Source of the DNA: Sipunculus nudus
Lineage: Eukaryota; Annelida; Sipuncula; Golfingiida; Sipunculidae
Assembly: GCA_026874595.1 (NCBI GenBank)
Contig: CM049314.1
Coordinates: 72,120,300 to 72,184,299 of the forward strand
Direction: 5' to 3'
DNA: 64,000 bases
Program-made: the position numbers and the translations under genes
Notes under the pieces: generated by a model
Database searches by the model: none
The model's input: the letters and a program-made list of their open reading frames with translations, nothing else
Told to the model about the DNA's origin: nothing
Shown here: positions 1 to 64,000 of the stretch, in pieces
How positions within the stretch are numbered: the first letter of the stretch is position 1
Layout: every line of letters begins with the position of its first letter

Positions 1-455
1 GACACACATACATGCATCCGTAGACACAATTATATATATACGACTAATGAGGTTAATGAAGTTAATTAGTTAAGTTTAATTTGTAACTTATATATGAGTT
101 TTCAAAAATATTGAGATAATTAAACGTACCACTGGGAGGGGGACGCCAGAAAATATTTGAAAAGTTATATTTAAGTCGTTTTTGAGAGGATCACGGCAAA
201 TTTAGTGTAAATGGGTACTAAAAATATTATTAATTTTTTTGTGGTTAGGATTTCACAGAATAAATCATAATTTGAAAGTATGCACATGTGTATTGTAAGC
301 AAAAGGTGTACGTTTTTCCTTGAAATGTAACAAATGTTGATTTTAAAGCTTAACAGGTGGGACAACTTGTCCCAGTCGCCCCACGTATATTTTATAGAGT
401 GCCCAACAGGAAGAGGTTATTCGTTTTGAACGGAAAGGGCCTCTAGCTGAAGGGT

Positions 456-532
<77 letters not shown>

Positions 533-2170
533 GACAGTCTATATAGATAAATGAGTTGGATGGCAATTAACCTTGTAGAACCTGAAAATATTGCAAATCT
601 ATGCAGTAATGTTTGGCTAACATATTAGTGTCATAGCTTTTATTTCTTCACATGTTAATAATGAAGAGCAAATAAAAGTGGTATCAGTAGTCCATTTGGT
701 TAATTCATATCGCCAACTTGAAGCATATTTTGTTCGTTTTCAGAAGTAGGCCCTGTAGGTTATAGTTAAGTATAGCGTATACATGCATTCAATATTCCGT
801 GCATGTTGATAGGAGCTCGATTACTTTTCATTTTGCAAGCACATTTATCATAGAGTTATTTTAGATCTTTATATATTAGCAACAAAAACTTGTTAAAATA
901 ACTATGAAAATTTTAATTATTTCGAAAATAACTCATTACTATAGTTTATAATCGATACTGGTTTCTATGCTTCAAACATTAAGAAAGTACTTTGTTGAAG
1001 ACAGAAAAAGGTCGACAATACACCTACTTAATTCAACCAAGTGCCAATATTCGTTTGTTTAAAAACAAACTGCCATAGAGGTTGAAAATAGTGAATGCTC
1101 ATACAACACCATACGAACAGGAAAAGTCAAGTGTTAAAACCTGAAATTGACAGGTGATTGGTACGAGTAGTATAGCAAAAATACTGTATGCGGACAATGC
1201 ATATATACGGACCATGGATACGGAATATGCGTATAAGCATGCATGGAAATTAAACCATTCCAATATTAGATGTAGATAAAAGTCAAAATCAAATAAAAAC
1301 TTGAGAAGCCAGACATGCAAAATAACGAGAAATATCGGATTGAAATGAATGGCCTATACAGTAGTTTCCTCCAAAACTGAGCTAGACGAGTGATACTAAT
1401 CAAATATAAAAGTAATAATTTTCATGAGGGGGGGGGGGCAATGGTGTCGTTTTGCTTCCCTGAACCCATATATTTCCAGTCCTAAATTTTAATAGTGTAA
1501 AATAAACCGAAATATTTATATTTCCCCTTTAACATTTTGTATGGGCTATTGCATGGTCTCAAAGGTACAAGGAATTAATTGAATGTGCCTATTTAAAAAA
1601 AAAAAAAAGAGATTTAAAACGCTCATCACCGTTTGAGGGGGCCGTCTTTTCCCATGGCTTTCCACCTGTTAGTGTTCTTCTATTCTTCTATGGTGATTTT
1701 TCATAGGGATGTTGTCAGAGTATGCCCATATATTTATACATAGGCCTAAACAACCCAACATGTATTAACTCTCCGACTCCCCCCCCCCCCCCCGATATAA
1801 TGATGTTCCCACACATATATGTAATAACACATTAAGTACACACATTTCTTAGAATTATATATTAAATTCGTTCATAGAAGTATATCGATGATAATTATAT
1901 AATTATTCCCATGTTATTCCCAAAACACCGCACATCTCGGTGTATATAATCAATAATTTTTTTACTATACTGTCCCTAGCTAACTTGAACCTCTAACGTA
2001 ATTCGGTCGGATTTCCGGAATTGATATTGTCGTGATTTAATAAAGTGGTAATAAACATATATTCGAACAAGAATATATCATTCATAAAATGAAACGTATG
2101 ATTATTGGACCTACTATGGCTGAGAACAGATTATGAAAATATTTATGACCCTAAAGGTCAGGCTAACGTC
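1..2170. other. Gene-free AT-rich left flank
   Basis: I see no supported exon here. The stretch contains a long TA dinucleotide run (459-532), a G run near 1429-1438, an A run near 1594 and a C run near 1780-1793. Short open frames are no better than chance for this base composition. Confidence 0.6.
459..532. repeat. (TA)n microsatellite
   Basis: About 37 uninterrupted TA units. Similar TA tracts recur at 19367-19422, 22813-22851, 33995-34050, 39423-39459, 39526-39557, 40769-40811 and 58139-58157. Confidence 0.97.
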
Positions 2171-2179
2171 AACCGTCCA

Positions 2180-2211
2180 CTTCCTCTTCCGCTTATCGGC
2201 CATACTGGTGC
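2180..2211 (+). other. RPL8: Probable non-coding first exon of RPL8 (TOP-type start)
   Basis: The coding part of RPL8 begins only 10 bases after a splice acceptor, so a 5' UTR exon must lie upstream. CTTCCTCTTCC at 2180 looks like the 5'-terminal oligopyrimidine start typical of ribosomal protein mRNAs. It is followed within about 30 bases by a donor (GTAAGG at 2212, or GTGCGT at 2208). The resulting intron, to 4412, would contain a C/D snoRNA, which supports it being transcribed and spliced. No TATA box is evident. The exact TSS and donor are inferred. Confidence 0.4.
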
Positions 2212-2957
2212 GTAAGGATTCTTGAAAACACGATATGAATCCGGCTAAATCTACCACTAATGCTTGTCATCATAGGTTCACTGTGAAACATAACATGACA
2301 TTTGATTCATATATTCTTAATGTGCACATATTGTAACTGTATCATTGCTAGGTTTAAGTATATTTAACGTGTCTGTCCCCATGATACCTCTGGAACTGTA
2401 CCCACAACACGTTACCGGTGGGACACGAAATGGATAGAGTGGGATTCCACGAGCTTCCCCAGGGGAATACAAAGCAGCAGAAATCATAGAGGTTAAGCGA
2501 AAATTTGAAACTTTTATGCAGCCCTTACACGGTTAAGATTTGTGAAAAATAAAAGCATATCTTCTGGTGCCAAGTAATTGCGGGGTTCGGAATTTTAAAA
2601 GTGTGTGTCATCTTTGTCTTCGACTTCATGACATAAAAAAATAAAGTTAAACCAATCGGGGGGAAAAATCAAAACTCTGCTGTCGAGCAGGTAAAATGTG
2701 AATAAGAATGTGAATAAGGTTTTACGTAACCTTGTGGTGATTTAATTATTTTTAACTATATCAACCAAACTTGTCGATTACCCCCAACTTCATCTACAGG
2801 TACAACTATAGTATAAGCAGCCAGTGTAATAGCCCTATTTAATGTGACTCAATATTATGTGTCTGCAATATAAGTCTCAGACTACACACCACCCAGTGCC
2901 CTTGTCATCAGTGTCAACAGGTGTTTATTACCCTGTGCCAGTGCATCACATCGGAGC

Positions 2958-3045
2958 TGGGCCCGTTGAAACAAAATTTAACCAAATCGGGCTGTCAGTC
3001 GATCTGAGTCGGCAAGGCCGCTATTGAGGTCTGTAAACGGGCCCA
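2958..3045. repeat. Short inverted repeat (10-bp arms)
   Basis: TGGGCCCGTT at 2958-2967 is matched by AACGGGCCCA at 3036-3045, giving a perfect 10-bp inverted repeat around about 68 bases, inside the presumed first intron of RPL8. It could be a relic foldback or MITE end, or chance. Confidence 0.4.
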
Positions 3046-3739
3046 TTTGACTGTTTTCTGTCCCTACTAAACTTGCTGACATGCCTCTTATAAAAAAAAA
3101 GTCTGTTAATGTTTAAAAATGATCCAAGTTTAATTGTAGTTACTATTGAAACCATGTAATCCTTGTTATGCCTTGTTGTTTGGCAGTAAACAAGCAGGCA
3201 AAGAAGATGCAACGGATCTGTTGCCTGTTCCATGGGTTATATTGTAGAAACTCTCACTGTATGGCTATCGGACTCAATATATGGCAGGGCCTAATAATAG
3301 AGTCGATTAAATTGGGCTACCAGTATAAATGCTATTATTAAAGCCATTTATTAAAGGTGAGCTCCAGCAATCATGATTGACTGTTCCATTTATTAGGTGC
3401 ATATGAAACCCAAGTAGACCAGTGTTGGCAATATGCTGGACTAAGGCTTGATATCTAAATTTGACTCTTAGTTTTAAATCATCCTGAGAAGTTTTTAAAG
3501 CCAAACTATTTGAGTGATTCTGGTCTTTTATGGGCATGGAAGTGAAGTTGTGCTTGGTGCACAACGTGAGATAGTTGCATAAACTTGAAGATTAGATGTA
3601 TAAATGACCATCCGTGTTGAAGTTGAAGTTTGTACTCGTTCCAATAGCTTTAAAGTTTAGTATTGAATCAGATTTAAGAGTCTCATATTTTATTTCTATT
3701 TTTTGCATATTTATTTGAAACACGAATCAAGCACTCCAT

Positions 3740-3818
3740 CATTGTCATGATGAACTACATCCCCCTGAAATTCATTGAGGAAATTTTATGGGAATCCTCT
3801 AAGAAGTTCTGAACAATA
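3740..3818 (+). ncRNA. Box C/D snoRNA, 18S guide, copy A (RPL8 intron 1)
   Basis: Box C ATGATGA lies at 3747-3753 and box D CTGA at 3809-3812. They are enclosed by a 5-bp terminal stem (ATTGT 3741-3745 with ACAAT 3813-3817). An internal CTGA follows the CCCC run, and a C'-like ATTGAGGA follows that. The guide before box D, TCCTCTAAGAAGTT, is complementary to the conserved 18S segment AACUUCUUAGAGGGA. By the D+5 rule the target is the second U of AACUU, which I believe is human 18S U1668. A sister copy with the same guide sits in the next intron. Confidence 0.78.
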
Positions 3819-4422
3819 GGAGTCTGATTAACATATTTGTCAGGTAGCAAAAGGATTGAGTTTATTTACATATGCACCTCTACATGCAGTTTTCCTATTA
3901 AATTAAAGGTTGTATTCGGCTCCCTCAGTTTGACTTTTTTGACTCGGTAAATAGGTCAATGGCATAAGACCTTTAACTTTGAGGAACTGGGATATCACCT
4001 TTTATGCACTATCTGTTTTATAAGATGCATGGAAATGTATATGGACTGAAACCCATTTGGATCCTACCCATATGTCCTACAGAATAATTAACAACAACAT
4101 GTAACAACATCAAGACACTATTTTGTACTAAATGGAATTCCCAGTTTTTCCTGCGGGAACTTGAAACGTAACCGTTTTAATAATGAAAAAAAAATCAATT
4201 TACTTGCATATTTAATTGTATGTAGACTAGTTTCCATATATATGTAATGTATGCATTTTTGTTTGGTCAAACTTCCAATGTTTTGTGATTTGTTATTGTA
4301 AATGTAGCTGTGATATCTTGGAATATTTTGTCTAGATAACCGTGGTCAGTTGAAATAAGCCTCAGTGGTGACATTTGATGAATAAATCATTTAATTTTGA
4401 TATTTTTTCCAGAAAGACCACC

Positions 4423-7400
4423 ATGGGTCGAGTAATCAGGAGCCAGCGTAAAGGCCCTGGGAGTGTGTTCAAAGCTCACACCAAAAACCGCAAAGGGGCA
4501 GCCAAGCTCCGTGCATTTGATTTTGCCGAGCGACATGGCTACATCAAGGGTGTCATCAGGGTGAGTGTATCTGTCATGTTACGCCAATAATAGTTCTATA
4601 AACTGAATTAAACAGAATATACATGGTTGTGAAAGTGAATTGTTAATTTTTTGCCTATGAATATCATATTGAATGTATGATTAGTAGTGTTGGGAGTCAC
4701 CTCCTTGGCCATAATGGATCATGGACAGCATATCAACTAGCAGTTATGATGAACTTTGAAGGTCTGAGTTTCTCAATGAAGAAACATCGAATTGTCCTCT
4801 AAGAAGTTCTGAACACTTCTAATAATGTAAAGCCACATATTAAAGTGTTATATGTTGTATGTAAGGCAGCAACAACAAAAAATTGTACAGCCAAGAGATT
4901 TGACACTAGCAAGGTTTTCTTGGTAATATAACTGGTCCTTTTGTATATATGGCAGTGATGTAGGCAGGGCCAACAATGATAGGGACCTTGAAATCTGATA
5001 CCAATACCATAAGATTCCAGACCAGAATGGAATTACTCGAGACAGTGACCTAGATTTTATATATTTATCCAGCTGACATCAGGGTTGCAACTTAATTATT
5101 CCAGAGCCAGTGTCCCCATAAATATCAGTGAAGCCATGATCAAATGGTTTGTGAGCATTATATCATTACGGAACCAGGTCAAACAAACAATCGGTGTGGA
5201 CATATAACCTCTTTTCAATCAGGAATGCATCTTCAAACAGAGAGAAAATGATGTGTAAGCGTTGTTACATCAGTCATACTGTGTATCCTTCTGTAATTTG
5301 AGGGGCCTGGTCAGAAAAAGTGTTATTCCCCTCACAGGATGCTGACTTCTGGACAGATTTATTTTTCCTAATTCCCTAAATGGGGACTGCCATTTTGCGT
5401 GGAAACTAAAACTCAGATGTCACAGTTGGCATGTCTTATTTATCTGTACTGCTAGTATTCATAAAACTGGATTTCTGTTTAGTTTTGAAATCAAGAATAG
5501 AGTAGGGAACTGATATCATCAACTTGAGACACTGAAAATAATTTCTGCCACCAAGACTTGAGTCCCACAAGAAATGTTCCCACAATGCCTCGAGACCAAA
5601 ACTGGTCTTAAGATCTACATCACTGCTTTATAGCTTATTGGTTTGACACAGAGGTACCAGTATTAACTTCCTTTAGTTCAATAAAGATTTGTGTTTGATC
5701 CTCCATAAATCAGCAATTATCGGATGTAAAAGACAAGCATACATGTAATATTTTTTCTATACTTAATTACAATTGCTATGTCTGAACTCTGAGATGCTGA
5801 ACAGCTGTTGATGTGTTGGTATATTTATGACAGGACATCATCCACGATCCAGGCCGTGGTGCACCATTGGCCAAAGTAGTGTTCAGGGATCCTTACCGTT
5901 ACAAGATGAGGACTGAGACATTCATCGCTGCTGAGGGCATGTACACTGGGCAGTTTGTCTACTGTGGAAAAAAAGGTATCTATAATTGTCATATCTCTTC
6001 TTATTTTAGTCATGTATTCCAGTTGAAGTGGCATCCCTTGCATGTACTCAGTCATTCAAATTAACCCAGAAGGTGTTATTGATTAAATTCTGGTTAGGCT
6101 CAATTTAAAATATAGTACATCTAATTCTTCCCTTCTAAAAGTGAATTTTCAAAAAATAAATTAAAAAAAATAATGAACTTTTTAGCACTGTGCCAGATTA
6201 AAATATGTACATGTTTTACAGTCTAATATAAATACAAATGAAATTTTTGAATTATTTTTTAAAGCCTCGAAAGGTTACTGAATTTTAAACATCTTGTGGA
6301 GTTATTTAAATGACCCTTTTGTCTCTGACGCTATAGGAGAATGTCTTTATCCCCAGACTTTTACTAAATGATTTGTATTTCAAAAGCTGAATGTTGACAC
6401 AAATCACCAGTCACCAGAACATATCAGAAATTTTAATTTGCCATCTAGACTTGAGCAGTTTATTGTTAAATTGTATATGTAGCATTCACCTTGTGGGATG
6501 TGCAGGTCTTTCATGATTGCTACTGAAAACCCCTTTAGTATGCATATAGATTAACTGACAGCGTGTCTGGTAAAAAAGACTCCTCAGTCTGCCATGATGC
6601 TACAAAAATTTCTTCACTTTGACCTGAATGGTTCATGTGGACAAATGTTTTTAAATACTGAGCAGACACTACAGTGAGCAAGACTGGAAGTGGTGACCTT
6701 GTATTTCTCAAGTGGAGATGTATGATTTTAATGAAAATCTTAGAGATATTGTCAAATATAATATCTCCATTCATCTCTTGGCAAAATCCACACATTTGAT
6801 AAGGTCAGAGGTCACCAGTAAATGGCTCAGCTGTGATGAAAGATGAAAAATCTTATGGATTTTCTTGAAACTCGCTATATATATTAACCAGTCGAGTGTC
6901 TTGAATTAATAATAATTCAGTTATCGGGAAAATGCACACACATTAAATGTGGTCAGAGGTCACCAGGCTTCTTTGAGGTACTTCTGTGGTAAATAGGAAT
7001 CTTGACTGGTTTTGATGGTATTCAGTATAAATATGTTACCGTTAAAGTAACTGCTCCTATGTCCATTTATCTGCAGAATATGTGCATATTGAAAAGTTCA
7101 AATGTCACACAAAGTAATCTCTTTGTTATTTTCAGCCACCCTCCAGGTAGGAAACATCATGCCGGTAGGAACCATGCCCGAGGGAACCATCGTGTGTTGT
7201 CTCGAGGAGAAGACCGGAGACCGTGGACGTATTGCCCGTGCCTCCGGAGGTTACGCCACAGTGATCGCCCACAACCACGACACAAAGAAAACAAGGGTCA
7301 AGCTCCCATCTGGCACCAAGAAAACTATCCCATCAGCCAACAGGGCTGTTGTAGGTCAGTGAAAACTCTTTATTTCTGTTTTGCGAGTTCAATCCATTGT

Positions 7401-10400
7401 AGTCTAAATGTTAAACCCCTGTCTGCTGTGATGTAGAAAAATTTCTTCACTTTGACCTGAAGTTTTATGTGGACAAATATTCACAATGTACTGAGCAGAT
7501 TGGGAGAAATAGGATTTGCTGGTTGTGCAATTGAACATACTAATATAGTAAAAGTAGAAAATAATTTTTTTTTTGCTCATTGCTCTTTCATCCTCATTTT
7601 TAGCTCAGCTGACTTTCAGTCATGCTGGGCTATAGTGATGGGTCTTTGTCCGGCGTCCCTCCGTCTGTCCGTCCGGCCGTCTGTCCGTTAGCAGGGCACA
7701 AATCGTAACCGTAGGGGCTAGGGCCATGAACCCTATGCAGTCTAAGAGGTTATAAAAAGATCTTAAAAAAAGAAGTTATGGGGTGTGTTTGCACCCCCCA
7801 GAAATAACTCTTTGAGACAAAATTTTCATCCCAAACCTTCCATCTTTCACATACAGCTCATCTACCAACAGGGGAAGAACCATAATTTTTTTTAGGTTCA
7901 AAGGTCAAGGTCACAGGAGCCTCTTCTTTGAAAAGCCTGTGGATGCATTTCAAGCCAACCCTTTCATCCCAATTCTTTGATCTTTCACATATAGCTCACC
8001 TACTAAGTTGGAGAAGAATCCTATAGATTTTGAGGTCACAAGGTCAAAGGTCAGGGTCACAGGATCCACTTCTTTGAAAAGGTAGTGGACACATTTCAAG
8101 CTAGACTTTTCATTCCAAACCTTCCAGCACTGATATCGCTTCTCTGCCAACAGGGGAAAAGACCTGTTGATTTTGAGGTCAAAGGTCAAGTTCACAGCAC
8201 CCACTTCTTGCGTGGAGTCATTTTCAGGCAAACTTTTCAATCTGTACCTTCCATCTGTCATATATGGCTTACCTACCAATAAGGAAAGAAGCCTATTGAT
8301 GTTGAGGTCAAAAAATCAAAGGTCAAGGTCACAATATTTTATTGTTCTAAATGCTTGTGAGCATATTTCAAGTGTAACTGTTTAACCCAAACCTTCAGTC
8401 TTTCACATATGCCACATCTATGCATCACTCAGTTTGACTCAAACTTCATATTTATGGGTCTTTTTGCTTGAATAAATAACTTATTGATTTTGGGGTCAGC
8501 TGGTCAGCAGGTTAAAGGTTGCAGGTCAGAGTTATTCACCCATTGGTTGCCAAGTAATTACACCAGATTTAAGTGGTCAGTAGTTACCCATCATTTAGAA
8601 AGAATCCAGTTGATATATGGGCAAAAGGCCAAGGTCATAGGTCAGGGATGTTCACAATTACTTATTTTATAGACCATCTCTATTTTTCTTGTATATATAA
8701 CCATCCCACTCCAGCTGTTACATCTCCCTGTGTGGCTGTAATTGTGAGTGACACTGGTGACATATGACTCCCTTTTGTACCAGCCTATTAAGTGATAAGG
8801 CTCAGTGATAAGTACCTCGTTACTTCATAACAAAAACACTGTTGTCAGAATGCTTCAGCCAGGCATTAAGACTATGAGAGTATAGTACTAAGGTTTAGCT
8901 ACTGATTTATAAGATGATGGGAACATTTTGCAGTTTATTTTATGGAATCCTAGCAATAAACTTAGTTTCCTAGATATCTGAATATTTTAATATATATCAC
9001 CACATATAAAAGCAAGTGTTTGTTCTCATAATATGTGGATGTGAACCTTGATTTAGGATGGCTTTTTGTTTTATTTCAAGACTCTTAGTCATGCTTTCTG
9101 CATTTCTTTTCTTTCAGGTTTGGCAGTTTACCTACCCTGCTGACCCCATTCAAAAGCAGAGTGATAATAAAAATATTGGACTTACACTTTTTACAATTGC
9201 ATATCTATAAATCTTATATGAGGGCCTGGACATGCCTTTTGAATTATTTTGGGCATTTATTACTGGATAATTTGCCCCAAGTTTGGTCTCTTATTGGAGA
9301 ATGTGGGATATCAAATGTCATACTTGTCAGAAATCCATTATGTCTGCCATTTAGCCACCTTAGAAATTCTTTCTTCAGGGCAGTTTCAGTAATTTTTCTT
9401 TAATGTTTGGTCCGATTTAGAGAATGTTTGTTGTCTGATTTCAGACTTGTCAGAAGTCCAATATGGCCACCAGGCAACCATCTTTTAATTCCTTTTGATC
9501 ATATTATCTCAAGAACAGTTAAAGTGAATGCAGTTGGATGTATATTTATGTAATTTTGTAAAGGATTGGGTCAAATATTTCTGAATAAATATTACCATCA
9601 TTTATAAAAGTGCAGTACAGTTGGCTTGTATTGAATAAAAATTCATACAGAAGCACCTGTTTCTCAATAATTCTTGCATGTATTTCCTTGATTTTTGCTA
9701 TATATTTTGATCTTATATTTGCCCTTTGTGGTGTTCCTTTGAGACTGACAGGTTTCAAGCAAGCTGTTGGAATAGTTCCTGATAGCTTAACAATCATGCA
9801 TTTTCCTCAGACCATCAATTCATCAATTCTTCAAAATTTGACTGGAAGTTGTGAATCTCAGTCCATGATGTCACAGGTCATGCTTGGCAGCTGAGCGTCA
9901 TGACCCATGGGTCACTTGTTAAGATCTCCCCTATAAATATTTAATTTTTTCCAGAACTGATTTGATTTGATTTGAATTCTTTTATTTAGGGGGGGGAGGG
10001 GGGAAAGCAACATTATAATTAAAGAAAATGTGATTGCAGGAATCGTTGCCGGTGGTGGCCGTATTGACAAACCACTGCTGAAAGCAGGACGTGCCTACCA
10101 CAAGTACAAGGCCAAGAGGAACTGCTGGCCTAAAGTCCGTGGTGTGGCTATGAACGTAAGTGTCCCCAACCTCTTAATTTATACCATAACTTCCTTTCAA
10201 GTAATGCACATGTGAAATTAACCTTTCAAACTATCACAAGTTCATTTTGCAGAATTCCCACTTTGATGATAAACAAGTTTGAAATTTTATTGGCACATGA
10301 TTTCTAAAAGCCAGGTTAAAAAATGATAGGCTTCATTTAACAGTAAGCACATTAAGTTTATAGAAGAGGGCTTTATGATGAGACTGAAGTATCTGATCTC

Positions 10401-12362
10401 TGTGATAGATGTATTAACTTCAGAGGCTGTTTCTGAAAGCCCTAGCAAGCTTTTACTTACATAGTGATGCAAATTTATATCCTAAAGCTCTTAAAAAACA
10501 AATTTGCTGCCCCAGAAAAAAAAATTATTTCTGTATGTATGTAATTATTACATGTTAAAAAGATGAGTTACGGTATGCTAAAAAGCAGTAAAGCTGAATC
10601 TTGTATATGTCATAAAAGCATGAACCTGGTGCCCTGAAAAATTTGAAATTGCAGATTGACATATAAACACATACCAGTATTTAACTTGTATGCCAACTTT
10701 TGTTTGGATGTACGGTTGATATATTTATATTGTTATAAAAGTCTGATCATATACATGGCAATCATGAATTCAGTGTTGGTTAATCATATCCATTTCTTGT
10801 TGTTTACAGCCTGTTGAGCATCCTCATGGTGGTGGTAACCATCAGCATATTGGTAAAGCATCCACTGTCAGAAGAGATACTTCTGCAGGTAGAAAGGTAA
10901 GATATCACACATGTTTCTACACCAAACCATTTTCCTTACATGATCAAATGTATTGTGTCACCACGACTCAACTGTTTGCCACTGTGACATTTGAATCAAC
11001 CTTTTCATTAAGGATATATAATTTATAAATCAATCTTTTAGTTTGTCATAGCATTATCAGATGTAGCTAATTCAGAGACATGTTCAGGAAGCAGTATTTG
11101 AAAACCCTAACAGATAAATATAAAGCTGATTATATTAGGTTATCTTGAATTTTTATTGCTTTTCTCTGTATTGCTTGTTTAGTAACCTTGATAAATATGA
11201 TATGACGATAAAGGAACAAAAAAGGTTGACCATTTGAACTGCTTACAGTTTAGGAAATCACTGCCGCCTATATATAAATGGAAAAGCTGCCTGTGCCTTT
11301 TGGAAGGGAGATGACTGATAAACAGGGTTGAAATGATGATGACTGGAGTACCTGAGTTTAATGAGGATCTCATACTTCAGAGGCTGTTTCTGAACACCCT
11401 GCTTTCATGATCTCATTCTATTAATGACATAGAATTGTTTAGGAACTGGTCGGTTTACCATGGTTTAATTCTAAAATTGCTATTCACGTATGACTGTTAT
11501 ATTAGAGATTGAAAATTTTATAATTAAAGTTGCTGTGAAACCTAGATGGCTAAGTGGTTATAGTATAAGACTGGAAACTCCTTCCCAGCTAATCCACTCA
11601 TTTCAAGCATGACATATATTTGCAAGTCTCACTCGTGATGCTTAAGGCTTGCCTTATTAGGTATAACCATAAGTCCATAACTTACTTGCATTACCAAAAT
11701 ACACAAACTCAACTGGTAACAACTAATTCACTCGACTTCAATAGTTAATCACTTTCCAAGGGCAAGTAAAAGTTCCTGGAAATTTTGGTATGGCAACTAA
11801 GTTGCATCTAGTTGCCTCACTGGGCCAGTTGGTCCAACATACTCAACTAAGGGTCTGAATTATAACTTCTCTTCTTATCTTCGGCTAACCATTTTCTTTC
11901 CTGGAGAAAAAAAGTCATATTGCTAACACCACTCTACCTTAAGTTACGAGCATATATGTATGAACATATACTTAAGGGAAATTGAATGAACAACAAACAG
12001 TTGAATATATTGTCTATCATGCAGTAAAATGGGCAAAAAAAATCATATTGAACATTATTTATGGAGTGATCTTGTAAGGCAAGTGAAACTTAATGTAGGG
12101 GAGGTAATTTATTGATGTCAGGCAAGAACTTTCAAAAGGGTGTCTGACCCTTGATTGGCTGTGACTGGAACTTCCATTGTCACTTAATTTTTAGACATAC
12201 AGACTTCCTAAATGTATTCGACAAACCATGTTACATGTATTAAAAAAACATGCTGACTAATGTTGTTTGTTGCATTGACAGGTTGGTCTGATTGCTGCCC
12301 GCCGTACTGGTCGTCTCCGTGGTACAAAACAACTGACAGGAAAGGCTGCCGAAAAGGAATAA
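4423..12362 (+). CDS. RPL8: 60S ribosomal protein L8 (uL2), six coding exons
   Basis: Core protein of the 60S subunit near the peptidyl transferase centre. Coding exons: 4423-4560, 5834-5975, 7136-7354, 10040-10155, 10810-10896 and 12282-12362. All have GT/AG borders and phases that join exactly into 260 residues, against about 257 in vertebrates. The frame opens [11 protein letters not shown] and includes the uL2 signatures [20 protein letters not shown] and [10 protein letters not shown]. His216 in NHQHIG falls at the position known to be hydroxylated in human RPL8. The start ATG lies in CCACCATGG, an ideal Kozak context, 10 bases after an acceptor at 4411-4412. Every intron carries a C/D snoRNA. 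Intron 4 (7355-10039) is swollen by a 2.3-kb repeat insertion. No frameshift or stop was seen; it appears functional. Confidence 0.97.
4737..4820 (+). ncRNA. Box C/D snoRNA, 18S guide, copy B (RPL8 intron 2)
   Basis: Box C ATGATGA lies at 4746-4752 and box D CTGA at 4809-4812. D' is the CTGA of GGTCTGAG, and a C'-like AATGAAG follows. The guide before box D is identical to copy A (TCCTCTAAGAAGTT) and matches 18S AACUUCUUAGAGGA. The rest of the body has diverged from A, so only the boxes and the box-D guide are conserved. The terminal stem is weak (about 3 bp), so the exact ends are uncertain. Confidence 0.7.
6587..6667 (+). ncRNA. Box C/D snoRNA, 28S guide, copy C (RPL8 intron 3)
   Basis: A perfect 6-bp terminal stem (GTCTGC 6587-6592 with GCAGAC 6662-6667) encloses box C ATGATGC (6594-6600), D' CTGA (6624-6627), a weak C' (TGTGGA) and box D CTGA (6658-6661). 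The guide lies before D': AATTTCTTCACTTTGAC is complementary over 17 bases to the 28S core segment GUCAAAGUGAAGAAAUU. The predicted methylated base is the second A of GUCAAAG. The stretch before box D is not shared with its sister, so it probably does not guide. Confidence 0.78.
7421..7500 (+). ncRNA. Box C/D snoRNA, 28S guide, copy D (RPL8 intron 4)
   Basis: Sister of the intron-3 snoRNA. The terminal stem GTCTGC (7421-7426) pairs with GCAGAT (7495-7500, one G-U). Box C is a slightly degenerate GTGATGT (7428-7434), D' CTGA is at 7457-7460 and D CTGA at 7491-7494. The D' guide AATTTCTTCACTTTGAC is identical to copy C and again matches 28S GUCAAAGUGAAGAAAUU. It lies about 70 bases downstream of the donor, the position often favoured for snoRNAs released from introns, and upstream of the repeat insertion. 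Confidence 0.77.
7597..9919 (+). mobile_element. Non-autonomous repeat element, copy 1 (inside RPL8 intron 4)
   Basis: Starts TTTTTAGCTCAGCTGACT and ends in the 14-bp palindrome TGACCCATGGGTCA (9901-9914) followed by CTTG. GCTCAGCTG near the start recurs inverted as CAGCTGAGC near the end. A CCGT/CCGTCTGT tract follows the 5' hairpin. The interior holds many AGGTCA half-sites and no long open frame. It is near-identical to copy 3 at 19.55 kb but lacks about 60 bases near 7757 and about 90 near 9822. Hairpins, subterminal inverted repeats, an internal tetranucleotide tract and T-rich borders suggest a Helentron/HINE-type rolling-circle relative. The family assignment is inference. Confidence 0.75.
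9986..10003. repeat. G-rich run
   Basis: GGGGGGG-A-GGGGGG-type tract just upstream of RPL8 exon 5, part of a window-wide excess of G or C homopolymers. Confidence 0.7.
10367..10443 (+). ncRNA. Box C/D snoRNA, 28S guide, copy E (RPL8 intron 5)
   Basis: A perfect 7-bp terminal stem (AGGGCTT 10367-10373 with AAGCCCT 10437-10443) encloses box C ATGATGA (10375-10381), D' CTGA in TATCTGATC, C' TGATAGA and box D CTGA (10433-10436). The box-D guide CAGAGGCTGTTT pairs with 28S GAACAGCCUCUG over 12 bases with one G-U. The predicted target is the A of GAACA. Its sister with the same guide is in intron 6. Confidence 0.87.
11323..11401 (+). ncRNA. Box C/D snoRNA, 28S guide, copy F (RPL8 intron 6)
   Basis: A terminal stem CAGGGT (11323-11328) with ACCCTG (11396-11401) encloses box C (ATGATGA in ATGATGATGA, 11333-11342), D' CTGA in ACCTGAG, a C' ATGAGGA and box D CTGA (11390-11393). 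The guide before D, ACTTCAGAGGCTGTTT, matches copy E and pairs with 28S GAACAGCCUCUG. The D' region differs from copy E. Confidence 0.86.
11540..11615 (+). repeat. Decayed tRNA-like (SINE?) fragment
   Basis: TGGCTAAGTGG (11547-11557) fits a pol III A box. About 55 bases on, CATTTCAAGC resembles a weak B box. No tail or copies elsewhere were found in the window. Lies in the last RPL8 intron. Confidence 0.3.
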
Positions 12363-12385
12363 ACAAAAACGTTAACAATACAGTC

Positions 12386-12391
12386 AATAAA
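12386..12391 (+). terminator. RPL8: RPL8 polyadenylation signal
   Basis: Canonical AATAAA 24 bases after the stop codon, giving the very short 3' UTR usual for ribosomal protein genes. The T-rich stretch after 12415 fits the downstream element. Confidence 0.8.
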
Positions 12392-12411
12392 AAAACTATC
12401 TTGGAGTCTGG

Positions 12412-13385
12412 CTCATGTCTTATTTTTCAATTTCACAGCTTGAGAAGGTCCATCTTTACCTTAAGGGTAGGAACAGCTCAAAGGTCATCGAGGCTATGAA
12501 TTTCGAAATTGGCAAAATTAAAATATTAAGGTCCTTAATTTTCCATTTCTTGTGTCAAAGGAAATTCAATAATTTGGTGTTAACACAATTGATATTTGTA
12601 ATGAGTTCTGTTGTGTAGTGTTAATTCAGTCCATGATTGAAATTATTTCCATAATTTGGTGTTTTTACAATCAGTTATTATAATATGTTCCTTAGTTTGG
12701 TACATTCCATAGTTTGGTGTAATTACAACTGATTACCAGCTGGGTAAAATCCATCAGTGTGTGAGGAATTTGTGGTGTATGTGGTTGCATTTTGAGCTTT
12801 AAAACGTGGTGGTGAGCAGTCATTCCATCAGGTTTACTCTTGGTAGTAACAAATCACATGTAGAAATTTCAGACTTGGGGGGGGGGGGGGGGGGGGGGGG
12901 GGAATTGGAAGGACCTTCTTTATCAGGGACTGGGGATATCTTACTCTGGGTTCCCTCCTTAAAATCTAATGAAAATCATTAAATTTGTATACGCCCGTCA
13001 CTTACCTGACAAGGTAGACCCACTGTCCTGGCCTTAAATATTTGAGACGGTGGTTGTGAAGATGTGCAAACCCATTAGTAGAGATTCAATAATGAGATCA
13101 CTTGGCTTCCTTCTGGTGTCACTGGCTAGGAAAATGGTTGGTTTGGTGAAACTGTAAGGGATATTTATCAGAAGTTCATTATCCTGGAATACAAACGCAT
13201 ATATAATGAGGTCTGGTAATGCCACAGTTTCATCTGAAAAGTCTTCTGGATATACAGAATTTAGTTTCTCAACTTAGTTTCCCCAAACTTATTAAATTCT
13301 CGGCAAAATGCACAAATGTTTGATTAGGTAGTAGGTTGACAGACTTGCGACAGACGCATTTCCCTTGTTGTATCCGCCCAAAACA
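12412..13385. other. Intergenic DNA downstream of RPL8
   Basis: No supported exon. Contains several TTTGGTGT-like short repeats around 12570-12730 and a 26-base G homopolymer at 12877-12902. Confidence 0.55.
12877..12902. repeat. 26-base G homopolymer
   Basis: Longest of several pure G runs in the window; others are 14686-14706, 36656-36676 and 43536-43551. Confidence 0.95.
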
Positions 13386-14300
13386 AAATTTTCGGATACT
13401 ATGTCTTTTACCGGGTTCCGCCGCCACCGCTGTGTTCATTTCCGGAATAGAACTTAGAGACCACTGAACAGATTTTTCTGAAACTTTGCATGATTATTGG
13501 GTCATGTGAACTGGTGCCAAAAGATTTTGCATTGACCTCTGACCTTTCCTCTCTCCATTGCTTCCATCTGTTCATCTGGTTTGACACATTAACCCACATA
13601 TCTTTGGACTCATTAGACCAATCAGGAAAAAAAAATTGCACAAATATAGCCCTTGGATAGCTTTATAACATACATTGAAAATGGTGGCGCCTCCTGCAAC
13701 CATTTTTGCACAGCGTCCATCTGTTCATCTGCTTTGGGGTATCTCTGCAGTGGTTTGACTTATCCATCTGAAATTTTGCATGTTTATACATATTGGATAG
13801 CTTTCTCGATTTTGTGGCAGGTGGCGCCACCTACATTCACGTTCAGGCTGCAGACATCCAGGCTTACATCTCAGGACTGGTTTGATGTATCCTCCCGAAA
13901 TTTTGCGTGTGTATAGATCTCACAAAGCTCTTTATCATACGCTAAACTGGTGGCGCCATCTGCAACCATTTTTGCATAGCGTCCGACTGTTCGTCTGCCG
14001 TGGGATAAAATCACTCATATCTCGGCAGTGGTGTGACTTAGCTGCCTAAAATTTTGCATGTATATACATCTTGGATAGCTTTCTCGATTTTGTGGCAGGT
14101 GGCGCCCCTTACTTTCAGCGCCCCCTACGTTTCGTTCAGGCTGCAGACATCCAGGCTTATATCTCAGGACTGGGTTCACTTCTCTGCCTAAAATTTTACA
14201 ATTGTTTACAACTTGGATAACTTTCTGGATTTTGTCGCAGAGGGCGCCACCTACATACACATTTCGGCTGCAGACATCCATGCTAATATGCAACACACCT
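13385..14300 (+). repeat. Array of diverged ~130-160-bp modules with GGTGGCGCCACC
   Basis: Modules at about 13680, 13812, 13950, 14098 and 14242 each contain GGTGGCGCCACC or a near variant, a self-complementary 12-mer. Downstream comes CTRCAACCATTTTTGC-like sequence, then GCGTCC. An ATTTTGCATGTNTATACATC stretch lies between modules. The opening block (13385-13530, CCGGGTTCCGCCGCCACCGC) recurs at 14750-14900. The units are too diverged to be a young satellite, and no protein is encoded. Confidence 0.7.
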
Positions 14301-14685
14301 CTATTTCCCCTTGCTACTCAATCCATGCCTCACTAAACCCGTCCCACTCTGGTTTCGGCAGATACACGTAGTCACTTGTCGCTACCTGTACTAGTTCCTA
14401 TTGTATTACAGAGCCCTGAAAGTGCAAAGAGTTTAGCCTGTGGTAGACCAAGGACGTGAGGGGGGTGTATAGCGTGCTTTAATATGTTGAAAAACCTTAT
14501 TTTTTGTCTACCGCCATATCAGGGAGGACTATTAAAATGGCTCCTTCCGGCCCGCCCGCCTGTAGATAGTGCCACCTCTTAAACAATTTTCTGTGATAAA
14601 AATTTTCTTTTCCATTTTCTACAAGATAAGTCTATGAATTGGATCATATCATACTTCAAATCATATAAAAGAATTCCTTGGAATT

Positions 14686-14937
14686 GGGGGGGGGGGGGGG
14701 GGGGGGTCGGATTAAAGTACTTAAATATTGAATGGAATCATTGCATCAGCAAAAATTTTTGCGGATACCGTTTTTACGCGGGGTCCGCCACTGCCATGTT
14801 CGTTACCTGGAGAACTCCTCTTGGACCCTTGGACCGGTCATTCCGATACCTGAAAAAATTACTGGGTCACATGTGAACTGGTGCCTAACAAAGACTTGTG
14901 GCGCAACCTGCAATCCTTTTCGTGCAGTATAAATCTG
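14686..14937 (+). repeat. G run plus second copy of the module leader block
   Basis: A 21-base G run is followed by a block (about 14750-14900) resembling 13385-13530: GGATACCG, GGGTCCGCCACTGCCATGTT and TCACATGTGAACTGGTGCC. It ends in another TGGCGCAACCTGCAAT module where repeat copy 2 is inserted. Confidence 0.6.
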
Positions 14938-17900
14938 GTTTTTAGCTCAGTTGACTGTAAGTCATCTGAGCAATAGTCATGGTCCATTGTCCGTCGTCCG
15001 TCCGTCTGTCTGTCCGTCCGTCCGTCTGTCCGTCTGGATGTCCGTCCGTAAGACTGGCACGTTTCGACACCGTTGGACCTACGAATCTGAATTTCGGCAT
15101 ACAGTTAGATGTCCCCATAATCTCCTACCATGCCAAAAATTGGGTCAATAGGACTTCGTTCCTTTGAGATGTTAAGGATAAACCTCAATTTTTTATTAGA
15201 AATCTATTTTCACACTTCAGGACTGCCTAATATCAAAACCACTCATCCGGTTTTCTTCATATTTACCATAAATATTCCTCTATATAGTTCCTATGTACAT
15301 GCCGGATATTAAGTCAGTATTATATAATTTAAAAAAGTTATGGGCCCAAACATAATGGACTTTGTAAAAAAATCAGGAAGATTTTTGGTCACTTAAGACC
15401 AAAAGTGTTAAAGTTAGGGACTTTTTTCCAGTAATACAACTTTAATTAATCAAAATTTAATTGTATACCAAAAATTAGATCAAAATTTGTTAAATTTTTT
15501 TAAATATTGGCAAAAATATTAAATTGGTACCTTAAATTTTGCCCAACTTTGGCCATGGCACGTTTTTTTCCTGTAAGTACTGTGGATTTAATTTTCACAC
15601 CATGTATACATAAGGTCTTAATCTGTTAAAATCTGAAATTTGAAAATAAAAGCTGCAAAATTAGGCTAGTTATTGAATTTTTTTTGGAGGCTCTTGTTGT
15701 ATTCCCTTACATTGTCAAGCAGTCCAATTTGATGACTGTAGGTCATTCAGTGCACATCTCTATGCTCCCCAGGCTGTTGACATTATTTTAGATGTCCCCA
15801 AAATCTCCTACCATACCGAAAATTGGGTCATTAGGACTTTGTTCCTTCGAGATATTAAGGAAAAAAAACTCCGTTTTCCATAAAAAAAGCCATTGTTACA
15901 CTTCAAGGCTGCCTAATATCAAAACCACTGATCTGTTTTTGATCGTATTTAGTATTCACATTCTTTTATAAATTTTCTATTAACATACCAAAAATTAGGT
16001 CAGTATTGGGTATTATTTTGAAGTTATGGGCCAAAACATAATGCAATTTTTTAAAAAATCAGGAAATATATTTACTCACCTAACATGAGAATTGCTGAAC
16101 CTAGAGACTTTTTTTTCAGGAATATAACTTTATTTAATCAAGATTCAATTGTTTACCCAAAATTAGATCTGAATTTTGCAAATTTTTCAAGTTATTAGCA
16201 TAAATAAAAAATCAATACCTTAAATTTTGTCCAACTTTGGCACTGTTGATTTAATTTTCCCAGCATATATGCATAAGGATTTAATCTTTTAAAGTCTGAA
16301 CTTTCAAAAGAAATTGATAGGATTGAATAGCTTTTATTCATGTTTTCATACACCATGTCAAGTGTTGTTTACATCTAGCCCACCTAGTAGTACAGCCTTC
16401 ACTTGCATTATGTAACCCACCCCAGGCAGCTTACCTTGGCCCAGCTTGGCCACTACTAGCAGGCTTCCCCTCTGCCCTGCACTCATCCCCCCTCCAGCTG
16501 GTGCATAAACTAGATGAATGTTATTATTTTATTTTTTTTTCTTGGACATGCTACATTTTAGATTTTGTATTGAACCACCAGGGTTACAATGATTAAAGTG
16601 TACATTTAATTGTGTCCACAAAGTGGTGTATTGCTGTGAAAGTGTGGATGTTCATGAGATAAGTAATTCCTTACTTCAGAAGAGTAAAAACTTCACCAGG
16701 TGTGAAATTGACTATTAATTCCAGTAATTAATTAAAACTGGGATAGTAATTAGCACAATGATATTGTTTGTCCCTCATTCAACCAACAGTGTGTATACTT
16801 TATTTGAAAAGATGTTTTATTTTATCAAATTTACTTTTATTTTATTTTGGTGAATAAAATTAAGCATGTCCTGAAAACTCCAATGCGCAAAACTTTTTAA
16901 TAGTGATTCAAGGAATATTCTTGTAGATGCCATGTTGTGGCATTATTTTCTTTTAAAATTAGTTTAAACATTTATGATTTAAAAATAATAAAATATATGT
17001 GTATGCATAATATGACCCAATGTTTTTTACTCTGTATGTATAATGATTGCAACTTTTGCAACAATTCTAATATTTTAACTTATATTTTCAGGTTTTTTAA
17101 TTAAAAATTTATAAACCTGTAAATAAAAAAATGATTCAGATAAAAACTTCTTAATGGAAACAAGTGAATCTGCTTAAAAAAATAGGATTATATATAAACT
17201 TAAATGCATTATTCTCTTGAAAGTGAAATAAAGGTATTAGTCCATTCTGTCCACTTGCCTGTCCATCTGTAAATTTTCGTATGCAACACAGTATCTCAAA
17301 ACTTTTACTGTTTTTCTTCATGACAGTCTTGATAGAGTATTAGTTTGCAATCATATATTTAGAACTTTACTATAACCAAGTAGGAGGGCCCCTTTCCTCT
17401 TAGCTTTTCATATTCTTATATAAATGAAAAACATTACAATAGAATATTTCTACATCCACCTTCGTGCTGCCCTCACTTTTCCCTTCTACGAACCCCATCC
17501 CAAAGTCAGCCTCAGTAAGCAAGAACAAGACGAATCAGATATATTCATACTTTAATATTTTGTATAACTATTCGTCCATAGGTACCTATGTACATGCCAG
17601 AAATTATGTCAATATTGTGTAATATGTAGACATAGTGGGCATCACAATAATGTACCTTGTCAAGACTAAAGAGATATTGTGTCATACAGTCACATATTCA
17701 TAAATCACTTCATCAGCATAGTTAATCATAACATCATATCTGTCAAATTGAATGCTTGCAGACTACCATACACTTTAGATCCTTCAACAAATAGCCTTAT
17801 CATCATTCTACTACTGCTTATTACTGCTGTCATTGCATTCATATTTGCTCAAATATATCACAATTTTCAACCCCTCCTAAATAAATAAAAAATAAACCAC

Positions 17901-18096
17901 TTTATTTGACTCTATTAATCCATCAGTCAGGTAATTTCATTTATCATTTACTCACATATTACATAACATTCCTTTATAATAGCCCAACATGTATATGATA
18001 TTCATAAGCTTTATCGACTCGATATAGTATCACAGTGGAGAAACATTTATAGTCCAATCACGATCAGCTGAGCGCCGTGACCCATGGGTCCCTTGT
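14938..18096 (+). mobile_element. Non-autonomous repeat element, copy 2 (~3.2 kb)
   Basis: Starts TTTTTAGCTCAGTTGACTGT, a hairpin with stem GCTCAG/CTGAGC. A (CCGT)n-rich tract follows at 14990-15055. It ends CAGCTGAGCGCCGTGACC with the palindrome GACCCATGGGTC (18079-18090) and CCCTTGTTT. Its interior contains a tandem duplication with a period near 686 bp (15106 and 15792 both begin TAGATGTCCCC) and a partial third unit near 17570-17680. No coding capacity. It sits inside the GGTGGCGCCACC module array, which resumes at 18.1 kb. Confidence 0.65.
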
Positions 18097-18099
18097 TTG

Positions 18100-19255
18100 T
18101 TAAACAACCCATTTATCAGCAGTTGTTCAGTGTATTGGGGTGAAATTACATAGATCTTGGATAACTCCCAAGTCTTACTTAGGTCTGGTGGCGCCACCTA
18201 CAATCATTTTCGCGTGGCCTCCATTCATGCCTTTGCCATTTGTTCGTCAAAGTGATTGGTTCAATGTACTGGGCTGAAATGGTGCACGTCTATACATCTT
18301 GGACACTGCCATCTCGTACTCAAGACTGGTGGCGCCATCTCCAATCGTATTTGTGTGGCATCTATCCATGACTTTGCTTTGGATGAAAATCACATATCAG
18401 GATTAGTAAAATGTACCGGTCTGAATTGTGGCATGTCCATCTTGGAAAGTTTCTTTGCGGACCAGACAGTAGTGCCATCTACCTTCCCGTTTTTTTTATT
18501 GTTGAATGCATTAAGACCCTGCAATTGTTTTCGCGTGGCATCCGTCTGTTTGCTTTGGGTGAAAACCGCTGATATATCAGGAGTGGATAAATGTATCAGC
18601 CTAAAATTTTGCATGTTTATCCGTCTTGGAAAGCTATGTTGTAGACAACACCGGTAGCGCCACCTGTAGTTTCGTTTTTGTAGAATACATTGATGCACTT
18701 TTTCTCGGTTGTGATTTGGTGCCTTGACCTGTATTTTTGCTTTTACATCCGTCATGGGCAGATTTCTCATTCACGAGACTAGAGTCACCACATGCAATCA
18801 CGTATTTGTAGAACACGTTCATATTTTTAACTCTCGGGACTGATTTGATGCATCAGTCTGGACTCTCACATGTTCACAGATTTTGGATACCTCCATTTTG
18901 TACATCTACAAATGTTAACACATAACGTGTATTCACAATAGACCAGATAGTTGGCGCCACAAACCTTTTGGTTTTTCTTAGAATATATTGCCTTTTTTCG
19001 TGGATTACCTTGGTGTATTAACCTGAAATTTTGCTTGTCCATAGATCTCGAGTGGTCTATCTTGTATACAAAACTGCACATGCCTCCTACAATCAATTTC
19101 ATCTCGTATCCATTTGTAGATCTGATTTTGGTGAAATTTGCACATATATAAGGAGTTTAATTGGCATCCCTGATGCAACAAATTTGGAGCCTTCAATGCC
19201 TTACTTTACTCATACCTCTGTGATATGGCAGATAACTGTAGTCGCTTTTAACTGC
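18100..19255 (+). repeat. GGTGGCGCCACC module array, continued
   Basis: Modules with GGTGGCGCCACCTACAATC or variants occur near 18189, 18329, 18516, 18656 and 18953. They are followed by TTTTCGCGTGGCATCC-like and CTTGGA(A/T)A-like segments, as in the 13.4-14.3 kb array. The open frames here (up to 133 codons) follow the repeats and do not resemble proteins. Confidence 0.65.
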
Positions 19256-19261
19256 CCATTT

Positions 19262-19361
19262 CAGGGGCGTAGCCAAAGGGGGCCGCAGGGGGCCATGCCC
19301 CCCCCCCCCCGCCCCGGTCGTATCCAGTACTCGCCGTCCTTTCGGAATTTCACTTAATCTA

Positions 19362-19424
<63 letters not shown>

Positions 19425-19500
19425 TTAAATCAGTGGCAGATATATGCTATCAGTGGCGGATCCAGAGGGGGCACCTTCGGCGCGCGGCCCCCGTTGAGAT
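19262..19500. repeat. MITE-end fragments and (TA)n
   Basis: CAGGGGCGTAGCCAAAGGGG at 19263 and CAGTGGCGGATCCAGAGG near 19450 resemble hAT-type MITE termini. A C run and a TA microsatellite (19367-19422) lie between them. No matching right ends were identified, so these are fragments. Confidence 0.5.
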
Positions 19501-19551
19501 GCAAAATCTCTCATTTTATCATATTTCCGATTTTCCAGATTTATTTTCGTT

Positions 19552-21992
19552 TTTAGCTCAGCTGACTTTCAGTCATGCTGGGCTATAGCGATGGGTCTTT
19601 GTCCGTCGTCCTTCCGTCTGTCCGGCCGTCCGGCCGGCCGGCCGTCCGTTAGCAGGGCACAAATCCTAACCGTAGTGGCTAGGGCCATGAACCCTATGCA
19701 GTCTTAGAGAATATAAAAAGATCTCCTTGCAAACCTGAAATTAGGTCACTGCGACCTATATTCTCGAAGTTATGGGGTGTGTTTGCACCCCCCAGAAATA
19801 ACTCTTCGAGACAAAATTTTCATCCCAAACCTTCCATCTTTCACAGACAGCTCAACTACCAACAGGGGAAGAACCATAATTTTTTTGAGGTCAAAAGGTC
19901 AAAGGTCAAGGTCACAGGAGCCTCTTCTTTGAAAAGCCTGTGGATGCATTTTAAGCCAACCCTTTCATCCCAATTCTTTGATTTTTCACCTATAGCTCAC
20001 CTACTAAGTTGGAGAAGAATCCTAAAGATTTTGAGGTCACAAGGTCAAAGGTCAGGGTCACAGGATCCACTTCTTTGAAAAGGTTGTGGACACATTTCAA
20101 GCTAGACTTTTCATTCCAAACCTTCCAGCACTGATATCGCTTCTCTGCCAACAGGGGAAAAGACCTGTTGATTTTGAGGTCAAAGGTCATGTTCACAGCA
20201 CCCACTTCTTGCGTGGAGTCATTTTCAGGCAAACTTTTCAATCTGTACCTTCCATCTGTCATATATGGCTTACCTACCAATAAGGGAAGAAGCCTATTGA
20301 TGTTGAGGCCAAAAAGTCAAAGGTCAAGGTCACAATATTTTATTGTTCTAAATGCTTGTGAGCATATTTCAAGTGTAACTGTTCAACCCAAACCTTCAGT
20401 CTTTCACATATGCCACATCTATGCATCACTCAGTTTGACTCAAACTTCATATTTATGGGTCTTTTTGCTTGAATAAATAACTTATTGATTTTGGGGTCAG
20501 CTGGTCAGCAGGTTAAAGGTTGCAGGTCAAAGTTATTCACCCATTGGTTGCCAAGTAATTACACCAGATTTAAGTGGTTAGTAGTTACCCATCATTTAGA
20601 AAGAATCCAGTTGATATATGGGCAAAAGGCCAAGGTCATAGGTCAGGGATGTTCACAATTACTTATTTTATAGACTATCTCTATTTTTCTTGTATATATA
20701 ACCATCCCACTCCAGCTGGTACATCTCCCTGTGTGGCTGTAATTGTGAGTGACACTGGTGACATATGACTCCCTTTTGTATCAGCCTATTAAGTGATAAG
20801 GCTCAGTGATAAGTACCTCGTTACTTCATAAAAAAAACACTGTTGTCAGAATGCTTCAGCCAGGCATTAAGACTATGAGAGTATAGTATTAGTGTTTAGC
20901 TACTGATTTATAAGATGATGGGAACATTTTGCAGTTTATTTTATGGAATCCTAGCAATTAACTTAGTTTCCTAGATATCTGAATATTTTAATATATATCA
21001 CCACATATAAAAGCAAGTGTTTGTTCTCATAATATGTGGATGTGTACCTTGATTTAGGATGGCTTTTTGTTTTATTTCAAGACTCTTAGTCATGCTTTCT
21101 GCATTTCTTTTCTTTCAGGTTTGGCAGTTTACCTACCCTGCTGACCCCATTCAAAAGCAGAGTGATAATAAAAATATTGGACTTACACTTTTTACAATTG
21201 CATATCTATAAATCTTATATGAGGGCCTGGACATGCCTTTTGAATTATTTTGGGCATTTATTACTGGATAATTTGCCCCAAGTTTGGTCTCTTATTGGAG
21301 AATGTGGGATATCAAATGTCATACTTGTCAGAAATCCATTATGTCTGCCATTTAGCCACCTTAGAAATTCTTTCTTCAGGGCAGTTTCAGTAATTTTTCT
21401 TTAATGTTTGGTCCGATTTAGAGAATGTTTGTTGTCTGATTTCAGACTTGTCAGAAGTCCAATATGGCCACCAGGCAACCATCTTTTAATTCCTTTTTAT
21501 CATATTATCTCAAGAACAGTTGAAGTGAATGCAGTTGGATGTATATTTATGTAATCTTGTAAAGGATTGGGTCAAATATTTCTGAATAAATATTACCATC
21601 ATTTATAAAAGTGCAGTACAGTTGGCTTGTATTGAATAAAAATTCATAAAGAAGCACCTGTTTCTCAATAATTCTTGCATGTATTTCCTTGATTTTTGCT
21701 ATATATTTTGATCTTATATTTGCCCTTTGTGGTGTTCCTTTTGAGACTGACAGGTTTCAAGCAAGCTGTTGGAATAGTTCCTAATAGCTTAACAATCATG
21801 CATTTTCCTCAGACCATCAATTCACTGTGTTTTAACCAGACATAGGTGATATATAATTCTGTTGTCATAGAAAATTTTCAACAAATTGGCCAATTGGTTC
21901 TTTAAAAAAATTGACTGGAAGTTGTGAATCTCAGTCCATGATGTCACAGGTCATGCTTGGCAGCTGAGCGTCATGACCCATGGGTCACTTGT
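19552..21992 (+). mobile_element. Non-autonomous repeat element, copy 3 (sister of copy 1)
   Basis: Begins TTTTTAGCTCAGCTGACTTT and ends with TGACCCATGGGTCA (21974-21987) then CTTGTT. It matches copy 1 base for base over most of its length, with few substitutions. It keeps two segments copy 1 has lost: one near 19720-19765 and one near 21826-21910. The flanks differ from copy 1, so it arose by transposition rather than block duplication. A CCGT/CCGG-rich tract lies at 19605-19650. Three perfect DR1 motifs (AGGTCAAAGGTCA) are at 19896, 20042 and 20177. Confidence 0.75.
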
Positions 21993-22481
21993 TCATGTTT
22001 CTTATGATTAATACGGAATTAGACTTTATTTTAGTTATCTGCAGTTACAATTACTTTCAAATTTATAAACCGAGTATAAGGATATTTATTAACAGCTGCA
22101 GAACAACTGCAGATCGATCGAGCACTGGACCCTTGTTGGGGTCGACCGTGAACAATCTTCCGGCTCCTCTGGTTATACCGGTACTAAAACTCTCAATCTG
22201 TGTTGAGCTCTCTAGAGTCCTGTGTGCTGTCGAGACCACGGAACCCGGTAAAATGCAAAGTTTAACATAATAATTCAGTTTATCAGTTACTTCACCACGA
22301 GCATTACATTTAAAAGATAATATTTTGATAGTTTCAAACGTGATTGCGCTTTTTGCGCCATTGACTCGTTTGAAAGCAATTGAAATTTTATATCCTAATT
22401 TTAAGATATATAAATATTAAATATTGAACCTCTCAACAGTTCGACTACATAACGCAGTGACGTCAGAGAACTGTTTTACAG

Positions 22482-22730
22482 GAGCCTGGACAGCTGAGTG
22501 GTAAAACGCTTGGCTCTCACCGCTGGCGACCCGGGTTCGATCCCCGGCGTGTCTACGAGAGTGGGTTGTAGTTGCCCGTCCAAGGCCGGTGGTTTTCTCC
22601 GGATACTCCGGTTTCCTCCACCCCTGCAGACTACCGAACACCATCAACCGAGCCAAGGAGAGTGCCTCGATTAGTTATAATTACTATTTGTACAATCCAT
22701 GTAAAATAAGTAAGTTCATATAATAACAGG
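22482..22730 (+). repeat. tRNA-derived SINE with conserved central domain
   Basis: The tRNA-like head has an A box in AGCTGAGTGGTAAAAC (22492-22507) and a perfect B box GGGTTCGATCCCC (22533-22545). A central GGTTTTCTCCGG / CTCCGGTTTCCTCC segment (22590-22620) resembles one of the deeply conserved metazoan SINE central domains; I cannot say which. The tail runs CAATCCATGTAAAATAA. A decayed relative at 43640-43830 shares the centre and tail, which defines the 3' end. Not a functional tRNA: the head does not fold as a full cloverleaf and continues into SINE body. Confidence 0.75.
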
Positions 22731-22810
22731 AAATCCTTTAATTTTTTGTTAAAATTGCCTCAAATGTCCTCTTAACATTGTATATTAAAAAATGTCCCAA
22801 TATGTGAGGG

Positions 22811-22852
<42 letters not shown>

Positions 22853-23950
22853 TTGTATATATAACCGTTTTCCTATTGCCCATACATGCATATTAGCATA
22901 AACCTAGAATACTCATTAGAATTATAATGACTTTTCCAGGTCTTTGAAAATCTGGCAAAATGGGGACTTTTAATATACACCTAAAATATCTCTCAAATTT
23001 GACCGTAGGTCATGTCAGCTAGCCGCCGCAGATATTGTTTCATAAGCTCTGCACACGTGGATTAGCGGTAGCGCGTCCTGGCGTCTGTTGGGGAAACTAT
23101 CGACAGGTTCAAAGGATTCTATTTAGACTTGCTGTCTACTTCGTCAGCTCCAGTGTTCAGTAAGATATGTGCTAGTTTAGATCTCAAGAGAGACTTAGTG
23201 ATGCTCTTATGTGAATATCTAATGCCCCTTTTTCATCATACTAATTATAAATTGTTGCCCTGGAAAAAGCCCTAAAGGACCTGGAGTATTAGTTTACCAG
23301 GCGAGATCAAACCCTGTGATTGTATATATGGTGCAAATCAGCTACCCGTTATCTCATGAACCTCAAGATTAATCTGAATCATTACCAAATTTCCCAGAAA
23401 TATCAATAACACGATGCCAGCAATTTCTAGTTTTCAAAATGATGTTTCCACAACTGAATTTTACTGATCAAGAAATTTTATTATATTACGTCTCTGCAGA
23501 TAAGGTGCAAAATCTGTTTCCTTTTATCTCAGGAACCACTTTACCAGACATTACATAATGCTTATTCTCGTGACCGCCCTGATTTTCCCTTGCAGTTGGC
23601 GCCTCATGCTGTAGTTCACTCTCCATAATTGAAATTGTATTACCTGCTCATTCCGGAATACGTCATAAATATTTAAATTTTAACCTTCATACCATGGTCA
23701 GCGGTGTGTCAGAACAAGGGGAATTAAACGTTTGCGTAGAATGGTTTATTTTCAAAATGGCTTCTTAAAAAAATACAAACGTTAACAATTTAAAATTTTA
23801 TTATTTCTGGTGTTTGCATACTTAATGTAGAACCTAGTACCAATATCCTTGGAAGAACAAAATATCCAGAAGGAGCTGTAAGAACAGCAGGAGCTTTTGG
23901 CCTTCTCAATTCAAATTTTATTTTTCATGGATTATGAATTTAAAAGCGGT
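22731..23950. other. Intergenic, with TA tract and weak 182-bp duplication
   Basis: TA microsatellite at 22813-22851. Two related stretches (GGTGCAAATC...TCTCATGAACC near 23329 and GGTGCAAAATC...TCTCAGGAACC near 23511) suggest an old repeat. A weak tRNA-like segment (GTGGATTAGCGGTAGCGCG near 23056) may be another SINE relic. Confidence 0.4.
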
Positions 23951-23956
23951 TCTTAC

Positions 23957-25104
23957 CATGGTTTAGGGATAGTAGAGCGTGATGCTACAGTTTCCTTGTC
24001 ACATATATTCCGAGGGACTATCTGTGCATTCCGTCCATTGTTGTAAATTAGACATATATGTAGAAATATGGCAAATAAATGGATGGACATTCAGGTGAAA
24101 GAATGGTTATTGACGCCATGAAGAAAAGGTCCAGAAATTCGAATTACTGTCTTTGAATAATAATAAAAAAAAAACAAAACTCAAAGCTAATTAATTCCAC
24201 TCCAATGCCATGTGCACAGAATGCGGAATTAGTAAACACATTTATATGTACTAAGAGCCGCTATGCGGAATGCGTATACGGCCAAACTAATCGCTAAATT
24301 TAGCGATTTTGCTGGTTCCGCTCGGTATACTTGTGGGCCCTTTAATTAAATTGACGGGATTGCTCCTAGCATATGATTGATTTAGTCCAAGATAGTCTAA
24401 AAATGTAATGTTTTTAGTGAACAGTGAGAATCCTTAAACAGAGGAATTTGACTAGAGTGGCAAGAAATATTACTGAAAGTATAAAAAAAGAGCTGAAGCT
24501 TTACTACGAAACGTCAACATAAATGAAACCTCATTTTTTGTCATAAACCAAACATTAACAGACATTAAAACTTTACATACAAAACAATGACGGGTGAAGG
24601 GAAACGTAGAAACCAGTAACTCGTGAACCAAAGTTTACTAAATATGAGATATTACAAATAGAATCCTATTCTTACGTACTGTTGTTTACATTGGTGGCAG
24701 TGATAGAGAGTTAACCTTCACAAGCAGGAAAACGACTGCTGCCGACCAAACAAAACGTCTGTATAATGCCCGAGCTTTCACTTACCACGTTTTTTCTACG
24801 GTTCACCACGTTCTTGAAGGTTGTACTAGGATCTGGCCTGTACCTATTTGGAGGACGTTGCTGGTCGTGAGGATCCACGTTATCTTTGAAATTCTAAAAG
24901 AGAATGTGACAGAAAGTGGGTTCTTGTACAAAAATGTTCACCTCGTAGCACCCTAGGTGTTTTGGGGTGGCAAACACTGGGAGCTGGACATCAGCAGATT
25001 CTCTCTTTTTTTTTACTCCAAAACGCGTACGATCGCCGTGGGATACCATTAGAAATGGGTCTTTTCTTGGTTACAGTGACGCTGCCGTGTAATGGTGATG
25101 GCAT
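23957..25104 (-). CDS. Candidate multi-exon gene, product unknown
   Basis: I do not recognise this protein. On the minus strand, an ATG at 25104 opens MPSPLHGSVTVTKKR. The frame is interrupted at a nine-base T run (25006-25014 on +); with one base fewer it stays open to a GTGAAC donor. Two further open segments have good borders. One is 24786-24893 (36 codons, acceptor TTCTCTTTTAG, donor GTAAGTG), rich in Pro, Arg and Asn. The other is 23957-24021 (acceptor GAATGCACAG, donor GTAAGA). The splice phases are mutually compatible. An upstream AAATAAA box on the minus strand near 25380 could be a promoter. The first intron would be only about 50 bases. The gene may be real with an assembly indel, decayed, or an illusion. 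The 3' end was not found. Confidence 0.3.
24289..24308. repeat. Perfect 20-bp palindrome
   Basis: AATCGCTAAATTTAGCGATT reads the same on both strands. Partly complementary GC-rich stretches flank it (CCGCTATGCGG, CCGCTCGG). Could be a hairpin relic or binding site. Confidence 0.6.
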
Positions 25105-25399
25105 TTACTCAACATCTTGAACAAAAATTAAGAATTAAGAAAAAAAGTACGTCTATACGCTTCATAAGCAGCGGTTACGCTCAACTATTCGCTTCACTAC
25201 AAATATCACAGACTTTTCCAACCCCCGTTTGAATTCGCACGATGCAATCGTCAACTATCAACACAGTATGTATACTGACTTGCTGGTGCGGTCTGAGTTC
25301 AGTTATCCCCCATGCACTGTCTTCATATTCTCATTCTTTCAGTGCTACACGAGTTTGATACGGGCGCAGCCGTGTTTATTTAATTTCTAAGCCAATCAG

Positions 25400-26640
25400 A
25401 TTTCTTCTACCAGTTCTGCAGATTTGTTTAAACGCAGAACCAAACAGATTTTACTTTATCCAGTACAAACTGACTGGGTTTTTGCAAAACCTGAATAATC
25501 CAGCTATTTCTCACAGAGTGTGAGTGGAAGGTTAGCAGGAGGTAGAGAGTACAATATCTACTGAGCTAAATGTGTGTACCTCAATGTTGATTCATGACAA
25601 TCTGAACACCAAAAACAAACTATGTGCCCCCATGCCCTGTTAAAATAAAGGACTTTGAATTACCAAGAACTACTAATAATGCGGCTGTGCAGATGCCTTA
25701 CCTGATTTGAATCTGAGATTTGTCTGGATCGCAGTGGGTCACACCCCAGATTTAAGTAATAAGCAAACAGAACCAAAGATGTGATATAACGCAGCAGAGT
25801 TATAACGACGTCAATGGGAAGCATGAGCATAACACATGTATCAAAATAATAAGAGACTGGTTTAGGTATAAAAATGCATGTCGCATTAAATAACGGCCCT
25901 GATCAATAAACACGTTGATCTGACACGGCTCTATAACTGTTAATTATCAACACGACTTCCCCACAGGCGTTGCTCATATACATGTTGTTATCGCGCGGTC
26001 CATTGCTGCAAGTTATTTTAGGTAATATTTACCATCTGGTTCATATACTCTTAAAGTTGTATGTAAAAAAGCATGTGTAAAGGCTGACATTCATGGGTTC
26101 CTCACTTTTTATAAAATGCATCAAATATATACATAGATATTAAGATATCGTTTTGGTTTAATAAGGTATAACGCAATATTTTTCCTGAATTCACTAATAT
26201 ATGAGTATATGAGTATATATATAGACATGTATATACATAATTAAAAACTCAGTATATGTGTGATTATAACGCAAAAATGATTTATCCCACATTATCTGCA
26301 CGTGATTCCTAACTTGGTGACGGTGCTTGGCTTTTATTCATAAACAAATCATAAATAAACAAGTAGGCAAATTCAAATTGTATTATAAAATAATGTCCTC
26401 ATGTCATAGGAGCTAAAGTCTTGATCAAATAAGTGTGAAAACATTTTTCCATAGATCAGGTGGCCATGGATATAGGAAGGATTACTCTACGCATGGTTAT
26501 ATAGCTCTGGCTATCCAAATGTGGTAACATATGCGGTTGAACATCCATTCGACGAAATTCTACCCTTATTCACTACGCAAGTCGGATGCCCGGCCCTTTT
26601 ATTGTTTACTTGTGTTAAATACAAACAAACTTAATATACT
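25400..26640. other. Intergenic DNA between the two minus-strand genes
   Basis: I looked for the missing 3' exons of the SLC5-like transporter here and found none (no aligned membrane segments with splice borders). Otherwise featureless AT-rich sequence. Confidence 0.45.
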
Positions 26641-26643
26641 TAC

Positions 26644-29239
26644 AACCTGGCTTTGGTCAAAGTAGGAAGTACCGCTGAACGTTATGTTGGTTTGTCCCAA
26701 AGTATACAAACTCATTGAAGTGGGCCACAACAATTGACCAAACTGTCATGCGCTTGGTTGGATCAGGATCAAAGCTGAAAGGGGGAAACATATCTTGAAA
26801 AGCAGGGTCACAATTCGCAGAAGAATCAAATAAGTCTGTTTCCATTGATATGCCGTACTAGTAGAGCAAGTAGCACCGACATATGAAATATGCCATACAG
26901 TTTAATATAAATCTGTACCTTAATAGAAAAAAAATTATTAAAGTCAAATAATAATAGGAACAAAAACGTGAGAGCTAACTTGAAGAAATTTAATCGTCCG
27001 CCTTCCTCTGCCAACTCCCACACTCGAGTAATACTTCCAACTTCAGTCACACCCTGATGATAAAAAAATAATAGATATAAGTCAATACAGGCGATTAATA
27101 TCCGTCCAGTGCATAATTAGGTAAATTATTTTATAATATTTTACTGCTTAGCTAGAAAGACCAAATGCTTAGGCGTTGTCGGCTTTAAATGTTGTTGCTA
27201 CTCAAATGTTTATTTGACTTGACTCACATTTTTTGTTGCTACACCATATACTGTCAGTTTATCCATGTAAGTTGAAGAGTGACCGGGACATAATCAGTTC
27301 ATAAATTTAATTGTGAACATACATGCATATACTGATATAGTTACCTAACCATATCAATTAAGAAACAATGCAGACAGGGGGTTCAAACATTTATCGAGCT
27401 CAGGATCCCTGCACAGGCTTTTATGCCTTTTAGAGATTTGGACGTTAAGAAATTTTATTTACATACCAGAACAGCTATAGCAATGAGCCCAAGTATCATA
27501 ACGGTACCCTGAAACATATCCGTCCAAACTACAGTTTCCATGCCGCCCTGTTAATGCATAGTCCATACATTAAAAACATGATTAGGTTATTTTCAGGGAA
27601 TCTGAGAACTAACATCAAAACTGTGGGACTTGTCCTATCTAGAATATACACTTTAATTCTGAAAGCAATATTTTAATTACTCATTGGTATTGTCGGGCAC
27701 GTTTGATTTATATTTATTGAAAAAGGAAGTAATAGCTATAAGTGAAAACATTAAGGTGTGATAATGGAACTATTTATCGGAAACATTAAACTCACGAGTG
27801 CTGTGTAGGCTATTGCCACTCCTGATATAACTAATATGTTAACCCATCTGGGATATCCAGTAACTGTGAGAAGAATAAAGAAGGACCTTAATTACAAACA
27901 ATATGGGAGTGATGTTTGTTTTGCCGCCTTATTGTTAAAGCAATTCAACATCAGTTTGATCCCATAGCAAAAGATTTACTATGCCTATATATTACATTTA
28001 ACTATTTAATTTTATAACAGTTGTCTTCGTTTAATTTTGTAAATTTGGTACTGATTAAAAAGGCCCAATTTCCAATACAACTGTTTGTATTTCCAGCTAA
28101 AATCAAATCAATTATTTTCATGTAAACATCAAGCGCGTACCTGCTTCGACCGAGGTACTTGGGATATATATGATTAACCCCATGTAGAAAATCTGGAAGA
28201 TATTTGGGAAAGATTTCCATCGTTATTTTACCGCTGAGGGCCAGGAGAAGGTTATACGTGAAAACAATGTAAGGAAATGGTATGCTTAAAATGTAAAGAG
28301 GAATTTTCTAAAAACTTAATAATTTCTTTTGTGTAAACAATTACGCAAAGCAACAATGATTAAACATGTTATGTCCTTTTTCTACATAAGCTTTTATAAA
28401 TACCTGGTACACAGATTGAAAGAAAACACAAAGCCTCCTCAGGTTGAGTGACTCGTACCTCAGGTACAGATACTAAAAATACAGATACGGAGAAATGCCA
28501 CATTAATTATTTATGAAACGTTTTCCGAATAATACATTGAATCAGCTGATGTCCTGTTTGGGGCAGAATACTGAGGAAAAAGATGTGGTTCTCATGGGCA
28601 AAGAAGTTAAAACATATATTCGTTCGTCACTTTAATGACAAAATAAAGCGATATTTGGTATTCTGGACTTTGTCAAATCGCTGGTTAAAATGACTGCCAG
28701 TCCAAGTGATATCATGCATGATTCATCAGCCATATGTATCCTTTTATACGTGGTTTTCATTATGGCAGTATGTACAAGAATATAAGACCAGTCTGTTGAT
28801 TTTTTTTTTAATTTTAAAGGAATGGATTGCTATGCTACAGTTGGTCGGAAACACCAAAATCAAGAGGGGCCTCAGTAGATAAAATACCGTATACAGTTTA
28901 CCTGGACGAAACTGGTGATTTTCAGGTGGTACAGCCGAGGGACGATTACCACGGCCGAGATCATATAATTGAAAGCGTTAGCAATAATTTCCATGTAAGT
29001 CTGGCTTCCATACAAGTAGAATTCTGTTGTTTGGCCAATAAGCGACAGAGCCGATAGGGTAGACATGGTCATCGACATGGCAGTCGGAAGGACCCACAGG
29101 TTCCGAATACCTGTGAAATACTCAGACGTGTTGTTCTTGCGATGCCCAGATGTGGAAAAATATAGACCAATTCCAGCGGAGAAGGCGAGCATCAACCCAA
29201 ACAGAATCCAGTCAACCCACCGAAACCGGTTTCATCCAT
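26644..29239 (-). pseudogene. SLC5-type sodium-coupled monocarboxylate transporter, 5' half, frameshifted
   Basis: Seven minus-strand exons: 29239-28902, 28472-28404, 28307-28232, 27863-27796, 27547-27467, 27053-26980 and 26774-26644. They join in phase to a sodium/solute symporter of the SLC5A8/SLC5A12 type. Recognisable segments: GLMLAFSAGIGLYF (TM1), LSALSLIGQTTEFYLYGSQT, GGMETVVWTDMFQG, EEGGRLNFF and FGTNQHNVQRY. Members import lactate, pyruvate and short-chain fatty acids with Na+. Two one-base losses are likely. Near 29224 the ATG-initiated frame (MDETG...) must shift to enter FRWVDWILFG. Near 26668, VQRY is followed by a stop although the next frame continues PTLTKAR to a GTAAGT donor. 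No later exons exist nearby (family length about 600 residues). Either a truncated, decaying copy or a gene with assembly indels and distant exons. Confidence 0.8.
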
Positions 29240-30460
29240 GTTCCTGTGAAGTGAAATATACTACTTGAAATAATATTTACCCTAACCAATTACATCAGTC
29301 TTCCTTAGGAGGGTCACCGTGGTTGCTGACACCTGATCCAGCTAGCTGCTCTCTGATTTAATGTCATGCGTCACGTGATATTCCTTATAACAAGTAGCCC
29401 ATAGGATACACTCGGCTGAATTTGACATAAAGGCAATCCTTGAAATAATTATTAAAACAGCAGATAAAGATATTTTTGGGGGGATATTTGAGTTCGTGGA
29501 AAGTAATTACAAACATTTATAATTGGTGGTTTATAAATCTTTAGAGCTTATTATCGGTTAATGCATGGCCATCGCAATTGAGTTCCCATTGCAAGGACAA
29601 TAGTTTGAAACCTGTATACCTAGAAAAGATACATTTTTTGCATATTATTTTTACAACTGTCCGTCAGTGTAAGGGTTAACAGGAATAAATAAAAATTAAA
29701 TAACATTTATCTCTACATATTACTATTTTTACACCACCTGAAAACATTTAATACACAAATATCAGCAGGTCGTAGAATTCACTACCCATCCACGCAGTCT
29801 CCGAGGACGCTGCATGTCGTTTGGGTGCTGCCGTCACGTCACAGATGATGGAATAGTCAGCAAACTAACACCGTCACAGTCAGTTACCTATTGACATCAC
29901 AAAGAGCTTGGGCCGCAAGTGTCTAGATTTTCTAGATAATCTACGTCCCTGCCTTATGCACAGACAAATTACAGCCATTGGACTTAAGTTTAAATTAGGA
30001 GTACAAACAGGCACTGAAGGCGCTGAATGATAAGTTGCAGGTGTTGACTTATCTTGTTAAGCGTAAAGAGGAAAGTGTCCACGACATCTCTGTTGATTCG
30101 GCACTAGAGCAAGTGCAGGTGCAAACCGTTTGTCAGAAATTAAGCCTATTCGCGCTGCATTGGTGATATAGGTGCATCATAAGATATGCAATCGCTGCAG
30201 ATTGATCCAAGATAGGGACATCAAAGTTAGCATATTCGCGTGAAACTAGATTGGTCTTTTATGAACTAGACGTTTTGACGTTGGAATATATGTTTACTGA
30301 GTTTTTGCCAGATGCCAAAGAAAAGAATCGACGATCATATTGTTTTCATATTACTGTATTTTTAAGTTATTGTTGACAACGTATATATGTGCTTTACTGA
30401 ATCTGTGGGGTATATTTCAATACGGTATACCTATATATTTCTAAAGTATATATTTCTAAC
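29240..30460. other. Upstream region of the SLC5-like gene
   Basis: No supported exon. The promoter of the minus-strand transporter, if active, should lie just above 29239. No clear TATA box was identified. The LINE begins abruptly at about 30462. Confidence 0.4.
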
Positions 30461-30461
30461 G

Positions 30462-31955
30462 TTTTGAAGCACTATCGGCCAATATCTAACCTTTTGTTCC
30501 TTACTAAAGTGTTAGAAAAGATCGTTGCCACTCGTATCACTTCATACATGAAGGAAAACCATTTGTATGAAGACCAACAGTCTGCATATAGACCTTTTCA
30601 TAGCACTGAAACATGCCTGCTCAAAGTATATAACGATCTTGTCTGGGCTATGGACTCCCAACAAGTATCCATTCTCATACTATTGGATTTATCTGCTGCC
30701 TTTGATGTAGTGGATCATCAGCTCCTGTTACAACGGTTGTCCACCAGGCTTGGAATAAGTGGAGATGCCTTGCAATGGATAAGGTCATACCTGTGCAATC
30801 GAAGTCAGTGTATCAGTGTTGCAGGTCATAAGTCTTCTCCAACTGAGATCACCTACGGTGTTCCACAAGGTTCTGTGCTGGGGCCTCTGTTTTTTACAAT
30901 TTACACATTACCACTTGGTGAATTAGTACGACAGCATGGAATGGATTATCATTTTTATGCTGATGACAGTCAAATTTATGTATCATTTAAACCAGAATCA
31001 AAGGTTCCTATTTCTACCATTGAAACATGCTTGCATGACATAGGTGTTTGGATGTGTCAGAATCTGCTTAAACTCAATGCTGATAAAACTGAGGTTCTGA
31101 TTATCGATACAAACCAGCAAAGGTCAAAAATTCAGTTGAAAACTCTTAATATATTTGACTCTGTAGTTGTGCCAACAAACTGTGCTAGGAACCTGGGGGT
31201 TGTTTTTGACCAAGGGCTTTGCCTTGATAAGCATGTAAATAATATTTGTAGTTTGGCTTTTTACCACCTGCGTAATATAGCTAGGATAAAGGGTTTCCTA
31301 ACTCAAGATTCACAAATAACATTAATTCATGCGTTCATCAGTTCAAGGATTGACTGTTACAACTCTTTGCTATGTGGTCTTCCTAGCAAGTTACTGGACC
31401 GGCTTCAGCGAGTGCAGAATGCAGCTGCTAGGCTTGTAACTGGTGCCAAGAAGCGCGACCACATTACACCTATATTTAAAGAACTCCATTGGCTCCCGGA
31501 GCGACAGCGCATTGATTTTAAAATTTTATTATTAGTATACAAAGCCATAAATGGTCAATCGCCTATTTACATTAGGAACCTCTTAACTTTTTATGTTCCA
31601 GTCAGGCAGCTTAGGTCATCTGACCAAGGGCTTTTAGTGATTCCTAAAGCACGAAGTGAGATGTGTCGTTCGAGAGCTTTCTCAGCTGTGGCACCAAGGT
31701 TGTGGAATGAACTTCCGCACTCAATCAGAGCTTCACCATCTTTAGCTTCATTTAGAAGAAATCTTAAAACTTACCTTTTTATATTAGCTTTTGGTAGTTC
31801 TTAGGAATTAGGGTTTAACTTTTAGGAATCTTTGTTTTAGTAGGAATCTACATTTTATGTTTTAGAAAGACTGTGCTTTGTGTCTTGTAAAGCGCTTTTG
31901 ATAACTATTTTGATTAATTAGCGCTATATAAATTAAATATATTAATATATTATTA
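30462..31955 (+). mobile_element. 5'-truncated L2/CR1-group LINE
   Basis: Covers the reverse-transcriptase region and 3' UTR of a non-LTR retrotransposon. After the stop codon comes a short UTR with TGTAAAGCGCTTTTGATAAC and GCGCTATATAAAT, a 3' end shared by many L2-type LINEs, then an ATATTA-rich tail. The endonuclease and any ORF1 are missing, as in most 5'-truncated insertions. No target-site duplication could be made out, because the flanks are also AT-rich. Confidence 0.9.
30464..31804 (+). CDS. LINE reverse transcriptase fragment (446 codons open)
   Basis: Copies LINE RNA into DNA at the insertion site. Domain order: RT0/1 YRPISNL (residues ~4-10); motif A LLDLSAAFDVVDHQLLL (~73-89) with the first catalytic Asp; motif B GVPQGSVLGPLFF (~131-143); motif C YADDSQIY (~163-170) with the catalytic Asp pair; motif D LNADKTEVLI. 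A C-terminal ELHWLPERQRIDFKILLLVYKA region and RAFSAVAPRLWNELPHSIRA are typical of the L2/CR1 group. All catalytic residues are present and there are no stops, so the insertion may be fairly young. There is no true start codon: the listed start is a TTG just inside the truncation point. Confidence 0.93.
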   Translation: MKHYRPISNLLFLTKVLEKIVATRITSYMKENHLYEDQQSAYRPFHSTETCLLKVYNDLVWAMDSQQVSILILLDLSAAFDVVDHQLLLQRLSTRLGISGDALQWIRSYLCNRSQCISVAGHKSSPTEITYGVPQGSVLGPLFFTIYTLPLGELVRQHGMDYHFYADDSQIYVSFKPESKVPISTIETCLHDIGVWMCQNLLKLNADKTEVLIIDTNQQRSKIQLKTLNIFDSVVVPTNCARNLGVVFDQGLCLDKHVNNICSLAFYHLRNIARIKGFLTQDSQITLIHAFISSRIDCYNSLLCGLPSKLLDRLQRVQNAAARLVTGAKKRDHITPIFKELHWLPERQRIDFKILLLVYKAINGQSPIYIRNLLTFYVPVRQLRSSDQGLLVIPKARSEMCRSRAFSAVAPRLWNELPHSIRASPSLASFRRNLKTYLFILAFGSS

Positions 31956-31959
31956 TAAG

Positions 31960-32925
31960 TATACTGAATGAATTCAGTTTATTAAAACTTGCTTGCTCTG
32001 TGAGACTACTTGTTTTTGCATGCGTTATAATTAACCTTGGAGAATCTTATGCATGATCCGTTTTACCCCATTAAGAAATGTGAGAATGAACAAGTCTATT
32101 GCTCTTTCTTGGAATTTAATTGCACTTAAATATGAAGCCTGTCATGCGGGTTTATCTTGAATGGTTGCAATTCAATATAACATGGAAACCCACTTTCAAG
32201 GTAAAACGTCCAATATTATACATCGATTCAGTACGACATAAACAAATGTGATATGAAAATCAAAGTATTCTTGAGCGATATTGGAAGAAATTTACATGTG
32301 TTATCGAAAACCTAAAAAATTACGGATATTTGTTTGTTTCATAAATCAGTACATGAAAGTTACAAATATTTTTCCTATTATAACCAAAAAAAAAAAAAAG
32401 ATAGTGCAGTAGGCTTTCCGTCGTTGTCACTGAATGCAGGTAACTTCTCAAAGGATATCAGTTAATAACCGGGTGATTTTTTATCGTTGGAATCTCATAA
32501 AACCGTCGATTCCCATTGCCCACGAAATCCCCAATATATAAATGAATGCTTGACTTTTAACTTGAGATTGAATACGTGTGAAACATAACAAGTGCTTCTG
32601 ACATTTCTTTAGAAGTGATTGGACTTATTTTGTTCAATCTCTACATTCTGTCAAATTTACATATGTGGCATATCATTTTACTCTAATGATCTTATAAAAA
32701 ATATCTGTTACGCAACCTGAAACACTGTGAAGAATGACTTTAAGGATACTCAAAATGATGATTCCCAAAAATTGACGGTAAGAAAAACATAATACAGTTC
32801 AGGTTTCAGGGCAAATATATCCCAGATCTCATAGAAAATTTTATATTACATTGAGAGATCTATTTGATACGTTATGTGCCAAAATGATTTTAGGGTGCAC
32901 AACTTTTTCAAAGAGCCAGCAGAAT
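31960..32925. other. Intergenic AT-rich DNA
   Basis: No gene or recognisable repeat apart from an A run near 32386-32398. Confidence 0.45.
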
Positions 32926-33650
32926 ATGGGTCACAGATGAAATATGTCTGGTTCCAAAAGAGACCACCAGAGGCCCCTAGTTTTTTTTGTACGAGGGTTC
33001 TTGTAATAAATGTGAACAATCTGTTAACTGTCTGATTATCAGGTGCTAAAAATACAGTTTGTTGTCCATATTTTACATAATATAGGTAACATTAATCTTA
33101 TTTCACTGTAAAAACATGATTTTACTAGGCCAGAAGTCAAGTTTGCTGCCTATGGTATGGAATAGGTCACACTAACAAAATTTCCTGGTACAAATAATAA
33201 TTCACAAGGGTCAACCAGGAACTAAATTTAGGCATAACAATTTGTGCAGGTCCGACTTTCAGGGTGATAACATCATTTTTCTGTTCCAAAAGGCTTGCAG
33301 AATATAGCGGACCGTGACCTAAATTAAGGTTTCCCATGAATTGGGAAATGGGATTTCTTCGTGAAATGGCCCAGGACGTGCCTGGATGTTAGGTCAGAAA
33401 TGTTTATGCGAAAGGGTAAGAGTTGTGACTGTCTCACTCTGAGGATATTCAAATCATATTTCTTTTCCCTTAGGTCGAGGAACTATGACCTATTTTTTTT
33501 CACGAAAAAAGTGGTCCAGGACCTGCCTGGTTATTACAACAGAAGATTAGGATTTGTGTCCTGTCTCACTTTTAGGCTGTTCACGTTGAATCACGTTGAA
33601 CGGGTACCAATGATAAGGAAATAGAAAATTCTCAATAGAAAATTCTTATG
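32926..33650 (-). repeat. Decayed minus-strand copy of the dispersed repeat family
   Basis: The order of short segments (ATAGCGGACCGTGACCTAAA, AAGGTTTCCCATG, GGATGTTAGGTCAGAAA) matches the right-edge copy at 63890-64000, which has ATATAGGTCACAGTGACATA, CAGGTTTCCATAG and AGATGTCAGGTTAGAAA. About two further rough repeats of the same block lie in this stretch. Ends not definable. Confidence 0.4.
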
Positions 33651-33991
33651 ATTGGTACTGAAGCTATATTTCTTTCATAAAAGAAATGTATATTTACCGG
33701 GTTAAAAACCAGAGGCATTGTTGTTTGATTGGTTATACATATGTAAAAGCAATTGTAAGCATAGATTTAACCATTCAAAATGAATGGACACGGACACAAT
33801 TACAAGAAAAAAGTGTTGATTAGCGTCCAGTTGTATGTAAATATATGCTGAACCGCTATTGCTTAATTATTAGTATATAGGCCGTAACACATACGTTGAA
33901 AATAAAAAATAAAAAACAGATTTCATGGATTGAATATGATCTGTTTATAATAGATGAACCTATCATTACTATTGGACATTGTACAAATATT

Positions 33992-33994
<3 letters not shown>

Positions 33995-34050
<56 letters not shown>
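33995..34050. repeat. (TA)n microsatellite
   Basis: About 28 units. The open frame across it (poly Ile-Tyr) is an artefact of the repeat. Confidence 0.95.
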
Positions 34051-34052
<2 letters not shown>

Positions 34053-34254
34053 CATTTTCAATTTGAAACATATGGGTGGGTTGGGCTTGTATTTAGAGGA
34101 TGAGTTAAAATTTATTTTCTTGTAATGAAAACATATCCATTAAAGAGAGATATACTGATGTATTAACTGCAAAAATGTTATTGAACAAGTACGGTAATTG
34201 TATATAAAAGTAACTAATACAAAGTTCTAATGGCTACAATACAAGTTTATTCAT

Positions 34255-36600
34255 ATAGAATAAGTATATGGTTTTACGAGAGTATTTTAAACAGTATTAA
34301 TATAGTAAAGAATATGTGAATATTATTAAGTACGATGAATGAACTTTGTTTGAACTTCCTTTTATATAAACATAAAGTGAAACATATTGATAATATAAAG
34401 AAATCTAGTTCCACCGTCCCTGTAAAAGGCAAAGATCCATGAATGTTCCTATTCATACGATCTGAAGTAAATGTTAAATAATTGTTCACTCAATTCAAAT
34501 TGTACTAAGCTTTAGTCAAAATAAGACACAAAACACCTAAAATAGATAAAAGATTCGTTTGGTGGCACCAGATCCAATGCGACGTCCTTTTCTCAAGTGA
34601 GTTGTGACTTAATTTAAATTGAAGCCTTCTACGCTTTTTAAAAAGAGTTTGGCTGCTACTCGCCTTGAATAAGAGGCGTTTTATAATATTATTACCGATA
34701 ACACGGGGGAGACAGTGCAAGCGTGAATACACATTACGAGAGACACAGTACTACTTGTACAAAGTATTGCTCGAATACAAATTTGACCCGACCTCACAAA
34801 ACCATACAGGAGGAAAAAATACTTTGTTGTCTGCCTGGAGATAAACTAATACATTTATGCCAGGGCTTAGTCTACCACATTTTTTGTGATATCATATAGA
34901 TGCTATTAAAAAGGTACATTAATGCACGAGACAAGTGTGAGGAGCTCTGTAACTGGCAGAATGGCAGCATGTTTGTAACTCATTAATACAATTAATAAGA
35001 TATGGATTCCTGTATTATAAAAAATATAATCATTGAAAAAAAAATTAAATTTTAAATTATAACTCAATAAGATTATCATTACTTTAATGAACTTTCTCAT
35101 GTAAAGCTTATTGATAATTTTTGTATATATTTGCAAGGTTATATACACAAGGTCTCTCAGGGTTTCAATCAAGCTTAAATATATCCCTGAATAGTCTTTT
35201 CAATAGATTAATTAATTTCCTTCTTTGTAACAGATTTATTTATTTGCTTCTTTTCATCCTGTATCTGGTATCTTTAGGCTTCACCACATGGAGCAGGCTA
35301 AAGCCTGATACAGTGGTGTAATAATTATCACGGCGATGTCATGGTATTAAAATTGTCAGCCTTCTGTCAAACGTTACTTGCAATGTCAATGAATCTTTAT
35401 TAGTAAAATAGTTACTTCTCGCACGCAGGCAACTGCACGAAGATATTTTATGTAAATTTGTATTAAGTAAAAGCCATAAATGATATTATTTTGTGGATCT
35501 TACATTATTTCACGAACCACCATTCTAAATAAGCGTACTATGAGCTAATATGTACAGTCACAATAAAATAATTTAATATGTAAATAGTTTTAATATTGTT
35601 AATCAAAGCCTGCTTCACTTGAATTGAGAACAAAAATAAAACATTTCAGTTATATGTAATTAGGAAATCTATACGACGGCTTCGTTTCACCAGAATTAAA
35701 GTGGGCAAAATATGACTGAAGCTGTTATGGTTCATGATCTGATTCATTAGTTCCTGTATTATTAGATTTGACTTTTATACAAAGACAGTTGATGTCAAAA
35801 CTTTAGTGATTTTTAGTGTTTGACTTCTTTTTACTTTTGTTAATGAAGAACGATATTTCACAGCCATTAAGTGTTGAAAAAGTTTTATTTCAGCACATGG
35901 AATCTTAAATATTAAGCTTTAAAACAAATTTTATTTTATTTTATTGTAAATCATTCTGGAAAAAATAGAAAATGTTTCACACACTCATGAGCCAAATCTC
36001 TGAGACCTAAGAAAGCAGATTCTGTATAAACGAGTCCGCTTCATTTCATTCCATTATTCATTCCATTAATGATATGGCCTTTGTTGATGTCTAGAATTAC
36101 TTTTACAACATCCGTTCAACCTTTGTAAAGCCTAGAAGGACTGGAATGCTAGGCTGACCTCTCTGTAATCGATAACATTGTGTAAAATTCTTTGAAGCAT
36201 CAACTAATTTGCTGATAAATTGATTAGTGTATATATTTACTGGAACATGTGTGAATGGAGAGATATTATTAGCACATGTACACAACACACGGAGGATGAC
36301 CTACCTATGAGGAGTAAGTTTTTGCCGCTCAGCCGCTGACCAGACCATGAATCCACCGGATTGAAACAATAGCGGTGCAGTCCTTAATAAAATTTCTTGC
36401 ATCATGTGTTCAAGTTTGCTTAATGAGCCACATTTCCACAGAATAAGCTATTTTTTCTCTAGGATCCTGGAACCTTTAATTTCCATACATAAAGGTTAAT
36501 TTCAATAGATCTTGCACCCTTTTCTTAACACATTATCCAAATTAAACGAAGGAAAGAATGAACATGCAATTATGTCTTTTAAAGCACGTATAGTGTTTAG
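34255..36600. repeat. Old duplicated block, copy 1
   Basis: Similar, with many changes, to 42420-44280. Anchors: CATATTGATAATATA; AAAATAGATA; TTATAAAACGCC opposite AGGCGTTTTATAA (34674); GTGCAAGCG...ATTACGAGAG; GTCTACCAC; ATTAAAGTGGGCAAAATATG (35695); CATCATGTGTTCAAGTTTG (36402); TTATCCAAATTAA (36531). No shared open frame was found, so what is duplicated looks non-coding or regulatory. Confidence 0.5.
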
Positions 36601-36655
36601 CGGAATGGACCCAAAGCAATGTCAATTTTATGCCCATCACAAGTAGTCTATTGGT

Positions 36656-36676
36656 GGGGGGGGGGGGGGGGGGGGG
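36656..36676. repeat. 21-base G homopolymer
   Basis: Pure G run just beyond the end of the duplicated block. Confidence 0.95.
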
Positions 36677-36679
36677 ATG

Positions 36680-39420
36680 TTCCCTTGTGCTTGGATGTGC
36701 CCTGAGTTACTAATATTTCATTACTATTATCAATATACAAATTAGTATGTTAATGAAGTCACCAGAGGTCAAAAGGCCATTTCTTTCTCGTTAAGAGTTG
36801 CGCTGAGACAATGGAAATGCTCCAAATTACACTTCAAATAGTGAAATTACCAGAAAACATATAATGGCATTGTTGCCTCCTTTCCGAGGGCGTGCACAAA
36901 TATTAATTGTAAAATTAAACTTGTAAAAACATGCATGGTGTTTCCCGGCTCATGTGTCTTCAAAGGTATAGTCTGTTTGATGAAATATCTTTCACAGTTA
37001 TCTGCTGTTTCATCATGGCCATAAATCCTTGATTCCATTTTTTGCGTACTTTACATCAGTGCCTTAAAAGATAGTCAGAAAAGGCCATTGCAGCAAAGAC
37101 CAGGTTGAAGCAAGAATAACATTGAATTATTCTCTTTACCTTTGACGATTGATGGGCAAAGAATAACATTCAGATGCTGCAAACAATGAACTTTAGCTAC
37201 AATTAGTTTTCATATGAACGTCATACATAAGTTAATTTTATCACTCGAAGTTAAATATGTCTTGAACATTGTCAAGGCAAAATATACAAATGAAGAATTA
37301 TGCACATTCCATAACTTTTTTTATTGATCCAACGGGTCTTCTTTAAATAAATGTTCTCATGCAAAACTTATCTAAGTGAATGGCTCGGGATGGGTTCATA
37401 AGGACAATCCATGTGATATGTGTTTTGGGTAGGGGGGATTACGTTTCTTCCTCAAAACATTTTCCCCCAATTTTAATGACCATCAACCATTTTCATGTCA
37501 CATATCCCATTGTATAAGAATAAATATCTTATCTTCACATTAATCAGATAGATCATCCTTTCAGAATCGCACGAGCTCAGTTTTAAAGATCCCTATACAA
37601 ATACCTGCACACACAAACACTTATAACTATGTATATTTAAGATAACAGTTATCCATGAAAATGAAGTTTCTCATGATAAGGCCCATACTAAGATTTAAAG
37701 AGAATCAAGACAAAGAACATAATATGTTACATTTGTGCGGGGAGGGAACCATTTATTATGGAATTCAAAATAAATAGTCTCGTTGTATTTGAGGCTATGG
37801 CCTATTTCAGGTAAGTAAGTCACTCCCCGTCTCCCCCATTTTTAGCTTAAGGTGGAAGACTGGTCCCCCCGCATGACCTGAGTTTATGTGTTTGTTTTTT
37901 TATTTGCATTGAAGAATCTGTTGCCTTAGGAACCCTTAAAGTATTCATTTTCTGAAAGCTGAGAAGATTTTCAACATTTTGGAAAAAATAAACTCATGTT
38001 TGCATTTATTTGCGTTTTCATTTTATTTTAATTTTAACAAGAAAAAAAAAAGTTTATTCCAGCACATCTTAAGTAGATAAAGATTATATTTTTAAAGTAA
38101 TCGATAATGAATATAATCATCAGAGGGTTAAAAATACGATTTTACAGATTATTTCATTTTGAAGCCGTTACAATTCATTTTTTACGTTTTTCTAAGTAAA
38201 ATATTTAAAATTAACTTAAGGCGTAAAATAAAAAAAAAGTTTTATAATTGACACATTACATATATATGTCAAAAATGGCATTTTTCCGGACAAGCAATTG
38301 CTGTAGAAAATAACGCTCTAAATATAAAGTTGTCAGGTGAAATGACGTTTTGAGAAAATGCCTTAAAACTACATTCGAGGAGATCACTTGGTCTACAGAC
38401 GTAACTAAGCACAACTACATTCTGACAGTCACAGACTTTAGTTCTTTTCAAACCATGCCACAATGTACAGAATTGGTTGACTATTTTGATTTAAAAACTA
38501 ATCAAAACGATTAAATTGAGTCCTGTTACAACAGCGACCTGTCAAACACGTGCTCCGGCTACAGGATCGAAGCTTATTTTGGCCGTGTGCCAAGGTTAGC
38601 TGAGTACCAGAAAGCGGGGACCATGTACAATTGTTAGCCGGGCCTAATTGGATACCGTATGTATACACAAAGATCTACGAGAACAGGGGATATGGCCATT
38701 TTAAAGAAAACGAGGGTCGACTAAATAATCCTGGTTTACACCTTTTCAGGTGTTTGGGAGTTTACACTAGAAATTAATTTATAATGGTCATACATATACA
38801 AGTCAAATGTGAAGTCTTGACTTTTTGTTTTTTTTTAAGGTAAGCAGGGTGAAGACGGTTTGTAACATTCATTCAACATCATTCAACATATGCTGATTTT
38901 AGGAGCATTCGAAATTTTTGCGTCGTAGTTTTGTTTGCAATAATGTACGTAATATTGAGTTGTAGCGATGTTAACTGTATGAATATCATAGACGTTATGG
39001 TTAGAATCCGAAGAAGCTGATTATTTAACAAATTTTGTGAATTTTTGCAAGACTCATATTTAGATATAGACATGATGTCATATAATTATGTGTTTTAATA
39101 TTATAAATCAAATAAATTAAATTAATAAATAAAATTAATAAAAAAATAAATTAATTAATAGATTAAACCCTGTTTCTAAACCTTATTTGCCTAACTTTCC
39201 CCTACTTTTTTCTTGCTCTGTAGCATGCAATTTCAAAATATAGTGAATTGCTTTTCTTATAAGAAGTAAATAATTATGAACAATTAAGGCACTATGTGGT
39301 GTTAAAACCAGTTTAAATCTGCCCACTACCATTGTTATAACTTTTATGGGTCCAGTCCTACTTTGTTCTGGGTAGTAGTGACAGTGGACAAGTTAAAATT
39401 CTTGTGCCTGATTAGTAAAG

Positions 39421-39462
<42 letters not shown>

Positions 39463-39521
39463 GCAGGTGAATGAAGGACTATATGGCTCTATAGCTTATT
39501 CACTGTCTAAGCAACTCCTCG

Positions 39522-39562
<41 letters not shown>

Positions 39563-40767
39563 TATAAATATATACTTATATTTATAAAAAGACAGAGAGA
39601 GAAAGAGAGAGATTTTTATTCTCTCCAGAAAATTAAGATCTATGTAAAATTGTTAATATAAATCTTCTCCAATACAACACGAAACCACATTATTGATCAA
39701 TCCATAACAAATAAATATTGTGCTTAGTGCATACCAATGATCAGGCATGTTGATGTTACGAACTAGGATTCAATGAAATCAATGATTTATTACCCATTAT
39801 ATAAATATTCTTTAAAATAATCATGAATAATTACATTATGCAACCTGTGACTTAAAGCGTTTAAGCAAACTGCAAGTTAATGCACTTTTTAATAGATATA
39901 TTGTATGTAGACGTATAGTGAAATGTTATTGACCGAAATTTCTACAAAATGTATCCTTTCACACGCAGGAACATGCTCTTATAGAGTCTGCTTCTTCATT
40001 GTCGTACACTATAATAGCATATATACATATACTATATATCCACTAAAATGTGGATGAAGTGAAGAAAAATTTTAAAAGTTTCATAATATGCTGTGTGTAA
40101 AGATTCCTCTGCGGCATTCCAAAACCACCTGTGGCACTGAATAAAATGAAAATTAATGTATACATTATTTAATTAAATAATGTATATGATCCTTTGGCAG
40201 GCGGGACGTTGTCAAATATTGCTTCTCTATTTTATTATTGTTCTACTTGCATCAAATTCGATGCACTTTGCCTTTTGAGGTTTATTTTCATATTTAATTC
40301 AAGGATACACTCGCTTCTGCTTGGTATTTGATGCAATATATTTACTGTTAAAGGATATTATCAGCAGACACCACGTGTACATCAGTACCTTAACTGAATT
40401 TTTTTCTGATTATTCCATGCTTTTATAGTGTAGACAGGAGCAATCCGATTGTCGGAACAAACACCCTGGAAGGATGTATTATTTTTACCTAGGCCAGAGT
40501 TTCGTGACAGTTTGTCATCTGATGACTTAATTAACATGTTAGTTTTCGCAGTGATAGTGGTAATGAATAGATGAATTTAATAGTGACATTATAAGGGATA
40601 ATTTTTCAAAACATTTTTACTGAGAAATGTTAAACGTTCACTTGTTCCAGAGTTTTAGACCTTTTGACTCATTGCAATACTAATTTGTATATCGATAATT
40701 GTAATATGTAAGGGACTTAAGTATTAACAAATTCAAAAGGTCATGTATTGTTCTTTAATTTGTATAT

Positions 40768-40814
<47 letters not shown>

Positions 40815-42415
40815 CGTTACTTAAAAGATAAATTATGAAAATGTATCATTATTGTGCCCTTCTTGTTAAAAACAGAATATGTTAATTGCAGTACGTTTTA
40901 ATAAAATCTAAACTATGCTTGGCCTGCGGTTTGGGTAACCGAGCTTAATCTGTTTGAAAAGGGCCCTATCATATATTTTGCAAATGCATTTGTGAATATA
41001 AAAAAGTATGTACCATGCTGATGAGTATATCACACTAGCTCATTTGACGATGCACATGTCCCATAGATGATATAATTTACATAAAGTCTTTGTATAATTT
41101 TGAATGGTACAGACTTTCAATATTGGAAACATTGATATCTTCTATAATAGAGATGAAAGATATATTTAATTAAGTTCAACAGCCAAAATAAAATTCTTAT
41201 TAATGGATACAATGCTTCATGTACTGCAAACCCGTTAACACTGGCACCTGAAATGAACAACCGGGGTAAACTGGTTCACTACTCAAAACACCAGTGTAAT
41301 TTTTCTGTAAACCAAATATTTTTTTTGTATACCTATAATTTGGTTACGAGTGTCTAGTTAGTCTGATTTTTTTCCACAATGCAACACAATCCCCAAAACG
41401 GAGAGCAGTTTCAGGCTTGCGTCTTGTAATGCTAGACGTATAAGTCCTATGACATAACATAATATCGAATGCCGTCAAGCTCCTGATCATTCCTACCTAA
41501 TAATTCCCTACTGCGAAAATTATGAATTTGTGCAGCCTCATGTTAGGTGTAATCAATTATATTTTTAAAAATGATTACCAGTTATCTGGAATTTGTTCTC
41601 CTCAAATCACGAGCGTGCGTTTGTTATGTAGGCCTCTTATGTAAAACTTACATGTTTGTGTATACTAGTATATAATGAATAGTGTTAGTCTGATTTATTT
41701 CACGTTTCAACACAATCCGATAAAACTAACAAAATATGTGTCCTGTTGTGACTAGTTTACTAATAGGCCTCATAACACGAAAGAAATTCGCGTCATGCGG
41801 CATCTAATTATTTTCACTTTAACCTTAACTATTGCTCAATTATTATTTTGTCAAGTCTCGTTTTAGGTTTGATCAATAATAAGATTTTTTTTATTTTATA
41901 ATAGTCGAAAGTTTGTATAGGCTGACAGTATAAGCCTCTGCGATTAGATCAAGGTCTTATTATTGTTGTTTTCTTATTTAAGAACCGTTTCTGTTGTTTA
42001 TCTACTAGGTTATATAATAATAATTATATATTAATTTAAGATTTTTATCGCTAAACCTATTATTCTCCAGAGTTACGTATGATAAATTAAACGGTCACGG
42101 CAGTTACATAATTAAACAGAACAAAAACAATGGGATTTTGGTTTAATTATAGGCAATACAGTAAAAATAAATGACGAATAACTGACGTGGACAAGTGTTC
42201 AGTTTTTTTATAAATCAATTACGTCATCACCTGACATCAGCCTCTGATGGTGCCGCCGTGCGGTGTCATTGCATGGCTTATATTCCTAAGGATAATTCTT
42301 TTATTCCAAATTGCTACCTTCCATGTGATAAGCTATCATTTTCCTAAACAGGGTACCTCTTCATGCTAATCAAGTGGGCCAATGATAAGAAATCGTAACA
42401 GATCTTTTTTCATCT
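36680..42415. other. Gene-poor AT-rich region
   Basis: No supported exon over nearly 6 kb. Contains TA tracts at 39423-39459, 39526-39557 and 40769-40811, a short GAGAGA tract near 39591 and an AATTAAAT-rich stretch at 39100-39165. Confidence 0.5.
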
Positions 42416-43535
42416 TTTAGAAGAATTAAATGATTTTAGGAGACTCTTAACAATAAGTATTCATATAATTTGATGATATCAGTATCTTATTAAGTAAGAT
42501 TAAAAGTCTAAAAAATGTCGTTTACTTAATAAACTTTAGTTTATATAAATATATGGTGGCAAATATTGATAATATAGAAATTTTGTTCCAACGTTTATGT
42601 AGATCCTAAAACTGGCAAATATCCATATGGTGTAAACATTAGTGATTAATTGCGTTCTTAATTCATAGTTTGATAAACTTTAGTCATTACTAAGTCATGA
42701 AAACTTAAAATAGATAGCAGTATTGTATGCTTGCACAAAGTCCAATGGAACGTCTTTATCGCAAGTGAGATGTACCTGAATTTTAGTTCAAACGTTCTTA
42801 TCATTTCGAAGAATGTTTTGCCCATTCCAGACCTTTGCTTCTACCTGTTTTGAATAAGTGGCGTTTTATAACAAAATAACAGCGGACACACACTGCAAGC
42901 GGGACAATAAAATTACGAGAGGACCATTATTACTCGTAAAAAGTATTACTTGCATACAAAACCGGTTAAGCAAACCTGAACAGACCTCACGAATCCACGC
43001 AGTAGTAAAAACTATTTTGCTTATCTAGCTGTAATCTAATACTTTTAACAAAGCGCTACGTCTACCACTTCTTTCACATATCTTGCAGAATTTAGGTTAC
43101 AGTAACTCGGAATAGATAGATCGCAGTAAATTAATCAAAGTGTATAGGGATATTTTAAAGAACTATATGGATGTCAATTTAGAAATTTCTGGGTGCAACA
43201 GTAAAATTTTGTGCCCTGTATTATTATCTGGGTGGTTAAAATCATGGTTATGGCCAGAAGTTTGCAGAATATTAATTATGACCTAATTTTAGGTTTTCGA
43301 GGGGATTTGCCCATAACCTGCCCAGATGTACAGTTATAAGTGTCTAGGTTAACGATTTCAGTTTGTGCTATATTAACGGCTGGACTCCATCATTTGAAGG
43401 TCTTGTTAGAGGCAAAAAATAGTTAAAATACAGGTGGCTTCGCCAGTCTTCCGGAATAGATAAAACAATTCATGATCAATGTGCATAGACAAAACCATGG
43501 CAATCATTGCATTATAGTTTAGATGTTTAATTATT

Positions 43536-43640
43536 GGGGGGGGGGGGGGGGCACTTCGGAGCCCACAGCCCAAAGCTCGGAGGATATGGGTCGAACTGAC
43601 CTAATTTCTGGTTTCCAATTAAATTTCGAGAGGTTAAGCT
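43536..43640 (-). repeat. G run and minus-strand fragment of the dispersed repeat
   Basis: After a 16-base G run, AGCTCGGAGGATATGGGTCG and GACCTAATTTCTGGTTTCC are the reverse of the TTAGGTCTCTGTTACCCATA...CAAGCTATAGGG segment seen in copy 4 at 56.9 kb. Confidence 0.5.
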
Positions 43641-43835
43641 CTCGCTCTCTCCGCTGGCGACCCGATTTTCGTCCTCTGAATGGTCATGAGAGTGGGTTGT
43701 TATTTCCAAGGCCGGTGGTTTTCTCCGAGTTCTTCGGTGTCCTCCACCCCTACAGACTACCGAACACCATTATCTTACTATTGGTTGATTAGATAATATT
43801 TTGAACAATCCGTGTATAATAAAAAAAGTTTATAT
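43640..43835 (+). repeat. Decayed SINE, same family as 22.5 kb
   Basis: Keeps CCGCTGGCGACCC, GAGAGTGGGTTGT, AAGGCCGGTGGTTTTCTCCG, CAGACTACCGAACACCAT and the tail CAATCCGTGTATAATAA. The A and B boxes are lost. It preserves the 3' two-thirds of the element. Confidence 0.7.
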
Positions 43836-44284
43836 TATGGACCTCAACGGGTTTTCAGTTTGAAGTTTCCAGCGGTTAAAATTAGAGCCCTGTTAACTAA
43901 CGACCGAAAGGGCCGGCAGGATTAAGATGGACAAAGTGTGATTGCTAAGGCTCACATGACGTACAGTTAGTTTAGCTTAAAATGTATTAAACCATTTATA
44001 TTAAATATAATTCATAACATTCCAAAGTCAGTTTAAATATATATTGATCTTTATGATTGATCCTATGTCCACAGGTACTTAAAATGGATTGCATCATGTG
44101 TTCAAGTTTGTTAAATGAAACACCTTATCACATAATAAGCTGTTTTTGATAAGACCCTGGAACTCTTGAATTCCTTACATATAGGTCAATATCTACAGTT
44201 TTTACATCCTGCTAATTGAAACACATAATCCAAATTAATAAAGAAGGAAAATAGTACATTGGAATAACTGACAGTGTGACATGC

Positions 44285-45060
44285 ATCTTAACCAACAGAC
44301 TTAAACCACCAACAACGAATATAATAATAAGAATTAGAAATTTGTATGTTCCTCTTACTCGGATCTAATGCCAGAGTACAAGTGTGCTTTTTTTTTGTTT
44401 AAAGATATTTCATAATTTATTAACAAGTTAGCTCAGCTGTCAATACAGGAGGTATAGCGTAAATAAATATTAAAACTCCATGGAGGTGGTGGTTTCATTT
44501 CTTATATAAAATCAACAGAATAGAATCCGATGTGCCCACGCTTAATTTCCCTATATATTAATAACAGACGTACGTGTGAGAGTATCACGCGCAGTGCAAT
44601 GGGCAATCACTACTATTATAAGACGAATTAACATAAATTGACTTATGCGAAGGTAAAATGGTTGTTTTGAAAGAGTTTTGAAAAAAAATAATTTCTTTTA
44701 ACGACGGTGATTACTATTTTGCAGCCGTTTGATTATCACACCCTTCTGATATGTTGCTAGAAACTGAAGGTCTAGATTTTGTGCATTGCACTCTCGAGTA
44801 AAAAACAAAAGAATAATAATGGTTTTAACTCCACTGCGAATAGGAGATGTATAGCAAAGAATCAAATTTGGCATATTCAAAACCATAAATGTTGAAAGTT
44901 ACCAACATATTTGTATATACTCATATTGATAATAAAAAGGACGAGTGTTCTGTTTCGAAAAATTTGCATTATAAAGGTATATACCTTGTTCAAACACCCT
45001 TCTCTACCTTTTTTGGCGATATTTCTTTTTTTTCAAATCTAGTTGGTTCATCACTACAAA
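44285..45060. other. Intergenic DNA
   Basis: Nothing recognisable beyond a T run near 44391; short ORFs only. Confidence 0.4.
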
Positions 45061-45067
45061 TTAGCTG

Positions 45068-48000
45068 TTATTTCCGGGGGGAAACGTTACCATTGAAATA
45101 AGAATGATTTATATATTTCCGTTGCGATGCCATGCCAGGTTTTATCCCTCTAAAGAGCTCCAAAGATGATGGCGTCAGCTCAAGTTGCCCTATCTGTATA
45201 TCCATGTAATGCAGGAAAGAAATATCTGTGACCTAACAAAAGTGTGACGTACAAAAGCCACTGTGACGTCATCATTATGAATATTCCAATGCATACGTTT
45301 TAAGATCGTCAGCTTAGGTCGTCAATGATAAGTCGCAAAACCGTGAATCTGTCTGTCGTATTTCTTTTTTCTGAATTAATCATATACAATCCATACACTC
45401 GAGAGTATTATTTTGCTGTAAGAAATGTTTGTTTTTTTAATCCTCTGTTTAGCCTTTAGGTAACTACAATTAAGCTTCAGTGCATTTTTTAAATATTTAA
45501 AACAACAGGTGGACAGGGTAGTAGAGTGAGTATAGAAACCCACCTGTTTGTTTTTCTTCCAATCGAATACTGTGGTGACCTGTTGGAGAATGTGGGATTC
45601 GCGTACTGTGTCAACCTTCTCGTACAACCTTGACACTGCCTATAATTTATCTATCTTGTCTTAAGATAAATAAAATTTGTGTATACAAATAATCAAGTTT
45701 AATCAGCGATTAATCACAGGAGGAGGTTAGGATGCATGAGGCCAAGACAGGCTGTTAGATTTTTTATTAGATGCGAGAAGTAACTACCATATTACTGGAC
45801 AGGTGTTAAACTCTCGTTTATATTGGGGATGCTGTCATGTGCTATGAATATGACAACCTTCTTCACCCAGCATTTTAGTAAACCATCATATGGATAAGGT
45901 CCTCGAGTTAACCCAAAGTATTGTTTTAAAAAAGTAAAGTTCAAAAGCTGAAATATCAATATTCCGAACACCGTTAGTGGATAAATTTAAGAATTTACCA
46001 AGCATGATACGATCTTATCCTTAGTGTCATTGAATGTTATTTGATATGGAAGCTGGCTTAGTTTCCCTATAAAATAATCGTTATGTGCAGTGAAACGATA
46101 AATTCATGTTGCAATCCTCAAAATATAAAACATAGCACTACGAGGCCATTAATGGATCCTTATACATACATTACATTATAGTCGTGCTGAAAACCGCAGC
46201 AATATAAATGATGAGAGTGACATTAAACGAGATCTTTTAAATAGGTTAATGCCTTGTTGCCTTGAACTGCCTTGCGCCTGGCGGAGTGCGATGACTCATG
46301 GTTTCGATCAGAGTCCCAGATAATTGTATTTGTTAGGTCATGGATTTTAGTACATTGTACATTGAGTCTTAACTTTGTCAGTTTTTCTTAATGTATATTA
46401 CATTCATAGAAAACTGTAGAAAGGGTTCCCTGTGTCTCTTTTTATTTCAGCTGACCACTTTTATACATTTCACTATTAGTGAATGACTACGCTTTCATAC
46501 CCATTCTTCCATATTACCCAGATTAGACGTGAAAGCTTATTTGATAAGAAGCGAGTTTCCTGCGGCGAACCTCAGTCCTGGTGTCATGGTAGCACGCATT
46601 AATTTAGTTCACAGATTAGGCACATGGTTCACATATGAGATTCACCATATTTTTAAAGGAACACAAATTACCAGTCTGGTCCTTACACTGGACCTCTAAT
46701 ATGCAGTCACTTTGGTTACATAGGATATCGTTCCAAAATACAGTTTCTGTACATAAATTTATGAATACAAAAACACAGGTATAACATTTACCTATAGTTT
46801 AACTCTGGTAAGCTCACATTACATCAAGGAAATTACTGGATATCACCGACCTGGTATTTCTTTCCTTATTAAAATACACTAATTGACCAGCGCGACCACT
46901 ATAGGGAGCAAGCCCTGTGTTGTCTCGTCCTAAGACGCATACTTTTGATTCGTTCTTTTTGTTTCACAATACGGAGTAGGCTAAAGTAATGGAAGCAACA
47001 CTCCCTGGAGATTTCATGTTTCCCTGTTGTTTAATGGGGTACCTTTAAACAAGATTTTTGGTATTTACGGTAATTATCGCTTTTTCGGCTCAGCGCTATC
47101 TGTAATTCAAACGTGGAGCGAATTGGAAGTTTAAGATTTCTGTCTTTCGCTTATATGTGAACTTTACTTATATTCCAGCTCAAAGTAGTGTACTTTATGT
47201 ATTCTCGTTGGCAATCCAGTCAAATGTACAAGAATATACAAAGGAATTATCCAGTTTTCATGCTTAACTCAAACTTTATCTGCTTCACTCAATGAACACA
47301 AGATGGCGCTGATATGCAATAGCGGTTAACCTATTTAATGATTAAGACAAAATGCTGAAGTACCCTATTTTGTAATGAACAGCTGAATAACCAAGGAAGA
47401 TCATTAACATTTATTGATGAGTTAGCAGTTCCATATAGACGTAACCTCCAATGATAGAATCAAATGACAAAAGGTCACGGAGCCATATTGACATTTCTTA
47501 TACAATATTAAATATCTCTAACTGTTATCAAAATTTCTTTTCCTCGCTTAATCAGCCAGTTCATGTGATTGTATTGATTTCCTTTTTTAATATGCTGTCA
47601 TCGCATTGGTTTTCACTTAATCGTTTATTACAGATGGCTGAAAGGTTTCCTCCTTAATATCCATTTTCAAAAATTGTTATGGTTCTTGGTGTGATTAAAC
47701 ATAGGCCATGTGTCTGTTTACCATAACAAGGCCGCCTGACCGAAGGTCCGATTCTGCTCATGCCACACAGATCCCTAAAAAAGGACTAGTCTGAACTTGT
47801 CTATACATGGACTTTCATATCCTCTGATATATTTCCTGGATGGACATAACAGTCAATTGGCCGAAAGTAGAACTGTATGGGAGCCTCTGCTGAACTTACG
47901 GAGTATAAGACCGTGTATTGCCCGCAACACGCATTGTTGCAACAAGGTGGATCATGTAAAACATTGTTTGGGCAAGTCAGTCATGGCAACTCTTGATTGA

Positions 48001-49138
48001 CAGGTGTTGTGGCCCACGCGCTGTGTTTATGTTGACCCCTGTCAACCATTATTAACGCTTTTAACGGTTTCATGACAATATTTTGCCGATACCAATTTAT
48101 TTAAAATTGACGCCTCTGTTTGTTGTGTTAATTCAACATGCCTAATAGGTGATTAGGCCCCTATAAACTGTGTATATGCATTTTTGAAAAAAAAAAATAA
48201 TTCCGGTAAAAATAACCTGTTATTTCGATCAGTTTGCTACGATGCCAAACATAATATTACTGTTATCAGGACTGTTATGCGGTGGATATAAGTGTGGGCG
48301 ATGCACTACCAGTCATTATTTTTTTTTAACATGTAACAGGCACCACGATCGCACAATATCCTAGAATTAGTAAAGTAAGGTAAGAAATAAAGTAAGGTTT
48401 TCCAAGTTTTCAAAACCCATAAGAAAGTCTACACTCCTCGGGCGCCTTTTATATACTACAGTCGTTCTGTATCACTATCGCTTTTACCACTGCACTGTAC
48501 AGCAATAATCTCTGGTTTTTGCCAGAAGGGCTTGCACCGGGTTAAGAATTGTAATCAGATGAGTGACAGGATGGTATTTTATTGTGCATCCAACTCCGTT
48601 TCAAACCCGCGAAAGAGAGCTCTCATCGGTCTGATGCACAATGCGATACTATGCTGTCGTCGGTCGTATTACAATTCTTGGCTCTGTGCCAACCCTGGTG
48701 TCGAAACCCGGAAAAAGTCCTATGCAAAGCAGCGGTTGAATTTAAGGAGACCTGGAACAACTGCAGTGCATAACCGCTGGGGAAGCTGAGGTGTGTAGTA
48801 GAAGACGAATAAAAGCATTTAGACAAAAAAAAGTTTAGTTCTCAGGCACTCTTTTTTTTTAGAAACCAGTGCGCGCGGGCGATATTTTTCGATGAAAATG
48901 TCATATAATCAGGGAAAAAGCATGAAAATAACAAAATTGTTATGCTGAACAGGCAAAAGCCTACATAACAAAGTAAATCTTATCAAAATTGTATTATTTT
49001 ATCTTATTTAAAGATGAAATTCAAAATCAAAATTTTTGATGCGGGAGATTAAAATTGACGCCGGCAGTGCCTGAGAACCATACCTTTAATTTTCTTTTTG
49101 CCTTAGTGTGTTTGTTACACTTGTCGCAGCATATACAC
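45068..49138 (-). CDS. Candidate gene, unknown product (three possible exons)
   Basis: I do not recognise it. Best exon: 45639-45544 on the minus strand, exactly 32 codons between an AG acceptor and a GTGGGT donor, reading AVSRLYEKVDTVRESHILQQ onward and charged with an amphipathic look. A possible terminal exon, 45193-45068, is in compatible phase, starts IGQLELTPSSLELFRG and ends at TAA. Upstream, 49138-49084 encodes a Cys-rich CICCDKCNKHTKAKRKLK with a TTTTTGCAG acceptor and GTATGG donor, and ends in the phase the next exon needs. Linking them assumes a 3.4-kb intron. The neighbour PTB gene on the same strand ends its own frame before this. Upstream exons were not found. Confidence 0.3.
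45640..49080. other. Stretch without recognised exons
   Basis: Either a large intron of the candidate gene or intergenic. Open frames at 47797-48000 (+) and 48532-48826 (both strands) show no recognisable domain. The latter lies in a locally GC-richer patch. Confidence 0.4.
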
Positions 49139-49908
49139 CTGCAAAAACACTGATTCTGTTCCGTCCAGCACTTGCTGACGAAAAAAAAAAAAGATGAAAA
49201 ACGGGCCATGCGGGATGTGATAAAAATCCTAGCTAAAATACATTTACACCAGTTGCTGTACCCTTTTTATTGTTTGGATGGTCAAAAAACCAGAGGTTAC
49301 CAAAAACTTAAGCCCCGGCTTTCGTGATATCTTAAATGTCTACAGGAGCTGGAGTTGCAAATCGTCGTTCTGGCTGAACGCTAGTTACATTTTTGGTCAA
49401 ATAATACAGAAAACTGGAGGTGTAGCAAGAGCCCGTTTCTTCCCCTTTTTATTTCCCAAAAAATTGAACATGGAAGATAACTTTTCACTTATGTATTTAG
49501 TAATATTATTTTAATAAAAATACCTGTATTAATATTGTATTCGATAACCATCAAGCAATATCAATTTAAGATTTAACCAAGATCTGGAAAAAAAGGCGCA
49601 ACAATAATAACACGTTATACCTACCTTCCCTTTCCTTTCATTACTAAATATAAATAGATTGATACAATTATGTTAATAATTCTATAACTTAAACAATGCT
49701 TTAAAATGGATTTGGTTCTTTGCTTAAATTTGGTTAAAATGTAAACCACCGTATGCCAGGAACATATCTCACTAAATCAACGGTGGTATATAATACTGAA
49801 AACTGCATGACAATAACTGAAACATTCATGCAAAGACAGGCTCCTTCGAAAAATACCGTTTATATTTCTTTGTTCATATTTCCTCTTGCATAAATACAGA
49901 CCGTCCTG

Positions 49909-50568
49909 TCAGTGACCACTATCTGCGTTATCTGAAACTGAAAGGTTGTCCGCTTGTGTTATGTTCATTTCAAAGTCCGGATCCCTGGCATCCACGGACT
50001 CACGCAGGGCATCTCTAATTAAGTCAGCCTGTGCTGCTTCGTCAGACGAGGGCGCGTCCCCAGTAACGTCACCAATAACCACGCCTGAATCTATCCCGTG
50101 CGTTATCTTACCAAGCTGTTTGCATCTTATCTCTTTATCTTTACTGTGTTTCCAGTCTTTATATGCAATCTGGAAAGCTCTTGACATGAGTATGGCGAGG
50201 ATTTTGGTTTTATCACGACTTGAACATATTACAGCATGGCACTCGTACCCTTCTCTACCGGGGTTTTTGTAAATCCATGAAAACACTCGCTCGTGGTTGG
50301 GCACCTCACTGCTAAAATGTGATATGTTGTGAATGTCGAAAACGTGAATGTTTTTACCGTTACTGTCACTTAGATGGAGGCCGTTTGGATTAATCAAGAT
50401 ATCATATTTTGTCATTCTCCTTTCGTCTACAGAGTTGTCCCATAGCCTTTGAAACGGAAGTGACGCACACCCGGTCCCTTTTGGCGTGTATGTCTCTATC
50501 TTGCCCACATAGCGTACTCCAAACTGTGGGTCGCCGGGGGTTACATCCATTTTCTTCTTCGCAAACAT
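49909..50568 (-). CDS. PTB/PID-domain protein (PID1/FAM43-like)
   Basis: A 219-residue intact frame. Residues ~16-142 form a phosphotyrosine-interaction (PTB/PID_2) domain. Strand 1 is FGVRYVGKIET, followed by the family GxGC turn (KGTGCASLP) and an LW pair (FQRLWDN). Then come GLHLSD, VFDIHNISHFSS, RVFSWIYKNPGREGYECHAV and a final helix KTKILAILMSRAFQIAYKDW. This pattern matches the PID1 and FAM43 families, cytoplasmic adaptors binding NPxY-type tails of receptors such as LRP1. The C-terminal ~75 residues are acidic, Ser/Asp-rich and probably disordered. The coding sequence is a single exon. An acceptor (TTTCTTTCTGTTAG) 16 bases before the ATG indicates a spliced 5' UTR. Which of the two families is nearer cannot be settled by eye. 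Confidence 0.85.
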   Translation of the reverse strand: MFAKKKMDVTPGDPQFGVRYVGKIETYTPKGTGCASLPFQRLWDNSVDERRMTKYDILINPNGLHLSDSNGKNIHVFDIHNISHFSSEVPNHERVFSWIYKNPGREGYECHAVICSSRDKTKILAILMSRAFQIAYKDWKHSKDKEIRCKQLGKITHGIDSGVVIGDVTGDAPSSDEAAQADLIRDALRESVDARDPDFEMNITQADNLSVSDNADSGH

Positions 50569-50584
50569 GCTGATTCAAAAGTGC
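50569..50584 (-). other. 5' UTR piece and splice acceptor of the PTB gene
   Basis: The minus strand reads a pyrimidine tract ending CTGTTAG, then 16 untranslated bases, then the ATG. The first non-coding exon was not located. Confidence 0.5.
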
Positions 50585-50646
50585 CTAACAGAAAGAAAGA
50601 ATGACAATAAATTGTTTGTACATCATATACTCAAAAATTAGTGAGA

Positions 50647-50853
50647 TCATTAGCGGATCCAGGGGGAGAGCCCAGGGGGTCAGGAACCCCCCCCCCCCTC
50701 TTTTCAGCCGCTGAAACCTTTTTTAAAGGGTTTCTGGTCATTTTTCCCGGCTTGGCCCCCCCCTCTTTTCCAGACCTATGGACCTTATTTTAGGCTTTGT
50801 AGTTTGTTCTCTCGAGTTTGACCCTTCCTTTTCCTAAATCCTGGATCCGCCCC
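50647..50853. mobile_element. MITE with GGATCCAGG-type terminal inverted repeats
   Basis: The left end has GCGGATCCAGG and the right end CCTGGATCCGC, with outer bases CATTA...CCCTG giving an imperfect 16-bp TIR. GAGAT directly flanks both sides as a likely target duplication. The interior holds two C runs separated by a diverged inverted segment. The CAGGGGCGGATCC-type end resembles hAT-related MITEs. Confidence 0.6.
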
Positions 50854-50859
50854 TGGAGA

Positions 50860-52600
50860 TACCGAGTTATTTCTTTTTTAAACTTTTATTCTTACTACAA
50901 TAGTTAATTTGACAGCATAATGCGTTTAATCTCTTAGAGTACCAGAAAACAATATTTCTCAAGAGTCAGTGGATTCGTGATCTTATTTTTTTTTACTCAC
51001 ACGCGTCATTGTGGTAACTTATTGTTGTACTTGCCTAATATGCCTACGTCGATTGTATGATTAAATATAAGTAGGTCTATATGATATCGCATTAGTATAA
51101 ACACCAGATTATTTCTCACTGACATTGATATAGATATGAAAGAAAACATCATATTTGAAAGTGCCTTTCTCTAATTAAACCTAACCATAAAGTCGAAGCG
51201 CCAATCAGATCGACACCTCAAATGTTATAATACATATTAATCTTCAAACAGTTTTGTTAACAAAACTTATATTTTATCAAAATATATTTTAAAATGTCGT
51301 TGACAGGTCAACTTACATGCGTTCCTGTGCATTATTATCAGGTCATGTTTCATCGTTCAGTGTTCAGTTTTAAATACTCCTAAAGTCAATTCTATGAGAA
51401 GACTTTCGTGGGGCATCGATACCACGTGTTGAAACCATAGTAACGGGGGGAGAGATCCATTTGTGGCAGAATGGTATTAAGTATGACTGTGTGGGGTCAC
51501 ATTATGTGTAGCCAACCGTGACCCAACAAGATAGCGGGTCATTTGCATAAACAAAAATCACTTGCTAATAACCATCTGCCACTCTCTGAACCATAAAGGG
51601 GTGTATCGAAGCGTGGTCGGTATTGACCCCAAGTCAAGTGGTGCTAATATTAAAGAAAACGTAAATATTAGAGTGGTGGTTAGGATCACGGGGTGGGGAG
51701 GGGGGTTAGCAAGAAATTCTGTCAATGGGGCGGAGGGGCAGGGGTATACAGGGCGTACAGAAATAAATTAACACCCTTGAAGAAGCATTTTCTGTATAAA
51801 ATAATCAGAATTATGTAGTATCCTACTTGTACAGTAAATCAAATACTTTTCCCAGGATTGTACGCAGTTAATTGCGTAAGGGTGTCAGTAAGCTTCTTTG
51901 GATTTTAACAGGTTTCATATAAATAATGTACGACGTGACTGGTCGAATTCGGATGCCTGGTTATTTACTTTCATTTAAAACAATCTAGATTTGACAGACT
52001 GATTATTTCCGTCCATATATATTTACAAGTATGTTTTAAAGACAATATGAATATATCCGTTCGGGTCTGAGAGAGCTCATATATTCATGGCGCTAACAGT
52101 ACACCACTAATCATTTCAAAACAGGTATGCAGCAGACTTGCCGTAGATGTAAACGGTGGCAGTGGCCCCAGGTGTTCCCAGAAGCACCACTGATGGCATT
52201 TCAAGGAGACATTGCCACGGGCGGCCGACATGACGATGTTTGTCTATGATTGATTGGGACCGTTATAGTCGCCCATTACGTGCTTGTCCTACCTGGCCTT
52301 AATGCGTTATTGACACGGGTCTACAGTCAACATGGCGGGGGCCGTGTGTTTAACCGCGTCTACGTACTGTTCGATAGCCGCATCAGATGTGAAGATTTGT
52401 GCACACAGCCCCTGACAGACCACCTGGACGTCTGTGTTGGAATTTTACAGAACGGAACCTTAGCCTATGTTTTCGATCACTATGATAAATATGTGAATTT
52501 CATAATATTCAAATGAAAGTGAAGCCCGAAAACATGTTGCATGTTTCAAATAAAATACCACCTGAAATTAAAATGTACCCACGTATCTCTCTCTCACTCT
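50860..52600. other. Intergenic stretch, partly GC-richer
   Basis: 52130-52480 is GC-richer and has competing open frames on both strands (up to 88 codons). None has a domain I recognise, so I call no gene. Confidence 0.4.
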
Positions 52601-52745
52601 CTCCCTCTATATATATGTGTGTGTGTTTGTGTGTGTGCACAGTAAAACCTCGACTGAGTGAGGTGTTATATAAAGAGCAATATAGAATCGGTACCGGGAA
52701 CAATACACACACACACACACACAAACATATATATATAGAGAGAGT
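52594..52745. repeat. Mixed CT, TG, AC and TA/GA microsatellites
   Basis: CTCTCTC and TATATGTGTGTG on one side, then a CAC repeat near 52705-52724 and TATATAGAGAGAG. The two halves are roughly inverted copies around AAAACCTCGACTGAGTGAGG, suggesting an expanded palindrome. Confidence 0.7.
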
Positions 52746-53602
52746 GAGAGGGATTATTAAATTAAGTATTTGTTTAACCTATACACGAATGTCAAATTTG
52801 ATAGTAAATATACATTTATGAGAAATCTAAGGAATCACGAACGTAATATATCACGATCAGCAAATTAATATATATGTAATAAAGTTTTGCAAGAAGTACA
52901 CTGCATGCAATTTAACGGCAGCCTAGACAAAATGACTCACTTTTTGCAGGACATAGAGTACATGTTTGGTCCTAGTAACGGCACCGCAGTGACGTCACCA
53001 TTGTGTCCATGGCCAGTCCTTACTGTGACCCAGTCTCAGAAATGGAGACCACGTATAGTATACCTGCGGTCAGCTGCGGGCGTTCTGCAGTACGGGTGTC
53101 AGGCAGTGACGTAGCAACCGAGCACACACCAAACTTGCATGCCTCAACGAACACATTTATCTTTGGGACCAGCCTAGCGTCCTTCCGGCACTTTAATGTA
53201 GCTACTGTCGCAGGTTTCCAGTCAATATTCCTGTCTGGTAAACTCCTGGAAAAAAAATACATTTATATTTAATTCTCTATGCACAAACCAACAGCTAGCG
53301 GTATGAATTGCTAATTCCTGAGTGTCACATTATTTTGGCTCAGTGCCGTATCATCAATACGTATCGGCTATCATCATGTGTATTGCTATATATATACATT
53401 TTCCTAAGGGGGGGATTTGCCACCTATGTTTGATTTAATTTTCAAGATAAAAATCAGGGTCGCTTTAAGGACAAAATGTTGTTTAAGCAAACCCCAAGAA
53501 CCCAATTACGGGAGAGCCAAAAAAGGTTTTGGTTGGTTACAAACAACCCCGTTTTTTGTTACAGTGAACCAGTGCAGCAGCACTTTACAGAGGATCATAA
53601 CG

Positions 53603-53915
53603 GCAGGGTGTCTGACCACACAAGTGTCACACCATGAGGGCAGGATATATGACTACAACTGTGTCACACAATGAGGACTAGATATATGACCACACCTGTG
53701 ACACACCATGAGGACAGGATATATGACCACATCTGTGTCAAGCCATAAGGGCAGGATATATGACCACACCTGTGTCACATCATGAGGGCTGGATATATGT
53801 TAACACCTGTGTCACACCATGAGGACAGGATATATGACCACATCTGTGTCACACCATAAGGGAGGGATATATGACAACACCTGTGTCACACCATGAGGGC
53901 TGGTTATATGACTAC
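53603..53915 (+). repeat. 37-bp minisatellite, eight units plus a partial
   Basis: Units start exactly every 37 bases at 53603, 53640, 53677, 53714, 53751, 53788, 53825, 53862 and (partial) 53899. The consensus has GGATATATGACCACACCTGT then GTCACACCATGAGG. Substitutions are common but there is no indel. Two units are linked by shared variants (CATCTGTGTCA at 53714 and 53825), hinting at multi-unit duplication. Confidence 0.95.
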
Positions 53916-53954
53916 TGTTACGGGCGACATAAAAGCAGACCGCAGTGTTTCGCT

Positions 53955-54045
53955 AGTGAAGATGGCTTTGCTAGCTAAGGCGTTGGTGCGCCGGACTTGT
54001 GCACCAGCCACATGAGTTCGAATCCCGGATCGGTGGCGGTGTATG
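53955..54045 (+). repeat. tRNA-like SINE head
   Basis: A-box-like TAGCTAAGGCGTTGG (53972-53986) and B-box-like GAGTTCGAATCCC (54014-54026) are spaced as in a tRNA, with CGCCGGACTTGTGCACC as the anticodon-arm region. The arms do not pair as a full tRNA. It lies immediately after the minisatellite. Confidence 0.55.
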
Positions 54046-54049
54046 TATA

Positions 54050-56750
54050 TACGATCACTTACACTTAAAAAGACGCATAACAAATTATAACGAACAGCGA
54101 CAGTATTACTCGAAACTAAGTTTCATTATGAGATGGTCATTGAAATCTGACGTACTTTTATTTTACAAATCGGTTAAAAAAAGGATAATCAATGAGAGAA
54201 CAAGGCCAGGGCCATCAAATAAACCTGAAATTTATCAAAACAGCACCTTTCCAACCATTCAAAAAGGCATGTAATTAAAAATTACAAAATTAAATTAAGT
54301 TAAAAATTAGAGAGCAGTCAGTTTTATCCACCATTTCAACCTTACGGTTGGCCAATATAAAAAAAAACAATATTTACTCTTGGAGAAAACATCAGCAATG
54401 ATCCAATACCACGGAGCAGTGGGAGTGTGCGTGTGTGTGTAGGTGCGTGTGTGTGTTTTTGGAAGGGGGGTCAACACTCTATAACGTCCATTCATTTAAA
54501 GGTGGCTATTCGATATCTGACAGCTATTAACTTAAGGTATTCCCTTGAATCTTTTATAAAAAAATAGGCCAGAAAACGCCGATAACACGACAACTAGGCT
54601 ATATGCTTTGTTTACACCCAGGTGTTTATAACATGCATAGGGCACCGCCAAAAGAATCCAAACACACTGGCAAGGACATTTTGCGGCACGTCAGACGAAC
54701 CGTAGTTTTGTAAAGAGCGTTTGTTTTGCACCTACTGCTTCCGTACATATTCAACTGACCGTCTTAGCTTAAATGAGTTTTGTGTTTGTCAACATTATAG
54801 TGCATGCACCGTGTGTACTAACAGCTTGTTGGTAAACAAGCTCATACAACCGCCACAGAAGCATTGTAAGGACGTTTGGTGACAGGAATTACCTACATTT
54901 CATTAATATGTTTGCATAGTTAACAAGACATCACATACATCTACAGTAAAGGTAGGTGAGCAAATGGCTTTAAACTCTCCCGCCCAAATTGATTGATGGA
55001 TTTAGCTATCTTAAACCTTTCATTTATCCGTGAACCGGATACAATACGCCAAATACACAACAGCGCACATGCTTAATTATGTTTGCAACCACCGGGGCTG
55101 CACAAATATCAATTCTACTGCACAACACTTGAATGAATGCATGTGTACACTTACATGTATCTCACCTTTTTTACCGGAATCCTTATGGTAACCAGGTCTC
55201 AGGTACTCATCTCATGTTATCGTCTGCTCCAGTACCCGCTGAATACTAATCCCACTATCTACACTCGCATTGTATTTCTCTGTTACAGCTGTTCAAATCA
55301 TCCATTGTCTTTGGGTCGCATGGCCACATTGTATGAATACAACATAAAATAAACCTACCTGCATGCAACGTGACAGGTTTACATAGTCTGTGCATATATA
55401 CGGCATATGGGCTAAGCTTTACTATTGGCCTTGGTGCCGCTCAATAACTGTTCATTATATCTGAATAATGGCATATCGGTTTGTACGCCTCGCTGCCATC
55501 ACCAGATCAATATATCGGCGTTTTGTTTTGTCTCCGGATGTTGGAGCCCTGATCGACCGTGTGTAGGGCCCACGGGGACCGTGCTTGCGTGAATGTCAAC
55601 TAGTGTTGACACGTTTTGATTCATGTATGCACGATTTTTTTTCTAAATGGGAGCTCACTGATGCAATATTTACGGGTGCTTGTTTAGGTATCCAATTCGG
55701 GTGTCATTTGAACAATATTACATGTTAAGCAAATGAAAGTATTCGGTACAGTGGCGTATCAATGTTACCTGAAAGCCAGGAAGTCGTGAGAGTCAGGTGA
55801 AAACAAACACCTGTCGGCAATGATTAACACTGAGTCATCGAGTCGAGTTTTTTTTAAACAAAGATGCATCATTAGCTTCAATAATGAAAGAATGACAATG
55901 TAAAAGGTCCCAGAGATTTATTTTGTTATAGTAAGAAAAGTTCGTACAGTTCTGTCATCCTTAATAAAAAATATTTCAGGAGCGCGGAAAAAAAGCGTAT
56001 TTATAAAAACTTCATGCTAACAGCTCAGTGTTATGAAACGTAATTTCGGGGAACTGGTCGGGATCATTTCTCTTTAGAGCTTTGCACCTTAGAACAGTTT
56101 TACTGTGAAAGAGATTTTTCTGTATTTATTTTTGTTATTATATCCACGTTTGAGCAACCTTAAACATATTAACACATACGAAATTTTATTTCTTATTCAG
56201 ATTTTGTTTCACGCTGTTAATGTTAATCTTTATACTAGTTTTGAATTTATGCAAGGAGGGCATTGTAAATTTGCAATGCAAAAAAAAAAAAAAAAATCCA
56301 GACACTGAAGTTAAACTTTTTGTTGCAAGTCTTGAAACGGTTGTTCAGCTGTAGCTGAATAAGACATCCTGCGACATCTACCAGCTGGTAAAGAAATCAG
56401 AAGTGATAGCCTTTGTCAACTAGACCCGTCTCTCATTGCAATCACTTTGGATAGAGGTTGCACTGGTTTCTCGTACCACTGACATTAGACTGGAGGTTCA
56501 ACCCGTATTCCAAATTCCACTGTTTTATCAAATAACACATACGACATATTGGTTATAGCCGAATGAAATGTAATGCAAGCCGTGAGGTTTGCGAGGTCTA
56601 TTTTACCATGATCGAGAAATCACGGTTTGCATTACATTTACTCGGGCTATATCTGATTAATTTGTCCCACATGCGCCACCTCCTGGTCGAAGGTCGCGTG
56701 TCACTTTTTTTTGTCAAGCACCGCGTATTCTATCTCAGAATGTAAAACTT
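54050..56750. other. Intergenic DNA
   Basis: No supported exon. GT microsatellite at 54425-54456, A run at 56279-56296. A short tRNA-like or palindromic stretch around 56570-56630 repeats GTAATGCA/TGCATTAC. Confidence 0.45.
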
Positions 56751-56752
56751 GA

Positions 56753-57940
56753 TTTTAAGCTCAGCTGACTGTAAATCATCTGAGCTTTAGCAATCACTCT
56801 TTGTCCGTCGTCCGTCTGTCTGTCTGTCCGTCCATCCGTTAACCAGGCACAAATCGTAACCGCTGGACCTGGAATCTTCTAACTTTACATCCAGAGAGGT
56901 CCATGAAAAGTCTCCATGGAAACCGGGAATTAGGTCTCTGTTACCCATATTCTTCAAGCTATAGGGCTCTGAAGTACCCCCCCCCCCAGAATAATGAAAA
57001 AATTGACACAAAAGCTCATGTATCTGAACAACTAATGTATTGATCATCATGATTCTGTGCACAAATATTAATCATGGAGTGTTTCATTAGTTTCTGCAGA
57101 CTGGTGGCGCCACCTATATTTTTTCGATTTTTTACGATTTTTTTCTCTCTATTTTTAAGACCTTAAAAGATGTGGTCATCTGTTAACAGGGCACAAATCG
57201 TAACCGCTTGACCTGAAATCTTCTAGCTTTTCATCCAGAGAGGTCCATGAAAAGTCTCCATGGAAAACTGGAATTAGGTCTCTGTTACCCATATTCTTTA
57301 AGCGATGGGGCTCTGAAGTATCCCCCCCCCCCCCCGAATAATGAAAAATTTGATACAAAAGCTCAAGTATCTTAACAACTAATACATTGATTACCATGAT
57401 TCTTTGCATGGATATTTGTCATGGAATGTTTCATTAGTTTCTGCAGACTGATGGCACCACCTGTATTTTTTTTTACTATTTTTTCTCTGTTTTTAGCCAA
57501 AGCAGGGCACAGATCATAACCATTGAACCTGGATTCTTCTTACTTTAAATCCAGGGAGGTCCATGAGAAGTCTCCTTAGAAATGTGAAATTAGGTCTCTG
57601 TAACCCATATTTTTTTAGCTATGGTGCTTCTAAACACCCCTCTTTGATACCAAAGTAGGGCACAAATCATTTATAACCATTTGGCCCAGAAATTTCTCAC
57701 TTGACATCCGGAGAGTTCCTCAAAAGTTCTTCCCAGAAACTGAAATTCGGTTCACTGTGACCTATATTCCCAGAGTTTTGGGGTATGTTTTAGCACCCCA
57801 GAAATAATGCAAAAAAAAAAAAAACACACAAACTGCCAGATTACTCAGGAAAGGCTGGACATTATCTTAATTAGTTGCCTGTGCAAGGACATATTGTCAA
57901 CATGTCAGTTGGCTGAGCGTCATGACCCATGGGTCACTTG
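56753..57940 (+). mobile_element. Non-autonomous repeat element, copy 4
   Basis: The 5' hairpin TTTTAAGCTCAGCTGACTGT with CTGAGC is followed by a (CCGT)n-like tract (56799-56842). The 3' end has TGACCCATGGGTCA (57923-57936) then CTTG. The interior is a tandem of about 340-bp units, each opening CAGGGCACAAATCGTAACC (56847, 57187, and degraded at 57502 and 57655). Each carries a C run, a GTTTCTGCAGACTG stretch and, in the first units, GGTGGCGCCACC. Confidence 0.7.
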
Positions 57941-57949
57941 ATTTTGTTT

Positions 57950-58321
57950 GCTCTTGATCCAGGAGGCATAGTTACTATGCTATTAATAATAAACTAGTTC
58001 TTTGCCTTATTTGAAAAGTCGCATGTAACCTTACTTACGTGGTAATTTTTGGCATTACCCTTGGATGCAAGCAGATGTAAACATACCTTTAGAACATAGG
58101 AAAGTAGGCCGCATGAGGGACAATAAATATAAATATGAATATATATATATATATATAACGGGTCTGTCTTAAACTCGTCTGGTTCTTTCCTGTGTTCTCC
58201 CTCAGGGAGTTGCTTTATATTTTTTTTTGCTCAATCCAGACCATAGTTCCCCCTTAAGATTTGGTCGTTTTACATAACAAAAGAGCAGGTAATAGCGGGA
58301 ATTCTTGCCGTGGAGACGGCA
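57950..58321. other. Intergenic, short TA tract
   Basis: TA tract at 58139-58157; nothing else recognised. Confidence 0.4.
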
Positions 58322-58380
58322 TTCCGCTCATACTGTTGGTTGTGGCAGCACGCCATATCTCTATTTTGTCTATCTTGTAG
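58322..58380 (+). repeat. 59-bp direct repeat, first copy
   Basis: Runs from TTCCGCTCATACTGTTGG to CTATCTTGTAG and is identical to 58675-58733. This copy is followed by GTGAGT, so it ends like an exon at a splice donor. Confidence 0.9.
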
Positions 58381-58674
58381 GTGAGTTACCACTTTTCATA
58401 TTGTTAAAGGTTTCTTATTTTATTACCACCTTTATAACTCTCGTCTCTAAATAGTCTCTGAATATATGCTTTAACTTACCTTGTAATATTGACGAAGTTT
58501 TCACTCGAGCTTAATCATGGTTTCCGTTTTGCTCTCGAGCTGAAACGTAATTTTTACTCTCTCTGAACCCGTCTTCATTTTTACTCTCATGCATGAAATA
58601 CATGCATGCGAGTGTTTTCTTATCGTATATCTCCGTATGTCTTTATGTATGTTAACATGTGTTATAAAGCAGGT

Positions 58675-58733
58675 TTCCGCTCATACTGTTGGTTGTGGCA
58701 GCACGCCATATCTCTATTTTGTCTATCTTGTAG
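58675..58733 (+). repeat. 59-bp direct repeat, second copy
   Basis: Exact match to 58322-58380, 353 bases downstream. The 294 bases between them have no similarity to either copy. Here the following bases are TAAACG, so the donor-like sequence is absent. Confidence 0.9.
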
Positions 58734-58774
58734 TAAACGTATACACCACCACTGGACGTCTTTTTTTTCTTGGT

Positions 58775-58811
<37 letters not shown>

Positions 58812-58846
58812 AACATCTCCCGAACGCTTATTTCCGACCCCGTTAC

Positions 58847-58902
<56 letters not shown>

Positions 58903-58905
58903 GTA
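58775..58905. repeat. (GA)n, (TA)n and (CA)n microsatellites
   Basis: GA tract at 58777-58809 and TA/CA/TA tracts at 58847-58905. Overlapping open frames of Arg-Glu or Ile-Tyr are repeat artefacts. Confidence 0.95.
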
Positions 58906-59304
58906 TATTAGAACCTCGAATATCCGAAGAGTTGGGGGGGGGGCATTAATTTGGTCGGATAGTTATGCTTAGGGATATGCGAGCTACACCATTTTTTTCA
59001 ATAGGTAAACTATTACTTGTATCAGAAGGTACACCTGAGCATATCAACTTTCCAGTATACGTGCCAGTTAATCCAGATCTACCAGTAACCATATCCTTTC
59101 TCAAGATCTCTTAATAAAACAGGGAAGCCTTTATATCTAATGAATATACAGTTGTTTTTTTTTTTTGGTCGAAGGCACCACAATGAATGTTACACACAGT
59201 ACGCTTATATTTACAGGCTTACTAATGCTGCCATCTACGGGTAGTAAAGTGAATGATTTTACATATATCTTCGTATGACGCATGAGCAACATAGTACTAT
59301 ATTA

Positions 59305-59680
59305 ACAGTGTTGGAGGTCTTGAGACCGGTCTTGGCCTCAAGGACGGTCTCGAGGCCGGACTCGGCCTTGGCCTCAAAAGGAAATGAGTCAGACTCGGCC
59401 TCGAGCCTTCGGCCTCGGTGATATGGCACGAGGCCAGCTCGAGGCCGCGCTCAAGTTTGACCTTTTTCATATATATGCATTTGAGCTATAAATCATGCCA
59501 GAATTTAGACATTGAATCTTAGTTGTATGGACTCTGACTTGGTTGATGGTGACTCGGCCTCGGTAGTGGACGGCTGTGACTCGGACTCGGTCTTGGTCTC
59601 GGATTGTCGTGACACGGACTCGGCCTTGGTCTTGGAGGGCCACGACTCGGACTCAGCCATGGCCTCGGAAGGCTGTTGTA
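59305..59680. repeat. CTCGGCCTCGG-rich degenerate satellite
   Basis: Dozens of variants of ACTCGGCCTCGG, GGTCTCGAGGCCG and CTTGGCCTC in a hexamer or 12-mer rhythm. A gap at 59450-59510 splits it. Because the repeat keeps a 3-base phase, frames stay open on both strands (Asp-Ser on +, Ser-Glu on -). I do not treat them as genes. Confidence 0.85.
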
Positions 59681-59699
59681 GGATTTTCCCACAGATAAT

Positions 59700-60535
59700 A
59701 GAAAACAACACAGGACTTTACGTTTAAAATCACCAAATGGCCGAAGGGTCTGTCCGAAACATAAACTGCCCGTCTAAAAGTAAACCGGGATAAACATGCA
59801 GGGAGCTAGTACGGTCACGGCAGGCTACTGAGCTTCCCCTTATGTCGATTAACGTTTAGCTCCTTGCCACGTTAGAAGGACATAACCAAGTGCCGACCAG
59901 ACGTGTGGATCATTCAGCACAAGCGGAAGAGTGGGTTGGCCTGTATATTACCGGCTGTAGGCCAGCCTACTTTACAACTGGGGTGGCCTATTAATGGGTC
60001 TGGTCAAATATATATAAGGGTTAGTAGGCCTGATGTCTAACACCGCAACTCGTACAATTATAGGGGATGGGTCGAATGTTTGCACTGTAACGGCTTAGTA
60101 AATACAGCTGTCGATAACCAATTAAGCCTAATTAGACGAGCCATTTTTATTCTTCACGACCGACTGAACGACACTCAGCAAAATATCCCCAGAGTCACAT
60201 TCGGTTATTTGGGAAATATATATTTTCCGAATGTCATTAATGTACTTCTCGGTTAACAGAGGTAGTTTTTGGGTCCTCAATTTGAATTTCGGGGAAAACG
60301 AATTTTCGGAAAATAAAATCATACCGAAGGCTTAATGCGAAGCTGTCCAATGTAATAAACATCAGGTATAATCTCTAACTGATAAAAATAATGGACCATA
60401 ATTTGAAAAGTACTGGATCCCTTGTCAAGTACATGTGATACATGAACATGCACAAAGTAATTACTACAAAATTTGAACCCGAGTATATAACCACCAATTA
60501 TACTAATTCGCTCCTGAAACACTGGCATGGGTGTA
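59700..60535. other. Intergenic DNA
   Basis: No exon or repeat recognised. Confidence 0.4.
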
Positions 60536-60960
60536 CACAACGCAAAATGATTGTAGGTGGCGCAACCATTCTCTATGTACAAGAAAATCATCGGAGCTGC
60601 ATGCATGACCATAAAAATTCCGTCAAACAATTCTCTGGTGCAAAAGCAATTGTAGGCGGCGCCACAGGTCTTGAAAACGCTAAGTGATTCACGGGCATAT
60701 AACATTTCAGGCAGATACAACAAATCATTCCTGAAGTACTTACATGGATATGTAATACACAAAAGGGGTTGTAGGTGGCACCATCAGACTTCTTCATGCG
60801 AATGTAATCACAGAGTTATGATCATGCAACATTTAAGGCAGGCAGATCAAACCAATATTGAGTTATCTGCACGGTTGCAAGCAACACAAAAACAATTGTA
60901 GTTGGTGCCACCGATCTTGTATACGACTAAACTATCAGAGATGTATGGATATGCAAACAT
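60536..60960 (-). repeat. GGTGGCGCCACC module array, minus orientation
   Basis: Four modules near 60550, 60660, 60775 and 60905 read CAATTGTAGGYGGCGCCAC or close variants preceded by CACAAAA. On the minus strand this is the GGTGGCGCCACCTACAATNG...TTTTGTG order of the 13-19 kb arrays. Spacing is about 110-130 bp. Confidence 0.65.
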
Positions 60961-60964
60961 TCAG

Positions 60965-62785
60965 CAAAATGCATCACTAAACTAAAATATACATGACAAT
61001 GCAATACCTACAACAGTCAGTTCTACAGCAGCCTCTAAATAACAGCCACAATCCTTTCAATCGTAGCAATGAGCCAGAGCCATTTATGCTTCTGCATTTT
61101 TGCATTTGTGCATCTATCACATTCTGATTGGTTACCTAAGACTTTAACATTATTGACAGTTTATTTTCACTGCAAACCTGCCTCGATCACTACTGATAAT
61201 TATTAGCATTAATGTTAGGCTACTATCTTTTTACTCTCTGGTTAATTTATAAATTACATCTGAGACTTGTCTATTTACACTCATCCTCCGTCCTTGAAAA
61301 AAATCTTTGAGTGTGTTGCTGAACCTTTTGGAGTATTTCAGAAATTCTCTCTTTCTTTGTTCCAGGCTCTGAAAATTAAAGAATTCACGTTAACATTTTA
61401 AATTAAAGTGAAATTTCTTAATATTGATCTAAACAGGAATTTCATGAAGTTCGTAGGCAATGGCAATGGACGTTCGCACAATATGACAGATGTTAATGTA
61501 GACCTTTGACAGAATAAACTAAGATGTTAAAGTAACAAGGACTTATTCTCTTACAAGTCAGCAACATAGTACAATCACATATACCATATGTGATAATTTT
61601 ATAATCAAAGGGGGAACATGGACACAAACAAAAATCACATTCTGCAATTTCAAATTATGCAAAAGCTATGATAGGATCTTCTCATGTTTTGTCTCAATGA
61701 AGTTCAAAACTTAAATGAACACTGGTTGAATAGTAAGTATCAGTACAATTATTTTAAAATAAATTACAAAAGTATATATCTTGGACCTGGGCTTAGACAG
61801 GATAATTACAAAAGTTCCCAGTGCCTGAAATTATGATTTAAGAAGTTTGGGAAATTCTACGCTTGTGATTTATGCATATTACAAGAAGTTATATTATTAC
61901 AAAACTAGTGACCCCGAGTCATATAGTAAGCAGCTGATTTGTTATGTGTTGCACCTAAACTCATAATTTGATCACTTCTAAACATCATCATACATGGCAA
62001 ATTTCAATGCAAGACCAAGTATAATTAGTAACTGAAAAAATTGTCTCTTTGTTTTAAATTTGTTTTAAATTTCAAATTTTAATTTTTAAAGTGACAATTT
62101 TTAGCAATGGCTGAGGCATTTTTTAGGCATCTCATGATAATCGGGATATATGTATGCCAGATGTCTATTTTTTCAGTTTACTAATACATTGTTAACAATT
62201 AAGCATCAAAGCATAATTTATCACAAGAAACTAAATAAAGCAAATAAAGTTACTATATGTGGCTCCATCAATTTTACACCATAAAACTGTTCATAATAAA
62301 TTTTCAAGGTAATCTATATTCCAGTGAACCTTGGTGGAACTCTCACATGAACAGGCTGAAAAAATATCATTAGCATCTGGAATATTTAACAATCTAATGA
62401 AAACTAAATAGTACCGGTGTGAATCTGACAACTATCACATGAATACATCATAGGTGTACTGGATGTCAATGGTCACACATATCTACGTTTATCCTATTTT
62501 GATTCTTTTTATTAATGAAATACCTCTTTATAACATTATTAAAAATATCAACTCCGGGACTTACTTTGCAAGTTGCTGTAGCTTTCCAACCGTATCAAGC
62601 ATGCCATTCTGATGATGATGACCGTGTAATATGATCGGAAGCAACAGCTACGAACAATGCAAGTCCCTGAGTTGAGAGTTTTACTAATGTAATGGAATCT
62701 CCAGGGACGAGATCCAACATACTGTCGCAGTTGGGATTTTGTTCGCAAGGCTTTCAAAAATGTGATATTTGTGAAAGGGGGAAAA
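60965..62785. other. Intergenic AT-rich DNA
   Basis: No exon with convincing borders or domain; no named repeat. Confidence 0.45.
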
Positions 62786-62787
62786 CA

Positions 62788-63485
62788 ACAAGGGACCTGT
62801 TGGTCACGGCGCCAAGCTGAAATTGATTATGAGAATTTTTTTTAAATATAAAAACCTAACAAATGGAAATGTGGCAACAGTTAGCCTCTCATGATGATAT
62901 CAGTATTGATATCTGAACAAATATGCATGCAAATTATGAAAAAGGAAGAAAGTGGAGATGAGTTGATCAAAGTTTAATAATACACATTTAATATATAAAC
63001 TGAAATAACAGCTAGGGCCTTAAAAAAATCAAAATTTTCAATTTTTCAAATCAGAACAAGTTTAATATTCATTTGTCATTCTAAATTGGAGCTATCATTT
63101 GTAAACAAATATGTGGACAGATGGCCTCTGTGAACTTGGCTTTTGACCTTGTGACCCCAAAATCTATAATTTTCTCCCGCTATTAGAAAGTGAGCAATAC
63201 GTGGAAGATGGAAGGTTTTGGATGAAAAGTTTGGCTTAAAATACATCCGCAATCTTTCTAAATAAGTGGGTCCTGTGACCTTTGACCTCATGACCCAAAA
63301 ATCAATAATTTCTTGCTTTAGAAGTGGGCCGTATATAATTCAAGGTTGAAGTTAGAAATTGATATGTCAATCCAAATTGGAGTTTTTATCAGGAAACTAA
63401 TTTGACGGACATACAGGAAGACGGACAGACGGACAGATGGACAAGATGATTATTATAGGGCATCTCCTTATTCAAGTGGGGCCCT
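62788..63485 (-). mobile_element. Short (~0.7 kb) minus-strand member of the dispersed repeat
   Basis: On the minus strand the 3' end reads CAGCTTGGCGCCGTGACC then a degraded palindrome and CCCTTGTTG, like copy 2. A CCGT-type tract (GACGGACAGACGGACAGATGG on +) lies near 63403-63440. The presumed 5' end has GGGCCCCACTTGAATAAGG with GATGCCC, a different hairpin from the other copies. It contains the DR1 motif TGACCTTTGACCT at 63276-63288. Confidence 0.55.
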
Positions 63486-63489
63486 TATA

Positions 63490-63890
63490 AAACACAAGGT
63501 TTCAGGATACTAGATGAAACCACAGTTGCAAATCTGATAGTATCAATATAATTTGGCAGTCCCAAAATAAAGGGAAAATATAACAAATAAAAAAAATACA
63601 GGTGGTGCCACCAGTCTTCAGGAACTCTAGAAACCAGTCAAATTCAATATACACACCAGGTTTCTGGACACTAGATGAAACTACAGTCAGAAAAAAATGA
63701 CATAATTGCTCTTATTTAACGGGCTAAAATAACAGAAGAAAAACAATCTTAAAAATTAGAAAAAAATGCAAGTGGCGCTATCAGTTATCGGGAAGTGATA
63801 AACCTTGCCATAGTTAACATTCAAGGCAAAATTCACTGCAATCCATGAATTATCTAGATACTTGAGGTTTTGTATCAAATTTCTAATTAA
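63490..63890 (-). repeat. GGTGGYGCCACC modules, ~160-bp period
   Basis: GGTGGTGCCACCAGTCTTC at 63602 and AGTGGCGCTATCAGTTATC at 63772. The stretch AGGTTTC(A/T)GGA(T/C)ACTAGATGAAAC occurs at about 63499 and 63658. Confidence 0.55.
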
Positions 63891-64000
63891 TATGGGGGTT
63901 CTTACAAGCGCCATAGCTTGGAGGATATAGGTCACAGTGACATAATTTCAGGTTTCCATAGAGATTTTTCATGGACATCCCTAGATGTCAGGTTAGAAAA
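63891..64000 (-). mobile_element. Dispersed repeat copy running off the right edge
   Basis: On the minus strand it gives GATGTCCATGAAAAATCTC, TGGAAACCTGAAATTATGTC, GACCTATATCCTCC and AAGCTATGGCGC, matching the opening unit of copy 4 at 56.88-56.97 kb. Its 5' end should lie beyond the window. Confidence 0.6.

Follow-up and report, generated by a model that had tools for sequence, protein, structure and literature searches.

The RPL8 (uL2) gene in the 64-kb window, the whole stretch of DNA analysed here, raises the question of why box C/D snoRNA-like sequences should occur two by two in its introns, with one guide repeated in neighbouring introns. We favor, at a probability of about 0.9, a reading in which each RPL8 intron hosts a C/D snoRNA gene and three guides have each been doubled by copying into the neighbouring intron.

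The RPL8 gene and its six elements

The window holds a complete RPL8 coding sequence of 260 uninterrupted amino acids, in six coding exons with GT..AG introns (Table 1). Introns 2-6 lie between the coding exons. An acceptor precedes the ATG exon, and the sequence upstream suggests that intron 1 (2212-4412) is a 5'-UTR intron. Because this intron is itself predicted, so is the intronic position of the first element. A sigma-70/terminator scan at 2000-2400 is uninformative on an animal promoter.

Table 1. RPL8 exons and box C/D elements, in window positions
Feature	Position	Strand	Boxes	Remarks
Possible untranslated exon 1	2180..2211	+		Pyrimidine-rich start ~2180, GT donor 2212; read by eye
RPL8 (uL2) exon	4413-4560	+		ATG at 4423
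RPL8 (uL2) exon	5834-5975	+
RPL8 (uL2) exon	7136-7354	+
RPL8 (uL2) exon	10040-10155	+
RPL8 (uL2) exon	10810-10896	+
RPL8 (uL2) exon	12282-12362	+		Stop 12360-12362
C/D snoRNA, predicted intron 1, SNORD61	3744..3816	+	C 3747; D 3809-3812	Guide to 18S, TCCTCTAAGAAGTT, 3795-3808 (+)
C/D snoRNA, intron 2, SNORD61	4743..4816	+	C 4746; D 4809-4812	Weak terminal stem
C/D snoRNA, intron 3, SNORD37-type D' guide	6589..6666	+	D' CTGA 6624-6627; D 6658-6661	Terminal stem 6 bp
C/D snoRNA, intron 4, SNORD37-type D' guide	7423..7499	+	D' CTGA 7457-7460; D 7491-7494	Terminal stem 6 bp
C/D snoRNA, intron 5, SNORD95-type D guide	10369..10441	+	CTGA 10433-10436	Guide CAGAGGCTGTTT; terminal stem 7 bp
C/D snoRNA, intron 6, SNORD95-type D guide	11329..11400	+	CTGA 11390-11393

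One box C/D snoRNA-like element is present per intron, in 6/6 introns when the predicted intron 1 is counted. The D box reads CTGA in all six, and none of them has lost the D box or any part of the guide. The C box RTGATGA is complete in four and has its last base mismatched in introns 3 and 4. A strict C/D scan of the 64-kb window, requiring a stem of at least 4, recovered four elements and missed those of introns 2 and 6, while returning six extra candidates elsewhere (1 on the + strand, 5 on the - strand). Because the scan both misses two of the six elements and adds six other candidates, the boxes alone are not decisive. Taken together with the Rfam matches and the guides, they bear out the earlier note's placement of one C/D snoRNA in each of six introns, that of intron 1 by prediction. 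No further convincing snoRNA was found in the RPL8 gene by Rfam at E up to 5.

With 20-nt flanks, terminal stems as good as the observed ones were obtained in 3, 4, 5, 4, and 21 of 300 shuffles for introns 1, 3, 4, 5, and 6, respectively, and in 136 of 300 for intron 2, whose stem is no better than shuffles. With 60-nt flanks, extended stems were equalled by 23, 17, 2, and 16 of 300 shuffles in introns 1, 4, 5, and 6, and by 184 and 176 in introns 2 and 3. The terminal stems of the intron 5 and intron 6 copies differ in sequence, yet both pair. Mammalian intronic snoRNAs lie a short distance from the 3' splice site, unlike the RPL8 elements, which lie 373-2545 nt before it.

Guides and their predicted rRNA targets

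The covariance search of the introns that had been suggested as a check placed two elements above the Rfam cut-off of the family assigned to them. The copies in introns 1 and 2 match SNORD61 (RF00270, cut-off 43) with 50.4 and 56.5 bits, corresponding to E-values of 9.7e-5 and 4.9e-6 for 64 kb. A second family, SNORD20, reaches 31.0 bits on the intron 1 copy, short of 43. Their 18S guides are identical and form a 14-bp duplex with a real 18S fragment, including one G-U pair, in which a U stands fifth from the D box.

The SNORD37 and SNORD95 matches remain below their cut-offs. For SNORD37 (RF00440, cut-off 45), the intron 4 copy scores 35.4 bits (E 6e-4) in 9.5 kb and the intron 3 copy 30.4 bits (E 0.011). 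The D' guide and box of both, TTCTTCACTTTGACCTGA, equal the Rfam SNORD37 consensus exactly, while the remainder has diverged. Since the guide is identical and the score is below the cut-off, we describe these two elements only as carriers of a SNORD37 guide. SNORD36 was considered for the intron 3 copy (33.8 bits, cut-off 30) and rejected: its guide should stand immediately before the D' box, and the score is reached only when 6 nt are inserted into that guide.

For SNORD95 (RF00189, cut-off 55), the copies in introns 5 and 6 score 17.1 bits (E 0.1) and 16.1 bits (E 0.2). The alignments span positions 44-64 and 47-64 of the 68 in the model, with no match reported in the rest, and comprise a 16-nt identity over D guide and D box in both copies. 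Other families, snoR160 (24.1 bits) and archaeal sR1 (20.8 bits), outscore SNORD95, all of them below cut-offs; the assignment is made because of the guide identity, not the top score, and covers these elements as guide carriers only. A SNORD99-like identity was considered for this pair and set aside once the SNORD95 guide had been aligned. By identity with the Rfam guides, the guides of introns 3/4 and 5/6 are predicted to target 28S, so that guides for both 18S and 28S in one gene, as first claimed, are found by duplex for the former and by guide identity for the latter two.

In the proposed mechanism, RPL8 would be transcribed from its promoter and spliced, and each of the six introns would then be trimmed to an RNA of 70-80 nt, held by its terminal stem together with the core C/D proteins. 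We infer that these RNAs are expressed and processed and that fibrillarin, positioned by them, carries out 2'-O-methylation at three places in rRNA. The SNORD61 guide would direct the enzyme to a U in 18S (chicken U1397, human U1442), the SNORD37 guide to an A in 28S (human A3697), and the SNORD95 guide to another A in 28S (chicken A2576).

Sister pairs in adjacent introns

The six elements form three sister pairs, in introns 1+2, 3+4, and 5+6, as the earlier note had described. Against 1000 dinucleotide-shuffled partner introns, the partner scores of 21/21, 47/47, and 30/32 compare to shuffle maxima of 17-19, and 0/1000 shuffles reach the observed score in any of the six tests. The 12 non-partner comparisons among the 15 possible snoRNA-snoRNA pairs score 7-11, at background level. 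Of the 15 ways in which six elements can be matched two by two, one pairs neighbours in this order throughout (P = 0.067). In intron-against-intron blastn (E up to 0.01), the three snoRNA blocks match and no similarity between introns is seen outside them.

The pairs differ in what their members still share. The copies of introns 1 and 2 have two blocks in common and no others, one at the C-box end and one formed by guide and D box, and their D' regions differ. In copies 3 and 4, similarity extends to 12 nt around the C' position and to most of the stem, and their D-side sequences differ; copies 5 and 6 also have a D'-side block in common. Because copies share such further blocks, the proposal that selection has kept the guide and boxes only is overstated. 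Three pairs of different divergence within one gene are useful for measuring what selection retains in a C/D snoRNA.

Copying within RPL8 is the likeliest history of the three pairs judging from their sequences, and in this the proposal of intron-to-neighbour copying stands, by the blastn matches and, for introns 1+2 and 5+6, the guide words described below. It is less firm for introns 1 and 2 because their similarity is limited to the two blocks named. An intronic snoRNA would have been copied to the neighbouring intron, most likely by intragenic recombination, and the copies would have diverged later, retaining guide, boxes, stem pairing, and some further blocks; how, in which direction, and when the copies would have arisen all belong to this proposal. 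Intragenic duplication is a usual route to C/D paralogues (PMC2653536, PMC8178906).

Close counterparts exist in chicken (PMC2653536, Table 1). C/D snoRNAs are listed for introns 1 to 5 of RPS8, with U40/U46 in introns 2 and 3, U38 in introns 4 and 5, and the single-copy U39/U55 in intron 1 (PMC2653536). RPS8 resembles RPL8 here as a ribosomal-protein host with copies of one guide in adjacent introns, and differs in its guides, its single intron 1 snoRNA, and the five introns listed compared to six. RPL17 (U58 in introns 4, 5, and 6), RPL7A (U36 in introns 3 and 4), and RPL4 (U16 in introns 1 and 3; U18 in introns 2, 5, and 6) likewise carry multiple copies of one guide (PMC2653536, Table 1), without the full set of adjacent-intron pairs seen in RPL8. 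Copying of snoRNAs into adjacent introns of ribosomal-protein genes is established, and RPL8 repeats a known type of layout. What is new is RPL8 as host and the presence side by side of guides that sit in separate genes in chicken: U61 in RBMX intron 2, U37 in EEF2 (also the host in human, PMC3766210), and U95 in GNB2L1 intron 6. The suggestion that the arrangement was undescribed for RPL8 is compatible with our literature searches, among the matches listed. A pattern documented in vertebrates is in this way extended to an apparently invertebrate RPL8 with all introns occupied, in which guides have changed host.

Guide words across the assembly and alternative readings

Genome-wide searches with the guide words allowed up to one mismatch, and their counts are lower bounds. 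The SNORD95 word gave at least two matches, both in RPL8 (control 0). The SNORD61 word gave at least two exact matches, both in RPL8, plus one with one mismatch on contig C8 (control 3). Exact copies of these two words outside RPL8 were not found in the genome assembly searched. The SNORD37 word gave at least 18 matches, three of them exact and two of those in RPL8; a C box lies 15-16 nt upstream in both RPL8 copies and is absent within 70 nt in 9/9 members of the C1 array. In the C8 match, a C-box-like word with one mismatch stands 79 nt ahead of the D box and the stem is weak (5 pairs, -1.5 kcal/mol); this match is possibly a decayed SNORD61 copy outside RPL8.

That short boxes in AT-rich introns should have produced all this by chance, as the candidates elsewhere in the 64 kb might suggest, is barely credible given the known guides, the Rfam matches, and sister pairs that no shuffle equals. 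The elements could instead be true snoRNAs whose pair members arrived separately from other host genes, by trans-duplication or retroposition. The loss of flanking similarity between partner introns, the restriction of the first pair to functional blocks, the C8 match, and the three separate chicken hosts would all fit such arrivals; yet exact SNORD61 and SNORD95 words elsewhere are missing from the assembly, the second and third pairs are alike beyond boxes and guide, and all three pairs occupy adjacent introns, and we regard separate arrival as quite improbable. A somewhat more serious possibility, though still an unlikely one, is that some copies, above all the SNORD61 copy in intron 2, are decaying and unexpressed, leaving one active member per pair. 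The intron 2 stem and the two copies missed by the strict scan point that way, against which the D box and full guide are preserved throughout and the intron 2 copy outscores that of intron 1 on the SNORD61 model.

Within the favored reading of six hosted genes doubled by neighbour copying, it is a speculative and rather doubtful extension that RPL8 is the sole source of the three rRNA guides here, with copies splitting roles via their diverged halves. If true, RPL8 splicing would set uL2 together with a tunable methylation pattern.

Searches for the rRNA side found no intact rDNA in the genome assembly, where a 28S word gave 0 matches at up to one mismatch. An 18S word with up to two mismatches gave two matches: L029, a decayed, rearranged 18S-derived element, and L028, in which no Rfam family reaches its gathering score. 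No eukaryotic rRNA for a 28S test turned up in viral contigs, plasmids, or phages. The 28S query aligned to phage-collection records at 60-80% identity, one among the matches listed being annotated as 23S rRNA. One end of a bacterial-bin contig (L001) holds roughly 100 nt of 18S.

The RPL8 host gene

Joining six exons across GT..AG introns yields a 260-residue RPL8 protein with no internal stop, which matches Pfam Ribosomal_L2_C at 152.9 bits (cut-off 33.7) and aligns over most of its length with PDB chains named 60S ribosomal protein L8, L2 or uL2. An acceptor site directly 5' of the ATG exon points to a 5'-UTR intron. Reading by eye located a pyrimidine-rich exon start near 2180 and a GTAAGG donor at 2212, which, from the sequence, are likely the limits of exon 1. 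The intronic status of the first snoRNA element depends on this reading, since the 5'-UTR intron is derived from the acceptor and the by-eye exon.

Searching the 1.43-Gb assembly (153 contigs) gave 14 Ribosomal_L2_C matches. Two are exons of RPL8 in the window, one lies on contig C1 within a 153-aa frame, and the other 11 are full-length, in open frames of 278-279 aa on smaller contigs, eight of which were fetched and span 0.06-2.2 Mb. These L2-bearing contigs are probably bacterial symbionts or contaminants in the assembly. RPL8 itself is probably single-copy, the C1 match leaving a slight doubt.

Coordinates of the C/D elements in the window and of related features in the assembly
Feature	Position	Support or fetched pieces
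SNORD61, intron 1	3744-3816	Rfam curated cut-off
SNORD61, intron 2	4743-4816	Rfam curated cut-off
SNORD36 by Rfam (label later rejected), intron 3	6589-6666	Rfam curated cut-off
C/D element, intron 4	7423-7499	
C/D element, intron 5	10369-10441	
C/D element, intron 6	11329-11400	
Array with SNORD37-like word	C1, 37.045-37.131 Mb	L016, L019-L026
Full-length L2 genes (eleven)	ten contigs: C61, C62, C66, C72-C75, C89, C99, C132	L002-L009

Six C/D elements in three sister pairs

The earlier note had proposed one C/D snoRNA in each of six RPL8 introns, and this is borne out, with a CTGA D box in all six and intron 1 being the putative 5'-UTR intron described above. The elements of introns 1, 2, 5 and 6 have a full C box; in introns 3 and 4 its final base is the single mismatch. 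When terminal stems in the 20-nt flanks were compared with 300 shuffles per intron, 3, 136, 4, 5, 4 and 21 shuffles were as good for introns 1 to 6, so that the intron 2 stem is no better than chance. A strict C/D scan recovers four of the six elements, missing introns 2 and 6, and finds one further plus-strand and five minus-strand candidates in the rest of the window.

The covariance search suggested by the earlier note supports both SNORD61 copies at the curated cut-off, among three Rfam matches in total over the 64 kb, but the intron 5 and 6 elements reach no family at cut-off, matching many C/D families weakly. SNORD95 is not top-scoring among these for either copy. The intron 1 element also scores 31.0 bits against SNORD20, below the cut-off of 43 for that family. 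With a looser threshold over 9.5 kb, SNORD37 matches 7424-7485 (35.4 bits, E 6e-4) and 6590-6643 (30.4 bits, E 0.011). A SNORD36 identity for the intron 3 copy was rejected because it needs a 6-nt insertion within the guide.

The proposed sister pairs in adjacent introns are well supported. Element-versus-intron scores between partners are 21/21, 47/47 and 30/32, and 9-13 for other combinations, forming three clean blocks; in all six partner tests the observed score exceeded every one of 1000 dinucleotide shuffles. Copies 1 and 2 agree in 12 of 13 nt at the end carrying the C box, and their guide plus D box is the same over 21 nt, which fits the suggestion that guide and boxes only were kept. 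This fails for the other pairs, because copies 3 and 4 (83.5% identity, 79 columns) also keep a 12-nt stretch surrounding C' and the greater part of the stem, and copies 5 and 6 (77-78%, 64-70 columns) a D'-side block. Between different introns, blastn (E up to 0.01) found nothing beyond the snoRNA blocks, and alignments to 120 nt, judged by eye, gave no comparable flank blocks. Six introns can be sorted into three pairs in 15 ways, of which (1,2)(3,4)(5,6) is one; this is suggestive, though not strong on its own. Intron 4 also contains, at 7823-8409, degenerate internal repeats with GGTCAAAGGTCAAGGTCAC-like units, several pairs of 18-48 nt being 85-100% identical.

Guides, targets and genome-wide guide words

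The pair 1 guide, TCCTCTAAGAAGTT, forms a 14-bp duplex, including one G-U, with an actual stretch of 18S carried by L001, a bacterial-bin contig; a U lies opposite the fifth guide nucleotide counted from the D box. Chicken U61 targets 18S U1397 (PMC2653536, Table 1), and we infer that this U is the same site. In pair 2, the D' guide and box match the SNORD37 consensus exactly; a passage of PMC3766210 gives 28S A3697 as the SNORD37 target. In pair 3, both copies carry CAGAGGCTGTTTCTGA, which equals the guide and D box of the SNORD95 consensus, and the chicken U95 target is 28S A2576 (PMC2653536, Table 1). Of the proposed guides for both rRNAs, the 18S part thus has a duplex, and 28S guides in pairs 2 and 3 are predicted from identity with the consensus guides.

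Guide words were searched with up to one mismatch over 1.43 Gb, all counts being lower bounds and masked stretches being read as N. The SNORD95 word has at least two matches, both in RPL8 (control 0), and the SNORD61 word at least two exact matches, both in RPL8, and one one-mismatch match on contig C8 (control 3). The latter (L015, 101-190) shows, 79 nt 5' of its D box, a word one mismatch away from a C box, together with a weak stem, and may be a chance match or a decayed copy. Most simply, pairs 1 and 3 would have RPL8 as the sole source of their guides. The SNORD37 word has at least 18 matches (control 2), three of them exact: two in RPL8 and one in a tandem array on contig C1, with nine members among the matches listed, spaced about 4.4 or 14.3-15.4 kb apart. 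The other eight listed members read CTCA for CTGA, and in none of the nine do the 70 nt upstream contain a word resembling the C box with at most one mismatch; both RPL8 copies have such a word within that distance. Among the 10 of 16 matches outside RPL8 inspected for a C box, L027, a one-mismatch match, has the C-like ATGTTGA. The pair 2 guide, too, is probably made from RPL8 alone.

Processing, known parallels and other elements

C/D snoRNAs encoded in introns are freed once the intron has been spliced out, and then direct 2'-O-methylation. In mammals they lie a short distance from the 3' splice site, whereas the six elements here sit 373-2545 nt upstream of it; terminal stems of 5-7 bp, present in five of the six, may replace such short spacing.

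The paired snoRNAs in RPL8 are real and a new example of an already known arrangement. Chicken RPS8 has the same architecture, with U39/55 in intron 1, U40/46 in introns 2 and 3 and U38 in introns 4 and 5; the chicken hosts of U61, U37 and U95 are RBMX, EEF2 and GNB2L1, in contrast to RPL8 for all three here (PMC2653536, Table 1). According to passages of the same paper, whose main text nowhere contains 'RPL8', almost all chicken snoRNA paralogues arose by intragenic duplication, the novel ones mostly lying in neighbouring introns, their guides conserved while the remainder diverged. Passages of PMC8178906 put at 59.5% the share of human C/D families, counting those with at least two expressed members, in which all of these lie in one host gene, and favour recombination within the host as the duplication route. 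PMC2246290 counts 27 Drosophila ribosomal-protein genes as snoRNA hosts, its relevant passages leaving these genes unnamed, and passages of PMC12650397 name RPL8, not as a snoRNA host. Among the titles and abstract openings listed, in a search outside which most subscription journals fell, no description of snoRNAs in RPL8 appeared.

On contig C17, a decayed element (L029, 1500-1925) is built of rearranged 18S pieces, a stretch resembling the 18S 3' half by eye preceding the 5' part; 1648-1925 scores 63.9 bits against SSU_rRNA_eukarya. The window also holds a 446-aa open frame at 30464-31804 with a reverse transcriptase domain (RVT_1, 105.2 bits) and, on the minus strand at 49909-50568, an open frame with a phosphotyrosine interaction (PTB/PID) domain.
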